The translations under genes were made by a program, and so were the position numbers. A stretch of 46,533 bases of DNA from Bacilli bacterium (GTDB taxonomy: Bacteria > Bacillota_I > Bacilli_A > RF39 > UBA660): contig JAFXOW010000066.1 of the NCBI GenBank assembly GCA_017528315.1, positions 1-46,533 on the forward strand. Reading direction: 5' to 3'. Shown here piece after piece: positions 1 to 46,533 of the stretch (its first letter is position 1; each line of letters opens with the position of its first letter). Under the pieces are notes generated by a model, which made no database searches, was not told the origin of the DNA, and saw only the letters and a list, made by a program, of their open reading frames with translations.

Positions 1-318
1 AATTTTAATGCTTTAATAAAGGAAAAAATTAGTTATAATAAATTATTGTATGAATTAAAAAAAAGAGGAATAAAAGATCCTAGTTTAGTTGATTATTGTA
101 TAAAGAAAGCTAATAATTATTTAATTTTTAGAAAAAATAGTATAAAAAACTATCCTATTAGTTTAATTATAGATGGAAATATTATAAAAGATAATTTGTT
201 TAGTATTCATAAAAATATTGAATGGATTAATCAGAAAATAGAAGAAAATAATTTAGATTTAAAAAATATTAATTATGCTTATTTTAAAAATAAAGAAATA
301 TATTTTATTGTTAATTAA
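1..318 (+). CDS. DUF421 (YetF/2Duf-like) membrane protein, C-terminal part
   Basis: The frame is open from base 1, so the gene begins upstream of the window. Only about 105 C-terminal residues are visible. They match the cytoplasmic tail of DUF421 proteins: a LRKRGI-like segment (here ELKKRGIKD), then a PISLIIDGNI segment, then a closing region of the type seen in YetF/YcaP. The membrane segments and first soluble subdomain lie outside the window. DUF421 proteins related to 2Duf are known to sit beside spoVA genes in some Bacilli, where they affect spore inner-membrane properties. The spoVA genes begin 106 bases downstream, so a spore-membrane role is plausible. A terminator-like hairpin separates them, so co-transcription is not certain. 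Confidence 0.75.
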   Translation, partial: NFNALIKEKISYNKLLYELKKRGIKDPSLVDYCIKKANNYLIFRKNSIKNYPISLIIDGNIIKDNLFSIHKNIEWINQKIEENNLDLKNINYAYFKNKEIYFIVN

Positions 319-351
319 TGTAATGTTATCCTTAAACTGCAAATTTTTTAA

Positions 352-381
352 AATTAGAAATTTAAAACTAATTCTTTTTTT
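352..381 (+). terminator. Rho-independent terminator after the DUF421 gene
   Basis: AATTAG (352-357) pairs with CTAATT (368-373) across a 10-nt loop and is followed by C and seven T. It lies between the DUF421 stop codon and the spoVAC start. Confidence 0.6.
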
Positions 382-415
382 GTATAAAATTAGCAATTAA
401 GATAATAATAATATT

Positions 416-421
416 GGTGAT
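416..421 (+). promoter_or_regulatory. GGTGAT-type ribosome binding site of spoVAC
   Basis: GGTGAT sits 3 nt before the spoVAC ATG. It would pair with the 5' part of the anti-Shine-Dalgarno sequence of 16S rRNA rather than its CCUCC core. The same form precedes many genes in this window and was used here to choose starts. Confidence 0.6.
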
Positions 422-424
422 TAT

Positions 425-868
425 ATGGAAAAGAAATTATATGATAAATTAGTTATGAGTCATAAACCAATAGAGCATCGGGGAGAAAATGCTGTTATTG
501 CTTTTTTAATAGGAGGACTAGTTGGAGTTATTGGACAAATGTTAGTCGAATTTTATTCATATTACTTACATTTATCTTCAAGTGATGCGTCGGTTTTTAT
601 GATAATAACCCTTATTTTTTTGGCTAGTTTATTAACTGCTTTAGGATTCTTTGATCAATGGGTTAAGTTTGCTAGATGTGGACTTATAATTCCAATTACG
701 GGATTTGCTCATTCAATGACTTCAGCTGCTATTGAATATAGAAAAGAAGGCTTTATTACAGGAGTGGGTGCCAATATGTTTAAACTTGCTGGAACAGTTA
801 TTTTATATGGAGTAGTATCAGCTTATATCTTTGGCTTTATAAGATTAATTATCATGGGAGGCGTTTAA
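425..868 (+). CDS. spoVAC: Stage V sporulation protein AC
   Basis: SpoVAC is a spore inner-membrane protein that, with SpoVAD and SpoVAE, moves dipicolinic acid into the forespore and releases it at germination; it is reported to act as a mechanosensitive channel. The 147 residues give a short cytoplasmic N-terminus and about four hydrophobic helices (roughly 24-45, 56-78, 86-106 and 116-143). The family segment PITGFAHSMTSAAIEYRKEG is present. Length is normal. The stop codon overlaps the spoVAD start by one base (TAATG), so the two are translationally coupled. The cluster has only AC, AD and AE; AA, AB, AEa and AF are not visible, which resembles minimal clostridial and mobile spoVA clusters. 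Confidence 0.95.
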   Translation: MEKKLYDKLVMSHKPIEHRGENAVIAFLIGGLVGVIGQMLVEFYSYYLHLSSSDASVFMIITLIFLASLLTALGFFDQWVKFARCGLIIPITGFAHSMTSAAIEYRKEGFITGVGANMFKLAGTVILYGVVSAYIFGFIRLIIMGGV

Positions 869-1860
869 TGACAACTAAGTATAAAAATGTTTATATAAAA
901 TCAACTGGTGTAGTAGTTGGACCTTATGAAAATAAAGGGCCACTTAGTAAACTCTTTGATAAACATTATGATGACATGTATTTTGGAGAGAAAACTCTTG
1001 AACAAGCTGAAACTAAAATTATGAGTGATAGTATAGAAGTGGCTTTAAATAAAGGTAATTTAAAAACCAATAATATTGATTTGTTTATAGCAGGAGATTT
1101 ACAAAATCAAATAACTTCTAGTACATATGCTGCTAGTAAATTAAATATTCCGTTTTTAGGAATTTATACAGCTTGTGCTACTAACACGGAAGGATTAGGA
1201 ATAGGTGCAACTTACATTGAAAGTAAGATTTGCAAGAATGTAATAGTTTCAGTTAGTAGTCATAATATGGTATCAGAACGTCAATTTAGAAATCCAACTG
1301 AATATGGAGCACCAAAACCAGGAACTGCAACCTTTACAGCAACTGGTGGAGCAACTTGTATTTTAACTAATAAAAAAAGTAAAGTTAGAATAGAATCAGC
1401 AACAATTGGAATACCAGTTGATTATGAACAAACTGATCCAATGGATATGGGAAGTGTCATGGCTCCAGCCGCTGCTAGTACAATTAATCGACATTTAAAA
1501 GATATGGGAAGAACTGCTCTCGATTATGATTTGATTTTAACGGGAGATTTAGGCACATTTGGAAAGGAAATACTTAAAGATTTTATGAAAACCGAGTATG
1601 GAATAGAACTTAAAAATTATAATGATTGTGGAGTAATGTTATATGATCTTAAGAATCAAAAAGATGTTCAAGCGGGAGGATCAGGACCAGTTTGTAGTGC
1701 TTTAGTTATATACTCTGATATTATTAAAAAATTGGAAAATAAAGAATTAAAAAGAGTTTTATATGTGGCAACAGGAGCTTTATTTAGTCCAACAACAGTA
1801 TTTCAAAAATCAAATATTATAAGTATAGCTAATGCTATAAGTTTGGAGAGTGTTGAATAA
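868..1860 (+). CDS. spoVAD: Stage V sporulation protein AD
   Basis: SpoVAD is the soluble subunit of the spore dipicolinate channel. It has a thiolase-like fold, binds dipicolinic acid, and docks on the SpoVAC/SpoVAE membrane part. The 330-residue length is normal for the family. Visible features include an early GVVVGPYENKGPL segment, IYTACATNTEGL at the position of the thiolase nucleophile region, and a glycine-rich C-terminal part around QAGGSGPVCSALV. Its start overlaps the spoVAC stop by one base and its stop overlaps the spoVAE start by one base, so the three genes form one tight operon, likely forespore-expressed as in other spore formers. Confidence 0.95.
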   Translation: MTTKYKNVYIKSTGVVVGPYENKGPLSKLFDKHYDDMYFGEKTLEQAETKIMSDSIEVALNKGNLKTNNIDLFIAGDLQNQITSSTYAASKLNIPFLGIYTACATNTEGLGIGATYIESKICKNVIVSVSSHNMVSERQFRNPTEYGAPKPGTATFTATGGATCILTNKKSKVRIESATIGIPVDYEQTDPMDMGSVMAPAAASTINRHLKDMGRTALDYDLILTGDLGTFGKEILKDFMKTEYGIELKNYNDCGVMLYDLKNQKDVQAGGSGPVCSALVIYSDIIKKLENKELKRVLYVATGALFSPTTVFQKSNIISIANAISLESVE

Positions 1861-2210
1861 TGATATATATATATTCATTTTTATTTGCCGGATTTGTATC
1901 AATGCTTGGACAACTAATTTTAGATAATACTAAATTAACTCCCGGTCATATAACCAGTCTATTTGTAATAATTGGTGCCTCTCTAGATATTTTTAATATA
2001 TATGATCTTATTGTCGTTCATGTTGGAGCAGGGGCTTTGGTTCCAATTACCTCATTTGGTCACTTGTTAATTCATGGAGGACTTGTTAGAGCAAGTGAAT
2101 TAGGTTTTGTTGGTCTTATGATGGGTGTCTTTGATTTAACTGCTTCAGGCATTACTTCAGCCATTTTCTTTGCTTTCATTTTCTCTCTTTTCTTTAAACC
2201 AAAGGATTAG
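1860..2210 (+). CDS. spoVAE: Stage V sporulation protein AE (AEb type)
   Basis: A 116-residue integral membrane protein, the third subunit of the dipicolinate transporter. Three to four hydrophobic segments are visible (about 2-20, 32-50, 52-75 and 85-112). The pattern GALVPITSFGHLLIHGG echoes the PITGFAHSM segment of SpoVAC, as expected because SpoVAC and SpoVAEb are related families. It starts on the last base of spoVAD and ends the operon. A weak hairpin with a T-rich tail follows the stop codon. Confidence 0.93.
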   Translation: MIYIYSFLFAGFVSMLGQLILDNTKLTPGHITSLFVIIGASLDIFNIYDLIVVHVGAGALVPITSFGHLLIHGGLVRASELGFVGLMMGVFDLTASGITSAIFFAFIFSLFFKPKD

Positions 2211-2232
2211 ACTATTGTCTTTTCTTTTTTTT
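2209..2232 (+). terminator. Weak terminator after spoVAE
   Basis: AGAC/GTCT (2209-2212 and 2217-2220) form a short 4-bp stem over the stop codon, followed by TTTCTTTTTTTT. The stem is short, so termination may be partial. Confidence 0.4.
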
Positions 2233-2269
2233 GATTATATAATATATCAAAGAAGGAGATAGGAGTATT

Positions 2270-2719
2270 ATGGAAAATAATATCAAAATATGTTGTAAAT
2301 TAATTTTAAATTATATTGATTCATTAATTGCTAGCAATAATTCTCAAAATATAATTTTAGATTTTTTTATATCAGAAAATTATTTGTTTTTAAATACCAA
2401 ATATAAAAAAGGTTCAAATATTGTTATAACTTATAAAACAAAATTAAATATAGACGTTGAAGAAGTATCTTTATTTTATCAAGAGTTATTTGATCAATTT
2501 AAAGGTAGATATGTTGATGATAATAGTATAAAAGTTCAAATGTTAAAAAAAATAGATTTTTGTAAACCTATATATTATTTAAGTTGTAAACTTCATGATA
2601 AACATTTAAATGAAGTAGATTTAAGATTTAAAGATTTAGGTAAAGAAAAAGAAGTAATAGACAATATTGAAAATCAAATTATCGATCTTTATACAAAAAA
2701 GAAAACAATTAGAAAATAG
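2270..2719 (+). CDS. Hypothetical protein, 149 residues
   Basis: I do not recognise this protein. It is acidic to neutral with no signal peptide or membrane segment, and predicted cytoplasmic. The middle alternates beta-like stretches (NIILDFFISENYLFLNT, SNIVITYKTKLNID), and the C-terminus is charged and helical. The start is supported by a purine-rich stretch with two GGAG-like cores (AAGGAGATAGGAG) before the ATG. It follows the spoVA operon on the same strand after a weak terminator and converges with the M15 peptidase gene; the two stops are about 12 bases apart. A sporulation role is possible from position alone. Confidence 0.75.
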   Translation: MENNIKICCKLILNYIDSLIASNNSQNIILDFFISENYLFLNTKYKKGSNIVITYKTKLNIDVEEVSLFYQELFDQFKGRYVDDNSIKVQMLKKIDFCKPIYYLSCKLHDKHLNEVDLRFKDLGKEKEVIDNIENQIIDLYTKKKTIRK

Positions 2720-2731
2720 TCTATTTGTTTT

Positions 2732-3550
2732 TTATTTATCAATAAATTCATAGTAATATTCTTCAAAAGTAATATTATGTTCATGAATGTAATTGGCAAC
2801 TTCTAACCCAACATATCTATAGTGCCATGGTTCATATATATAACCAGTTATTGAAGAATCTTTAGGATATCTTAAAATAAATCCATATTTATAAGCATTA
2901 TCCATCATCCAGTTAAATTCTTTCGTATTTTCAAAATTATTGAAACTTAAAACTTTGTTATCTATATCAATTGCTAGTCCAGTATGATGTTCAGAGTATC
3001 CTGGTCTTGCTGAATAAGTATCAGCTTTTTCTAGACCATCATTTTTAACATAGTTATTATATAGATTTTCTTGATAATCAATTGTTCTATAAGTAGAAAT
3101 GGCTCGAATATTATAACCAAGTGCTTCAGCGTCATGCGCCATTTTTATAAAAGCATCTTTACATTCTCTATTTAAAAACATATCCTCTTTAGAGAAAGAT
3201 TCAACTAAAACTAAATCATTAGGAATAAAGGTATTAGTTACATAATTATATTTATTGATAAGCATTAAAATATTAAATTCTGTTATTTCTTTAGTTTCCG
3301 TATAAAAACCATGATCAAGTCCAATATTAACTCTTAATATTATATCTTTATTCTTTAAAGTCGGAAACTTTATTTTATAACTTTTATATCTGTCAAGATT
3401 TTCTTCTTTATAAAAACTATAACTACTTAAAGGAGTTGTTTCTAAAACTTTTTTAGCTTCTTTAATAGTTTCTTTTTTATCTTTTTTTATAAGACATAAA
3501 ATACTAAGAATAATAATTAAAGATAATGTTATTGCTAAATATTTTTTCAT
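2732..3550 (-). CDS. VanY-like D-alanyl-D-alanine carboxypeptidase (peptidase M15B)
   Basis: A zinc peptidase that trims the terminal D-alanine from peptidoglycan stem peptides outside the membrane. Residues 5-20 form a single hydrophobic N-terminal segment (signal anchor). The catalytic domain covers about 110-265: STYRT at 152-156, the zinc/substrate motif SEHHTGLAID at 186-195, and EPWHYRY at 240-246, which supplies the catalytic Glu and third zinc ligand. The start was moved to the ATG at 3550 because AAGGAG lies 8 bases upstream; the longer reading from 3580 has no ribosome site. It is the last gene of a minus-strand group, 44 bases after veg. A role in cortex or wall maturation is possible. 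Confidence 0.9.
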   Translation of the reverse strand: MKKYLAITLSLIIILSILCLIKKDKKETIKEAKKVLETTPLSSYSFYKEENLDRYKSYKIKFPTLKNKDIILRVNIGLDHGFYTETKEITEFNILMLINKYNYVTNTFIPNDLVLVESFSKEDMFLNRECKDAFIKMAHDAEALGYNIRAISTYRTIDYQENLYNNYVKNDGLEKADTYSARPGYSEHHTGLAIDIDNKVLSFNNFENTKEFNWMMDNAYKYGFILRYPKDSSITGYIYEPWHYRYVGLEVANYIHEHNITFEEYYYEFIDK

Positions 3551-3594
3551 AAAACTTATCTCCTTTTCTTTATTATACAACTTTTTTATATAAA

Positions 3595-3825
3595 TTAAGT
3601 ATCTTTATTTTGTAGTTCAGTTATTTCTAAATTTTCTATTAAAACATCACTATAAGTAAATGATTTTATTCTAGAGTCTCCATCAAGTTTTATAGTAAAA
3701 ATATAATTATAAGTATTTTCAATACAACCATCAAATTCCTCAATTTGATTTCTTGCTCCATTAAAGCGAAAATGTAAAGGTTTACCTTGTAATTCTATTA
3801 GATTATCTTTAATCTTTGATATCAT
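3595..3825 (-). CDS. veg: Veg family protein
   Basis: Veg proteins are about 80-90 residues, fold as a small SH3-like beta barrel, and stimulate biofilm matrix genes in Bacillus subtilis. The order rsmA-yabG-veg seen here is the same as in B. subtilis. The 76 residues include a basic-Gly stretch (FRFNGARNQIEEFDG) and the closing FTYSDVLIENLEI that marks the family. The start at 3825 overlaps the yabG stop in an ATGA pair. The longer reading from 3849 would run into yabG and has no separate ribosome site. Confidence 0.88.
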   Translation of the reverse strand: MISKIKDNLIELQGKPLHFRFNGARNQIEEFDGCIENTYNYIFTIKLDGDSRIKSFTYSDVLIENLEITELQNKDT

Positions 3826-4598
3826 CGAGGATACCCCACATACATACAACCATTAGTGATGATACCACCAATTCCTTTAGCACCATATTTGGTTTTTTCT
3901 AAAATATTGATTAAATCAATAGGTTTATTTTTATCACTTAAAGCAATAGAGGAGGCAATAATAGCAGGATCTAATGCATGAATATTAATTCTTTTAGGAC
4001 TTGATGCAAAGTTAGCACCAGCTTTAATTAATTCTTCGTAATTTGATTGACAAGCTCCAGCAATAATTATAAGTTTATCTTGACTTTCTAGTTTTCTTGC
4101 AGCTTTTACAGCATTTATAAAGTTTTTAGTGTTTTTGTAATTATTGTTATCACTTTCATTTCCTAACTTTTTATAATAAGCATCATGTCCAGTTATTACT
4201 AAAATATCAGGATTATATTCTGATAGTAATTCTTTAATTTTATCAGCAATTTCATTTTCTTTTAAATTAATTCCCAAAGCTTTAACGTGGACTTTATTAT
4301 AAAAATCCATACAACGAGATAAATAATCTTCATCAGAATCTACATGAACAACTTTGCCAGGCAAATAAAAATATTCATCACGATTAAGAGTAACTTGAAA
4401 TCTATCTAAAAAATTTTTATCATCGTTGATATTATCATTTATTTCAACTTTTTTTAAATCAGAAAGAACACTATCAGCTTCAAGTCTTACATTAACTCCT
4501 TTTAAATAAGCTATTTCTGAATCTATATCTACTATTTTAAATATAGTATCATTATTATAAGAATTACGAGTTACCAAATCACCTATATTAAAAGACAT
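3822..4598 (-). CDS. yabG: YabG, sporulation-specific coat protease
   Basis: YabG is a mother-cell cysteine protease (peptidase U57) that processes spore coat proteins and prepares them for cross-linking. The 258 residues are close to the family length. An N-terminal barrel (GDLVTRNSYNNDTIFKI, 1-60) precedes the catalytic part with PGKVVHVDSDEDYL, DILVITGHDAYY, IIIAGACQSNYEELI (a conserved Cys) and ASSPKRINIHALDP. It lies 42 bases downstream of rsmA and overlaps veg by four bases, the usual Bacilli order. Its start codon and ribosome site lie inside a strong hairpin (4592-4627), which suggests translational control. In B. subtilis yabG is under sigma K; no convincing sigma-K box was found in the short gap. 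Confidence 0.92.
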   Translation of the reverse strand: MSFNIGDLVTRNSYNNDTIFKIVDIDSEIAYLKGVNVRLEADSVLSDLKKVEINDNINDDKNFLDRFQVTLNRDEYFYLPGKVVHVDSDEDYLSRCMDFYNKVHVKALGINLKENEIADKIKELLSEYNPDILVITGHDAYYKKLGNESDNNNYKNTKNFINAVKAARKLESQDKLIIIAGACQSNYEELIKAGANFASSPKRINIHALDPAIIASSIALSDKNKPIDLINILEKTKYGAKGIGGIITNGCMYVGYPR

Positions 4599-4627
4599 AT
4601 AATCATCTCCGAATAATTATATGTCTT
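4592..4627 (-). promoter_or_regulatory. Hairpin enclosing the yabG ribosome site and start codon
   Basis: Bases 4592-4603 and 4616-4627 are perfectly complementary (12 bp) with a 12-nt loop. On the minus-strand mRNA the GGAG ribosome site lies in the loop and the yabG ATG (4598-4596) lies in the 3' arm. The arm is followed by only a few U. It could block yabG translation on read-through from rsmA, or act as a partial terminator. Confidence 0.55.
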
Positions 4628-4640
4628 AATTTTAATTTTA

Positions 4641-5432
4641 TTAATTTTTTAAATTATTAGCAAGTTCGACAAATACTTCTAAAGGTATCTCTTCAGCACG
4701 TGATGCTAAAGAATAATTATATTTATTTAATATTTTTTCTAAAGTTTTTAAATCATAATTTTTTAAATTATTTTTAATAGTTTTTCTTTTATATTTAAAG
4801 GAATCTTTTAATAATTTATTAAATAAATTTATATCATTTAATTCTAGTAAATTATCTTTTTTTATTAAAGAAATAACAATGCTATCAACATTAGGTTTAG
4901 GAATAAAAGCATTCCTTGAAACTACAAATTCACGTTTTATATCAAAGTAATAATTTAAATAAACAGTTAAAGAATTATATTCTTTGGTTTTAGGAAGAGC
5001 CATAAAACGTTCTCCAACTTCTTTTTGAATCATAATGGTAAGCTTTTTAAAAGAAAGATTCGACTGAATAACTTTTTCAATAATTGGGGTAGTTATATAA
5101 TAAGGAAGATTTGCCACTAAATATAAATTATCAAAAGAGAATTTTTCTATATCAGTCTTTATATCTCTTTTTAAAAAATCATCATAAATAATCGTAATGT
5201 TTTGAAAATCTTTTAGGTTTTCATCTAATATTTCTTCAAGTCTAGTATCTATTTCATAACATAAAACATGGATTGCATATTTGGCAATAAATCTTGTTAA
5301 ATTACCACTTCCAGGTCCAATTTCAATTACTAAAGAATTACCTTGAATGTTAGCAGAAGAAACAATTCTTTCTAATATATTTTTATCAGTCAGGAAATTT
5401 TGACCTAAACTTTTTTTAAAGTTAAAATTCAT
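4641..5432 (-). CDS. rsmA: 16S rRNA dimethyladenosine transferase RsmA (KsgA)
   Basis: RsmA dimethylates two adjacent adenosines in the 3' terminal hairpin of 16S rRNA using S-adenosylmethionine, a late step in 30S subunit assembly. The 263 residues are standard. KKSLGQNFLTD opens the protein, VIEIGPGSGNLT (about 35-46) is the SAM-binding motif I, CYEID is motif II, and NLPYYITTPI (about 110-119) is the family motif IV. The C-terminal helical domain is present. It starts 8 bases after the DUF368 stop with AGGTGT as ribosome site. yabG follows, as in other Bacilli. Confidence 0.97.
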   Translation of the reverse strand: MNFNFKKSLGQNFLTDKNILERIVSSANIQGNSLVIEIGPGSGNLTRFIAKYAIHVLCYEIDTRLEEILDENLKDFQNITIIYDDFLKRDIKTDIEKFSFDNLYLVANLPYYITTPIIEKVIQSNLSFKKLTIMIQKEVGERFMALPKTKEYNSLTVYLNYYFDIKREFVVSRNAFIPKPNVDSIVISLIKKDNLLELNDINLFNKLLKDSFKYKRKTIKNNLKNYDLKTLEKILNKYNYSLASRAEEIPLEVFVELANNLKN

Positions 5433-5440
5433 ATTTACAC

Positions 5441-6283
5441 CTATTTATCGCTTATTTTATAAGCTACAATAGAACTTAAAATTAATAGAATTAATCCAAT
5501 TATTATTTCTAAAAATCCTAAATTAAGATTAAATAATGGTTTGATAATAGCAATTATACTTGCAATAACAAAGCCAAAAACTGCAAAGTAGGTTTTAGTT
5601 TCATGTTTTTTTAGTAAAAGTTCAATTAATTTAGAAATAAGTACAATTCCAATTAATACCCCTATACCAAAACTTCCAAGAACTAACAGATTATGGAATA
5701 TTTTGCTAAAATCTGTAAGACTTCTTATAGTATCAATTATTGGTTTATAATACCCAAGTAACATAAGAACAAAACTTCCACTAATACCAGGAATAACCAT
5801 GGTAGCAGAGGATATGATTCCAACAATAAATAATAATAACATTTCTAGTATTCCAAGATTATTAAAATTAACATCATTGCCACTTTTAAGCATAGCAAAC
5901 AAAATAATAAAAGCAAATGATATAAAAGTAATAATATAATTACTAACTTTTTTTGCATCTTTATTTTTATTCATGTTTTTAATAATTAAAGGTATACCTC
6001 CTATAATTAAACCAAGAAAAACGCAGGTAGTTGCAAATGGGAATTTTTCTAAGGAAATACCTATTATTTTACTGAATAAAAGTAATGCTCCAATAACTCC
6101 AATTCCAAGGGGAATAATAAATTTTAAATTTTTCTTAAAATTACTAAAGAAATGACTGATTGTTTCAATTATTTGTTCATAAACTCCTAAAGTAATCATC
6201 AAAGTTCCACCTGATACTCCTGGTATCACATTAGCAAGTCCTATAATCATACCCTTAAGTATTAATATTAAATTTTTTTTCAT
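5441..6283 (-). CDS. DUF368 polyprenyl-phosphate transporter (PopT-like)
   Basis: DUF368 proteins have been shown to flip undecaprenyl phosphate back across the membrane so that it can be reused for wall synthesis. The 280 residues form about eight hydrophobic segments. The family's internal duplication is visible as two matching motifs, VIPGVSGG at 19-26 and VIPGISGS at 163-170, each at the start of a repeat. A loop rich in Lys/Asn lies near 101-112. The start is supported by AAAGGAG 11 bases upstream. It heads the minus-strand group with rsmA, yabG and veg, an unusual neighbour for these genes. Confidence 0.9.
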   Translation of the reverse strand: MKKNLILILKGMIIGLANVIPGVSGGTLMITLGVYEQIIETISHFFSNFKKNLKFIIPLGIGVIGALLLFSKIIGISLEKFPFATTCVFLGLIIGGIPLIIKNMNKNKDAKKVSNYIITFISFAFIILFAMLKSGNDVNFNNLGILEMLLLFIVGIISSATMVIPGISGSFVLMLLGYYKPIIDTIRSLTDFSKIFHNLLVLGSFGIGVLIGIVLISKLIELLLKKHETKTYFAVFGFVIASIIAIIKPLFNLNLGFLEIIIGLILLILSSIVAYKISDK

Positions 6284-6402
6284 AAATAAATTTCTCCTTT
6301 TTAACTATTAAAGTATATCTTATTTAAATAATAATTTCAACTTTACGATTATTTACATAAGTATAATTTTATTTTTAATTAATAAAATTAATTGAGGTGA
6401 AT

Positions 6403-6663
6403 ATGCAAACAAGTGAAATAATTGCTTTTGTAACTTTTATTGTAACTTTTATTTTAGGATTTTTTTCTAAAAAGAGTGTTTTTATTAGAAATGAACTTAT
6501 TCCCATTCAAAATATTTTGATAGGATTAATTGTTGCTATAGTAGAATGGATAATTACCAAAGACTTTAAAACTGCTATAGCCTTAAGCGGAATACTTGCT
6601 GGTGGTACTTATGATATTTTTCATAATTTAGAAAAAATTCTTAGAAGTAAACAATTGACTTAG
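6403..6663 (+). CDS. Phage holin-like small membrane protein
   Basis: The 86 residues carry a hydrophobic N-terminal helix (about 5-23), a second hydrophobic region (about 36-53) and a third weaker one (about 58-76), ending in a charged tail. The layout and the AGGTYDIFHNLEKIL end resemble small phage holins of gut Bacillota. Holins form membrane pores that let endolysins reach the wall. The ATG at 6403 was chosen over the GTG at 6397 because that GTG is part of the GAGGTGA ribosome site. No endolysin or other phage gene is adjacent, so this is either an orphan prophage remnant or a domesticated gene. Confidence 0.6.
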   Translation: MQTSEIIAFVTFIVTFILGFFSKKSVFIRNELIPIQNILIGLIVAIVEWIITKDFKTAIALSGILAGGTYDIFHNLEKILRSKQLT

Positions 6664-6685
6664 ACTGAATTAACCTAAGTCAATT
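6653..6685. terminator. Bidirectional terminator between convergent genes
   Basis: An 11-bp perfect inverted repeat (6653-6663 and 6675-6685, loop 11 nt) overlaps the stop codons of the holin-like gene and the convergent gene at 6685-7182. T-rich sequence follows on the + strand; the A-rich stretch before it would serve the minus strand. Confidence 0.7.
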
Positions 6686-7182
6686 TATTTTAATGATTTA
6701 ATAAGTTTAATTAAATCTTCTTCATTTGAATTTTGATCATAATGTTCATTTTTAATTAAAGTCTTAATAGCATTACTGAATTCAAATTCACTTGGAAGTA
6801 AATGATATTTAGATAAATTAGCATCAATAACAGCTATTTTTTTATCTAATTCAGAAATTGTAATAGTATAAAATTCTTTATTTTCTAAATCTTCTTCAGA
6901 TTTAAATAAATTTCTATAAAGAAGTTCTCCAAGTTCTCTTTGAAGTTGTAGTTTTATATCATATATTTCTGTTAAAAGAGTTTTTATTTTGTTATTTATA
7001 ATACCAAGTTTATATAATTTTTTGATTTTATAAAAAACAAAAAAATCTTCAATTGTATAGTTTTTATAAGCATATAAATTTGAAATAGGTGATTCAAAAT
7101 TAATATCTCTTATATTTTTTGTATACATTTCATTTTTTAAATAATTATTAATTAAATGTAAAATTATTTCGTCATTTTCCAT
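6685..7182 (-). CDS. Hypothetical protein, 165 residues
   Basis: I do not recognise a family. The protein is predicted cytoplasmic, mainly helical and rich in Lys, Glu, Leu and Ile, with a likely coiled-coil stretch around TEIYDIKLQLQRELGELLYR and another around TISELDKKIAVIDANLSKY. There is no signal peptide or membrane helix. The start is supported by AAGGAAG upstream on the minus strand. It lies alone, converging with the holin-like gene through a shared terminator and divergent from a decayed phage-type gene, so it may belong to the same old insertion. Confidence 0.7.
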   Translation of the reverse strand: MENDEIILHLINNYLKNEMYTKNIRDINFESPISNLYAYKNYTIEDFFVFYKIKKLYKLGIINNKIKTLLTEIYDIKLQLQRELGELLYRNLFKSEEDLENKEFYTITISELDKKIAVIDANLSKYHLLPSEFEFSNAIKTLIKNEHYDQNSNEEDLIKLIKSLK

Positions 7183-7239
7183 TTATTATCTTCCTTTCAT
7201 TTGCTATGTATTATAGCATATTTTTTTTGAAAATTTCAG

Positions 7240-7268
7240 TTCAAATTAATAATTTGAAATTTTTTTTA
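7240..7268 (+). terminator. Terminator-like hairpin with no intact upstream gene
   Basis: TTCAAATT and AATTTGAA (7240-7247 and 7251-7258) form an 8-bp stem with a 3-nt loop, followed by ATTTTTTTT. No + strand gene precedes it closely, so it may be left over from a lost gene of the decayed element. Confidence 0.35.
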
Positions 7269-7414
7269 TTATATTATAATTGGAAGTGATTTTTATTATG
7301 GTAATACTTGTACAAATTTAGTTAATATTTGGTTTGTAATAATGTGTATAATTTAATGGATGTATCTAATTATTGTGATACAACATGATTAGTAATTAAA
7401 GGAGGATAAAATTT

Positions 7415-7828
7415 ATGCCATAGAAACTATATCAAATTCATTTGAAGGAAATGAAATAAGAAGCATTTGGAATAATCGAACCATTAGAATTTGCTATATT
7501 AACAAATGAGATTTATAAAGAATGGTCAGGTATGATGGCAAAGAATATAAAGAGTTTAATGGTCTTTGAAAAGAATAAGAGATAACATGGATAGTATAGA
7601 AGTAATACTAACGGATTTATCAGAAGAATCAGGTAAAAGATTAGCTCAAAAAAAGCCTAAAGGGTTGGAAGAAAATAAAAAAATTGCTCGTCAGGGAGGT
7701 AAAATAGCCAAAATTACTAGAGATAATTTGGAGGAAGCATTAGGAGAATCAGTTATTACGAAAAGTTACAAAATTATAAGTATATTGATGATAATAAGCA
7801 AATAGAAAAAATTAGTAATAAACAATAA
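7415..7828 (+). pseudogene. Decayed Bro-N/antirepressor-like (DinD-like) gene
   Basis: Reading across frames recovers a known phage antirepressor family. After GGAGG and ATG at 7415 the frame gives AIETISNSFEGNEIRSIWNN, the Bro-N opening. It then jumps, without the expected 150 or so middle residues, to LEFAILTNEIYKEWSGM in another frame. Further shifts give YKEFNGL, then RDNMDSIEVILTDLSEES, KPKGLEENKKIARQGGKIA and GESVITK, and a last shift gives NYKYIDDNKQIE before a stop at 7826-7828. The gene therefore has one large internal deletion and at least three frameshifts or stops. The open stretch at 7566-7805 is only its C-terminal fragment. The start context still has a good ribosome site. Confidence 0.78.
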
Positions 7829-7881
7829 AAAATGATTGTAATTATTTATAGTTGTTTTTCATATATTTAAATGTGATAATT

Positions 7882-8481
7882 ATGGATAAAGAAATTAGTG
7901 AATATTTAAGTAAAAAAAATAAAAAAGAAGAAGTACCTAAAAAAAATTTTTTAATAAGTTTTATGAATAAAATACTTGTTTGTTGTATTTTAGTAATAAC
8001 TTGTTTAATTTTAATGAAAAGTAGTACTAAGTTTAAATCATTACTAGAAAGTAAAGTATATCATGATAATATGTCATTTGCTTATTTTAATAATTTATAT
8101 AATAAATATTTTGGTAAAGTATTACCTAGTTATGAAACAGAAGAAGTAACACCTGTATTTAATGAAAAATTAGAATATGAAAGTGTAAATAGATACTTCG
8201 ATGGTTATAAATTAGATGTTAAAAATAATTATTTAGTGCCCATAATTGAATCAGGAATTGTTGTATATTCAAATGATATGGAGAATTTCGGTAAAGTTAT
8301 AATAATTGAAGGAATAGATGGCGTAGATATCTGGTATGGAAATCTTAATAATATAAATGTCAAGTTGTATGATTATGTAACAAAAGGGAATTTTTTAGGT
8401 GAAGTTAATGATAATACCTTATATTTAGTATTTCAAAAAGATAAGGAATATTTAGAATTTGATAAATACTTTAAAAATTAA
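7882..8481 (+). CDS. spoIVFA: Stage IV sporulation protein FA-like (SpoIVFA)
   Basis: In Bacillus, SpoIVFA holds the SpoIVFB protease in an inactive complex in the outer forespore membrane until SpoIVB cuts it. The 199 residues show a charged cytoplasmic N-terminus, one membrane helix (about 30-49), and a C-terminal LytM/M23-like beta domain (about 115-195: LVPIIESGIVVYS, GKVIIIEGIDGVDIWYGNL, TLYLVFQKD). The metal-binding His residues of active M23 peptidases are not evident, as usual for SpoIVFA. The start at 7882 was chosen over an upstream alternative for its GTGAT ribosome site. The identification rests mostly on topology and on the overlapping spoIVFB gene. Confidence 0.85.
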   Translation: MDKEISEYLSKKNKKEEVPKKNFLISFMNKILVCCILVITCLILMKSSTKFKSLLESKVYHDNMSFAYFNNLYNKYFGKVLPSYETEEVTPVFNEKLEYESVNRYFDGYKLDVKNNYLVPIIESGIVVYSNDMENFGKVIIIEGIDGVDIWYGNLNNINVKLYDYVTKGNFLGEVNDNTLYLVFQKDKEYLEFDKYFKN

Positions 8482-9193
8482 ATTTGATAATTCTTTTTAT
8501 TATTTTTTACTTTTAATTATAATAACTGGAATGTTTAAAGAATTTAGTTTTGTTTTTCTACTTCTACTTTTTCATGAATTAGGTCATGCTATAACTGGAA
8601 TATTATTTAAATGGAAACTTGTTAGTATTACAATTTATCCATATGGTGGAGTAACTATATTTAATAAATTAGAAAATAGTAGTATTATAAAAGAAATAAT
8701 AATACTTTTAGCAGGTCCATTTATGCAAATAATAACCTATTTAGTATTAAATTATTTTTTTAAATATAATTATATTAAAGTTTATCATTTAAGTATTTTA
8801 ATATTCAATTTATTACCTATTTTATCACTAGATGGAGGAAGACTTTTAAATTTAATTTTAAATAAATTTTTAAATTATTTAACAAGTTTTTATATAAGTA
8901 TCTATATTTCAATTCTAACTATTATTCTACTTATGTTATTTTGCATATTTTACTTTAAAAATTTAAATTTATTTTTAATGGGAATATTTTTAATATTTAA
9001 AGTAATTGACAGTTTAAAAAATATTAAATATTGTTATCATAAGTTTATATTAGAGAGATTCCTATATGATTTTAAATTTAATAAAAGAAGAGTATCTAAG
9101 GATATTTATTCTTTTTATATGGAAAATATTCACTATATAGATTTTAAAGATGAAAAGAGTTATTTAAGGGAATATTTTAAAAGTAGTAGATAA
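8459..9193 (+). CDS. spoIVFB: Stage IV sporulation protein FB, intramembrane metalloprotease
   Basis: SpoIVFB is a site-2-type zinc protease (M50) that releases mature sigma K from pro-sigma K in the mother cell. The zinc motif HELGH is at 39-43 and the second motif NLLPILSLDGG at 117-127, with the Asp as third ligand. Hydrophobic segments surround both. PYGGV at 61-65 matches the family's PFGG. A C-terminal soluble tail (about 190-244) replaces the CBS domain found in clostridial versions, as in B. subtilis. The TTG at 8459 is the best start: it follows AAGGAA and overlaps the spoIVFA end by 23 bases. Confidence 0.93.
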   Translation: MINTLKIKFDNSFYYFLLLIIITGMFKEFSFVFLLLLFHELGHAITGILFKWKLVSITIYPYGGVTIFNKLENSSIIKEIIILLAGPFMQIITYLVLNYFFKYNYIKVYHLSILIFNLLPILSLDGGRLLNLILNKFLNYLTSFYISIYISILTIILLMLFCIFYFKNLNLFLMGIFLIFKVIDSLKNIKYCYHKFILERFLYDFKFNKRRVSKDIYSFYMENIHYIDFKDEKSYLREYFKSSR

Positions 9194-9220
9194 AGTTATC
9201 TATATTAGGTAACTTTTTTA
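9192..9220 (+). terminator. Terminator after spoIVFB
   Basis: AAAGTTA (9192-9198) pairs with TAACTTT (9210-9216), followed by a run of T. It closes the spoIVFA-spoIVFB unit. Confidence 0.6.
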
Positions 9221-9330
9221 TTGAAAAAATATTTAAAATTTAATTGATTTTTTTCAAAAAATTTGTTAGATTAAAAAGGTACATTTAAAAATAAGAAATA
9301 TAATTTGTGTCAAATAAACGTAAGTAGGAC

Positions 9331-9359
9331 TTGCTACTTTAATTAAGGTTAGTTATAAT
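9331..9359 (+). promoter_or_regulatory. Sigma-A type promoter of parE
   Basis: TTGCTA (9331-9336) and TATAAT (9354-9359) are separated by 17 bases, with the parE ATG 47 bases further on. The rest of the 213-base gap holds only the spoIVFB terminator and AT-rich DNA. Confidence 0.6.
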
Positions 9360-9406
9360 ATTAATGGAATTTAAGATATAGATATATTAAATTAGGAGTG
9401 ATATAA

Positions 9407-11320
9407 ATGGCATATGATGAAAGTTCAATTAAAATATTAGAAGGATTAGAAGCAGTTAGAAAAAGACCAGGAATGTATATTGGCTCAACTGATAGAAGAG
9501 GATTACATCATTTAGTTTGGGAAATTGTTGATAATTCAATTGATGAAATTATAAATGGTTATGGAAATAGAATAATTATTACTATTCATAAAGATAAAAG
9601 TATTGAAATTGAAGACTTCGGACGTGGTGTTCCAGTTGGACTTCATGCAAGTGGTAAATCAACACCGGAAGTAATTTATACAGTTTTACATGCAGGTGGT
9701 AAGTTTGAACAATCTGGTTATAAGGTATCAGGTGGTCTTCATGGAGTAGGTGCTAGTGTTGTAAATGCACTTTCAAGTTGGATGGAAGTAACTATTCATA
9801 AAGATAAGGGTGAATATTTTATTCGCTTTAAAGATGGAGGTAAAGTAGATAAACCTTTAAAGAAGATTGGTACTACCAATAAAACAGGGACTAAAGTTAG
9901 ATTCATGCCAGATTCTAAAATTTTTTCAACAACCAATTTTTCTTTTACAACTATTTGTGAGAGAATGCAAGAATCAGCTTTTTTACTTAAGGGTTTAACA
10001 ATTGATGTTATTGATTTAGAAGATAACAGGGAAAGTCATTTTCATTATGAAGAAGGTATTAAAGAATTTGTTAATTATTTAAATAATGATAAAAATCCTT
10101 TACACAATGTTGTTTATTTTGAAGGTGACAAAGATAAGATTCACATGCAAATAGCTTTTCAATATACAGATTCTTATAATGAAACAATTGAATCATTTGT
10201 TAATAATGTTAAAACAGGTGATGGAGGAACTCATGAAGTTGGATTTAAAACGGCTTTAACGAAAGTTTTTAATGATTATGCTAAAAATAATGGATTTTTA
10301 AAAGCTAAAGATAAAAATTTAGAAGGAAGCGATACAAGAGAAGGAATAACGGCTATTATTAGTTTGCAAATTCCGGAAAGCTTATTGCAATTTGAAGGAC
10401 AAACAAAAGGAAAACTTGGAACTCCTATAGCTCGTCCTGCGGTTGAATCTTTAGTAACTGAAAAGTTACAATTCTTTTTAGAGGAGAATAAAAGTGTTGC
10501 TACTAGTATTATGGATAAAATGATTAAAAGTAAAATTGCTAGGGAAGCAGCAAGACGTGCTAGAGATGAAGCAAGAAACGGAAAATCCAAAGATAAAAAG
10601 GAAAAATTATTAAGTGGAAAACTCGCTCCTGCAGGAACTCGTAATCCTAAAAAAAATGAATTATATTTAGTTGAGGGTGATTCGGCTGGTGGAAGTGCTA
10701 AAAGTGGTAGAGACAGAGCTTTTCAGGCTATACTTCCTCTTCGTGGTAAAGTTTTAAATACTGAAAAAACTAGGATGGAAGAATTATTTAAGAATGAAGA
10801 AATTAATACAATTATTCATACGATTGGAGCGGGAGTAGGATCTGATTTTGAAGCTGATGACTCAAATTATGATAAAATTATTATCATGACAGATGCTGAT
10901 GATGATGGAGCACATATTCAGATATTATTACTTACTTTCTTTTATCGCTATATGAGAGGGTTAATTGAAGCTGGTAAATTATTTATAGCACTACCTCCTT
11001 TATATAAAATTGATTATGGAACAAAAAAGACCTTCTACGCTTGGGATGATGATGAGAAACAAGCCATTATGGATAAAGAAAAAGGACGTGCTACAAACAT
11101 TCAACGTTATAAAGGACTTGGTGAAATGAATGCCACTCAACTTTGGGAAACAACAATGAATCCAGATACTAGAAGTTTGATAAAAGTAACGATAACTGAT
11201 GCATTACTTGCTGAAAAACGAGTAAGCGTTTTAATGGGTGATAAAGTAGAACCAAGAAAAGAATGGATAGAAGAAAACATCGAATTTTCTTTGGAAGATA
11301 ATTACGTTATAAGTAAATAA
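9407..11320 (+). CDS. parE: DNA topoisomerase IV subunit B
   Basis: ParE is the ATPase half of topoisomerase IV, which separates linked daughter chromosomes. The GHKL ATPase domain is at about 1-220 (RPGMYIGS, EIVDNSIDE, GRGVPVG, GGLHGVGASVVNALS), followed by the transducer domain and the TOPRIM domain (NELYLVEGDSAGGSA near 420; TDADDDGAHI near 495). The C-terminal part has QRYKGLGEMNATQLWETTM. The TOPRIM sequence LRGKVLNTEK with NEEINTIIHTIGAGVG, and parC directly after it, identify ParE rather than GyrB. The length of 637 is typical. The ribosome site is AGGAGTGAT. Confidence 0.95.
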   Translation: MAYDESSIKILEGLEAVRKRPGMYIGSTDRRGLHHLVWEIVDNSIDEIINGYGNRIIITIHKDKSIEIEDFGRGVPVGLHASGKSTPEVIYTVLHAGGKFEQSGYKVSGGLHGVGASVVNALSSWMEVTIHKDKGEYFIRFKDGGKVDKPLKKIGTTNKTGTKVRFMPDSKIFSTTNFSFTTICERMQESAFLLKGLTIDVIDLEDNRESHFHYEEGIKEFVNYLNNDKNPLHNVVYFEGDKDKIHMQIAFQYTDSYNETIESFVNNVKTGDGGTHEVGFKTALTKVFNDYAKNNGFLKAKDKNLEGSDTREGITAIISLQIPESLLQFEGQTKGKLGTPIARPAVESLVTEKLQFFLEENKSVATSIMDKMIKSKIAREAARRARDEARNGKSKDKKEKLLSGKLAPAGTRNPKKNELYLVEGDSAGGSAKSGRDRAFQAILPLRGKVLNTEKTRMEELFKNEEINTIIHTIGAGVGSDFEADDSNYDKIIIMTDADDDGAHIQILLLTFFYRYMRGLIEAGKLFIALPPLYKIDYGTKKTFYAWDDDEKQAIMDKEKGRATNIQRYKGLGEMNATQLWETTMNPDTRSLIKVTITDALLAEKRVSVLMGDKVEPRKEWIEENIEFSLEDNYVISK

Positions 11321-11406
11321 TATTGTTGGAAAAATTGAAATTGATTTAAAAAATAGTAGTATAAAAAATAAAAAATTTAATAAATTCAATTATAGGAAGT
11401 GATAGA

Positions 11407-13908
11407 ATGAACGAATTAATTAAAAGAATTTATGATAAAACTTTAGAAGATATAATGGAAGATAGATTCTCAAGATATGCTAAAGCCATTATTCAAGATA
11501 GGGCAATACCGGATGTTCGCGATGGATTAAAACCGGTTCAAAGAAGAATATTATACGGAATGTATCATGACTCTAATACCTATGATAAACCAACTAGAAA
11601 AAGTGCTAAGACAGTTGGTAGTATAATGGGTAACTTCCATCCTCATGGTGATTCATCTATATATGATGCGATGGTTCGTATGAGTCAATGGTGGAAACAA
11701 AATACACCTTATATAGAAATGCAGGGAAATAATGGTTCAATGGATGGAGATAGTGCTGCTGCTATGCGTTATACAGAAGCGCGTCTATCTAAAATTAGTA
11801 ATGAATTATTAAAAGATATTGATAAAGATACAGTTGTTTGGGCACCAAATTTCGATGATACGATGAATGAACCAACCGTACTTCCAGCTAAATTTCCTAA
11901 CCTTCTAGTAAATGGTTCAACAGGTATAAGTGCTGGTTATGCAACAAATATTCCACCTCATAATTTAGGGGAAGTAATCGATGCAACCATTAAAAGAATT
12001 GATAGTCCTAATTGTCACGAGGATACGATATTTGATATTATTAAAGGACCAGATTTTCCAACCGGAGCAATAGTTGAAGGACGAGAAGGACTTTTGGAAG
12101 CACTCAGGACGGGACGAGGAAAAGTTGTTGTTCGAAGTAAACATGAATTTGTAAGTAGTAAAGGTCACGAACAAATTATTATAAGAGAAATACCATATGA
12201 TGTTAATAAAGCTAGTCTTGTTAAAAGAATGAGTGAATTAGTTCTTGATAAAAAAGTTGAAGGAGTAGCTGAAATTAGAGATGAATCAGATAGACATGAT
12301 CCGGTTCGGATAGTAATTGATTTAAAAAAAGATGCCAATCGCGAAATGATTTTAAATTATTTTTATAAAAATAGTGAATTACAAATCAATTATAATTACA
12401 ATATGGTAGCAATTGTTGATAGATGTCCAGAAACTTTAGGAGTAATTGGAATACTTGATGCATATATTAAACATTTTGAAGAAGTAATTACTAGACGTAC
12501 TGAATTTGATTTAAAAAAGGCTAGGGCTCGTATGCATATTGTAGAAGGTATGATAAAAGCCATTGATATTCTTGATAAAGTAATTAAAACAATCAGAGCT
12601 AGTAAAAATAAAAGTGATGCTATCCAAAATTTAGTTAAAGAATATGATTTTACAGAAATACAAGCTGAATATATTGTAACTTTACAACTTTATCGTTTAA
12701 CTAATTCTGATATAAATGACTTTATAGAAGAATATAATAATTTAAAAAAAATAATTGAAGGATTAGAAATTATTTTATCAGATAAAGAAAAATTAAAAGG
12801 AGTTATGAAAACAGAACTTAAAAATATCAAACGTGAATATGCAACACCAAGAAAAACAGAAATAAAAGATGAAGTAATGGATATATCAATTGATGAAAAA
12901 GCTATGATTTCTAAAGAAGATGTAATAGTTTTAGTTACAAAGGATGGTTACATTAAAAGATGTAGTATGAGATCATATACATCCAGTGATTCTGAACCAG
13001 TTTTAAAAGAACATGATTATACAATAGGTTTCTATGAAGCAAATACCATGGATACAATGTTAATATTTACAAGTCTTGGCAATTTCTTATTTATTCCAGT
13101 TTATACTATTCCAGATATGAAATGGAAAGACTTAGGAAAACATGTTAGTAATTTAGTACCACTTAGTGATGGTGAAGAAGTAATATCATGTGTAAGAGTA
13201 AAGGATTTTAAAGAAAATCTTGATATTACGTTAGCAAGTAGGAATGGTATGATAAAAAGAACTAAGTTATCAGAATTTGAGTTATTGAGATATAATAAAG
13301 CTGTTAATTGTATGAAATTAAAAGATGATGATACTTTAATTCAAGCCTTTGTATCTCGTTATAATAATATCTTTGTTTCAACTACAAATGGATATGGACT
13401 TTGGTATGATATAACTGAAATTCCTATTGTTGGACTTAGAACCAGTGGAGTTAAATCAATTAACTTAAAAGAAGATACAGTTGCATCAGTTAATAATTTT
13501 TCAGAAATTGATTATATATCTTTAATTACTGATAAGAAAACTGGTAAACGTATGAAAATATCTGAATTTGAAAAATCAACTAGAGCAAGACGTGGGTTAA
13601 TGATATTAAAAGAAGTAAAGAGTAAGCCATATCATGTATTGAAAACATTTACTGAAAATATAAATAGTCATTTAATAATTAGAACAGATGAAATAAATGA
13701 AATTAAATTAACGGAACTTCCTATTATGGATAGATATTCAACGGGAAGTAGTATTTCTAAATCCGATATTATAGATTGTAATATTAAAGTAAATTTAACA
13801 AAACTTGATGATAAAGTAGAAACTAAAATAAATGAAAATACTGAAAAACCTAAAATATCTTTAAAAGAAATAGATGAAAAATTGTTGACAATAGATGACT
13901 TTTTATAA
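11407..13908 (+). CDS. parC: DNA topoisomerase IV subunit A
   Basis: ParC is the DNA-cutting half of topoisomerase IV. The winged-helix region has VRDGLKPVQRRILYGM (about 37-52) and the quinolone-determining region HPHGDSSIYDAMVRMSQ with wild-type-looking Ser. The catalytic Tyr is at 122 in MRYTEARLS. The tower and coiled-coil regions follow, then a beta-pinwheel C-terminal domain (about 490-800) with repeats such as VLVTKDGYIKR and ITLASRNGMIKRTK. Its 833 residues are a normal Gram-positive length. It follows parE after 86 bases with GGAAGTGAT as ribosome site; the pair is presumably co-transcribed. Confidence 0.95.
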   Translation: MNELIKRIYDKTLEDIMEDRFSRYAKAIIQDRAIPDVRDGLKPVQRRILYGMYHDSNTYDKPTRKSAKTVGSIMGNFHPHGDSSIYDAMVRMSQWWKQNTPYIEMQGNNGSMDGDSAAAMRYTEARLSKISNELLKDIDKDTVVWAPNFDDTMNEPTVLPAKFPNLLVNGSTGISAGYATNIPPHNLGEVIDATIKRIDSPNCHEDTIFDIIKGPDFPTGAIVEGREGLLEALRTGRGKVVVRSKHEFVSSKGHEQIIIREIPYDVNKASLVKRMSELVLDKKVEGVAEIRDESDRHDPVRIVIDLKKDANREMILNYFYKNSELQINYNYNMVAIVDRCPETLGVIGILDAYIKHFEEVITRRTEFDLKKARARMHIVEGMIKAIDILDKVIKTIRASKNKSDAIQNLVKEYDFTEIQAEYIVTLQLYRLTNSDINDFIEEYNNLKKIIEGLEIILSDKEKLKGVMKTELKNIKREYATPRKTEIKDEVMDISIDEKAMISKEDVIVLVTKDGYIKRCSMRSYTSSDSEPVLKEHDYTIGFYEANTMDTMLIFTSLGNFLFIPVYTIPDMKWKDLGKHVSNLVPLSDGEEVISCVRVKDFKENLDITLASRNGMIKRTKLSEFELLRYNKAVNCMKLKDDDTLIQAFVSRYNNIFVSTTNGYGLWYDITEIPIVGLRTSGVKSINLKEDTVASVNNFSEIDYISLITDKKTGKRMKISEFEKSTRARRGLMILKEVKSKPYHVLKTFTENINSHLIIRTDEINEIKLTELPIMDRYSTGSSISKSDIIDCNIKVNLTKLDDKVETKINENTEKPKISLKEIDEKLLTIDDFL

Positions 13909-13937
13909 AAACGAATAAATTTTGTTCGTTTTTTTCT
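13907..13937 (+). terminator. Terminator after parC
   Basis: AAAAACGAA (13907-13915) pairs with TTCGTTTTT (13925-13933) over a 9-nt loop, followed by more T. Confidence 0.8.
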
Positions 13938-13982
13938 TTAATTTTAAAAAAATATGATATCATAATAATATAGGAGTTTTAT

Positions 13983-15716
13983 ATGGGAAAGAAAAAGGTT
14001 AAATTAAAAAAGAAAAATACTTTTTTATTTATACTAGTTGTTTTATTATTTATAGGAGCTTGTATTTATATTTTTCAAAGTAAAGATAAGTTTACAAATA
14101 CTTTTTTTGAAAGTAAAAAAGAAGGATTTATTGCAAGCAATCAAAGTAAGTTAATGGTACAAGAATTAACTATTAATGAAGAAACTAAAGAAGAATCATT
14201 AATAGATGGGAAAGAATTTGTTCGAGGTACTAAAATTAATTATTTAGATTCTAAAAAGAAAATAATAGGAGAAAATGAATATACCTTATTTGATTATGAA
14301 GATAAAACCTATTATATTTTATCCACTAATGTTGTGGATAAAATTTCCAATGTTGTTTTAGAAAAGGAACTATATGTAAGAACTAGTTTTAATTTGTTAA
14401 AAGACTTTGATGGTAATCTGGGTACTTTACTAAAAAAGGGTGAACAAGTTGAAATAGTCGGTTATAATGAACTTGAAGAAGATGGGACAGTTGATTTATA
14501 TAAAGTAAAAAAGGGTGAAGAAGAAGGTTTTTATTATAGTGATTTTTTAGTTTTGACTGAAGAAGATGCTAAAAAGAATTATGATGAAGATGGAATATAT
14601 AAAATACATGTTGCAAGAACTAATAAATATGGAGGAGGAAATGGAGGCACACTTGATTATTATCCGGTTGTAAAACCTACTTTTGAAGACAATAAGATGC
14701 CTGATGAAGTATATGCTTTATATATAAATGGCTCTAAAGGAATAAGAAATTCAGTTGATAATTATATTGAGTATGCTAAAACCACTAAAATAAATGCCTT
14801 TGTTGTTGATATAAAAGATGATCAAGTTCCAGCATATGCTAGTAAAATATATGAAACATATTCTCCAACTAATTTTAAATATGCGTATAATAGTGTTGAT
14901 GATTATAAATATGCCATAGATAGACTCAAGGAAGAAGGTTTTTATGTAATAGGAAGAATAACGACATTTAAAGATGATTATTATGCTCTTGATAATCCTA
15001 ATAATGTCATCAAAAAAACAGATGGAAATTTATTAAAACATAATGGTTCATATTGGCCAACAGCATTTAACAGAGATGTTTGGAAATTTAATGTTGATCT
15101 TGCTAAAGAAGCTATTAATTTATTTGGTTTTAATGAAATACAATTTGATTATTGTCGTTTTCCAGATCGACTTAATACGTATGAGAAAGCAGGTACTATT
15201 GATTATTCTAATATTCATGGTGAAGAAAAAGCAGAGGCTATTCAAAAATTTTTAATTTATGCTACCCGTGAACTTCATAAGTTAAAAGTTTATGTATCAG
15301 CTGATGTATTTGGTGAATCAAGTTGGGGTTATGTAACTGGTTATGGGCAATATTGGCCAGCTATGTCAAATGTTGTTGATGCTATAAGTGCTATGCCTTA
15401 TACTGATCATTTTACAAAAGACGAAACTTATTGGAAAAATCCTTATCAAACTATGCTTAATTGGGGTAAGACTGCAGCTGAACGTCAAAAAGAAATACCG
15501 ACTCCAGCAACCCCTCGTACTTGGATAACAGCTTACGATACACCATATTGGAATCCAACTGTAACTTATAATGGTGAAATGTTAGAGAAACAAATTCAGG
15601 GATTATATGATGCAGGACTTACAGGAGGTTACATGACGTGGAACTCTGGAAGTAATTTAGCTAAATATAAATCTCAGGCTTCAGCTTTTAAGAAAACATA
15701 TAGTAGTAAAAACTAA
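13983..15716 (+). CDS. Membrane-anchored glycoside-hydrolase-like protein (DUF4015)
   Basis: The 577 residues begin with a basic segment and one membrane helix (about 12-30). A region around 45-190 contains SH3-like strands (LYVRTSFNLLKDFDGNLGTLLKKG). The C-terminal 340 residues form a TIM-barrel domain of the DUF4015 putative glycoside hydrolase family: EVYALYINGSKG, KINAFVVDIKDD, EEGFYVIGRITTFKD, GFNEIQFDYCRFPD (near 385-398, carrying likely acidic catalytic residues), VYVSADVFGE, DAISAMPYTDHF and TPRTWITAYD. The substrate is unknown; members are thought to act on wall or surface polysaccharide. It stands between the parC terminator and yutD, with TAGGAG before the ATG. Confidence 0.87.
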   Translation: MGKKKVKLKKKNTFLFILVVLLFIGACIYIFQSKDKFTNTFFESKKEGFIASNQSKLMVQELTINEETKEESLIDGKEFVRGTKINYLDSKKKIIGENEYTLFDYEDKTYYILSTNVVDKISNVVLEKELYVRTSFNLLKDFDGNLGTLLKKGEQVEIVGYNELEEDGTVDLYKVKKGEEEGFYYSDFLVLTEEDAKKNYDEDGIYKIHVARTNKYGGGNGGTLDYYPVVKPTFEDNKMPDEVYALYINGSKGIRNSVDNYIEYAKTTKINAFVVDIKDDQVPAYASKIYETYSPTNFKYAYNSVDDYKYAIDRLKEEGFYVIGRITTFKDDYYALDNPNNVIKKTDGNLLKHNGSYWPTAFNRDVWKFNVDLAKEAINLFGFNEIQFDYCRFPDRLNTYEKAGTIDYSNIHGEEKAEAIQKFLIYATRELHKLKVYVSADVFGESSWGYVTGYGQYWPAMSNVVDAISAMPYTDHFTKDETYWKNPYQTMLNWGKTAAERQKEIPTPATPRTWITAYDTPYWNPTVTYNGEMLEKQIQGLYDAGLTGGYMTWNSGSNLAKYKSQASAFKKTYSSKN

Positions 15717-15731
15717 AAAAGTAGGTGAATT

Positions 15732-16022
15732 ATGAAAAACAAAAAGGAAATACAATTAGAAAATAACAATTATGTGGTATTAGAAAATAAAAATGATTGC
15801 TTAAATATGGAAGAATTAAAAAATAAATATACAGATTATTTTATAGATTATGATTATATTTTAGGAGATTATGCTTATAATAAACTTCGTTTAAAAGGAT
15901 TCTGTGATAAAATTAATAAAAAATTTAATAATATAAATGATATTAATACTAAAGATGAGTATCTAAAGGATTTATGTGCTTATCAATGTAATTATTTTCT
16001 AATAAAAAAGATTAAAAAATAG
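15732..16022 (+). CDS. yutD: YutD family protein
   Basis: A 96-residue cytoplasmic protein of the YutD (DUF1027) family, restricted largely to Bacilli and of unclear biochemical role. Diagnostic segments are YDYILGDYAYNKLRLKGFCD (about 42-61) and the Cys/Tyr-rich close EYLKDLCAYQCNYFLIKK. It is tightly spaced after the DUF4015 gene (15 bases) with GGTGAA as ribosome site, so the two are probably one transcript. Confidence 0.87.
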   Translation: MKNKKEIQLENNNYVVLENKNDCLNMEELKNKYTDYFIDYDYILGDYAYNKLRLKGFCDKINKKFNNINDINTKDEYLKDLCAYQCNYFLIKKIKK

Positions 16023-16094
16023 ATTTTTTATAACAAAAATTATATGAATATTAAAAAAAAGTGATATAATATAGCATTGATTTAGGTGATAGGT

Positions 16095-17006
16095 ATGTCT
16101 AATGATGTAATTTTAGAAAAAGCAAAAGAAATGTTAAATAATAATATAAATTCAAATCTCTACTATAAAGTATATTCGTTTGCAACTGAAAATATTAATG
16201 GATATATTGATTATTTTGATTTAAAAAATAAAAGTTTACTGACAGTTGGTTCCAGTGGAGACCAAATATTAAATGCATATTATAAAGGATGTCGAGATAT
16301 AACTTTAATTGATGTAAATCCATTTGCAAAATATTATATTAACTTAAAAATTGCAGGAGTTATTTCTTTAACATATCAAGAGTTTCAAGAATTCTTTTGT
16401 AAAAATTTATCTGAAAAAAATAATAAAAGATATAATCTAAATTTATTTAAAAAATTATGTTTAACTTTAAAAGAAATTGATTATGATTCATATTATTTTT
16501 TCCTTTATATATTAAATAATTATAGTTGTGATACAATAACAAATATTTTAATAAATGATGATCAAGATAAAATAAAGGTAATTAAAACAATTAATAATTA
16601 TCTATATGATGAGAAAAGTTTTAATTTGTTAAAAAAAACCTTAAATGATTTTAATTTTAATTTTAAAAATGAAGATATTAGAAATTATAAAAGTAACAAT
16701 AAATACGATAACATTTTTCTTTCTAACCTTTGTACAATATTTGAACTTGATGAATTAAAAAAATTATTAATTAGATTAAAAGATAATAATTTAAACAAAG
16801 AAGGTAAAATTTTATTAGCTTATCTATGGAATATTAATTATTTCAGTGAAGAAATAAATTTAGATTGGATACCTATTTATAATATGGCTACGACTAGAGG
16901 TGTTTTAAAAGATTTTATAACTGAACATTACAATATACAAGGAATATATGATATAGCCTTTAATGAAAATAAACAAAGTGATTTAGTAATGATTTATAAA
17001 AAATAA
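16095..17006 (+). CDS. SAM-dependent methyltransferase-like protein
   Basis: The N-terminal half has a Rossmann-type methyltransferase pattern: SLLTVGSSGDQILNAYYKG (about 45-63) stands for the SAM-binding glycine loop and DITLIDVNPFAKYYINLK for motif II with its acidic residue. NIFLSNLCTIFELDELKKLL near 210 could be motif IV. The middle is helical and Lys/Asn rich. The glycine loop is GSSGDQ rather than GxGxG, as in DUF3419-like proteins. The substrate is unknown. The ATG at 16095 was chosen because the in-frame GTG at 16086 is part of its GGTGAT ribosome site. No membrane helix is visible. Confidence 0.65.
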   Translation: MSNDVILEKAKEMLNNNINSNLYYKVYSFATENINGYIDYFDLKNKSLLTVGSSGDQILNAYYKGCRDITLIDVNPFAKYYINLKIAGVISLTYQEFQEFFCKNLSEKNNKRYNLNLFKKLCLTLKEIDYDSYYFFLYILNNYSCDTITNILINDDQDKIKVIKTINNYLYDEKSFNLLKKTLNDFNFNFKNEDIRNYKSNNKYDNIFLSNLCTIFELDELKKLLIRLKDNNLNKEGKILLAYLWNINYFSEEINLDWIPIYNMATTRGVLKDFITEHYNIQGIYDIAFNENKQSDLVMIYKK

Positions 17007-17119
17007 ATCTTGTTGACATAATTTTACATATAAATTTTTAATTAATAAAAGTTAAAATTTATCTAGACAATTAATTAATTTATACTAGAGAAAAATTATA
17101 TTTAAATAAAAATAAAAAG

Positions 17120-17167
17120 AAAAATAAGAAATTAAAATTGAAAAAAATTTTTTTCTTATTTTTTTTC
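17120..17167 (+). terminator. Terminator-like hairpin after the methyltransferase-like gene
   Basis: AAAAATAAGAAA (17120-17131) pairs with TTTCTTATTTTT (17152-17163) over a 20-nt loop, followed by more T. It lies 113 bases after the preceding stop codon. Confidence 0.5.
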
Positions 17168-17292
17168 TTTATTATCAATTAAATTTATTAATTAGGTTGT
17201 TTTTAGGGTTGAATTTATTTTTTTTTGATTCAAAAAAAAAATAATATATTAAATTAATAATTATTTTTGTAAAAAATATCAATTTACAAAAT

Positions 17293-17321
17293 TTGACATT
17301 AGATTAAACATATATTAATAT
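17293..17321 (+). promoter_or_regulatory. Sigma-A type promoter of the adhesin gene
   Basis: A perfect TTGACA (17293-17298) and TAATAT (17316-17321) are 17 bases apart. The start codon is 40 bases downstream, leaving a leader of about 30 bases. Confidence 0.65.
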
Positions 17322-17361
17322 GACCTTGCAACCGAAAATTTGGTTGTAGATGGGGGAATAT

Positions 17362-19113
17362 ATGACAAAAATATTTGTTTTTATGTTTAGTATTATAGCA
17401 TTTATAATTTGTATAAATGTTAAAGCTGAACAATTAGTTATGAATTATTCTGGTAATCCATACTATGTTATTAGTGGTAATGGAAATTATCACTCAAGTA
17501 TTGTTACTTATTTTGACATTAATGGAGAAGTAGCTTATTGTGTTGAACCAGGTATTTTAATAACGGATTTTAATTATTATGAAGAAAGTATTAATACTTT
17601 ACCTTATAATGATAATAAAATTAATTTAATTAAACTTATAGGTTACTATGGATATGAATATCCAAATCATCAAACAAAGGAATTTAGAATGGCTACTCAA
17701 GCTTTAATATGGGAAACTATAAAGGAAGAGAGTGTTGAGTTTTATACTGAAAAAAATGGTGGAGGAAATATAGTTGATGTTTCTAATGAAAGAAATGAAA
17801 TAATGAGACTTGTTAATAACCATTATACCTTACCAGAATTTGGGAATGATTTAATTTTGTCAATTAATCAAGACAATATTTTAATTGATAATAATAATGT
17901 TTTAGCAAACTATGAAATTATTAATAGTAATCGTAACTTAGAAGTTTATAAAGAAGGAAATAATCTACATATTAAAACTAATGAAATAGGTGATTATCAA
18001 ATTACTTTAAGAAAAATAAAATATGATAATAATACGACAAGGTTATTTATTGCTAGTAATGGAGTGAGTCAAAAGTTAATGAAACTTAGGTTTGATGATA
18101 ATGTTGAAACGACTTTAAATATTCATATGGTAGGAGGAAAATTATATTTACAAAAATTGGATTATGAAACTAATACTAATAAAAGCTTAGGAAATAGCAC
18201 GCTTTTAAATGCCAAATATGGTATTTATGATCAATCAAATAATATTATCGAAGAACTAACAACAAATGAATTTGGTGAAAGTGTTAGTAGTTATTTAGCA
18301 TATGGAACATATTATTTAAAAGAAATAACTCCTAGTTATGGATACGAACTAGATTTAAATAAATATGAATTTATAGTAAATAAAGATAATTTAAATATTA
18401 ATCTTAATGTATATGAATCTTTGAAAAAACAAAATATTACTATTATTAAAACTTTAGAAGGTGATTATAGTATATTAAATGGCGAAAATGATATTACTTT
18501 TGAAATTTACTTTAAAAATAACAATTTATTATATCAAACAATTACAACTGATGAATCAGGAGTTACTAAGATAAAATTACCTTATGGAGAATATATATTT
18601 CATCAAGTAAATACTAGTGAGGGTTATTTAACAAGCGATGATTTTATAATTGAAGTTGATGAAAATACAGAAGATGTTTATAAAGTAATATTAGATAAAA
18701 GAGTTTTAGGTAAAATACAAATAATTAAAAGTGATGAAGATACAGGAGTAAGACTTGCTAATGCTTTTATAGAAGTTTATGAAGATGATGATTTAATTTA
18801 TTCAGGATATACCAATGAAGAAGGCTATATAGCATTAAATAATTTATATGTTGGAAGTTATAAAATTATAGAAAAAGAAGCTCCTTCTGGTTATATTATA
18901 AATGATAATGAATATTTAGTTGATATTACAAATGATAAACCTGATATAATAGTAGAAATAAAAAATAAACATGAAGAAGTAATAGTTCCTAATACAAGTT
19001 TAAATGAAAGCAGTAATTTAAAGATTTCTAGTATTGGAATATTCTTTATCGGATTCTTATTAATTTTACTTAGTAAAAAAGATATTCTATTTAATATAAA
19101 AAATAATTTATAA
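17362..19113 (+). CDS. Thioester-domain surface protein with SpaA/Cna-B repeats
   Basis: A secreted, wall-anchored adhesin of 583 residues. A signal peptide covers about 1-22 (IIAFIICINVKA). A thioester domain follows: Cys60 in AYCVEPG and Gln113 in ATQALIWE are the expected pair for an internal Cys-Gln thioester, which lets such proteins bond covalently to host or surface amines. Three Cna-B/SpaA-like beta domains come next (about 255-345, 350-445 and 450-535). The C-terminus is VPNTS (542-546), a hydrophobic helix and a basic tail, a likely variant sortase signal. The ATG at 17362 has GGGGGA 4 bases upstream; the earlier ATG at 17350 is just before this site and is less likely. Confidence 0.87.
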   Translation: MTKIFVFMFSIIAFIICINVKAEQLVMNYSGNPYYVISGNGNYHSSIVTYFDINGEVAYCVEPGILITDFNYYEESINTLPYNDNKINLIKLIGYYGYEYPNHQTKEFRMATQALIWETIKEESVEFYTEKNGGGNIVDVSNERNEIMRLVNNHYTLPEFGNDLILSINQDNILIDNNNVLANYEIINSNRNLEVYKEGNNLHIKTNEIGDYQITLRKIKYDNNTTRLFIASNGVSQKLMKLRFDDNVETTLNIHMVGGKLYLQKLDYETNTNKSLGNSTLLNAKYGIYDQSNNIIEELTTNEFGESVSSYLAYGTYYLKEITPSYGYELDLNKYEFIVNKDNLNINLNVYESLKKQNITIIKTLEGDYSILNGENDITFEIYFKNNNLLYQTITTDESGVTKIKLPYGEYIFHQVNTSEGYLTSDDFIIEVDENTEDVYKVILDKRVLGKIQIIKSDEDTGVRLANAFIEVYEDDDLIYSGYTNEEGYIALNNLYVGSYKIIEKEAPSGYIINDNEYLVDITNDKPDIIVEIKNKHEEVIVPNTSLNESSNLKISSIGIFFIGFLLILLSKKDILFNIKNNL

Positions 19114-19120
19114 CTAATTT

Positions 19121-19147
19121 AAAGCTAACAATATGTTGGCTTTTTAA
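19121..19147 (+). terminator. Terminator after the adhesin gene
   Basis: AAAGCTAACA (19121-19130) pairs with TGTTGGCTTT (19134-19143), one G-U pair, loop of 3, followed by T. Confidence 0.8.
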
Positions 19148-19168
19148 ATATATAAAATAAAAACATCA

Positions 19169-19174
19169 TATAAT
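19169..19174 (+). promoter_or_regulatory. -10 box placed for a leaderless zupT transcript
   Basis: TATAAT ends 5 bases before the ATG at 19180 and no Shine-Dalgarno sequence precedes that ATG. This spacing would place the transcript start on or next to the start codon. No good -35 box is visible. Confidence 0.4.
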
Positions 19175-19179
19175 TTAAT

Positions 19180-19911
19180 ATGAATAAATTTATATCAAGT
19201 TTTATTTTAACAAGTATGGCTGGACTTTCTACAGTACTTGGATTTTTTATGATTTTTTTACCTTTTCATAAAAAGAAAATAATTATTTTTTCTTTAGCTT
19301 TTTCTAGTTCTGTTATGGTTACAATATCAATAATTGATTTAATACCATCATCCTTTAATTATTTAAAAGATTATAATTTTATTTTTAAAATTTTATTAAT
19401 ATTGTTTTTTATAATACTCGGAGTATTTCTATCAAATTATATATCTCATAAGATAGATGATAATAATAATTTAAAAAAAATAGGAATAGTATCTTTAATT
19501 GCTATTATTCTTCATAATATACCAGAAGGTATAATTACATTTATGGTAAGTGGAGTTAATATATCTCTTGGAATAGAACTAGCTATTGCAATTGGAATGC
19601 ATAATATACCAGAAGGAATTAGTATTGCTATTCCTTACTTTTATGCAACCAATAAAAAATTTAAAACATTTATAATAGTTTTAATAGCTGGACTTTCAGA
19701 AGTTCTAGGAGCAATTATTTGTTTTATATTTTTAAAAAATATTGTAAATAATTTTTTTATAGGTATTTGTTTTGCTTTAATATCTGGAATAATGATTAAT
19801 ATAAGTCTAACAGAATTATTGCCAGAAGCATTAATATATAAAAATAAAAAACTAGTTGTAATTGGACTAGTTCTTGGCTGTTTAGTAATGATTATAAGTC
19901 ATATATTGTAA
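19180..19911 (+). CDS. ZIP family metal transporter (ZupT-like)
   Basis: ZIP proteins import zinc and other divalent metals across the cell membrane. The 243 residues form about eight hydrophobic segments. The two metal-site helices carry LHNIPEG (about 111-117) and MHNIPEG (about 140-146), the binuclear site of bacterial ZIPs, and SEVLGAI follows. A His/Asp-containing loop (SHKIDDNNN) lies between the third and fourth segments. Length and order fit ZupT. The gene appears to lack a Shine-Dalgarno sequence and may be leaderless. It converges with yigZ; the stop codons are one base apart. Confidence 0.9.
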   Translation: MNKFISSFILTSMAGLSTVLGFFMIFLPFHKKKIIIFSLAFSSSVMVTISIIDLIPSSFNYLKDYNFIFKILLILFFIILGVFLSNYISHKIDDNNNLKKIGIVSLIAIILHNIPEGIITFMVSGVNISLGIELAIAIGMHNIPEGISIAIPYFYATNKKFKTFIIVLIAGLSEVLGAIICFIFLKNIVNNFFIGICFALISGIMINISLTELLPEALIYKNKKLVVIGLVLGCLVMIISHIL

Positions 19912-19912
19912 A

Positions 19913-20482
19913 TTAAAAATAATTATCATTTAATATTTTATAATTAATATTATAATTATCTAATTTATTTTTTTCTAAATCATTTACTAAAACTTTAAAA
20001 GTAATATTATCTTTATAAGTTTTTTCTATAATATGTTCTTTATTAATAATATTTTCTATTAGATTAATTTCTTGATAATTAGTGGTAATTTCAATTTTAA
20101 ATAATTTTTCTAACTCAATAATATTGGTTTTTTTTAAGGCTTGACTAGTACTATTAGAATAAGCTCTGACAAGACCTGAAGCGCCTAGTTTAATCCCTCC
20201 AAAATAGCGAATAACAAAGCAAGCAATATAATTTAATTTATTTTTCTTTAGCACGTCATATATTGGCATACCAGCTGATCCATTTGGTTCATTGGCATCG
20301 CTATATTTTATTTCATTATTAATTATGTAGGCATAACAAATATGTGTAGCATCTTCATATTGCTTTTTTAATTTTTCATAATATTTTAAAAATTCATCTT
20401 TATTTTTAACTTTATATAAATAGGTAATAAATTTTGATTTATTAATTATAATTTCATTTGAAACATTTGAATTTATTATCAT
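19913..20482 (-). CDS. YigZ/IMPACT family protein (UPF0029)
   Basis: A 189-residue cytoplasmic protein of the YigZ family. The N-terminal UPF0029/IMPACT domain has THICYAYI, the family signature SDANEPNGSAGMPI (about 61-74), and VIRYFGGIKLGASGLVRAYS. A short C-terminal DUF1949 domain follows. The eukaryotic relative regulates eIF2 kinase; the bacterial role is not settled, though RNA or ribosome binding is suspected. AAGGAG precedes the ATG on the minus strand. It stands alone between zupT and recA, divergent from recA. Confidence 0.92.
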   Translation of the reverse strand: MIINSNVSNEIIINKSKFITYLYKVKNKDEFLKYYEKLKKQYEDATHICYAYIINNEIKYSDANEPNGSAGMPIYDVLKKNKLNYIACFVIRYFGGIKLGASGLVRAYSNSTSQALKKTNIIELEKLFKIEITTNYQEINLIENIINKEHIIEKTYKDNITFKVLVNDLEKNKLDNYNINYKILNDNYF

Positions 20483-20637
20483 AAAAACTCCTTTTCTTTA
20501 TTATATATTAAATATTTGAAAAAATATAGTGTAAAATTTATGTCAACATCAAAAGTTTCAAATTAGTTTTTTTAAGTAAATTTTTAATTAAAAGACACTT
20601 ATTAAATAAATAAAAGATATTAATTTAAAAAAATAAG

Positions 20638-20649
20638 GAACATATGTTT
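20638..20649. promoter_or_regulatory. LexA (DinR) SOS box
   Basis: GAACATATGTTT matches the Bacillus LexA consensus core GAACRNRYGTTY at every position. It lies 45 bases upstream of the -35 box of the recA promoter, further than the usual overlap, so it may act from a distance or mark a second start site. Confidence 0.6.
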
Positions 20650-20693
20650 TAAAAAATTTTATATTTATAAAAAAATATTTTTAATTTTTAATT

Positions 20694-20722
20694 TTGATTT
20701 ATTTTAATTAATTTGTTATAGT
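20694..20722 (+). promoter_or_regulatory. Promoter of recA
   Basis: TTGATT (20694-20699) and TATAGT (20717-20722) are 17 bases apart, 130 bases before the recA ATG. Confidence 0.5.
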
Positions 20723-20852
20723 TAATTTGTTTGGAGGTAATTATTAATTACATTAGAAGTGACAATTATATTGATAATACTTTAAATATTTGTTATTATT
20801 AAATTAGAGAAAAATCATAGTGATTTAGTCACGAAGTATTACAAGGAGGAAT

Positions 20853-21866
20853 ATGAATAATACTAAAAAAGATGCTGATGCATCACTTGAAAAGGTTTTA
20901 CAAGATTTAGAAAAACAGTTTGGAAAAGGAGCTGTAATGAGACTTGGTGATAATACTCATGCAAAAGTAGAAGTAGTATCAACAGGTAGTTTATCTTTAG
21001 ATATTGCACTTGGGGCTGGAGGATATCCTAAAGGAAGAATAATTGAAATATTTGGACCAGAATCAAGCGGTAAAACCACTTTTGCTCTTCATGCGATTGC
21101 TGAAGTTCAAAAAAAAGGAGGTAAAGCTGCTTTTATAGATGCTGAACATGCTCTTGATCCAGTTTATGCCAAAAACTTAGGTGTTAACATCAATGAACTT
21201 TTGCTTGCTCAACCTGATACCGGGGAACAAGCACTTGAAATATGTGAAGCATTAGTCCGAAGTAATGCTATTGATATAGTTGTAATTGATTCGGTTGCAG
21301 CACTTGTACCTCAAGCTGAAATAGATGGAGAAATGGGGGATTCTCACGTTGGACTTCAAGCAAGGTTAATGAGTCAAGCTTTAAGAAAACTTGGAGGAAC
21401 TATAAATAAAACTAAAACAATTGCTATTTTTATAAATCAATTAAGAGAAAAAGTTGGTATTATGTTTGGCAATCCAGAAACAACTCCTGGTGGACGAGCA
21501 CTTAAATTTTATTCGTCGGTAAGACTTGATGTTAGACGAAGTGAATCAATTAAAGTTGGAGATTCTATAATTGGAAATAAAACTACTGTTAAAGTTGTAA
21601 AAAATAAAATAGCTCCACCATTTAAAACGGCATCTGTTGATATAATGTATGGTGAAGGTGTTTCAAAAGAAGGAGAAATAATTGATCTTGGAGTTGATGC
21701 TAACGTTATAGAAAAGTCTGGATCATGGTTTTCATATAAAGGTGAAAAATTAGGTCAAGGAAAAGAAAATGTTAAATTATTATTAAAACAGAATACAGCA
21801 TTACGTGATGAATTAGAACAAAAAATTAGAGAATTTTATAATATAGACAATAATAAAGAAAGTTAA
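20853..21866 (+). CDS. recA: Recombinase RecA
   Basis: RecA forms filaments on single-stranded DNA, drives strand exchange and stimulates LexA self-cleavage. The 337 residues have the Walker A motif GPESSGKT at 68-75, [21 protein letters not shown] with the Walker B Asp, the L2 loop region ([22 protein letters not shown]) and the C-terminal domain. All family landmarks are intact. The ribosome site is a strong AAGGAGG. A LexA box lies upstream, consistent with an SOS response. A terminator overlaps its 3' end. Confidence 0.98.
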
Positions 21867-21887
21867 AAAATTAATTTTCTTTTTTTG
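21855..21887 (+). terminator. Terminator overlapping the end of recA
   Basis: Bases 21855-21866 pair with 21871-21882 (12 pairs, one G-U, loop of 4), followed by a run of T. The stem begins inside the last codons of recA. Confidence 0.65.
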
Positions 21888-21933
21888 TATTCAAAAGAAT
21901 ATACATTTGCATATATTATTATGAGGAGGATTT

Positions 21934-22470
21934 ATGTCTAGTTATAGAGAAATAGTTACAAAAGCTGTTTTAGGTAAAGGGAAAAAAGTCTTTACAAACA
22001 AACATTTTATTGAAGTTGCTAATATTCCTACAAATGTCCTTGGTTGTTGGGTAATAAATCACAATTTTAAAGGTGAAAAAAATGATAATAATATCACGGT
22101 TACCGGTAGTTATGATATAAATATTTGGTATTCTTATGATAATGATACTAAAACAGATGTTGTAAAAGAAACATTTAATTATAAAGAGTCTGTTAATATT
22201 CGTGAAAAAGATGGAGTCGATTATACTGATGCATCAATTATTGTAAGAAGTTTAAAAGATCCTACTTGTAGTGAAGTATCAATTGATGAAAATAAAATTA
22301 ATTATACAGTTAAAGAAGAAATTGGTATTGAATTAGTGGGAGATACAAAAGTTAAAATTTTAGTTGATGAAGAAACTGATGATTGGGAAGAAATAGTTGA
22401 TGAGAATGAGGCTTTAGATAAAATTGATTCCGAAGTAAATGAAAATTATTTGAAGGATAAAATTAACTGA
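21934..22470 (+). CDS. cotE: Outer spore coat morphogenetic protein CotE
   Basis: CotE directs assembly of the outer spore coat in the mother cell. The 178 residues match from the first codons (SSYREIVTKAVLGKGKK), through NVLGCWVINHNF (about 35-46), YDINIWYSYDNDTKTDVV (about 62-79) and EVSIDENKINYTV, to the acidic C-terminal tail (DEETDDWEEIVDENEALD) that recruits other coat proteins. Length is normal. The ribosome site is GAGGAGG. CotE is largely confined to Bacilli, so it helps place the organism. It stands between the recA and cotE terminators and must have its own promoter in the 67-base gap; none is clear. Confidence 0.95.
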   Translation: MSSYREIVTKAVLGKGKKVFTNKHFIEVANIPTNVLGCWVINHNFKGEKNDNNITVTGSYDINIWYSYDNDTKTDVVKETFNYKESVNIREKDGVDYTDASIIVRSLKDPTCSEVSIDENKINYTVKEEIGIELVGDTKVKILVDEETDDWEEIVDENEALDKIDSEVNENYLKDKIN

Positions 22471-22500
22471 ACCATAAAGTAAAAAAAACTTTATGGTTTT
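22470..22500 (+). terminator. Terminator after cotE
   Basis: An 11-bp perfect stem (22470-22480 and 22488-22498) with a 7-A loop begins on the last base of the cotE stop codon and is followed by TT. Confidence 0.75.
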
Positions 22501-22640
22501 ATATATCAAATTAATTATTTAAGATAGACATAGAGAGTAAAATAAAAAAACAACTAGACAATTTATTAATTACATTAATTATACTCAAAATTATATTTAT
22601 AATATTATCAATACCTAATATAAATATAAATTAAATATTT

Positions 22641-22677
22641 AAATAAAGACGAGATTTAAGTTGTCTTTATTTTTTTA
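22641..22677 (+). terminator. Second terminator in the cotE-rel gap
   Basis: AAATAAAGAC (22641-22650) pairs perfectly with GTCTTTATTT (22663-22672), loop 12, followed by T. No protein gene lies between it and the cotE terminator, so it may end a small RNA from 22500-22640 or insulate the RNA region that follows. Confidence 0.65.
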
Positions 22678-22687
22678 TTATAAAGAT

Positions 22688-22710
22688 TGTAAATATTTGT
22701 CAAAGTATTA
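22688..22710 (+). repeat. 23-nt exact repeat, copy 1
   Basis: These 23 bases, with the core TTTGTCAAAGTATTA, recur exactly at 46205-46227. This copy lies 32 bases before the first hairpin of the structured RNA region. The core has a TTGTCA that could be a -35 element. Confidence 0.7.
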
Positions 22711-22741
22711 TTTTTATAGGAGCGTTAGAATTTTCTTTTGG

Positions 22742-23048
22742 TACCTTTCTTTTATAAAAGAAAGGTAAAAATGGATGAAACTGATATTCTTATATCTGAT
22801 ATTAGATATGAGAGGGAAACATTTATCATGATAAATGTTAATTGAATATCCTATAAAACATATTTTATAGGGTAAGGTGCAACTATTGCAATAGTTGCAA
22901 GAATACCAACAATAGATACATATATTGCAGGAAAGATATTTTGTAAGTGTAAAAAGGAGCTTTAAATTCCCAGTAATTTAAAGTAAAAATTTTCATATCT
23001 ACTAGTAGATATAAAAATAACAAATTACATATAAGATATCTTATATGT
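22742..23048 (+). ncRNA. Candidate large structured RNA: nine consecutive hairpins
   Basis: Nine hairpins lie end to end: 22742-22767 (perfect 26-nt palindrome), 22788-22813 (10 bp, one G-U), 22818-22839 (perfect 22), 22847-22874 (12 bp, one G-U), 22878-22899 (perfect 22), 22910-22927 (5 bp), 22959-22984 (10 bp, one G-U), 22995-23012 (perfect 18) and 23027-23048 (perfect 22). Arms differ in sequence, so these are not repeats of one element. Each non-Watson-Crick pair is G-U on the + strand and would be A-C on the other, which indicates a + strand RNA. Centres are mostly 28-34 bases apart. No coding frame is present. The transcript may start near 22710-22725 and run to T-rich sequence near 23130-23150. 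I do not recognise an established RNA family. Confidence 0.6.
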
Positions 23049-23164
23049 GTAATAAATAAAGTTATTAAATTGAATAATACTTAAAGAAGGTGTAGTTTTC
23101 CTGTTGAATTGCAATATATTTATATTATTTTATTTGTTTTTTTAAATCTAATTATAATTATTAA

Positions 23165-23193
23165 TTTACATCTTTTTTTATAAATGATATAAT
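23165..23193 (+). promoter_or_regulatory. Promoter of rel
   Basis: TTTACA (23165-23170) and TATAAT (23188-23193) are 17 bases apart, 17 bases before the rel ATG. Confidence 0.6.
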
Positions 23194-23210
23194 TTAGAAA
23201 AGAGGAAGAT

Positions 23211-25292
23211 ATGGAAAAAATAAGACAAATAATAAATAACATAAAAAAATATTTTGAATTAAATGAACAAGAATTAATTGATACTTATGATTATATTAAA
23301 GATAAATATAGTAAGGAACAACTTGATGAAGTATGTGATACAACTTTAATTTTAACTACTATATATGCTGATATTGAAACTATAATTGCTAGTTTAATTC
23401 ATAAATTATTAATATATGAATTAGTAAATAAGTTTGAACTTGAAAAAAAATATTCTAAGGAAATAAATAAACTGGCAATTGGGGCATGTAAATTATTAAA
23501 ACTTATTTATTCAACTGAGAATGAGTATTTAATTGAATATTATAAAAAAGTAATTGTTGGAATGACAGAAGATGTTAGAGTTATTATGATTAATTTATCA
23601 AGTAGAGTTACTTTAATGCACAATATTTCTAAATATAATAGAGAGAAACAAAAAAGAATAGCTAAGGAATCTTTAGAAATAGTAGCACCTATTGCTCATC
23701 ATTTAGGTATTTATAAGTTAAAAAGTGAATTAGAAGATCTATCATTAAAAGTATTAAAACCAGATGTTTATTATGATATAGTTGAAAAACTTAATAGTAC
23801 CAAAAACGAGAGAGATAATTTAATTTATAAAATGGAAACCGGAGTTAAAGAGATACTTGATAATTACAATATTTCTTATGAAATAAAAGGAAGAAGTAAA
23901 AGTATTTATAGTATTTATAATAAACTTGATAAAGGTCGTAAATTTAATGATATATATGATTTGTTTGCCCTTCGTATTATGGTAGCTGATGAAGCAACTT
24001 GTTATTTGGTTTTAGGATTAATTCATTCTAAATTTAAACCAATTCCAAAAAGATTTAAAGATTTTATTGCTATGCCTAAAAGTAATGGTTATCAGTCACT
24101 TCATACTACGGTTTTTGGTGTTCAAAATACTTTATTTGAAATTCAAATTAGAACTTTTGAAATGAATGAAGTAGCCGAGAATGGATTAGCAGCTCATTGG
24201 TCATATAAAGAGCATCGAAGTGCTGATAAACTTTCTTCTACTGATCAAAAATTAGAATTTTTTAAAACCGTTATTGATCATTATCAAGAAAATGTTGATA
24301 ATAATAATTTTTTGGAATTACAAGATGATAAAATGCATGGGAATATCTATGTTTTTACACCAAAAGGGGATGTCATAGAATTACCATATGGTTCAACTCC
24401 AATAGATTTTGCTTATAAAGTTCATACGAAAGTTGGAGAAGAAATGATAGGATGTGTTGTTAATAATAAAATAGTACCACTTAACTATATTTTAGAAGAT
24501 AACGATGTTGTAAAAATTAATACTAGTAAAGGTAGTACTCCAAAATTATCTTGGTTAAAAATTGCCAAATTAAATCAAACTAAAAATAAAATAAAATCTT
24601 ATTTTAATAGAGAACATAAAGAAGAAATAATTAAATTTGGTGAAGTTACTTTAAATAAATATTTAAAAAGAAAACATTTAATCGAAAAAGAAGTATTAAG
24701 TGATGTAAATTTAAAAAAGATTTTAAAGGAATTAAAATGTAAAGATTTAAATGATTTATTATTAAATATTGGAAATGGTAAATATAGTCCTAAAACCATT
24801 ATTGATATACTTTATCCAAAAGAAAATAATACTTTAAATAAGCAAGTAATAAGTAAAAACAATAATGATATTGAAGTATTAGGAATATCAGATATTAAAG
24901 TGTTGATTGCTTCATGTTGTAATCCAATACCAGGAGATGAGATAGTTGGAGTAATAACTAAAAGTAAAGGAATAACAATTCATAATAAAAATTGTTTGAA
25001 TCTTAAAAATAAAGAAAGATTAATTAAAGTTAATTTTAAGGAATTTACTAAAAATAGTTATCTAACCAAAATTAAAGTTTATACGATAGATAATCATAGT
25101 CATTTAGGAGACTTGATTGGAAAGATCTCTAATAGTGGTATTATAGTTAATAATGTTACTACTAATATAGTTGATTTAAAATATAATTATTTAATTAGTT
25201 TTCATATTAAGAATAAAACAGAATTGGATTATCTAATTAGTAATATTAAAAAGTTAGATTATGTTTTAAATGTAGAAAGGATTATTAAATGA
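23211..25292 (+). CDS. relA: RelA/SpoT family (p)ppGpp synthetase with degenerate hydrolase domain
   Basis: Long RSH proteins make (p)ppGpp from ATP and GTP/GDP on starved ribosomes and usually also degrade it. The synthetase domain looks intact: GRSKSIYSIY (227-236), YDLFALRI, RFKDFIAMPKSNGYQSLHT (281-299) and EIQIRT (310-315). The TGS domain (about 385-450), the Cys zinc-finger/RIS region (ASCCNPIPGDEIVG) and the C-terminal ACT domain (about 620-693) are present. The N-terminal HD hydrolase has lost its metal residues: the HDxxED position reads IHKLLIYE (63-70) and LADR reads LSSR (129-132). Hydrolysis is therefore probably absent. It overlaps dtd by four bases, the usual Bacilli pair. Confidence 0.93.
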   Translation: MEKIRQIINNIKKYFELNEQELIDTYDYIKDKYSKEQLDEVCDTTLILTTIYADIETIIASLIHKLLIYELVNKFELEKKYSKEINKLAIGACKLLKLIYSTENEYLIEYYKKVIVGMTEDVRVIMINLSSRVTLMHNISKYNREKQKRIAKESLEIVAPIAHHLGIYKLKSELEDLSLKVLKPDVYYDIVEKLNSTKNERDNLIYKMETGVKEILDNYNISYEIKGRSKSIYSIYNKLDKGRKFNDIYDLFALRIMVADEATCYLVLGLIHSKFKPIPKRFKDFIAMPKSNGYQSLHTTVFGVQNTLFEIQIRTFEMNEVAENGLAAHWSYKEHRSADKLSSTDQKLEFFKTVIDHYQENVDNNNFLELQDDKMHGNIYVFTPKGDVIELPYGSTPIDFAYKVHTKVGEEMIGCVVNNKIVPLNYILEDNDVVKINTSKGSTPKLSWLKIAKLNQTKNKIKSYFNREHKEEIIKFGEVTLNKYLKRKHLIEKEVLSDVNLKKILKELKCKDLNDLLLNIGNGKYSPKTIIDILYPKENNTLNKQVISKNNNDIEVLGISDIKVLIASCCNPIPGDEIVGVITKSKGITIHNKNCLNLKNKERLIKVNFKEFTKNSYLTKIKVYTIDNHSHLGDLIGKISNSGIIVNNVTTNIVDLKYNYLISFHIKNKTELDYLISNIKKLDYVLNVERIIK

Positions 25293-25732
25293 AAGTAGTA
25301 GTTCAAAGAGTTAAAAATTCAAGTGTTCATGTTGATGGTAAACTTGTAGGTAAATCAGGATATGGTTTTATGTTACTTGTTTCATTTACTGAAGGTGATA
25401 ATGAAGATATAATTAATTATATGGTTAATAAAATAGTAAATTTAAGAATAATGGATGATGATAATCATGTAATGAATAAAAGTATTTTAGATATTAAGGG
25501 AAGTATTTTATCAATATCCCAATTTACTTTATATGGTGATACTAAAAAAGGGAATAGGCCTAGTTATATTAAAGCTTTAAGAGGAGAAGATTCAGTTAAA
25601 TTATATGATTTATTTAATGAAAAATTGAGTAAATATGTACCAGTTGAAACTGGAATATTTGGAGCTTTCATGGAAGTTAGTTTAATAAATGATGGACCAG
25701 TTACAATTATACTTGAAAAGGAGAATTTATGA
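25289..25732 (+). CDS. dtd: D-aminoacyl-tRNA deacylase
   Basis: Dtd removes D-amino acids wrongly attached to tRNA. The 147 residues include SQFTLYGD (about 77-84) and NDGPVTI near 134-140, which form the cross-dimer active site, and the family start MKVVVQRVKNSSV. The Gly-cisPro pair typical of chiral proofreading is seen as GP in NDGPVT. It overlaps rel by ATGA and overlaps the next gene by four bases, so it is in the middle of a tight operon. Confidence 0.96.
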   Translation: MKVVVQRVKNSSVHVDGKLVGKSGYGFMLLVSFTEGDNEDIINYMVNKIVNLRIMDDDNHVMNKSILDIKGSILSISQFTLYGDTKKGNRPSYIKALRGEDSVKLYDLFNEKLSKYVPVETGIFGAFMEVSLINDGPVTIILEKENL

Positions 25733-26616
25733 AAATATTATGTATAGGTAATACATCTTATGATATTACAATACCTGTAGAAGAGTTTCCTATTGAAAAT
25801 AAAAAAATACGTTTAAAAGATAAATTGGTAGAATGTGGTGGAGGTTCAGCATCAACAGGAGCAATTCTTCTTTCTAAATGGAATATTGATACTTTTATAG
25901 CTAGTACTATTGGTAATGACTTTTATGGTGAACAAATAAAAAAGGAATATTTAGAAGCAGGAGTTAATACCAAATTTTTACAAACTAAAGATATTAAAAC
26001 GACAACTAGTTTTATTATTACTAATGTAACCTCTGGAACTAGAACCATTTTAACTAGTAAGGATGAAAATTTAACATATGATAGGAATATTGATTTAGAT
26101 TTTGATTATATATTAGTAGATGGAGAGCATATGGAAACTGCTTATGATACTATTATTAAAAGACCAAGTAGTAAAGTATTAATTGATGCTGGTCGAGTGA
26201 ATGATAATATTTTAAAACTTTGTACAGTTTCAGATTATATTGTTTGTTCAAATGATTTTGCAAAAGATTATACTAACATAGATTTTGAATATAGTGATTA
26301 TGATACTTTAAAAATAGTATATGATCAAATTCAAAAAGATTTCAAAGGTATAGTTATTATTACTTTAGAAAGTTATGGTTCAATGATTAAAATTAATAAT
26401 GAATATAAAATTATTCCAAGTATAAAAGTTAAAGCGATAGATTCAACTGGTGCTGGAGATATTTATCATGCAAGTTTATTATATTTTATCAGTCAAGGAA
26501 TGGAAATAACTTCTGCAATGAGATATGCAAATATTACTGGAGCTATTTCAACAACTAGACTTGGAGGTCGTAATAGTATACCAAGTCTTGAGGAAGTGCT
26601 TGCATATGTTAAATAA
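25729..26616 (+). CDS. PfkB family sugar kinase
   Basis: A ribokinase-like kinase of 295 residues. The N-terminal sugar-binding part has GGGSASTGAILLSKWN (about 39-54) and GNDFYGE; the C-terminal signature DSTGAGD (about 238-244) carries the catalytic Asp and anion hole. The substrate cannot be read from the sequence; fructose, ribose, adenosine and tagatose-phosphate kinases all look alike. It overlaps dtd by four bases and the Smr gene by 11. No sugar transporter or isomerase lies nearby. Confidence 0.88.
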   Translation: MKILCIGNTSYDITIPVEEFPIENKKIRLKDKLVECGGGSASTGAILLSKWNIDTFIASTIGNDFYGEQIKKEYLEAGVNTKFLQTKDIKTTTSFIITNVTSGTRTILTSKDENLTYDRNIDLDFDYILVDGEHMETAYDTIIKRPSSKVLIDAGRVNDNILKLCTVSDYIVCSNDFAKDYTNIDFEYSDYDTLKIVYDQIQKDFKGIVIITLESYGSMIKINNEYKIIPSIKVKAIDSTGAGDIYHASLLYFISQGMEITSAMRYANITGAISTTRLGGRNSIPSLEEVLAYVK

Positions 26617-26857
26617 TTATCCAACCTTAGATTTACATGGAGAATATTTAGAAAGTGCTATTATTTTAACAAAAGAATTTATAAATGATAATATTTCTTT
26701 AAAAAATGAATATATTAATATAATTCATGGAATAGGAACTGATACTTTAAGAAAAGGCATACATGATTATTTAAAACACGAAAAACGGGTATTATCTTAT
26801 AAAAGGAATTTCTTTAATTTAGGTGAAACAATCGTTAGATTAAAGTTAGAAATGTAA
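26606..26857 (+). CDS. Small stand-alone Smr domain protein
   Basis: The 83 residues comprise almost only an Smr domain, a DNA/RNA-binding or nicking fold found at the C-terminus of MutS2. LDLHGEYLESAI (about 7-18) gives the LDLHG motif, and IIHGIGTDTLRKGIHDYL (about 38-55) gives the HGxG loop. The last part carries basic residues likely to touch nucleic acid. The start is the ATG at 26606, inside the end of the PfkB gene, with GAGGAAGTG upstream; the longer reading from 26525 lies wholly inside the kinase gene and is not real. Confidence 0.82.
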   Translation: MLNNYPTLDLHGEYLESAIILTKEFINDNISLKNEYINIIHGIGTDTLRKGIHDYLKHEKRVLSYKRNFFNLGETIVRLKLEM

Positions 26858-26914
26858 TTTTAGTTGATTTATTAATAATAATATGTTAGTCTATGAAAAA
26901 AGAAAGGAAATGTT

Positions 26915-27481
26915 ATGAGTAAATTAGTTGTAATATCAGGGCCATCTGGTGCTGGAAAAGGTTGTGTTGTTAAAGAACTTTTAAATATTTATAAAGAAAA
27001 AAAAGATAAGGTACATTTATCAGTATCAGCAACTACAAGAAGTCCAAGAGAAGGGGAAGTTGAAGGAATAAACTATTATTTTATAAAAGAAAGTGACTTC
27101 TTAAAGAAAATAAAAAATAAAGAATTTATAGAATATAATAAATATGGAACCGGAAAATATTATGGTACTTTAAAAAAGCATGTTTTAAATTATTTAAATA
27201 AAGGATATGATGTAATTTTAGAAATTGATATAAATGGATATAAACAAGTAATTAGTAATTATAAAGAGGCTTTAGGAATCTTTATCATGCCACCTAGTTT
27301 AAAAATACTTGAACAAAGATTAAGAGATCGGGGAACTGAAACTGAAGAACAGATAAAAAGTCGTTTAAAAACAGCCGATGAAGAAATAAAAAATAAAAAT
27401 ATTTATCCATATATTATCATAAATGAAGATGGCAAAGTATATGATGCAGCCCTTAAGGTTTATAATTTAATAAAACAATGA
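26915..27481 (+). CDS. gmk: Guanylate kinase
   Basis: Gmk converts GMP to GDP using ATP, an essential nucleotide step that also bears on (p)ppGpp metabolism. The 188 residues have the P-loop GPSGAGKG (9-16), SATTRSPREGEVEGINYYF (about 38-56; GMP binding), GTGKYYGT, and the lid region with RLRDRGTETEEQIKSRL. AAAGGAAA precedes the ATG. It is 57 bases after the Smr gene and ends at a terminator. Confidence 0.96.
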   Translation: MSKLVVISGPSGAGKGCVVKELLNIYKEKKDKVHLSVSATTRSPREGEVEGINYYFIKESDFLKKIKNKEFIEYNKYGTGKYYGTLKKHVLNYLNKGYDVILEIDINGYKQVISNYKEALGIFIMPPSLKILEQRLRDRGTETEEQIKSRLKTADEEIKNKNIYPYIIINEDGKVYDAALKVYNLIKQ

Positions 27482-27484
27482 ATT

Positions 27485-27512
27485 AAAAGTTTAAAAAGAC
27501 TTTTTTTTCTTT
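27485..27512 (+). terminator. Terminator after gmk
   Basis: AAAAGT (27485-27490) pairs with ACTTTT (27499-27504), followed by a run of T. Confidence 0.6.
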
Positions 27513-27552
27513 TATTTTTATAGTATAATCTATTTAAGAATAGAGGGATATA

Positions 27553-29070
27553 ATGATAATTAGAAAACCATATGCTTTTTTAATAAAATATTTTAAAATT
27601 ATTCATATAATTTTATTTGTTTTAATGAGTTATTTAACTTATAAAACAAGACTTGTTTATTTTTTCTTTAGAGATTATGCTGGAACTGGAACTTATACTT
27701 ATATTAATAATATAGCTTCATTTTATGTGAATATTTTTATGGTTTTTGTAGCATTGGTATTAGTTGTTCTTTTAATATTAATTTATTTATTAATGAAACA
27801 AAAAGAAAAGAAAGTTTTAATTTATTTATTAGGAACAATATTTTATTTTTTATCTTTTATATCATATATTTTCTTTATTACGGTTTTTAGAAATTTAGAA
27901 TATTCATCGTACAATACTCAGATATTGTTATTATTTAGAGATATTAGTCTATTTATATATTATTTAAATTATATTTTTATAGTCATTGCCTTTATAAGAG
28001 GTTTTGGATTTAATATAAAACAGTTTAATTTTGGAAAAGATTTAATGGAACTTGATATAAGTGATGAAGATCGTGAAGAAATAGAAGTTAGTAGTGGTAT
28101 TGACTATGAAAATGTAAGTAATTTTGTTAGAAGAAGAAAACGTAATTTTATGTATTATATAAAAGAAAATTCGTTTATTTTAACATTTCTTTTAGGTATG
28201 ATTTTAGTATTTTTTGGAGCAAAGTTATATATAACTAATTTTATAACTGATAAAGTTTATAGTATAGGAGAAATTGTTAATATTCAAAATGTTGAATATG
28301 TTATTAATAATTGCTTTATTATTAATAAAGATAGTAGTGGAAATATTATAAAAGAAAATGCTAATTATGTTATAATTGATTTAAATATTATAAATAAAAA
28401 TACTAATGATATAACCATAAGTAGTAATGTTCATAGATTAAAGGTTAATAATAAATATTATTATAATATAACTAATGTTAATAGTAATTTTGATGAATTT
28501 GGAACTATATATAAAAATAAAATTTTAAAAAGCAATGAAAATAATAATTTGATACTTGTATATGAAATTGAAAATAATTATCAAAATATGTTATTAGAAT
28601 TATTTCAAGAAAGAGAAGAACACGGAAATGAAGCAATTTTTCATTATAAAAAAGTAAAACTAGAACCTTATGAATTTAAAGAAATTGATTTAGGAAGTTT
28701 TGCTTTAAATCAAGTAATTTCTCTTAATAATTCTTATTTTGGACAAGGTGAATTTAGTATTTTAAATATGGATATTAAAGAGAATGTATCTTATAAATAT
28801 AATAAATGCATAACGGAAGATAAATGTTATGAATATGAGAAAATTATCATACCTAATCAAGGATATAATATTTTAAAAATAAATTATAAATTAGATATTG
28901 ATAAAAATTTATTTAGATATTTAATTATTAATAATAAAACTTTAAAAAATATTACACCAAATAATTATGAAGAGAATAGTGTTTTATTAGAAATTCCAAA
29001 TGATATAAGTAGTGATAATTTAATACTTAATTTTAATATAAGGGGAGTTAAGTTTAATATAGTGAGATAA
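27553..29070 (+). CDS. Multi-pass membrane protein with DUF4352-like extracellular domain
   Basis: I recognise no named family. The 505 residues begin with about four hydrophobic helices (roughly 12-30, 50-80, 86-113 and 124-150). A charged cytoplasmic stretch (about 160-200, including DISDEDREEIEVSS and RRRKR) is followed by a fifth helix (about 207-226). The last 280 residues are beta-rich and probably outside the cell. YSIGEIVNIQNVEYVINNC with NYVIIDLNIINKNTND resembles a DUF4352 immunoglobulin-like domain. A CITEDKCYEYEK pair of Cys may form a disulphide. It lies before cadherin-like and SEDS genes, so an envelope role is likely. Confidence 0.75.
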   Translation: MIIRKPYAFLIKYFKIIHIILFVLMSYLTYKTRLVYFFFRDYAGTGTYTYINNIASFYVNIFMVFVALVLVVLLILIYLLMKQKEKKVLIYLLGTIFYFLSFISYIFFITVFRNLEYSSYNTQILLLFRDISLFIYYLNYIFIVIAFIRGFGFNIKQFNFGKDLMELDISDEDREEIEVSSGIDYENVSNFVRRRKRNFMYYIKENSFILTFLLGMILVFFGAKLYITNFITDKVYSIGEIVNIQNVEYVINNCFIINKDSSGNIIKENANYVIIDLNIINKNTNDITISSNVHRLKVNNKYYYNITNVNSNFDEFGTIYKNKILKSNENNNLILVYEIENNYQNMLLELFQEREEHGNEAIFHYKKVKLEPYEFKEIDLGSFALNQVISLNNSYFGQGEFSILNMDIKENVSYKYNKCITEDKCYEYEKIIIPNQGYNILKINYKLDIDKNLFRYLIINNKTLKNITPNNYEENSVLLEIPNDISSDNLILNFNIRGVKFNIVR

Positions 29071-29082
29071 AGGTATATCTAC

Positions 29083-29111
29083 TTGAAAAAATAAATGTTT
29101 TTTGATATACT
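29083..29111 (+). promoter_or_regulatory. Promoter of the cadherin-like gene
   Basis: TTGAAA (29083-29088) and TATACT (29106-29111) are 17 bases apart. An inverted repeat (GTATATC/GATATAC) overlaps both boxes and could be an operator or a terminator stem for the preceding gene. Confidence 0.55.
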
Positions 29112-29131
29112 AGTCTATAGTAGAGGTGCGT

Positions 29132-30556
29132 ATGAAAAGAATAATAACTTTTTTATTGATAATAGTGATGTTTTTAAGTTTTAATATAAATATGTTAAAT
29201 GTTAAAGCTGAAGGTGAAGAGAACGAAACTAGTGAAACGGGAGAAAATGATGATTCATCTGATGAGTCAGGAGATGAAGGAGAGTCTGGTTCTTCTGGCA
29301 GTGGAGATAGTACATCTTTGGAAAGTGATGCAACTTTAATAAATATTACTATTAATGGTGAAAATATTGTCTGTGAGAAGTTTGTTTGTGAAAAAATTAT
29401 TACTGATAATGAAGTAACTAAAGCAACTATAAAATATGAATTGAAAAATCCTAAAGCTAAGATAGAAGAAGGTAAAGAAAGTCCTCAAGTTTTAGAACTT
29501 AAAGAAGGAGAAGACAATGAACTTAAAGTAAAAGTTACAAGTGAAGATAAAACTAAAACTAATACATATACTTTTAAAATAACTAAAAAAGTTATGTCTA
29601 CTGATAGTACGTTAAAGAAATTAATTGTTAATGGAACTGAAATAAGTTTGAATGAAAATGAAACTAAATATAAGACAACAGTGAGTTTCAATACAAAAAA
29701 AGTTGAAATAGAAGCAGTACCTACTAGTGATAAAGCAACTGTTGTCGATTTTAAAAATAATAAAGCCAGTTTTGATTTTTTTGAAAATAGTAAAGAATTT
29801 AAAATAAAAGTTAAGTCAGAAGCAGGAGATATGGTAACTTATACTGTAACGGTTACTAAGAGAAGCGAAGCTGATATAACATTAAAATCAATAACTATCA
29901 AAAATCATGAAATAGATTTTGACAGTGAAGTAACTGATTATGAAATAAAAGTTTTAAAAAATGTTGACAAGTTAGATATAACTGCTAAGGCAACGGATTC
30001 AAAAGCAACTGTTAAAATAACTAATCCTAAACTTACAGTTGGAGAAAATGAAGTTAAAATTGAAGTTTCTAATGATGGTAATAAAAGTGAATATATAATA
30101 AAAGTTATTAAATTAAATGAAGATGATAAGACCCTTGCTAATTTAAAGTCATTAGAAATAGATAATTATGAATTGAATTTTAAACCTGATAAATATGAGT
30201 ATACTTTAAAAATAGAAAATGAGAATTATTTAGCTATTAAAGCTATTGCAAAGCTTACTGAAGCTGATGTTGAAATAACAGGTAACTTGGATTTAGAAGA
30301 TGGAAGTATTATTAAAATAAAAGTTACTTATGATGATGAATTTTATAATGTTTATAAAATTAATATTGAAAAATCAGGTAGTAGTTTAGTATCACGTAAT
30401 AAAATATCGAAAAAAGCGATAGTTGCTGGTATTATATTTAATATTTTTTGTGGAATAACAATAGGAATAGTTCAATTTATAACTAAGAAGAAAAGAGAAA
30501 AGAAAGCTCTCGATATAGAAAAAATAAAAGATGAAGAAGTAATAGATATAATTTAA
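29132..30556 (+). CDS. Secreted, membrane-anchored protein with cadherin-like beta-sandwich repeats
   Basis: The 474 residues start with a signal peptide (about 1-25, ending near NVKAEG), then a Ser/Gly/Asp/Glu low-complexity linker (about 30-65). Four tandem beta-sandwich units follow, the last three recurring with STLKKLIVNGTEISLNENE-, DITLKSITIKNHEIDFDSE- and KTLANLKSLEIDNYELNF-type openings, as in the PF12733 cadherin-like family. A membrane helix (about 430-450) and a basic tail end the protein. The ATG at 29132 was chosen over the GTG at 29126, which is part of the GAGGTG ribosome site. It probably lies outside the membrane and binds a wall or protein partner. A SEDS gene follows after 12 bases. 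Confidence 0.82.
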   Translation: MKRIITFLLIIVMFLSFNINMLNVKAEGEENETSETGENDDSSDESGDEGESGSSGSGDSTSLESDATLINITINGENIVCEKFVCEKIITDNEVTKATIKYELKNPKAKIEEGKESPQVLELKEGEDNELKVKVTSEDKTKTNTYTFKITKKVMSTDSTLKKLIVNGTEISLNENETKYKTTVSFNTKKVEIEAVPTSDKATVVDFKNNKASFDFFENSKEFKIKVKSEAGDMVTYTVTVTKRSEADITLKSITIKNHEIDFDSEVTDYEIKVLKNVDKLDITAKATDSKATVKITNPKLTVGENEVKIEVSNDGNKSEYIIKVIKLNEDDKTLANLKSLEIDNYELNFKPDKYEYTLKIENENYLAIKAIAKLTEADVEITGNLDLEDGSIIKIKVTYDDEFYNVYKINIEKSGSSLVSRNKISKKAIVAGIIFNIFCGITIGIVQFITKKKREKKALDIEKIKDEEVIDII

Positions 30557-30568
30557 AGGAATGATTTT

Positions 30569-31684
30569 ATGGTAAGAAAACTTGATAAATGGTTAGTTTT
30601 TAGTGTAATAATTTTATTAATTATTGGACTTGTTATGATATTTTCAGCATCTAATGTTACAAGTTATATGAAGTATGCGAAAAGTCCATATTATTACTTT
30701 TTACGCCAATTTATCTTTTTAATACCTAGTTTAATCATTTCTTTTTTTATTTTAAAAATAGATACTAAAGTTTATTATTATTTTAGTTTTCTTTTAATGT
30801 TAATTATTATTGGTTTACTTGGAGTAGTTTTAATATATGGAAAAATTACCAATCAAGCGAGAAGTTGGTTTGTCTTATTTAAAGTAATAACATTACAACC
30901 ATCTGAATTTGCTAAAATAATAACCATTGTATGGTTTAGTTGCTATTATAGTCTCAAAAAAAATTGTAATAACTTTAAAAAAGTATTATTTCCCTTATTA
31001 ATAGCTTTTGGAGTTGCTTTACTTATTGCTATTCAACCAGATTTAGGTACAACAATTCTTTATTCAGGAATAGTATTTATGATGTTTTTAGTCTTACCAA
31101 TTAAAAAGAAAATAAAAAGAAATAGTTTTATTGGAATAATTGTAATTATTGGAATAGCTTTACTTTTACTTTTAAATAATGGAGTTAAAATTCTATTTGA
31201 TAGGCAAATGGAAAGATTTGAATTTTTAAGGCCATGTGAAAGAATATATGGAAATGGTAATCAAGTGTGTAATGGTTATATTGCTATTAATAATGGAGGA
31301 CTTTTTGGAAAAGGTCTTGGTAATAGTACTCAAAAATATTTATATTTACCAGAAGCTTATACTGACTTCATTTTTGCTATTGTTGTTGAAGAATTAGGGG
31401 TTATAGCATCTATTGGTATTTTGTTATTAATGTTTATTGTTTTATGGAGAATATTTTTAATAGGAAAACGGAGTAAAACTTCAAGGGGTTCTCTTCTTTG
31501 TTATGGTATATTTTGGTATATATTATTACATATTCTAATCAACTTAGGTGGACTATTAGGACTTATGCCTTTAACGGGTGTACCTTTACCATTTCTATCG
31601 TATGGTGGATCATATTTAATGTGTTTAATTGCTAGTATTGCCGTAGTTTTAAGAGTTGATTTAGAAAGTAAGATTAGTAAATAG
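30569..31684 (+). CDS. SEDS family protein (FtsW/RodA/SpoVE)
   Basis: SEDS proteins are peptidoglycan glycosyltransferases that work with a class B penicillin-binding protein. The 371 residues have about ten hydrophobic segments. GLVMIFSASNV near 20-30, LQPSEFAKI (about 110-118), IAIQPDLGTTILY near 150-162, and the C-terminal LGLMPLTGVPLPFLSYGGS (about 330-348) are all family landmarks. Whether it is FtsW, RodA or sporulation-specific SpoVE cannot be decided here; the ending and the FSASN opening favour the FtsW/SpoVE side. No penicillin-binding protein gene is adjacent. It is 12 bases after the cadherin-like gene. Confidence 0.9.
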   Translation: MVRKLDKWLVFSVIILLIIGLVMIFSASNVTSYMKYAKSPYYYFLRQFIFLIPSLIISFFILKIDTKVYYYFSFLLMLIIIGLLGVVLIYGKITNQARSWFVLFKVITLQPSEFAKIITIVWFSCYYSLKKNCNNFKKVLFPLLIAFGVALLIAIQPDLGTTILYSGIVFMMFLVLPIKKKIKRNSFIGIIVIIGIALLLLLNNGVKILFDRQMERFEFLRPCERIYGNGNQVCNGYIAINNGGLFGKGLGNSTQKYLYLPEAYTDFIFAIVVEELGVIASIGILLLMFIVLWRIFLIGKRSKTSRGSLLCYGIFWYILLHILINLGGLLGLMPLTGVPLPFLSYGGSYLMCLIASIAVVLRVDLESKISK

Positions 31685-31693
31685 GAGAAATAT

Positions 31694-32428
31694 ATGAATT
31701 ATTATTTAGTTTTTCATTTAGATAGAAATGGTAAGAACGGAATTGTATTATATCATACCAATGATTTAGAAGAGATGGATGAATTTATTGGTGTACGTTT
31801 TAGAAATAGAAATGATGTTATAAAAATATTTAACAATGATATTGGTGAATTTTGTCTTGATAGAATGGATTCGATAAAAAATGAAAATTTAAGAAATAAT
31901 CATAATAGATTAGGATCCGTTTCTCTTTTTTGTAGATATCAAAATAATTATGGTACATTTACTTATAAAATTCCTATTATTTATAAGAATGATAAAAAGT
32001 TACTACCAGATGATGAATGTTTAAAGAAAATTGAAAAGTCTTTAAATGATGATAATAAGTTAAAAAAATTATTTAATGAAAAAAGTTACTTACTTTCTAA
32101 AAATGAATATGAGTTAATTATACTTTATTTTAGACATCATGATGAACGTCGTAAAAAAGAATTTATATATCATTTTATAAATCGTATTCTAGAAATGAGT
32201 GATATAAAAAAATATTTTTTCTTTCGTAGTTTAATGAATGTATGTAATTTAAATCAAGTTATTGATAATGATCTAGAAGTTAAAGATAATTTGAAAAAAC
32301 CTAAAAATGAGAGTTATTCTGATGATGATTATTTTACAAGTTTAGTTGAAAAATCAGATTATGATATGCTTAATAAATATTATGATTTAGAAAAAATTAT
32401 GAGAGATAGTAATATTTATAAAAAATAG
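31694..32428 (+). CDS. Hypothetical protein, 244 residues
   Basis: I do not recognise this protein. It is cytoplasmic, hydrophilic, and rich in Asp, Asn and Lys. The N-terminal 100 residues look like an alpha/beta domain (YYLVFHLDRNGKNGIVLYHT; GSVSLFCRYQNNYGTFTYKI). The C-terminal part is helical with basic runs (FRHHDERRKKEF) and an acidic end. It lies 9 bases after the SEDS gene with TAGGAG as ribosome site and ends at a strong terminator, so it is the last gene of that unit. Confidence 0.7.
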   Translation: MNYYLVFHLDRNGKNGIVLYHTNDLEEMDEFIGVRFRNRNDVIKIFNNDIGEFCLDRMDSIKNENLRNNHNRLGSVSLFCRYQNNYGTFTYKIPIIYKNDKKLLPDDECLKKIEKSLNDDNKLKKLFNEKSYLLSKNEYELIILYFRHHDERRKKEFIYHFINRILEMSDIKKYFFFRSLMNVCNLNQVIDNDLEVKDNLKKPKNESYSDDDYFTSLVEKSDYDMLNKYYDLEKIMRDSNIYKK

Positions 32429-32494
32429 GTATTAGCAATTAAAATAAATATTATTTTAGGTTTTTCTAAATCAATGATGTATGTTTTGATAAAA

Positions 32495-32526
32495 AAATAG
32501 TTGTTTTTAAAAGCAACTATTTTTAA
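32495..32526 (+). terminator. Terminator after the SEDS unit
   Basis: AAATAGTTG (32495-32503) pairs with CAACTATTT (32514-32522), and the inner bases can also pair. A short T run follows. Confidence 0.75.
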
Positions 32527-32616
32527 TTATCTTATATATTAATGTTGCTTTTTTTTTTAAAAATGGTATTATATAGTTCAAGATGCAGAAACTGTGCTAA
32601 TTTTATAGGAGAAAAT

Positions 32617-34515
32617 ATGGTTATAGGAATAGTAGGTAATACTGAAAAAGGAAAAAGAGAAATACAAGAATATTTAATAGAAAAATATAATGTTAAGTAT
32701 TATGACGTTGATAAAATATTAAATATGGCTTTTAAAGAAGAAGATTTAAATTTAAATATGGTTGTTAATGCATATGATATTTGTAAATTGAAAGAAAAGA
32801 TTAATCAAATTATTTTAGAAAAAATTAATATTCAAGAAAATAATATTATTGTATTGGATTATCAATTTCTTTTTGATACTGTTTTTGGCGATATATGTGA
32901 TGTTAGTTTTAGAGTCAATAATCCAGTCAATGAAACAATTAATTTACAATTAGATTTATTTAAAGTTTATCAAAAAGGTGTTATTGAATCAAATTATCAA
33001 AACTATGATTTTAATTTAACATTAGATTTAAATGAAAATTGGAAAGAAAAAATAGATAATTATTTTAATTATAATTTTTTCTATAATAAAAAAGTATCTG
33101 TCGTTGTTCCTATTTATAATACGTTAAATTATTTATCAAAATGTGTTGATAGTATTTGTAAGCAAACATATAGAAATTTGGAAATACTTTTAGTAGATGA
33201 TGGTTCTACCGATGATTCATTAAAATTGTGTAATTATTTATCCAAAAAAGATTCTAGAATAAAAGTAATACATCAAAATAATAGAGGGCTTGCAGAAGCA
33301 AGAAATACAGGAAAAGAAAAAGCAACAGGTGAGTATATTTGCTTTATAGATTCGGATGATTATATAGAAAAAACGATGATTGAAACATTACTAAAGGCAA
33401 TTGAAAAGACTGGTGCTGATGTTTGTGAAGGAAGTTTTTATATTCATTTTAAAAATGGTGAAATAAGAGATGTTAGTTCTGAACAAAAAGGAATTAAATA
33501 CATAGAAAATAAATTAAATTTAATTAATGCATATTCTGATGCAACTATACTAATACCAGCATGGGATAAGATATATAGATTATCGTCAATTAAAAAGATT
33601 GATTTTGACAAGAATTGTTTTAAAGAAGATACTGATTATATATATAAGCTTTGTATGTCAGGGAAAACATTTGCATTAGTTAATAAACCTTTTTATCATT
33701 ATATTAAAAGAACAAAAGGATCTATTACCGCAGATAAAATATCACCAAGATTATTCTCATTAAGAAATTGGGGATGGGATGCATATAAGGAAGTTTTATC
33801 TAATGGAACAGAATATACTGATGCGGCAGAAAAAATATTATATAATAGTTTAGTTCATATATTAAGATATTTTATGCGTGACTATAAGAATAATGTATTA
33901 GAAAAAGATGAATATAAGAAAGAAATACATATTGTTGTTAGTGAATTACTTGAATTATTACTTAAAGCCAATAATGTTTCAAAATTTAGAAAATTAGAAG
34001 AAGTATTGTCAATAATAAATGAATTATTAGACAATAATATTTTAGATAAGGGTATGTTGCCTGAAATAAATGTTCCTTGTGTTGGAATACTATGGAATTC
34101 ATTAAACAATGAAATGATGAATGAAGCAATTGAAATGATAAGAAAGTATGCTAGTATAGAGAATGTTACTTTTGTTGATTTAGAAGATAAATATAGAGAA
34201 TTTATTAATGATATATATAAATATGAACCAGAGTTTTATGGTATACCTGTTCTTAAAGCTGGAATTTTAATAAATAGATATGATAGTAATACGATTGCTA
34301 TTTTAAATATGGTTATTAAAGTATCAAATTACATTTATTACAATAAATCCAAAGGATTCATTTTAAAGGAAATATCAGAATTAAAAGAACTAATAAGAAG
34401 ATACTTTAAACCGAAAATTATAGATTATGCATATGATAATATTTTTCACTTAACTGTAAATGAAGAAGAGAATAATTATACTAAAGAAGTATGTAAAAAA
34501 TATATAAAAAGTTAG
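32617..34515 (+). CDS. CoaE-like P-loop domain fused to a GT2 glycosyltransferase
   Basis: A 632-residue fusion. Residues 1-150 resemble dephospho-CoA kinase: IGIVGNTEKGKR (3-14) is a P-loop in which the usual Ser/Thr after Lys is Arg, then YYDVDKIL, and NIIVLDYQFLFDT (76-88). Residues about 159-370 form a GT-A family 2 transferase with SVVVPIYN, DDGSTDD (194-200), GLAEARNTG and the metal-binding DSDD (245-248). The last 250 residues form a helical region and a second alpha/beta domain I do not recognise. The start was moved to the ATG at 32617, which has TAGGAG upstream. It is followed after 16 bases by a kinase gene, then a Nudix gene; surface-glycan decoration is likely. Confidence 0.82.
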   Translation: MVIGIVGNTEKGKREIQEYLIEKYNVKYYDVDKILNMAFKEEDLNLNMVVNAYDICKLKEKINQIILEKINIQENNIIVLDYQFLFDTVFGDICDVSFRVNNPVNETINLQLDLFKVYQKGVIESNYQNYDFNLTLDLNENWKEKIDNYFNYNFFYNKKVSVVVPIYNTLNYLSKCVDSICKQTYRNLEILLVDDGSTDDSLKLCNYLSKKDSRIKVIHQNNRGLAEARNTGKEKATGEYICFIDSDDYIEKTMIETLLKAIEKTGADVCEGSFYIHFKNGEIRDVSSEQKGIKYIENKLNLINAYSDATILIPAWDKIYRLSSIKKIDFDKNCFKEDTDYIYKLCMSGKTFALVNKPFYHYIKRTKGSITADKISPRLFSLRNWGWDAYKEVLSNGTEYTDAAEKILYNSLVHILRYFMRDYKNNVLEKDEYKKEIHIVVSELLELLLKANNVSKFRKLEEVLSIINELLDNNILDKGMLPEINVPCVGILWNSLNNEMMNEAIEMIRKYASIENVTFVDLEDKYREFINDIYKYEPEFYGIPVLKAGILINRYDSNTIAILNMVIKVSNYIYYNKSKGFILKEISELKELIRRYFKPKIIDYAYDNIFHLTVNEEENNYTKEVCKKYIKS

Positions 34516-34531
34516 AATAATGGTGATATGG

Positions 34532-35500
34532 ATGGAAAAAGATAAAATTTCAAATTTTAAAAACTATAAATCTGATGATCAAATTATGGAATTATATAAA
34601 AATGCTTTTAGTGATAATAGTAATTTAATAATTACTAAATTAAGTGGTGGAATGAAAAATTCAGTTTATTTGCTTGATAATAGTGGTGAAAAGGTTGTAT
34701 TAAAGATAGCTCCAAAAGATGAATCTAAAATGATTTCAGTTGATCGAAATGTTTTATGGTGGGAAAATGAAATGCTTAAATTAATGAAAACAATTAATTT
34801 TCCGTCTCCTGAATCATTGTATTATGATGAAAGCCATAATTTGTGCGAGTCTCCTTATTTATTTATGAGTTATATTCCGGGAGTTAATTATCTTGAAAAT
34901 AAGAATAGTATAGATAATAAAGTAGTTAAAAATATTGAATATGAAATAGGTAAATTAAGTTCTAAAATATCAGCTATTAAAAAGGATTGTTTTTTCTTAC
35001 CAGCTTATCCGAATAAAACTTTTGAGAATAATTATGAATTTGTTAATTTTTTGTTTGAATTATTATTAAATGATGCATCATCGGTTAGTTTGGATTTAGG
35101 GAAAAATAGTTATAAAGATATAAGAGATATTCTTAAAATTTATAAAAATTCATTGAATAATATTTCTAATTTAACTCTTACACATACTGATATATGGGAT
35201 GGAAATATAATAATTAACAATAATAGAATATTGGGAATAGTAGACTTTTCAGATTTATATTATTGTGATGAATTAATGAATTTTTATTTTCATACTATTG
35301 ATGGTAAAACTAGTGAATATTTTTTAAGAGGATATGGGAAATTAAATCTTAATACAGACGAACAAATTCGTATAGAAATATATAGAATGTATGTAATTTT
35401 AAAAATGATTGTTGATTGTAAGTTAAAAAGTTATGGTAAATTTGATTGGATGTATAATAATTTAGATACAAGAATTAAATCATTAACAAAGAAAATTTAA
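34532..35500 (+). CDS. Aminoglycoside/choline-kinase-like phosphotransferase
   Basis: The 322 residues show an APH/ChoK kinase fold: LSGGMKNSVYLL (glycine-rich loop), KVVLKIAP (ATP-binding Lys), LTHTDIWDGNIII (about 211-223, the HxDxxxxN catalytic loop) and GIVDFSD (metal-binding Asp) shortly after. The substrate may be choline, ethanolamine, a sugar or a small molecule. It sits next to a glycosyltransferase and a Nudix gene, which suggests a LicA-like role in decorating surface glycans rather than antibiotic resistance; no LicC or LicD gene is in view. The ATG at 34532 follows GGTGAT by 4 bases; the ATG at 34520 lies before this site. Confidence 0.8.
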   Translation: MEKDKISNFKNYKSDDQIMELYKNAFSDNSNLIITKLSGGMKNSVYLLDNSGEKVVLKIAPKDESKMISVDRNVLWWENEMLKLMKTINFPSPESLYYDESHNLCESPYLFMSYIPGVNYLENKNSIDNKVVKNIEYEIGKLSSKISAIKKDCFFLPAYPNKTFENNYEFVNFLFELLLNDASSVSLDLGKNSYKDIRDILKIYKNSLNNISNLTLTHTDIWDGNIIINNNRILGIVDFSDLYYCDELMNFYFHTIDGKTSEYFLRGYGKLNLNTDEQIRIEIYRMYVILKMIVDCKLKSYGKFDWMYNNLDTRIKSLTKKI

Positions 35501-35567
35501 AAATGCTAATAGTATTTCGTGATTTATTTTGAAAAAAATGTTATTATATTATATATAAGGAGAAAAT

Positions 35568-36023
35568 ATGCTAAAAGATAAGAAATATAAACAATTAGGA
35601 AGTTATGGTTTAATAATTAATGATGACAAAATTCTTTTAATTAAAAAAAATGGTGGTCCATATGATGGTAAATTGGATTTACCAGGTGGAACAATTGAAT
35701 TTGGTGAAAGTCCCCAAGAAACCTTAAAAAGAGAATTACAAGAGGAAGTTGGAATAATTGTTAAAGAGTATAAATTGTTTGATGCAAATTCGGTTTTTTT
35801 TAATTGGCAATATGAAGATTTAATAATAAATGTTCATCATATTGGAATATTTTATAATGTTTTGAAATACGATGGTAAAATTAAAAGTAAAGTTGATATT
35901 ACTTCAGAAAATGATGATTCATTAGGAGCTGATTTTTATCAAATTAATAGTTTAAAGAAAAAGGAATTATCTGAGATTGCAATAATTGAATTGGAGAAAT
36001 TGGGGTATAATATATATAATTGA
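35568..36023 (+). CDS. Nudix hydrolase
   Basis: Nudix enzymes split a nucleoside diphosphate linked to another group. The 151 residues contain a full Nudix box from Gly41 to Ile63 (GTIEFGE, then RELQEEVGI). Preceding strands (GLIINDDKILLIKKNGG) bind the substrate. The substrate is unknown. AAGGAG precedes the ATG, and TTGAAA with TATATA 17 bases apart lie just upstream. It probably ends the glycan-related group that begins with the CoaE-GT2 fusion. Confidence 0.9.
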   Translation: MLKDKKYKQLGSYGLIINDDKILLIKKNGGPYDGKLDLPGGTIEFGESPQETLKRELQEEVGIIVKEYKLFDANSVFFNWQYEDLIINVHHIGIFYNVLKYDGKIKSKVDITSENDDSLGADFYQINSLKKKELSEIAIIELEKLGYNIYN

Positions 36024-36039
36024 AAATTTAAAATAATAG

Positions 36040-36079
36040 TAAAATTTATTACAAATTGATATGTGTAATAAATTTTTTT
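36040..36079 (+). terminator. Terminator after the Nudix gene
   Basis: A 12-bp perfect stem (36040-36051 and 36064-36075) with a 12-nt loop, followed by T. Confidence 0.85.
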
Positions 36080-36082
36080 GTA

Positions 36083-36109
36083 ACCACTAATAAATATATT
36101 CATACAATA
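36083..36109 (+). promoter_or_regulatory. Possible sigma-E/sigma-K promoter of the amidase gene
   Basis: CATACAATA (36101-36109) fits both the sigma-E -10 box (CATACANT) and the sigma-K -10 box (CATANNNTA), with an AC 16 bases upstream as in sigma-K -35 boxes. The expected transcript start would fall in or just before the GGGTGA ribosome site, so the call is weak. Confidence 0.35.
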
Positions 36110-36128
36110 TATTGGGTGAATTAATTAT

Positions 36129-37355
36129 ATGAATAATGGATATAGAATAGTTGTTGATGCTGGACATGGAGGATCAGATCCTGGTGCAGTATCTGGAAAT
36201 TTCCGTGAAAAAGATTTTAACTTAAAAGCAGCTAATTATATGTATAATAGATTTAAAGAATTAGGAGTTCCGGTTACAATTACAAGAAGTGATGATACTA
36301 CTTTAAGTAGAACAGAAAGAATTAATAAAATGAAAAGTTTAGGAACAGATTCTAATGTAATAGTACTTTCTAATCATATAAATGCTGGAAATGGGGAAGG
36401 TGCAGAAGTTGTGTATCCATTACGTACATCAGCAACTCTTCCTTCAATGATACTTGATGAAATAGGAAAGCGAGGACAAATAAAAAGAAAATACTATCAA
36501 AGAGTACTACCTGAAAATCCTAGTAAAGATTATTATTACATTATGCGAGAAACTCCAAATACAACAGCTTTATTAATTGAATATGGGTTTATCGATAATT
36601 TTAATGATCAAAGAAAACTACAAAATAATTTACTTGATTATGTTGAAGGTGTAGTAGAAGCAGTTTCTAATTATATAGGTATAAATTACGTACCACCTGG
36701 TAAAAATATAACTGAAACAGATGGATTATATACTGTAAAAAAAGGAGATACTTTATATTCGATTGCTAAAAAATATAATGTTTCAGTAGATGAATTAATA
36801 TCTTATAATGAGTTACCAACAAGTATATTAAGAATTGGTCAAGTTTTAAGAATACCAAGTATTAAAGTAAGTGATTTAGTTTATACTGTTAAATCAGGAG
36901 ATACATTATATAAAATTGCCAATAATTATGGAGTAAGTATTGATGATATAAAGCAATTAAACAATTTAACAAGTAATATTTTAAGTATAGGACAAGAGTT
37001 ATATATCCCAGAAGGAAATACAATTGAAGAAACTGACTATATTGTTTATCAGGTAGGTTCTGGAGATACTTTATATAAAATAGCTAAAGAATATAATACA
37101 ACACCAGATGCTATCAAAGATTACAATAACTTAACAAATGATATTTTAAGTATTGGTCAAACACTTCAAATACCATATCCTAGTATAAAAACAGAAAATG
37201 CAATTTATGTAGTAAGAAGAGGAGATACACTTTATCAAATTGCTAATAGATATGGAGTAACTGTTTCAGAGATAATGAATTTAAATAATAAGAATACTAC
37301 TTTAATAAATATAGGAGATACCTTATTAATACCAAATCGTCCTACCGAATTTTAG
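36129..37355 (+). CDS. N-acetylmuramoyl-L-alanine amidase with four LysM domains
   Basis: An Amidase_3 zinc enzyme that cuts the bond between muramic acid and the stem peptide. The zinc ligands and catalytic Glu are His13 (DAGHGG), Glu27, His83 (SNHINAG) and Glu151 (LLIEYGF). Four LysM wall-binding repeats follow (about 202-245, 255-300, 308-354 and 363-405), each with GDTLY.IA. No signal peptide or membrane helix is present. Sporulation amidases such as CwlC of B. subtilis, which lyse the mother cell, also lack one, and a sigma-E/K-like box lies upstream. A phage endolysin is the alternative. A terminator follows. Confidence 0.9.
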   Translation: MNNGYRIVVDAGHGGSDPGAVSGNFREKDFNLKAANYMYNRFKELGVPVTITRSDDTTLSRTERINKMKSLGTDSNVIVLSNHINAGNGEGAEVVYPLRTSATLPSMILDEIGKRGQIKRKYYQRVLPENPSKDYYYIMRETPNTTALLIEYGFIDNFNDQRKLQNNLLDYVEGVVEAVSNYIGINYVPPGKNITETDGLYTVKKGDTLYSIAKKYNVSVDELISYNELPTSILRIGQVLRIPSIKVSDLVYTVKSGDTLYKIANNYGVSIDDIKQLNNLTSNILSIGQELYIPEGNTIEETDYIVYQVGSGDTLYKIAKEYNTTPDAIKDYNNLTNDILSIGQTLQIPYPSIKTENAIYVVRRGDTLYQIANRYGVTVSEIMNLNNKNTTLINIGDTLLIPNRPTEF

Positions 37356-37377
37356 ATGATAATTTCATCTTTTTTCT
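37354..37377 (+). terminator. Terminator after the amidase gene
   Basis: AGATGA (37354-37359) pairs with TCATCT (37365-37370), loop 5, followed by six T. Confidence 0.8.
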
Positions 37378-37418
37378 TTATTTCAAAGTATATAAAGTGT
37401 TATATTTTGTCAAAAAAT

Positions 37419-37447
37419 TTGTCAAAAATACCATTTAGTGTTATAAT
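37419..37447 (+). promoter_or_regulatory. Sigma-A promoter of the thioredoxin-like gene
   Basis: TTGTCA (37419-37424) and TATAAT (37442-37447) are 17 bases apart, 23 bases before the ATG. Confidence 0.7.
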
Positions 37448-37470
37448 TATTACAGAAAGAAGGAAATATT

Positions 37471-38034
37471 ATGAAAAAAGATGATCAAATTGCTAGAAAA
37501 ATTGAAAGTAAATCAAAGAAAAATAATGAAAATGTTGAATTTACAATCAAATTTAACAAGAAAAAGGCATTACAAAGAATAGGAATAATTTTGGTTGTTG
37601 TAGCTGTATTAGGACTTGCTTTTGCTGTTTCAAAAAAGTCTGAAAGTAGACCAACAACATCATTTGAATTTGTAGATATTAATATTGATCAATATCTTGA
37701 AAAAATGAATTCTGAGGAAAAATCAATTATTTATATTGCTCGTCCAGGATGTTCTTGGTGTCAAAAAGAATCTCCTATTGTTAAAAAAATAGGTGGAGAA
37801 TATAATTTAACAATTAACTATTTAAATACTGATCAATTCTGGGATAGTGATGCTAATACCTATACTGAAGAAGGAGAAAAATTCATGAAATCATCAGAAA
37901 AATATGCTGAAGGTTGGGGAACTCCTAATACAATCATAGTTGGAAATGGTGAAATAATTGATGGAGAATTCAGTTATGTTGATGAAGCAACATTAAAAGA
38001 TTTATTTGTAAGAAATGGTTTTATAAATGAGTAA
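37471..38034 (+). CDS. Membrane-anchored thioredoxin-like protein
   Basis: The 187 residues have a basic cytoplasmic N-terminus (1-35), one membrane helix (about 36-53) and an outside thioredoxin-like domain (about 65-185). The active-site motif is CSWC in ARPGCSWCQKESP (about 90-102), and GWGTPNTIIV supplies the cis-Pro loop. It resembles bacteriocin-transport-accessory-type thioredoxins. It could reduce or form disulphides in wall or surface proteins. The next gene overlaps its 3' end by eight bases, so the two are translationally coupled. Confidence 0.83.
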   Translation: MKKDDQIARKIESKSKKNNENVEFTIKFNKKKALQRIGIILVVVAVLGLAFAVSKKSESRPTTSFEFVDINIDQYLEKMNSEEKSIIYIARPGCSWCQKESPIVKKIGGEYNLTINYLNTDQFWDSDANTYTEEGEKFMKSSEKYAEGWGTPNTIIVGNGEIIDGEFSYVDEATLKDLFVRNGFINE

Positions 38035-38482
38035 AAAAGTATATAAATTAGCAAGACGTTTTAAAAATAAATATTTTGGAACGATTGCTTTTAGAATTAG
38101 AGCTCACAGTAATATAGTAGAAGAACATATTAATTCAGATGAAAAATTATTATATGTTTTCTGTGGACAAAAAGGCGGATCAAATAGAGAAATATTTTCA
38201 AGTTGTGTTGTAGCCTTAACTAGTCAAAGAATTATAATAGGTACTAAAAGAGTACTATGGGGATATTTTTTAACAACGATTACCCCAGAACTCTTCAACG
38301 ATTTAAAAGTTCATTCAGGAATACTATTTGGCCGAGTATTAATTGATACAGCTAAAGAAAAGGTAGCTATTTCAAATCTTGGAAAAGGCTCTTTAAGAGA
38401 AGTTGAAACAGCCATTTCAACTTATATAAATAAATATAAAAATAAAAAACTTCAAAATATAGAAGAATCAAAGACAAAATGA
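38027..38482 (+). CDS. Bacterial PH-domain protein
   Basis: The 151 residues are basic at both ends with a central bacterial PH-like domain: DEKLLYVFCGQKGG, SCVVALTSQRIIIGTK (the typical LTSQRII strand), and VLIDTAKEKVAI. No membrane segment is visible. The role of this family is unknown; membrane or protein binding is possible. It starts inside the last codons of the thioredoxin-like gene. The terminator stem overlaps its stop codon. Confidence 0.72.
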   Translation: MSKKVYKLARRFKNKYFGTIAFRIRAHSNIVEEHINSDEKLLYVFCGQKGGSNREIFSSCVVALTSQRIIIGTKRVLWGYFLTTITPELFNDLKVHSGILFGRVLIDTAKEKVAISNLGKGSLREVETAISTYINKYKNKKLQNIEESKTK

Positions 38483-38492
38483 TTCTTTTTTC
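38463..38492 (+). terminator. Terminator after the PH-domain gene
   Basis: AAGAATCA (38463-38470) pairs with TGATTCTT (38480-38487), loop 9, followed by T. Confidence 0.75.
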
Positions 38493-38562
38493 TTTTAAAA
38501 AAAAATATCTTTTGTTATAATAATATTAGAAATGTTTAAAAATATTAAATAGGAGGTTAAAT

Positions 38563-41427
38563 ATGTATATACCACTTTTTAATAAAACAACTTATACCTT
38601 TTTATCAAGTTTACTTGAAGTAGATGATTTAATTAAGATAGCTAAAGACAATAATTTAAAAGCTATAGGTATCTGTGATGATAACATGTATGGCTCATTA
38701 GAATTTATTAAAAAATGTGAAGTAAATAATATTAAACCTATTGTAGGAGTAGATTTTAAAACAAGACTTTTATATGCTAAAAATTATCAAGGTTATCAAA
38801 ATTTATTAAAATTAATTAATATTCAAAGCGAAAAAGAGTTAAGCAAAGAAGATTTTAATAACTATAAAGATAATTTGATTTGTATACCATTTGGAGAAAT
38901 TGAAACAGAATATGAAACTATATTTTATCCTTTAAATATAGAAAATTCTAATAATCAAAATGTTATCTTTTTACCTGAACTTCTTTATAAGAATAAGGAA
39001 GATGCTGAGACACTTAAATATTTAGAATTATTGAGAGATAATAAAACTATAAATGATGAATATGAATTAAAAAAAGATAAATATTATAAAAAAATAAATA
39101 CTTGTGGACTACCACTTGATAATACTTTTAAATTAGTTGAACTTTGTAATTTAAAATTACCTAAATATTCATTAAATTTAGGAATATATGATAAAAAAAT
39201 AGATGCTAGTAGTTTTCTTACTAATTTATCATTAAAAGGACTTGAAAAAAGATTAGATGGTAATATTCCAAATCTTTATAAACAAAGACTTAAATATGAA
39301 CTTGATATAATAAATAAAATGGGATTTGCTAATTATTTTTTAGTAGTTTATGATTTTATAAAATATGCTAAAAGTAAAAATTATTTAGTCGGACCAGGTC
39401 GTGGAAGTGCAGCGGGATCTTTGGTTAGTTATACTTTAGGAATAACGGATATTGATCCAATAAAGTATGATTTGCTATTTGAAAGATTCCTAAATCCAGA
39501 ACGAGTTACCATGCCTGATATCGATACGGATTTTCCCGATATATACCGTGATGATATTATAAAATATGTTATTAAAAAATATGGTAAATATAATGTTTCT
39601 AATATTGTAACTTTTGTAACTATGGGTTCTAAACTTTGTATAAGAGATATTGGACGAGTTATGAATGTCTCTTTAAGTGATGTTGATAAAATTACGAAGA
39701 TGATTGGAAGTCGTAAAGAAAGTTTAAAAGAATTATTTGAAACTGATCAAAGTCTTAGAAGATTTGTTGAATCAGATATAAAACTTAAAAAACTTATAAG
39801 CATTGCTATAAAACTCGAAGGAATTAAAAGATTTACAGGAACGCATGCAGCAGGAATTATAATTTCTAGTATTCCTCTTAATGAAATTGTACCTTTAGTT
39901 AATGATGTTGATACTAATTCTTATGTATCAGGATATGAAGCTATGTACTTAGAAGAATTAGGTTTACTTAAAATGGACTTTTTAGGTATTAAAAACTTAA
40001 CAACTATTATGGAAATAATTGAAAGTGCATTTCAAAATGAGCAAATAAAAATTGACTTTCGAAGTATTCCCCTTGATGATATAGATACTTATAAATTATT
40101 TCAAAATGGAGATACCAACGGAATATTTCAATTTGAGTCAACAGGAATGAAAAGCTTTTTAAAAGAATTAAAACCTAATAATTTTAGAGAGTTGGGTGAT
40201 GCGATTGCTTTATTTAGACCAGGTCCTGCTAGTAGTATTCCATCCTATATTAAAAGACGAAATGGTGAAGAAGAGATTGATTATTTTACAGATTCCTTAA
40301 AAAAAGTTTTAGAAAGTACCTATGGAATAATTATTTATCAAGAACAGATCATGCAAATTGCTAATATTATAGCTGGTTTTAGTTTAGGAGAAGCAGATAT
40401 ATTAAGACGAGCTATGTCTAAGAAGAAAAAAGAAATACTAGATAGTATGAAAGAAAAATTTATTCAAGGTGGAATTAACAATGGTTATCAAGAGGAACTT
40501 GTTACTAAAATATATAGTATTATTGAAAAATTTGCTTCATATGGATTTAACAAAAGTCATAGTATTGCCTATACAACTATTTCTTATAAAATGGCATATT
40601 TAAAAGTTCATTATCAAAAATATTTTTATGTAAGTTTACTTAATAGTGTTATTTCTGATACTAATAAAACAATAGAATATTTATATGAAATGAAAAAATA
40701 TGGGCTTAATATTTTAAAACCTAATATAAAATATAGTACTAATATTTACATTATAAAAGAAAATAAAATAATTGCTCCTTTTAACTTAATAAAAGGTATT
40801 AGCAATGTTGTTAGTAATAAAATAATAAATGAGAAAAGAGAATTTGATACAATTTATGATGTGTTTGTTAATTTAAATACCTTAACTAAAAATAATTTTG
40901 AAGTATTAATAAAAGCTGGTTGCTTTGATGACTTTTATAATAGAAAAACTTTAATAGAAAATTTAGATAGTCTTTTAAACTATGCTACTTTATGTAAAAA
41001 GTTTAAAGATCAAGTTGATATGCGACCTGAAATAATAGAGTATCCGGAATATTCAAATATGGAATTAATTGAAATGGAAAAAGAATTATATGGTTTCTTT
41101 ATATCAAATCATCCTAGTGTAAATTATAAAGCAAAAGATAAAAGTATAATTAATTTAAAAGATATTGAAAATTATTTTAATAAATATATTATATCAGTAG
41201 TACTAGTTGAAAATGTCCATGAAATCACTACTAAAAAAGGAGATAAAATGTTATTTTTTAAGGGAAGTGATGAAGAAAGAGTAATGGAGTTTACAGTATT
41301 TCCGGATACTTATGAAAAATATTTTAATATTAGAAAAAATTATTTGTTAAAAATATATGGTAAAGTGGAAAAAAGAAATGGTGAATTTCAAATAATTGTT
41401 TCAAAAATAGAAAATTTGGAGGTATAA
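38563..41427 (+). CDS. dnaE: DNA polymerase III subunit alpha, DnaE type
   Basis: DnaE is a C-family DNA polymerase that in Bacilli extends primers before PolC takes over. The 954 residues are shorter than B. subtilis DnaE (about 1115). The N-terminal PHP domain has lost its metal ligands: the HxH motif reads LFNKT and the TDH position reads CDDN. The polymerase core is intact, with GPGRGSAAGSLVSYTLG near 282-298 and the catalytic PDIDTDF at about 318-324; FQFESTGM and LFRPGP follow. A helix-hairpin-helix part and a C-terminal OB domain are present. The ribosome site is AGGAGG. pyk follows after one base, echoing the dnaE-pfkA-pyk region of Bacilli without pfkA. Confidence 0.96.
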   Translation: MYIPLFNKTTYTFLSSLLEVDDLIKIAKDNNLKAIGICDDNMYGSLEFIKKCEVNNIKPIVGVDFKTRLLYAKNYQGYQNLLKLINIQSEKELSKEDFNNYKDNLICIPFGEIETEYETIFYPLNIENSNNQNVIFLPELLYKNKEDAETLKYLELLRDNKTINDEYELKKDKYYKKINTCGLPLDNTFKLVELCNLKLPKYSLNLGIYDKKIDASSFLTNLSLKGLEKRLDGNIPNLYKQRLKYELDIINKMGFANYFLVVYDFIKYAKSKNYLVGPGRGSAAGSLVSYTLGITDIDPIKYDLLFERFLNPERVTMPDIDTDFPDIYRDDIIKYVIKKYGKYNVSNIVTFVTMGSKLCIRDIGRVMNVSLSDVDKITKMIGSRKESLKELFETDQSLRRFVESDIKLKKLISIAIKLEGIKRFTGTHAAGIIISSIPLNEIVPLVNDVDTNSYVSGYEAMYLEELGLLKMDFLGIKNLTTIMEIIESAFQNEQIKIDFRSIPLDDIDTYKLFQNGDTNGIFQFESTGMKSFLKELKPNNFRELGDAIALFRPGPASSIPSYIKRRNGEEEIDYFTDSLKKVLESTYGIIIYQEQIMQIANIIAGFSLGEADILRRAMSKKKKEILDSMKEKFIQGGINNGYQEELVTKIYSIIEKFASYGFNKSHSIAYTTISYKMAYLKVHYQKYFYVSLLNSVISDTNKTIEYLYEMKKYGLNILKPNIKYSTNIYIIKENKIIAPFNLIKGISNVVSNKIINEKREFDTIYDVFVNLNTLTKNNFEVLIKAGCFDDFYNRKTLIENLDSLLNYATLCKKFKDQVDMRPEIIEYPEYSNMELIEMEKELYGFFISNHPSVNYKAKDKSIINLKDIENYFNKYIISVVLVENVHEITTKKGDKMLFFKGSDEERVMEFTVFPDTYEKYFNIRKNYLLKIYGKVEKRNGEFQIIVSKIENLEV

Positions 41428-41428
41428 A

Positions 41429-42841
41429 ATGAAAAAAACGAAAATAATTGCAACCATTAATGAATTAGCAACTAAAGAAATTTTATTTAATATGATTGAA
41501 GAGGGAGTAGATGTATTTAGAATTAATTTAAGTTATATTTCTCTTGATGTGTGTGATAGTTTAATAGATAATATAAGATCAGTAGCCAAGAAAGCTGGTA
41601 GAATAATTGGCATAATGTTAGATTTAGATGGACCGAGTATTAGAATTGATAAATTAAAAAATGATATTTGTTTAGAAATAGGTGAAAGTATCAGAATTTA
41701 TGATTATCATGTTGTATGTAATAATACACAGATTTCAACTAATTATAATAACTTAACAGAACTTGTAAAAATAGATGATATTATTAGTATTGCATCAGGA
41801 GATGTTAAATTAAAAGTTAAAGAAATTAATTCTGATAATTTTCTATGTGAAATAATTGATACAGGAATAATTAAAAGTAATAATACAATTCATATTGAAA
41901 ATTCTTATTTAAAATTACCATTTATAAGTGATAACGATAAAAAAAATATTTTATATGCTATTAAAAAAGATATTGATTTTTTAGCTCTTTCTTATGTAAG
42001 AGATGAACAAGATATCTTAGAAGTTGTGGATTTATTAATTGAAAACAATAATGATCATATAGAAGTATTATCTAAAATTGAAACTAATGATGCTTTTGAA
42101 AATTTGGAAGAAATATTAAAGGTCAGTGAAGGAGTAATTGTTGCAAGAGGTGATTTAGGAGTAAATGTTCCTATGGAAAAACTTCCATATTATCAAAAAG
42201 AAATTTTAAAAAGTGCTTCCCATAGTGGTAAGATTGGACTTGTGTCAACTAATTTTTTGAAAAGTATGGTTAAAGAAAAAACACCTTCACGTGGTGAAGT
42301 ATCCGATATTTATAATGCTGTTCTAGATAAAGTAGATGGTTTAATTTTAACAGATGAAACAACAATAGGAGAAAATGCTATATCTTCAATTTCAATTATG
42401 AATAAAATTTTAGTTGAAGCTGAAAGTCATTTTGATTATAAAGAGAATTTAGAAAATACTTTTAAACAAGGTAAACTTGATGTAACTATGGCTATTTCTT
42501 ATTCCGTAGTTGATTCAGGATTACTTTTAAATGCTAATTGTATTTTAGCTAATACTATAAGTGGGTATACTGCTAAAAAAATTAGTTATTTTAGACCATT
42601 AAGTCCTATTTTAGGATTAAGTCCTAATAAAAAGACTTTACAAACCTTAACTCTTAATTATGGAGTAATACCAGTTTTAGCAAAGAAGTTTAATGATACT
42701 GAACAAATAGTATCTGAATGTATTAATAAATATAAAGAAATTATGGATTATAAAGTTGGTGATATAGTCATTATAACCGGAGGACTACCAGTTGATACTA
42801 AAAGTACTGATTTTATGAAAATAGAAAAAATAACTGAATAA
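41429..42841 (+). CDS. pyk: Divergent pyruvate kinase
   Basis: Pyruvate kinase makes ATP and pyruvate from phosphoenolpyruvate. The 470 residues cover the barrel, B domain (about 70-165) and C-terminal domain, without the extra PEP-utiliser tail of Bacillus Pyk. Conserved: RINLS (the Arg and Asn of RxNxS), SKIET (Lys and Glu), VARGDLGVNVP (about 238-248), and the Thr in STNFLKSM. Changed: NFSHG reads NLSYI, DTKGPEIR reads DLDGPSIR, and SGETA reads TDETT. The K+-site Thr and the family Lys in the DTKGP loop are therefore lost. Activity or cation dependence may differ. The ribosome site lies in the last codons of dnaE, so the two are coupled. Confidence 0.85.
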   Translation: MKKTKIIATINELATKEILFNMIEEGVDVFRINLSYISLDVCDSLIDNIRSVAKKAGRIIGIMLDLDGPSIRIDKLKNDICLEIGESIRIYDYHVVCNNTQISTNYNNLTELVKIDDIISIASGDVKLKVKEINSDNFLCEIIDTGIIKSNNTIHIENSYLKLPFISDNDKKNILYAIKKDIDFLALSYVRDEQDILEVVDLLIENNNDHIEVLSKIETNDAFENLEEILKVSEGVIVARGDLGVNVPMEKLPYYQKEILKSASHSGKIGLVSTNFLKSMVKEKTPSRGEVSDIYNAVLDKVDGLILTDETTIGENAISSISIMNKILVEAESHFDYKENLENTFKQGKLDVTMAISYSVVDSGLLLNANCILANTISGYTAKKISYFRPLSPILGLSPNKKTLQTLTLNYGVIPVLAKKFNDTEQIVSECINKYKEIMDYKVGDIVIITGGLPVDTKSTDFMKIEKITE

Positions 42842-43003
42842 ATAAAAAAATGATACAGTATGAATTATAATTCAATAATATAAGTATAAATAATAAAAAA
42901 ATAATTTAATATAAAAAAATAGTATAAAATAAAAATAATTACTTATACTATAATTGGTACGAGTAGTACTAGTCATATTTAAATTTAAAGTTAGGGTGAT
43001 AAA
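42842..43003 (+). other. AT-rich gap after pyk with a hairpin
   Basis: No gene is seen in this 162-base gap. A 14-nt palindrome (TGAATTATAATTCA) lies near 42858, and ATAGTATAA (42919-42927) pairs perfectly with TTATACTAT (42943-42951). No T run follows the stem, so it is not a standard terminator; it may be an operator or part of the leader of the next gene. Confidence 0.35.
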
Positions 43004-43159
43004 ATGAAAAAATCAATGATAATGGGACTTGTTACAGCTTCAATGATTGGAGCTGGATATGTAGTATATAATTATGTTTTAAGTCCTAGAACCAAAAGAA
43101 AACTTATGTCTTTAGAAGAAGACATGTGTGAAGACTTTAAAGATATGATGGATGAATAG
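43004..43159 (+). CDS. Small single-pass membrane protein, 51 residues
   Basis: A short gene with a good GGTGAT ribosome site 3 bases before the ATG and its own terminator. The product has a hydrophobic segment (about 4-26: MIMGLVTASMIGAGYVVYNYV), a basic stretch (SPRTKRKL) and an acidic end (LEEDMCEDFKDMMDE). This is an N-out or signal-anchor layout with an acidic cytoplasmic tail, somewhat like YtxH-type proteins but far shorter. I do not recognise the family. It lies alone between pyk and tkt. Confidence 0.7.
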   Translation: MKKSMIMGLVTASMIGAGYVVYNYVLSPRTKRKLMSLEEDMCEDFKDMMDE

Positions 43160-43184
43160 AAAGAAAAATTCTTTCTATTTTTTC
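43155..43184 (+). terminator. Terminator after the small membrane protein gene
   Basis: An 11-bp perfect stem (43155-43165 and 43169-43179, loop 3) overlaps the stop codon and is followed by T. Confidence 0.85.
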
Positions 43185-43220
43185 TTTTATAATGTATAAT
43201 GTTAATAGGTAGGAGGATTT

Positions 43221-45155
43221 ATGTTTAGCATAGGAAGTAAAGAAGATAATAAAAATTATGAATTAGATTTAAAAGGGGTTAATAATTTAAGAGGATTGGC
43301 TCTTGATATGATAGTAAATGCTGGAAGTGGACACGGAGGAATTATTTTATCAGCTGCCCCTATTATATATACATTATATAAATATCATATGAATTTAGAC
43401 TTTAATAATCTTAATTATATTAATAGAGATAGATTTATTTTATCAGCAGGTCATTCAGTACCTTTGTTATATGGAATAGATTATTTTTTAGAATTACTGG
43501 AATTAGATGATTTAAAAAAATTAAGAAAAATAGATTCTAAAACCCCAGGACATCCTGAACTTGGAATTACACCTTTAGTAGAATTCACAAGTGGTGCATT
43601 AGGTCAAGGAGTGGGAACTTCTGTTGGATGTGCAATAGCTAGTAAATATTTAAAAGAAAAAACCAATAATTTAATAAATAATTATACTTATGTTCTATGT
43701 GGAGATGGAGAACTTGAAGAAGGAATAACTTATGAAAGTTTAGCCATTGCTGGAACACTAAAATTAAATAATTTAATAGTTTTAGTTGATTGTAATAATG
43801 TTACTTTGGATAGTAATTTAAATGATTCATCTTGTGAAAATTTAAAAATGCGTTTTGAAGCCATTAATTTTAATGTTATAGAGTGTGACGATTCTGTTAA
43901 AAATATAAATGAAAGTTTAGAATTAGCTCACAAAAGTGATAAGCCAACTGTAATACTCGTTAAAACTATTATGGGATTATATTCTAAATATGAAGGCACA
44001 AATAAAGCTCATGGAATGGTTCCAGATTCTGAAGATTTATTGAATATTAAAGAAAAACTTGAAATTCATGAAGCATCATTTACTGTTAATAATGAAGTCA
44101 TTAGTGAATTTAAAAAAGAAGTTGAAGAAAGAAGTAATAAACATTTAAAAGAATTTAATAATAAATATCAAGAATTAGAAGATAAAAGTTTAGTTGATAA
44201 ATTAATTAATCATGAAGTATCTTATAATTTAAATGAGATAGATATTTTTTCAGAAGAAAAATCTTTAAGAGAAAACTCAAAAGATTTATTAAATAAAATA
44301 GCCAATGACTTTGAATTACTTATAGGAGGAAGTTGTGATTTATCATCATCATGTAAGACTTATTTAGAAAATTTAGGTGATTTTAAAGAAAATAACTATA
44401 AAGGACGAAATATATATTTTGGAATAAGAGAACATGCAGCTGGTGCCATTACCAATGGTATGGCTTTATCCGGACTTAGACCATTTGTTAGTACATTTTT
44501 AGCTTTTTCTGATTATATGAGAGCATCAATTCGAGAAAGTGCTATTATGAAGTTACCAGTTTTATATATTTTTACTCATGATAGTATAACAGTAGGACCA
44601 GATGGACCACTTCATCATCCTATTGAACAATTACCAAGTTTAGAATTAATTCCTAATTTAAAAGTGTATAGACCATTTGATTTAAATGAGCTTATTGGAT
44701 CATATATAGATATATTTAAAAATAATAATCCTGCTTGTTTAGTGCTTCCAAGAGATTCAAAAAATATTTCTGCATATACTAAATCCAGTGAAGTAGCAAA
44801 TGGAATTTATGAAGTAATTAGAAATGATACAGATGATTTTATTAATTTAATTGCTAATGGAGAAGAATTAGGTATTGTTTTAAAAGTATCTAAAAATTTA
44901 AAAGAAATGGGAATTGATAATAAAGTATTAAGTATACCTTGCAAAAAAAATGTTTCTAATATAAAAGACTTATTAAATAATCAAAGAACAATAGCTATAA
45001 CTTTAGCAAATCCTGTATATTTTTATGATATAACAAATGAAGTTATTGGAATAAATGATTTTGGTAAAAGTGGATCTAAAGAAGAATTATTGGATTTCTT
45101 TGGATTTAGTGAAGAAAAATTAGTTACTCAAATATTGGAACTTTTAAAAAAGTAA
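43221..45155 (+). CDS. tkt: Transketolase
   Basis: Transketolase moves two-carbon units between pentose-phosphate sugars using thiamine diphosphate. The 644 residues contain the thiamine-binding GDGELEEG (about 161-168) with CNN following, the pyrimidine-domain GIREHAAGAITNGMALSG, and the VGPDGPLHHPIEQLPSL segment. Near the N-terminus the usual SGHPG reads GSGHGG (33-38), so the Pro is replaced by Gly while the substrate-contacting His stays. The C-terminal domain is short but present. The ribosome site is AGGAGG. spoIVB follows after 34 bases. Confidence 0.94.
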   Translation: MFSIGSKEDNKNYELDLKGVNNLRGLALDMIVNAGSGHGGIILSAAPIIYTLYKYHMNLDFNNLNYINRDRFILSAGHSVPLLYGIDYFLELLELDDLKKLRKIDSKTPGHPELGITPLVEFTSGALGQGVGTSVGCAIASKYLKEKTNNLINNYTYVLCGDGELEEGITYESLAIAGTLKLNNLIVLVDCNNVTLDSNLNDSSCENLKMRFEAINFNVIECDDSVKNINESLELAHKSDKPTVILVKTIMGLYSKYEGTNKAHGMVPDSEDLLNIKEKLEIHEASFTVNNEVISEFKKEVEERSNKHLKEFNNKYQELEDKSLVDKLINHEVSYNLNEIDIFSEEKSLRENSKDLLNKIANDFELLIGGSCDLSSSCKTYLENLGDFKENNYKGRNIYFGIREHAAGAITNGMALSGLRPFVSTFLAFSDYMRASIRESAIMKLPVLYIFTHDSITVGPDGPLHHPIEQLPSLELIPNLKVYRPFDLNELIGSYIDIFKNNNPACLVLPRDSKNISAYTKSSEVANGIYEVIRNDTDDFINLIANGEELGIVLKVSKNLKEMGIDNKVLSIPCKKNVSNIKDLLNNQRTIAITLANPVYFYDITNEVIGINDFGKSGSKEELLDFFGFSEEKLVTQILELLKK

Positions 45156-45189
45156 AAAGTAGCAATAATAGTATTGTAGGAGTGATTTT

Positions 45190-46155
45190 ATGAAATTTAA
45201 AAAACGACTACTAATACTTTTTTTTACATTAATTATACTTCCCATAAATACCTTAGCTTATTCTAAATATTTAGTTCCTGGTGGAGAAAATTTAGGAATT
45301 AATATTAAAAATGAAGGTATACTAATAGTAGGATTTTATGATGTAGATTCCAAAACAGATTTACAAATAGGAGATATAATTGTATCTATTAATGAAGAAA
45401 AAGTAACATCTGTTTCTGAAATGGTCAATTTAATTAAACCAGAAAGTGATAATATATCCTTAAAAATAGGATATAAAAGACTTGGAAATATTGGGTATAC
45501 TAATTTGAATCTTAAAAAAGATAAAAATGGTATTTATAAAACAGGTTTATATGTAAAAGATAGTGTTACTGGGATTGGGACTTTGACTTTTATTGACCCT
45601 TTAACAAATAAATATGGTGCTTTAGGACATTCAATTACTGATAGTAAAACTAATATTAAATTTGAAATAAGAGATGGTAAAATATTTAAAGCAGATGTTA
45701 CAAATATTGATAAAAGTATAGATGGTAAAACAGGAGAAAAAAATGCTAAATTTTATTTTGATACTAATTTTGGTACTATAGAAAAAAATTTAGATACTGG
45801 TATATATGGTATTTATACTAAAAAATATGATAAAAATGAAGTTTTAAGTGTTGCGAGTATATCCGAAATTGAACTTGGTCAAGCTACTATTAAAACAACT
45901 CTTGATGATAATAGAGTGAAAGATTTTAATATTGAAATAATTAATATTGATGAATCGAGTCCTACTAAAAATATTTTATTTAAAATAACTGACGAGAATT
46001 TGTTATTAAAAACTGGAGGTATTGTTAAAGGAATGAGTGGTTCTCCAATTATTCAAAATAACAAAATAATTGGAGCAGTTACGCATACAGTTATAAGTGA
46101 TAATACAAAAGGATATGGTATAAGTATAATTAAAATGTTAGAAAGTATGGAATAG
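45190..46155 (+). CDS. spoIVB: SpoIVB serine protease
   Basis: SpoIVB is secreted from the forespore and cuts SpoIVFA, which frees SpoIVFB to activate sigma K. The 321 residues have a signal peptide/anchor (about 5-23), a PDZ domain (about 33-110) and the S55 protease domain: ALGHSI with catalytic His147, and GIVKGMSGSPIIQ with catalytic Ser283. The family ending KGYGI is present. It is shorter than B. subtilis SpoIVB (about 425). GGAGTGAT precedes the ATG. Its target genes spoIVFA/FB are also in this window. A promoter is not obvious in the 34-base gap after tkt. Confidence 0.94.
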   Translation: MKFKKRLLILFFTLIILPINTLAYSKYLVPGGENLGINIKNEGILIVGFYDVDSKTDLQIGDIIVSINEEKVTSVSEMVNLIKPESDNISLKIGYKRLGNIGYTNLNLKKDKNGIYKTGLYVKDSVTGIGTLTFIDPLTNKYGALGHSITDSKTNIKFEIRDGKIFKADVTNIDKSIDGKTGEKNAKFYFDTNFGTIEKNLDTGIYGIYTKKYDKNEVLSVASISEIELGQATIKTTLDDNRVKDFNIEIINIDESSPTKNILFKITDENLLLKTGGIVKGMSGSPIIQNNKIIGAVTHTVISDNTKGYGISIIKMLESME

Positions 46156-46180
46156 GAATATATTTCCTATTTTTATTTTT
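46151..46180 (+). terminator. Terminator after spoIVB
   Basis: AATAGGAA (46151-46158) pairs with TTCCTATT (46164-46171), loop 5, followed by TTTATTTTT; the stem overlaps the stop codon. Confidence 0.8.
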
Positions 46181-46204
46181 AGTAGATATTTTTTTTATAA
46201 ATAA

Positions 46205-46227
46205 TGTAAATATTTGTCAAAGTATTA
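46205..46227 (+). repeat. 23-nt exact repeat, copy 2
   Basis: Identical to 22688-22710. It lies 66 bases before the ATG of the SipW-type gene. A 14-nt palindrome (TATACATATGTATA, 46250-46263) and GGAGGAG follow. Confidence 0.7.
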
Positions 46228-46292
46228 AATAGGTACTTGAATAGAAATATATACATATGTATAATTAAATTGACAATAAAAGGAGGAGTAAA

Positions 46293-46533
46293 ATGTCAAA
46301 TGAAAATAAAAAGAAAAGAACGATAATAACAATAGTAGCTATGGTATTATTAGTTATAGTAACAGCATCTGTAACGTATGCATTCTTTAGTTACACAAGA
46401 ACCGGAAGTGCAAATACGATATCAGCCGGAAGGATAAGTTTTAATTCTCAAGAAGGAAATGCTATTAATTTATCAAATGCTTTTCCAATAAGTAGTACAC
46501 AGGCAGCTACAGATACAACTAATGCTAAAACAC
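46293..46533 (+). CDS. Secreted protein with SipW-type signal peptide, 5' part
   Basis: The gene runs off the end of the window; 80 residues are visible. After a basic start (NENKKKRT) comes a hydrophobic segment (about 10-32) ending in VTYAFFSYTRTGSANTISAG, the hallmark of SipW-dependent signal peptides of TasA/camelysin-like proteins, with cleavage expected after YA. The start is fixed by AGGAGGAG 5 bases upstream. TasA-like proteins form biofilm fibres. Codons such as ACG, GCC, AGG, ACC and CAG are more frequent than in the neighbours, suggesting transfer or a recently spread gene family. The 23-nt repeat lies upstream. Confidence 0.8.
   Translation, partial: MSNENKKKRTIITIVAMVLLVIVTASVTYAFFSYTRTGSANTISAGRISFNSQEGNAINLSNAFPISSTQAATDTTNAKT

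Follow-up and report, generated by a model that had tools for sequence, protein, structure and literature searches.

Several described classes of mobile element and structured RNA invite comparison with the locus considered here. MITE-like elements, such as BOX, REPIN, and NEMIS, are short, non-coding, hairpin-rich, and scattered in their distribution, and are usually present in many copies. Integron attC cassettes and pdif modules provide a second point of reference, and a third is provided by the ornate RNAs OLE, GOLLD, and ROOL, which are non-coding, hundreds of bases long, rich in hairpins, partly known from Bacillota, and form homo-oligomers (PMC12286853). The element examined here, approximately 0.45 kb in length, is intergenic and lies between cotE and rel in an uncultured gut Bacilli bacterium, on an analyzed stretch of 46,533 nucleotides (hereafter the window). 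That it is real, rare, and structured is near certain. Our preferred reading, held tentatively, is that positions ~22682-23130 form a non-coding palindrome cassette, probably mobile, whose palindromes may act or arise at the DNA level.

On the + strand, cotE is followed by a terminator-like hairpin, ~140 bp of AT-rich sequence, a second terminator-like hairpin, the row of hairpins at 22742-23048, a T-rich tail, and finally rel. The features of the interval are as follows.

21934-22470, + strand: cotE (Pfam CotE)
22641-22678, + strand: terminator-like hairpin and then a T run, forming the upstream border; 12-pair stem at 22641-22672, T run read in the sequence
22682-22703, no strand: weak left inverted repeat, 22 nt, 73% complementary to 23109-23130; its position appears to match the left terminal repeat of the homologue
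22688-22710, + strand: 23-bp motif TGTAAATATTTGTCAAAGTATTA, a possible upstream regulatory site (putative function); second exact copy at 46205-46227
22742-22767, no strand: palindrome 1, 26 bp, perfect
22787-22814, no strand: palindrome 2, imperfect, with G-U pairs on the + strand
22818-22839, no strand: palindrome 3, 22 bp, perfect
22847-22874, no strand: palindrome 4, imperfect
22878-22899, no strand: palindrome 5, 22 bp, perfect; probable counterpart in the homologue
22925-22946, no strand: hairpin 6, weak
22959-22984, no strand: hairpin 7, stem of 10 pairs, loop of 6 nt
22989-23018, no strand: palindrome 8, perfect 18-bp core at 22995-23012, 30 bp with one mismatch; kept in the homologue
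23027-23048, no strand: palindrome 9, 22 bp, perfect; kept in the homologue
23049-23134, + strand: tail, homologous to that of the related element (73% over 140 bp counted from hairpin 8)
23109-23130, no strand: weak right inverted repeat, partner of 22682-22703 (22 nt at 73%), corresponding to a terminus of the homologue
23165-23193, + strand: promoter-like site of rel, TTTACA-17-TATAAT with extended -10, 3' of the palindrome element
23211-25292, + strand: rel (HD, RelA_SpoT, TGS, and ACT domains)

The hairpin region contains no + strand open reading frame longer than 35 amino acids, in agreement with the first-pass annotation, which had seen no coding frame. Another candidate terminus, the perfect 13-bp inverted pair 22616-22628/23115-23127, was set aside; it consists of A/T only and may be due to chance. 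Elsewhere in the window, positions 17350-19113 encode a pilus adhesin-type surface protein of 587 amino acids that contains a thioester domain and SpaA repeats.

Nine hairpins at 22742-23048, five of them perfect palindromes of 18-26 nt, with arms unrelated to one another, had been described previously, and all of this was borne out: the perfect palindromes are 26, 22, 22, 18, and 22 nt long, and successive hairpin centers are spaced by 46, 28, 32, 28, 47, 36, 32, and 34. Within 307 bp there are four perfect loopless palindromes with a length of 20 bp or more, against a background (2.1 Mb of related sequence) of 1.09 per 100 kb. With the limit lowered to 16 bp, the whole 46.5-kb window has nine, and five of these fall inside this 0.3 kb. 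The locus is known from a single metagenome assembly, which might suggest chance or an assembly artefact; that explanation is almost certainly wrong, being contradicted by a palindrome density far over background and by a homologue in an independent assembly. Read as DNA, the palindromes are even-centered and loopless, pairing reaches the center in five of them, and every perfect arm of at least 8 in the region flanks an even center. Where arms of at least 8 enclose a 4-nt loop, the loop is self-complementary in six of seven cases in the two copies of the element, as opposed to 23 of 259 (9%) in the 2.1-Mb background (P ~3e-6). The innermost bases of a hairpin, whether of RNA or of single-stranded DNA, cannot pair, and selection on the hairpin thus does not explain the palindromic loops. 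Such centers would be explicable by symmetry at the level of the duplex, by pairing between molecules, or by sister-strand switching during replication.

Both strands of the region fold strongly. The minimum free energy of the + strand has a z-score of -7.2 relative to shuffles, none of which equals it, and the fold of the - strand has a z-score of -8.1; the energies of the hairpins add up to -67.9 kcal/mol on the + strand and -60.9 kcal/mol on the - strand. Three wobble pairs (22791/22810, 22849/22872, and 22959/22984) had been taken in the first-pass annotation as a sign of selection for + strand RNA pairing. They are correctly G-U on the + strand, but others had been overlooked, some of them of the opposite sense (A-C on the + strand at 22994/23013, 22859/22862, and 22971/22972). 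Inside the outermost Watson-Crick pairs there are six G-U and three A-C wobbles on the + strand (binomial P ~0.25), a lean that is mild and not significant; with a - strand that folds equally well, the claim of strand-specific selection is not supported.

These data bear upon the possibility that the element specifies a free-standing + strand structured non-coding RNA, with its start 3' of the 22688-22710 motif and its end in the T-rich tail, whose hairpins would serve to bind a partner or to protect the transcript, possibly during sporulation. Strong folding, compensatory changes in the hairpins, and the slight lean of G-U pairs to the + strand are consistent with such a transcript, as are the terminator upstream and the separate rel promoter downstream. 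The occurrence of the same motif near the promoter of a TasA-like gene adds to the case. This TasA/camelysin-like gene has the second exact copy just 5' of its -35 region, and a paralogue, whose promoter region is almost the same, is preceded by a diverged copy (G000:C66:7926-7946 in the window's genome). The core of the motif, TTTGTCAAA, resembles a Spo0A box, and a Spo0A domain was found in 17 of the 17 genomes of the genus; a Spo0A-box-like motif upstream of the hairpins would fit a regulated + strand transcript. Against the RNA stand the palindromic loops, which an RNA does not need, the equal folding of the - strand, a hairpin number that is not kept between copies, the scarcity of conserved unpaired motifs, the lack of an evident -10 box, and the lack of an Rfam match. 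On balance, we consider the free-standing RNA a serious rival, though less likely than the cassette. A CsrB-like sponge was rejected as a candidate, as GGA occurs in some linkers but is absent from the loops.

Being located 5' of rel and on its strand, the element might instead be a regulatory leader of that gene. However, the near-consensus promoter of rel at 23165-23193, with its extended -10, is located downstream of the hairpins, which are therefore not in the main leader of rel, and the element is absent upstream of rel in other species; a leader function is accordingly very unlikely. In several sister species (G014, G008, and G013), the position immediately 5' of rel that the palindromes hold in the window is taken by the gene for a large protein whose N-terminus is TasA-like.

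Apart from the window itself, a covariance model of hairpins 6-9 identified a single match in the genus, in the sister species G010 (G010:C3:969-1047, minus strand, E 7.8e-6). The locus there carries a row of loopless palindromes: two perfect ones (22 and 32 bp), a 20-bp one in which a single pair is non-standard, and a copy of hairpin 8. Over 140 bp, starting at hairpin 8 and taking in the whole tail, the two elements align at 73%, and local alignment of a longer region scores 163, compared with a shuffle maximum of 106. The 14-nt linker between hairpins 8 and 9 is conserved, few unpaired motifs are otherwise shared, and the hairpins number nine in the window and approximately four in G010. 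Both genomes are metagenome assemblies, independent of each other. Hairpin 9 reads ACATATAAGATATCTTATATGT in one copy and TCTTACAAGATATCTTGTAAGA in the other, a difference of three two-sided changes with all pairs retained, and hairpin 5 has a probable counterpart with two further two-sided changes. Sliding the partner columns of these two hairpins by one to three leaves far fewer paired cells. The structured character proposed in the first-pass annotation was upheld to this extent, hairpins 5 and 9 of the diverged homologue remaining paired through five two-sided changes without a broken stem pair. Five double changes with pairing kept are a suggestion of structural conservation rather than proof, as only two sequences are compared and palindromic DNA would be expected to show the same pattern.

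The apparent double changes can also be read in a different way. If sister-strand switching in replication makes or repairs palindromes in an unconstrained stretch, the row would be a product of mutation with no function for the cell, and the loopless centers, the unrelated arms, and the apparent double changes would be accounted for jointly. Such an origin is a serious rival, though the less likely one, in our judgement: apart from the homologue, no other intergenic row was seen in the 2 Mb sampled, so that a general process leaves the concentration at this locus unexplained, and the conservation of the 14-nt linker between hairpins 8 and 9 suggests constraint. There is also a slim chance that the element is an RNA gene, itself mobile, with self-complementary hairpins that open up so that one molecule pairs with another to give multivalent homotypic complexes, which would explain the palindromic loops as well as the stems.

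The preferred reading, that of a mobile palindrome cassette, draws mostly on the setting of the homologue. The G010 element occupies positions 888-1201 of contig C3, ends in AAATAATATGAGTTT and AAACTCATATTATTT, and has GATT outside both ends. Its terminal inverted repeats are perfect over 15 bp, compared with 22 nt at 73% in the window, and its halves are inverted copies of each other over ~120 columns including flanks (score 89.5, shuffle maximum 60.5). The element sits between two converging RelB/YafQ-type toxin-antitoxin operons, and the terminal 15-mer with related tails recurs at the borders of further toxin-antitoxin modules (G010:C3, G016:C22, and G011:C10); one such border, in G016, abuts an amine-oxidase gene lacking its N-terminal part (profile match from position 147 of 443). 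These border repeats look like a set of mobile cassettes. Mobility of the element is likely, given a non-syntenic homologue with 15-bp terminal inverted repeats, GATT on both sides, inverted halves, and ends found at toxin-antitoxin borders, and the reading as a DNA-level cassette further draws on the occurrence in only two of 17 species, the loopless centers, the pairing kept through five double changes, and the absence of strand preference. The palindromes would act or arise as folded DNA, in the form of hairpins, cruciforms, or sister-strand exchange, during replication or movement of the element, and a recombinase or transposase would act on it in trans.

Several further observations were made on these module clusters. 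In G010:C3:1-4500, G016:C22:3000-8000, and G011:C10:500-3000, clusters of RelB/YafQ- and YoeB-type modules have borders that repeat AAACTCATATTATTT with a related tail of ~60 bp, in the manner of a cassette array. One toxin-antitoxin module is common to two species (96% identity over the 82 bp compared). Nearby on the G010 contig, two perfect palindromes (L263, 4288-4307 and 4344-4361), both containing GCACCTAGGTGC, look like a repeated operator.

With one copy each in the window's genome and in G010, the element is present in two of the 17 species of the genus, at insertion sites that differ, being the cotE-rel interval in the former and the toxin-antitoxin cluster in the latter. The search of relatives proposed at the outset yielded this one diverged copy, and the locus itself proved not to be conserved. 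Within the genus, the order of genes near cotE and rel is scrambled: ~4 kb separate the two in G003 and ~7 kb in G012, and elsewhere they are on separate contigs. There is no positional homologue because they are not adjacent in relatives. DNA searches with the island in 38 relatives returned single-hairpin or AT-rich matches only, and a covariance model of hairpins 1-5, discarded after being run over the genus, gave weak matches without a hairpin array. No convincing match besides the window's genome was found among 386 genomes of the family and 385 of the order, which are overlapping samples searched with stricter filters that can lose weak matches; one weak match (G385) was rejected, as that sequence has no palindromes and reads as a coding gene. 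Phages, plasmids, and viral contigs likewise gave no convincing match, and in 400 kb sampled of the window's own genome no second comparable cluster was seen, only one weak AT-rich trio (L128).

Certain points count against the mobile cassette. MITE-like elements are usually numerous, and here there is a single copy per genome; the terminal repeats of the window copy are weak and no target duplication was seen there; neither a recombinase nor a transposase was identified; the arms are unrelated, hence the row is not explained by a repeated protein site; and both genomes are metagenome assemblies.

Compared with BOX, REPIN, and NEMIS, the element is similarly short, non-coding, hairpin-rich, and scattered, and in G010 it is bounded by terminal inverted repeats and, possibly, by a target duplication of 4 bp; it differs in its copy number, in internal palindromes that are unrelated to one another, in the weak termini of the window copy, and in having no identified source transposase. 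Cassette arrays with toxin-antitoxin modules (integron attC cassettes, pdif modules) resemble the setting of the G010 copy, which lies among toxin-antitoxin modules whose borders repeat AAACTCATATTATTT. They differ from it in that its border sites face both ways, that inspection by eye revealed neither an attC core nor a dif-like one, and that no integrase was found in the stretches read. With OLE, GOLLD, and ROOL it shares a non-coding nature, a length of hundreds of bases, and many hairpins. An Rfam 15 scan at the gathering threshold and at E up to 10 matched none of the three, nor did a scan of the homologue give a match, in accordance with the earlier failure to place the element in a known RNA family. 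The suggestion of a large ornate RNA was not sustained, in view of palindromic loops, a strand test without significance, an unstable hairpin number, and presence in two species at different loci; moreover, the hairpins stand separately in a row instead of around a multi-branched core. The homo-oligomers of the ornate RNAs are nevertheless the nearest precedent for a self-pairing multivalent RNA (PMC12286853). We found no described family to match a dense row of unrelated loopless palindromes whose symmetry is kept under sequence change, which may be the mark of a novel class of mobile non-coding cassette, associated in gut Bacilli with toxin-antitoxin modules, of a novel RNA family, or of a clear natural instance of palindrome formation by replication strand switching.
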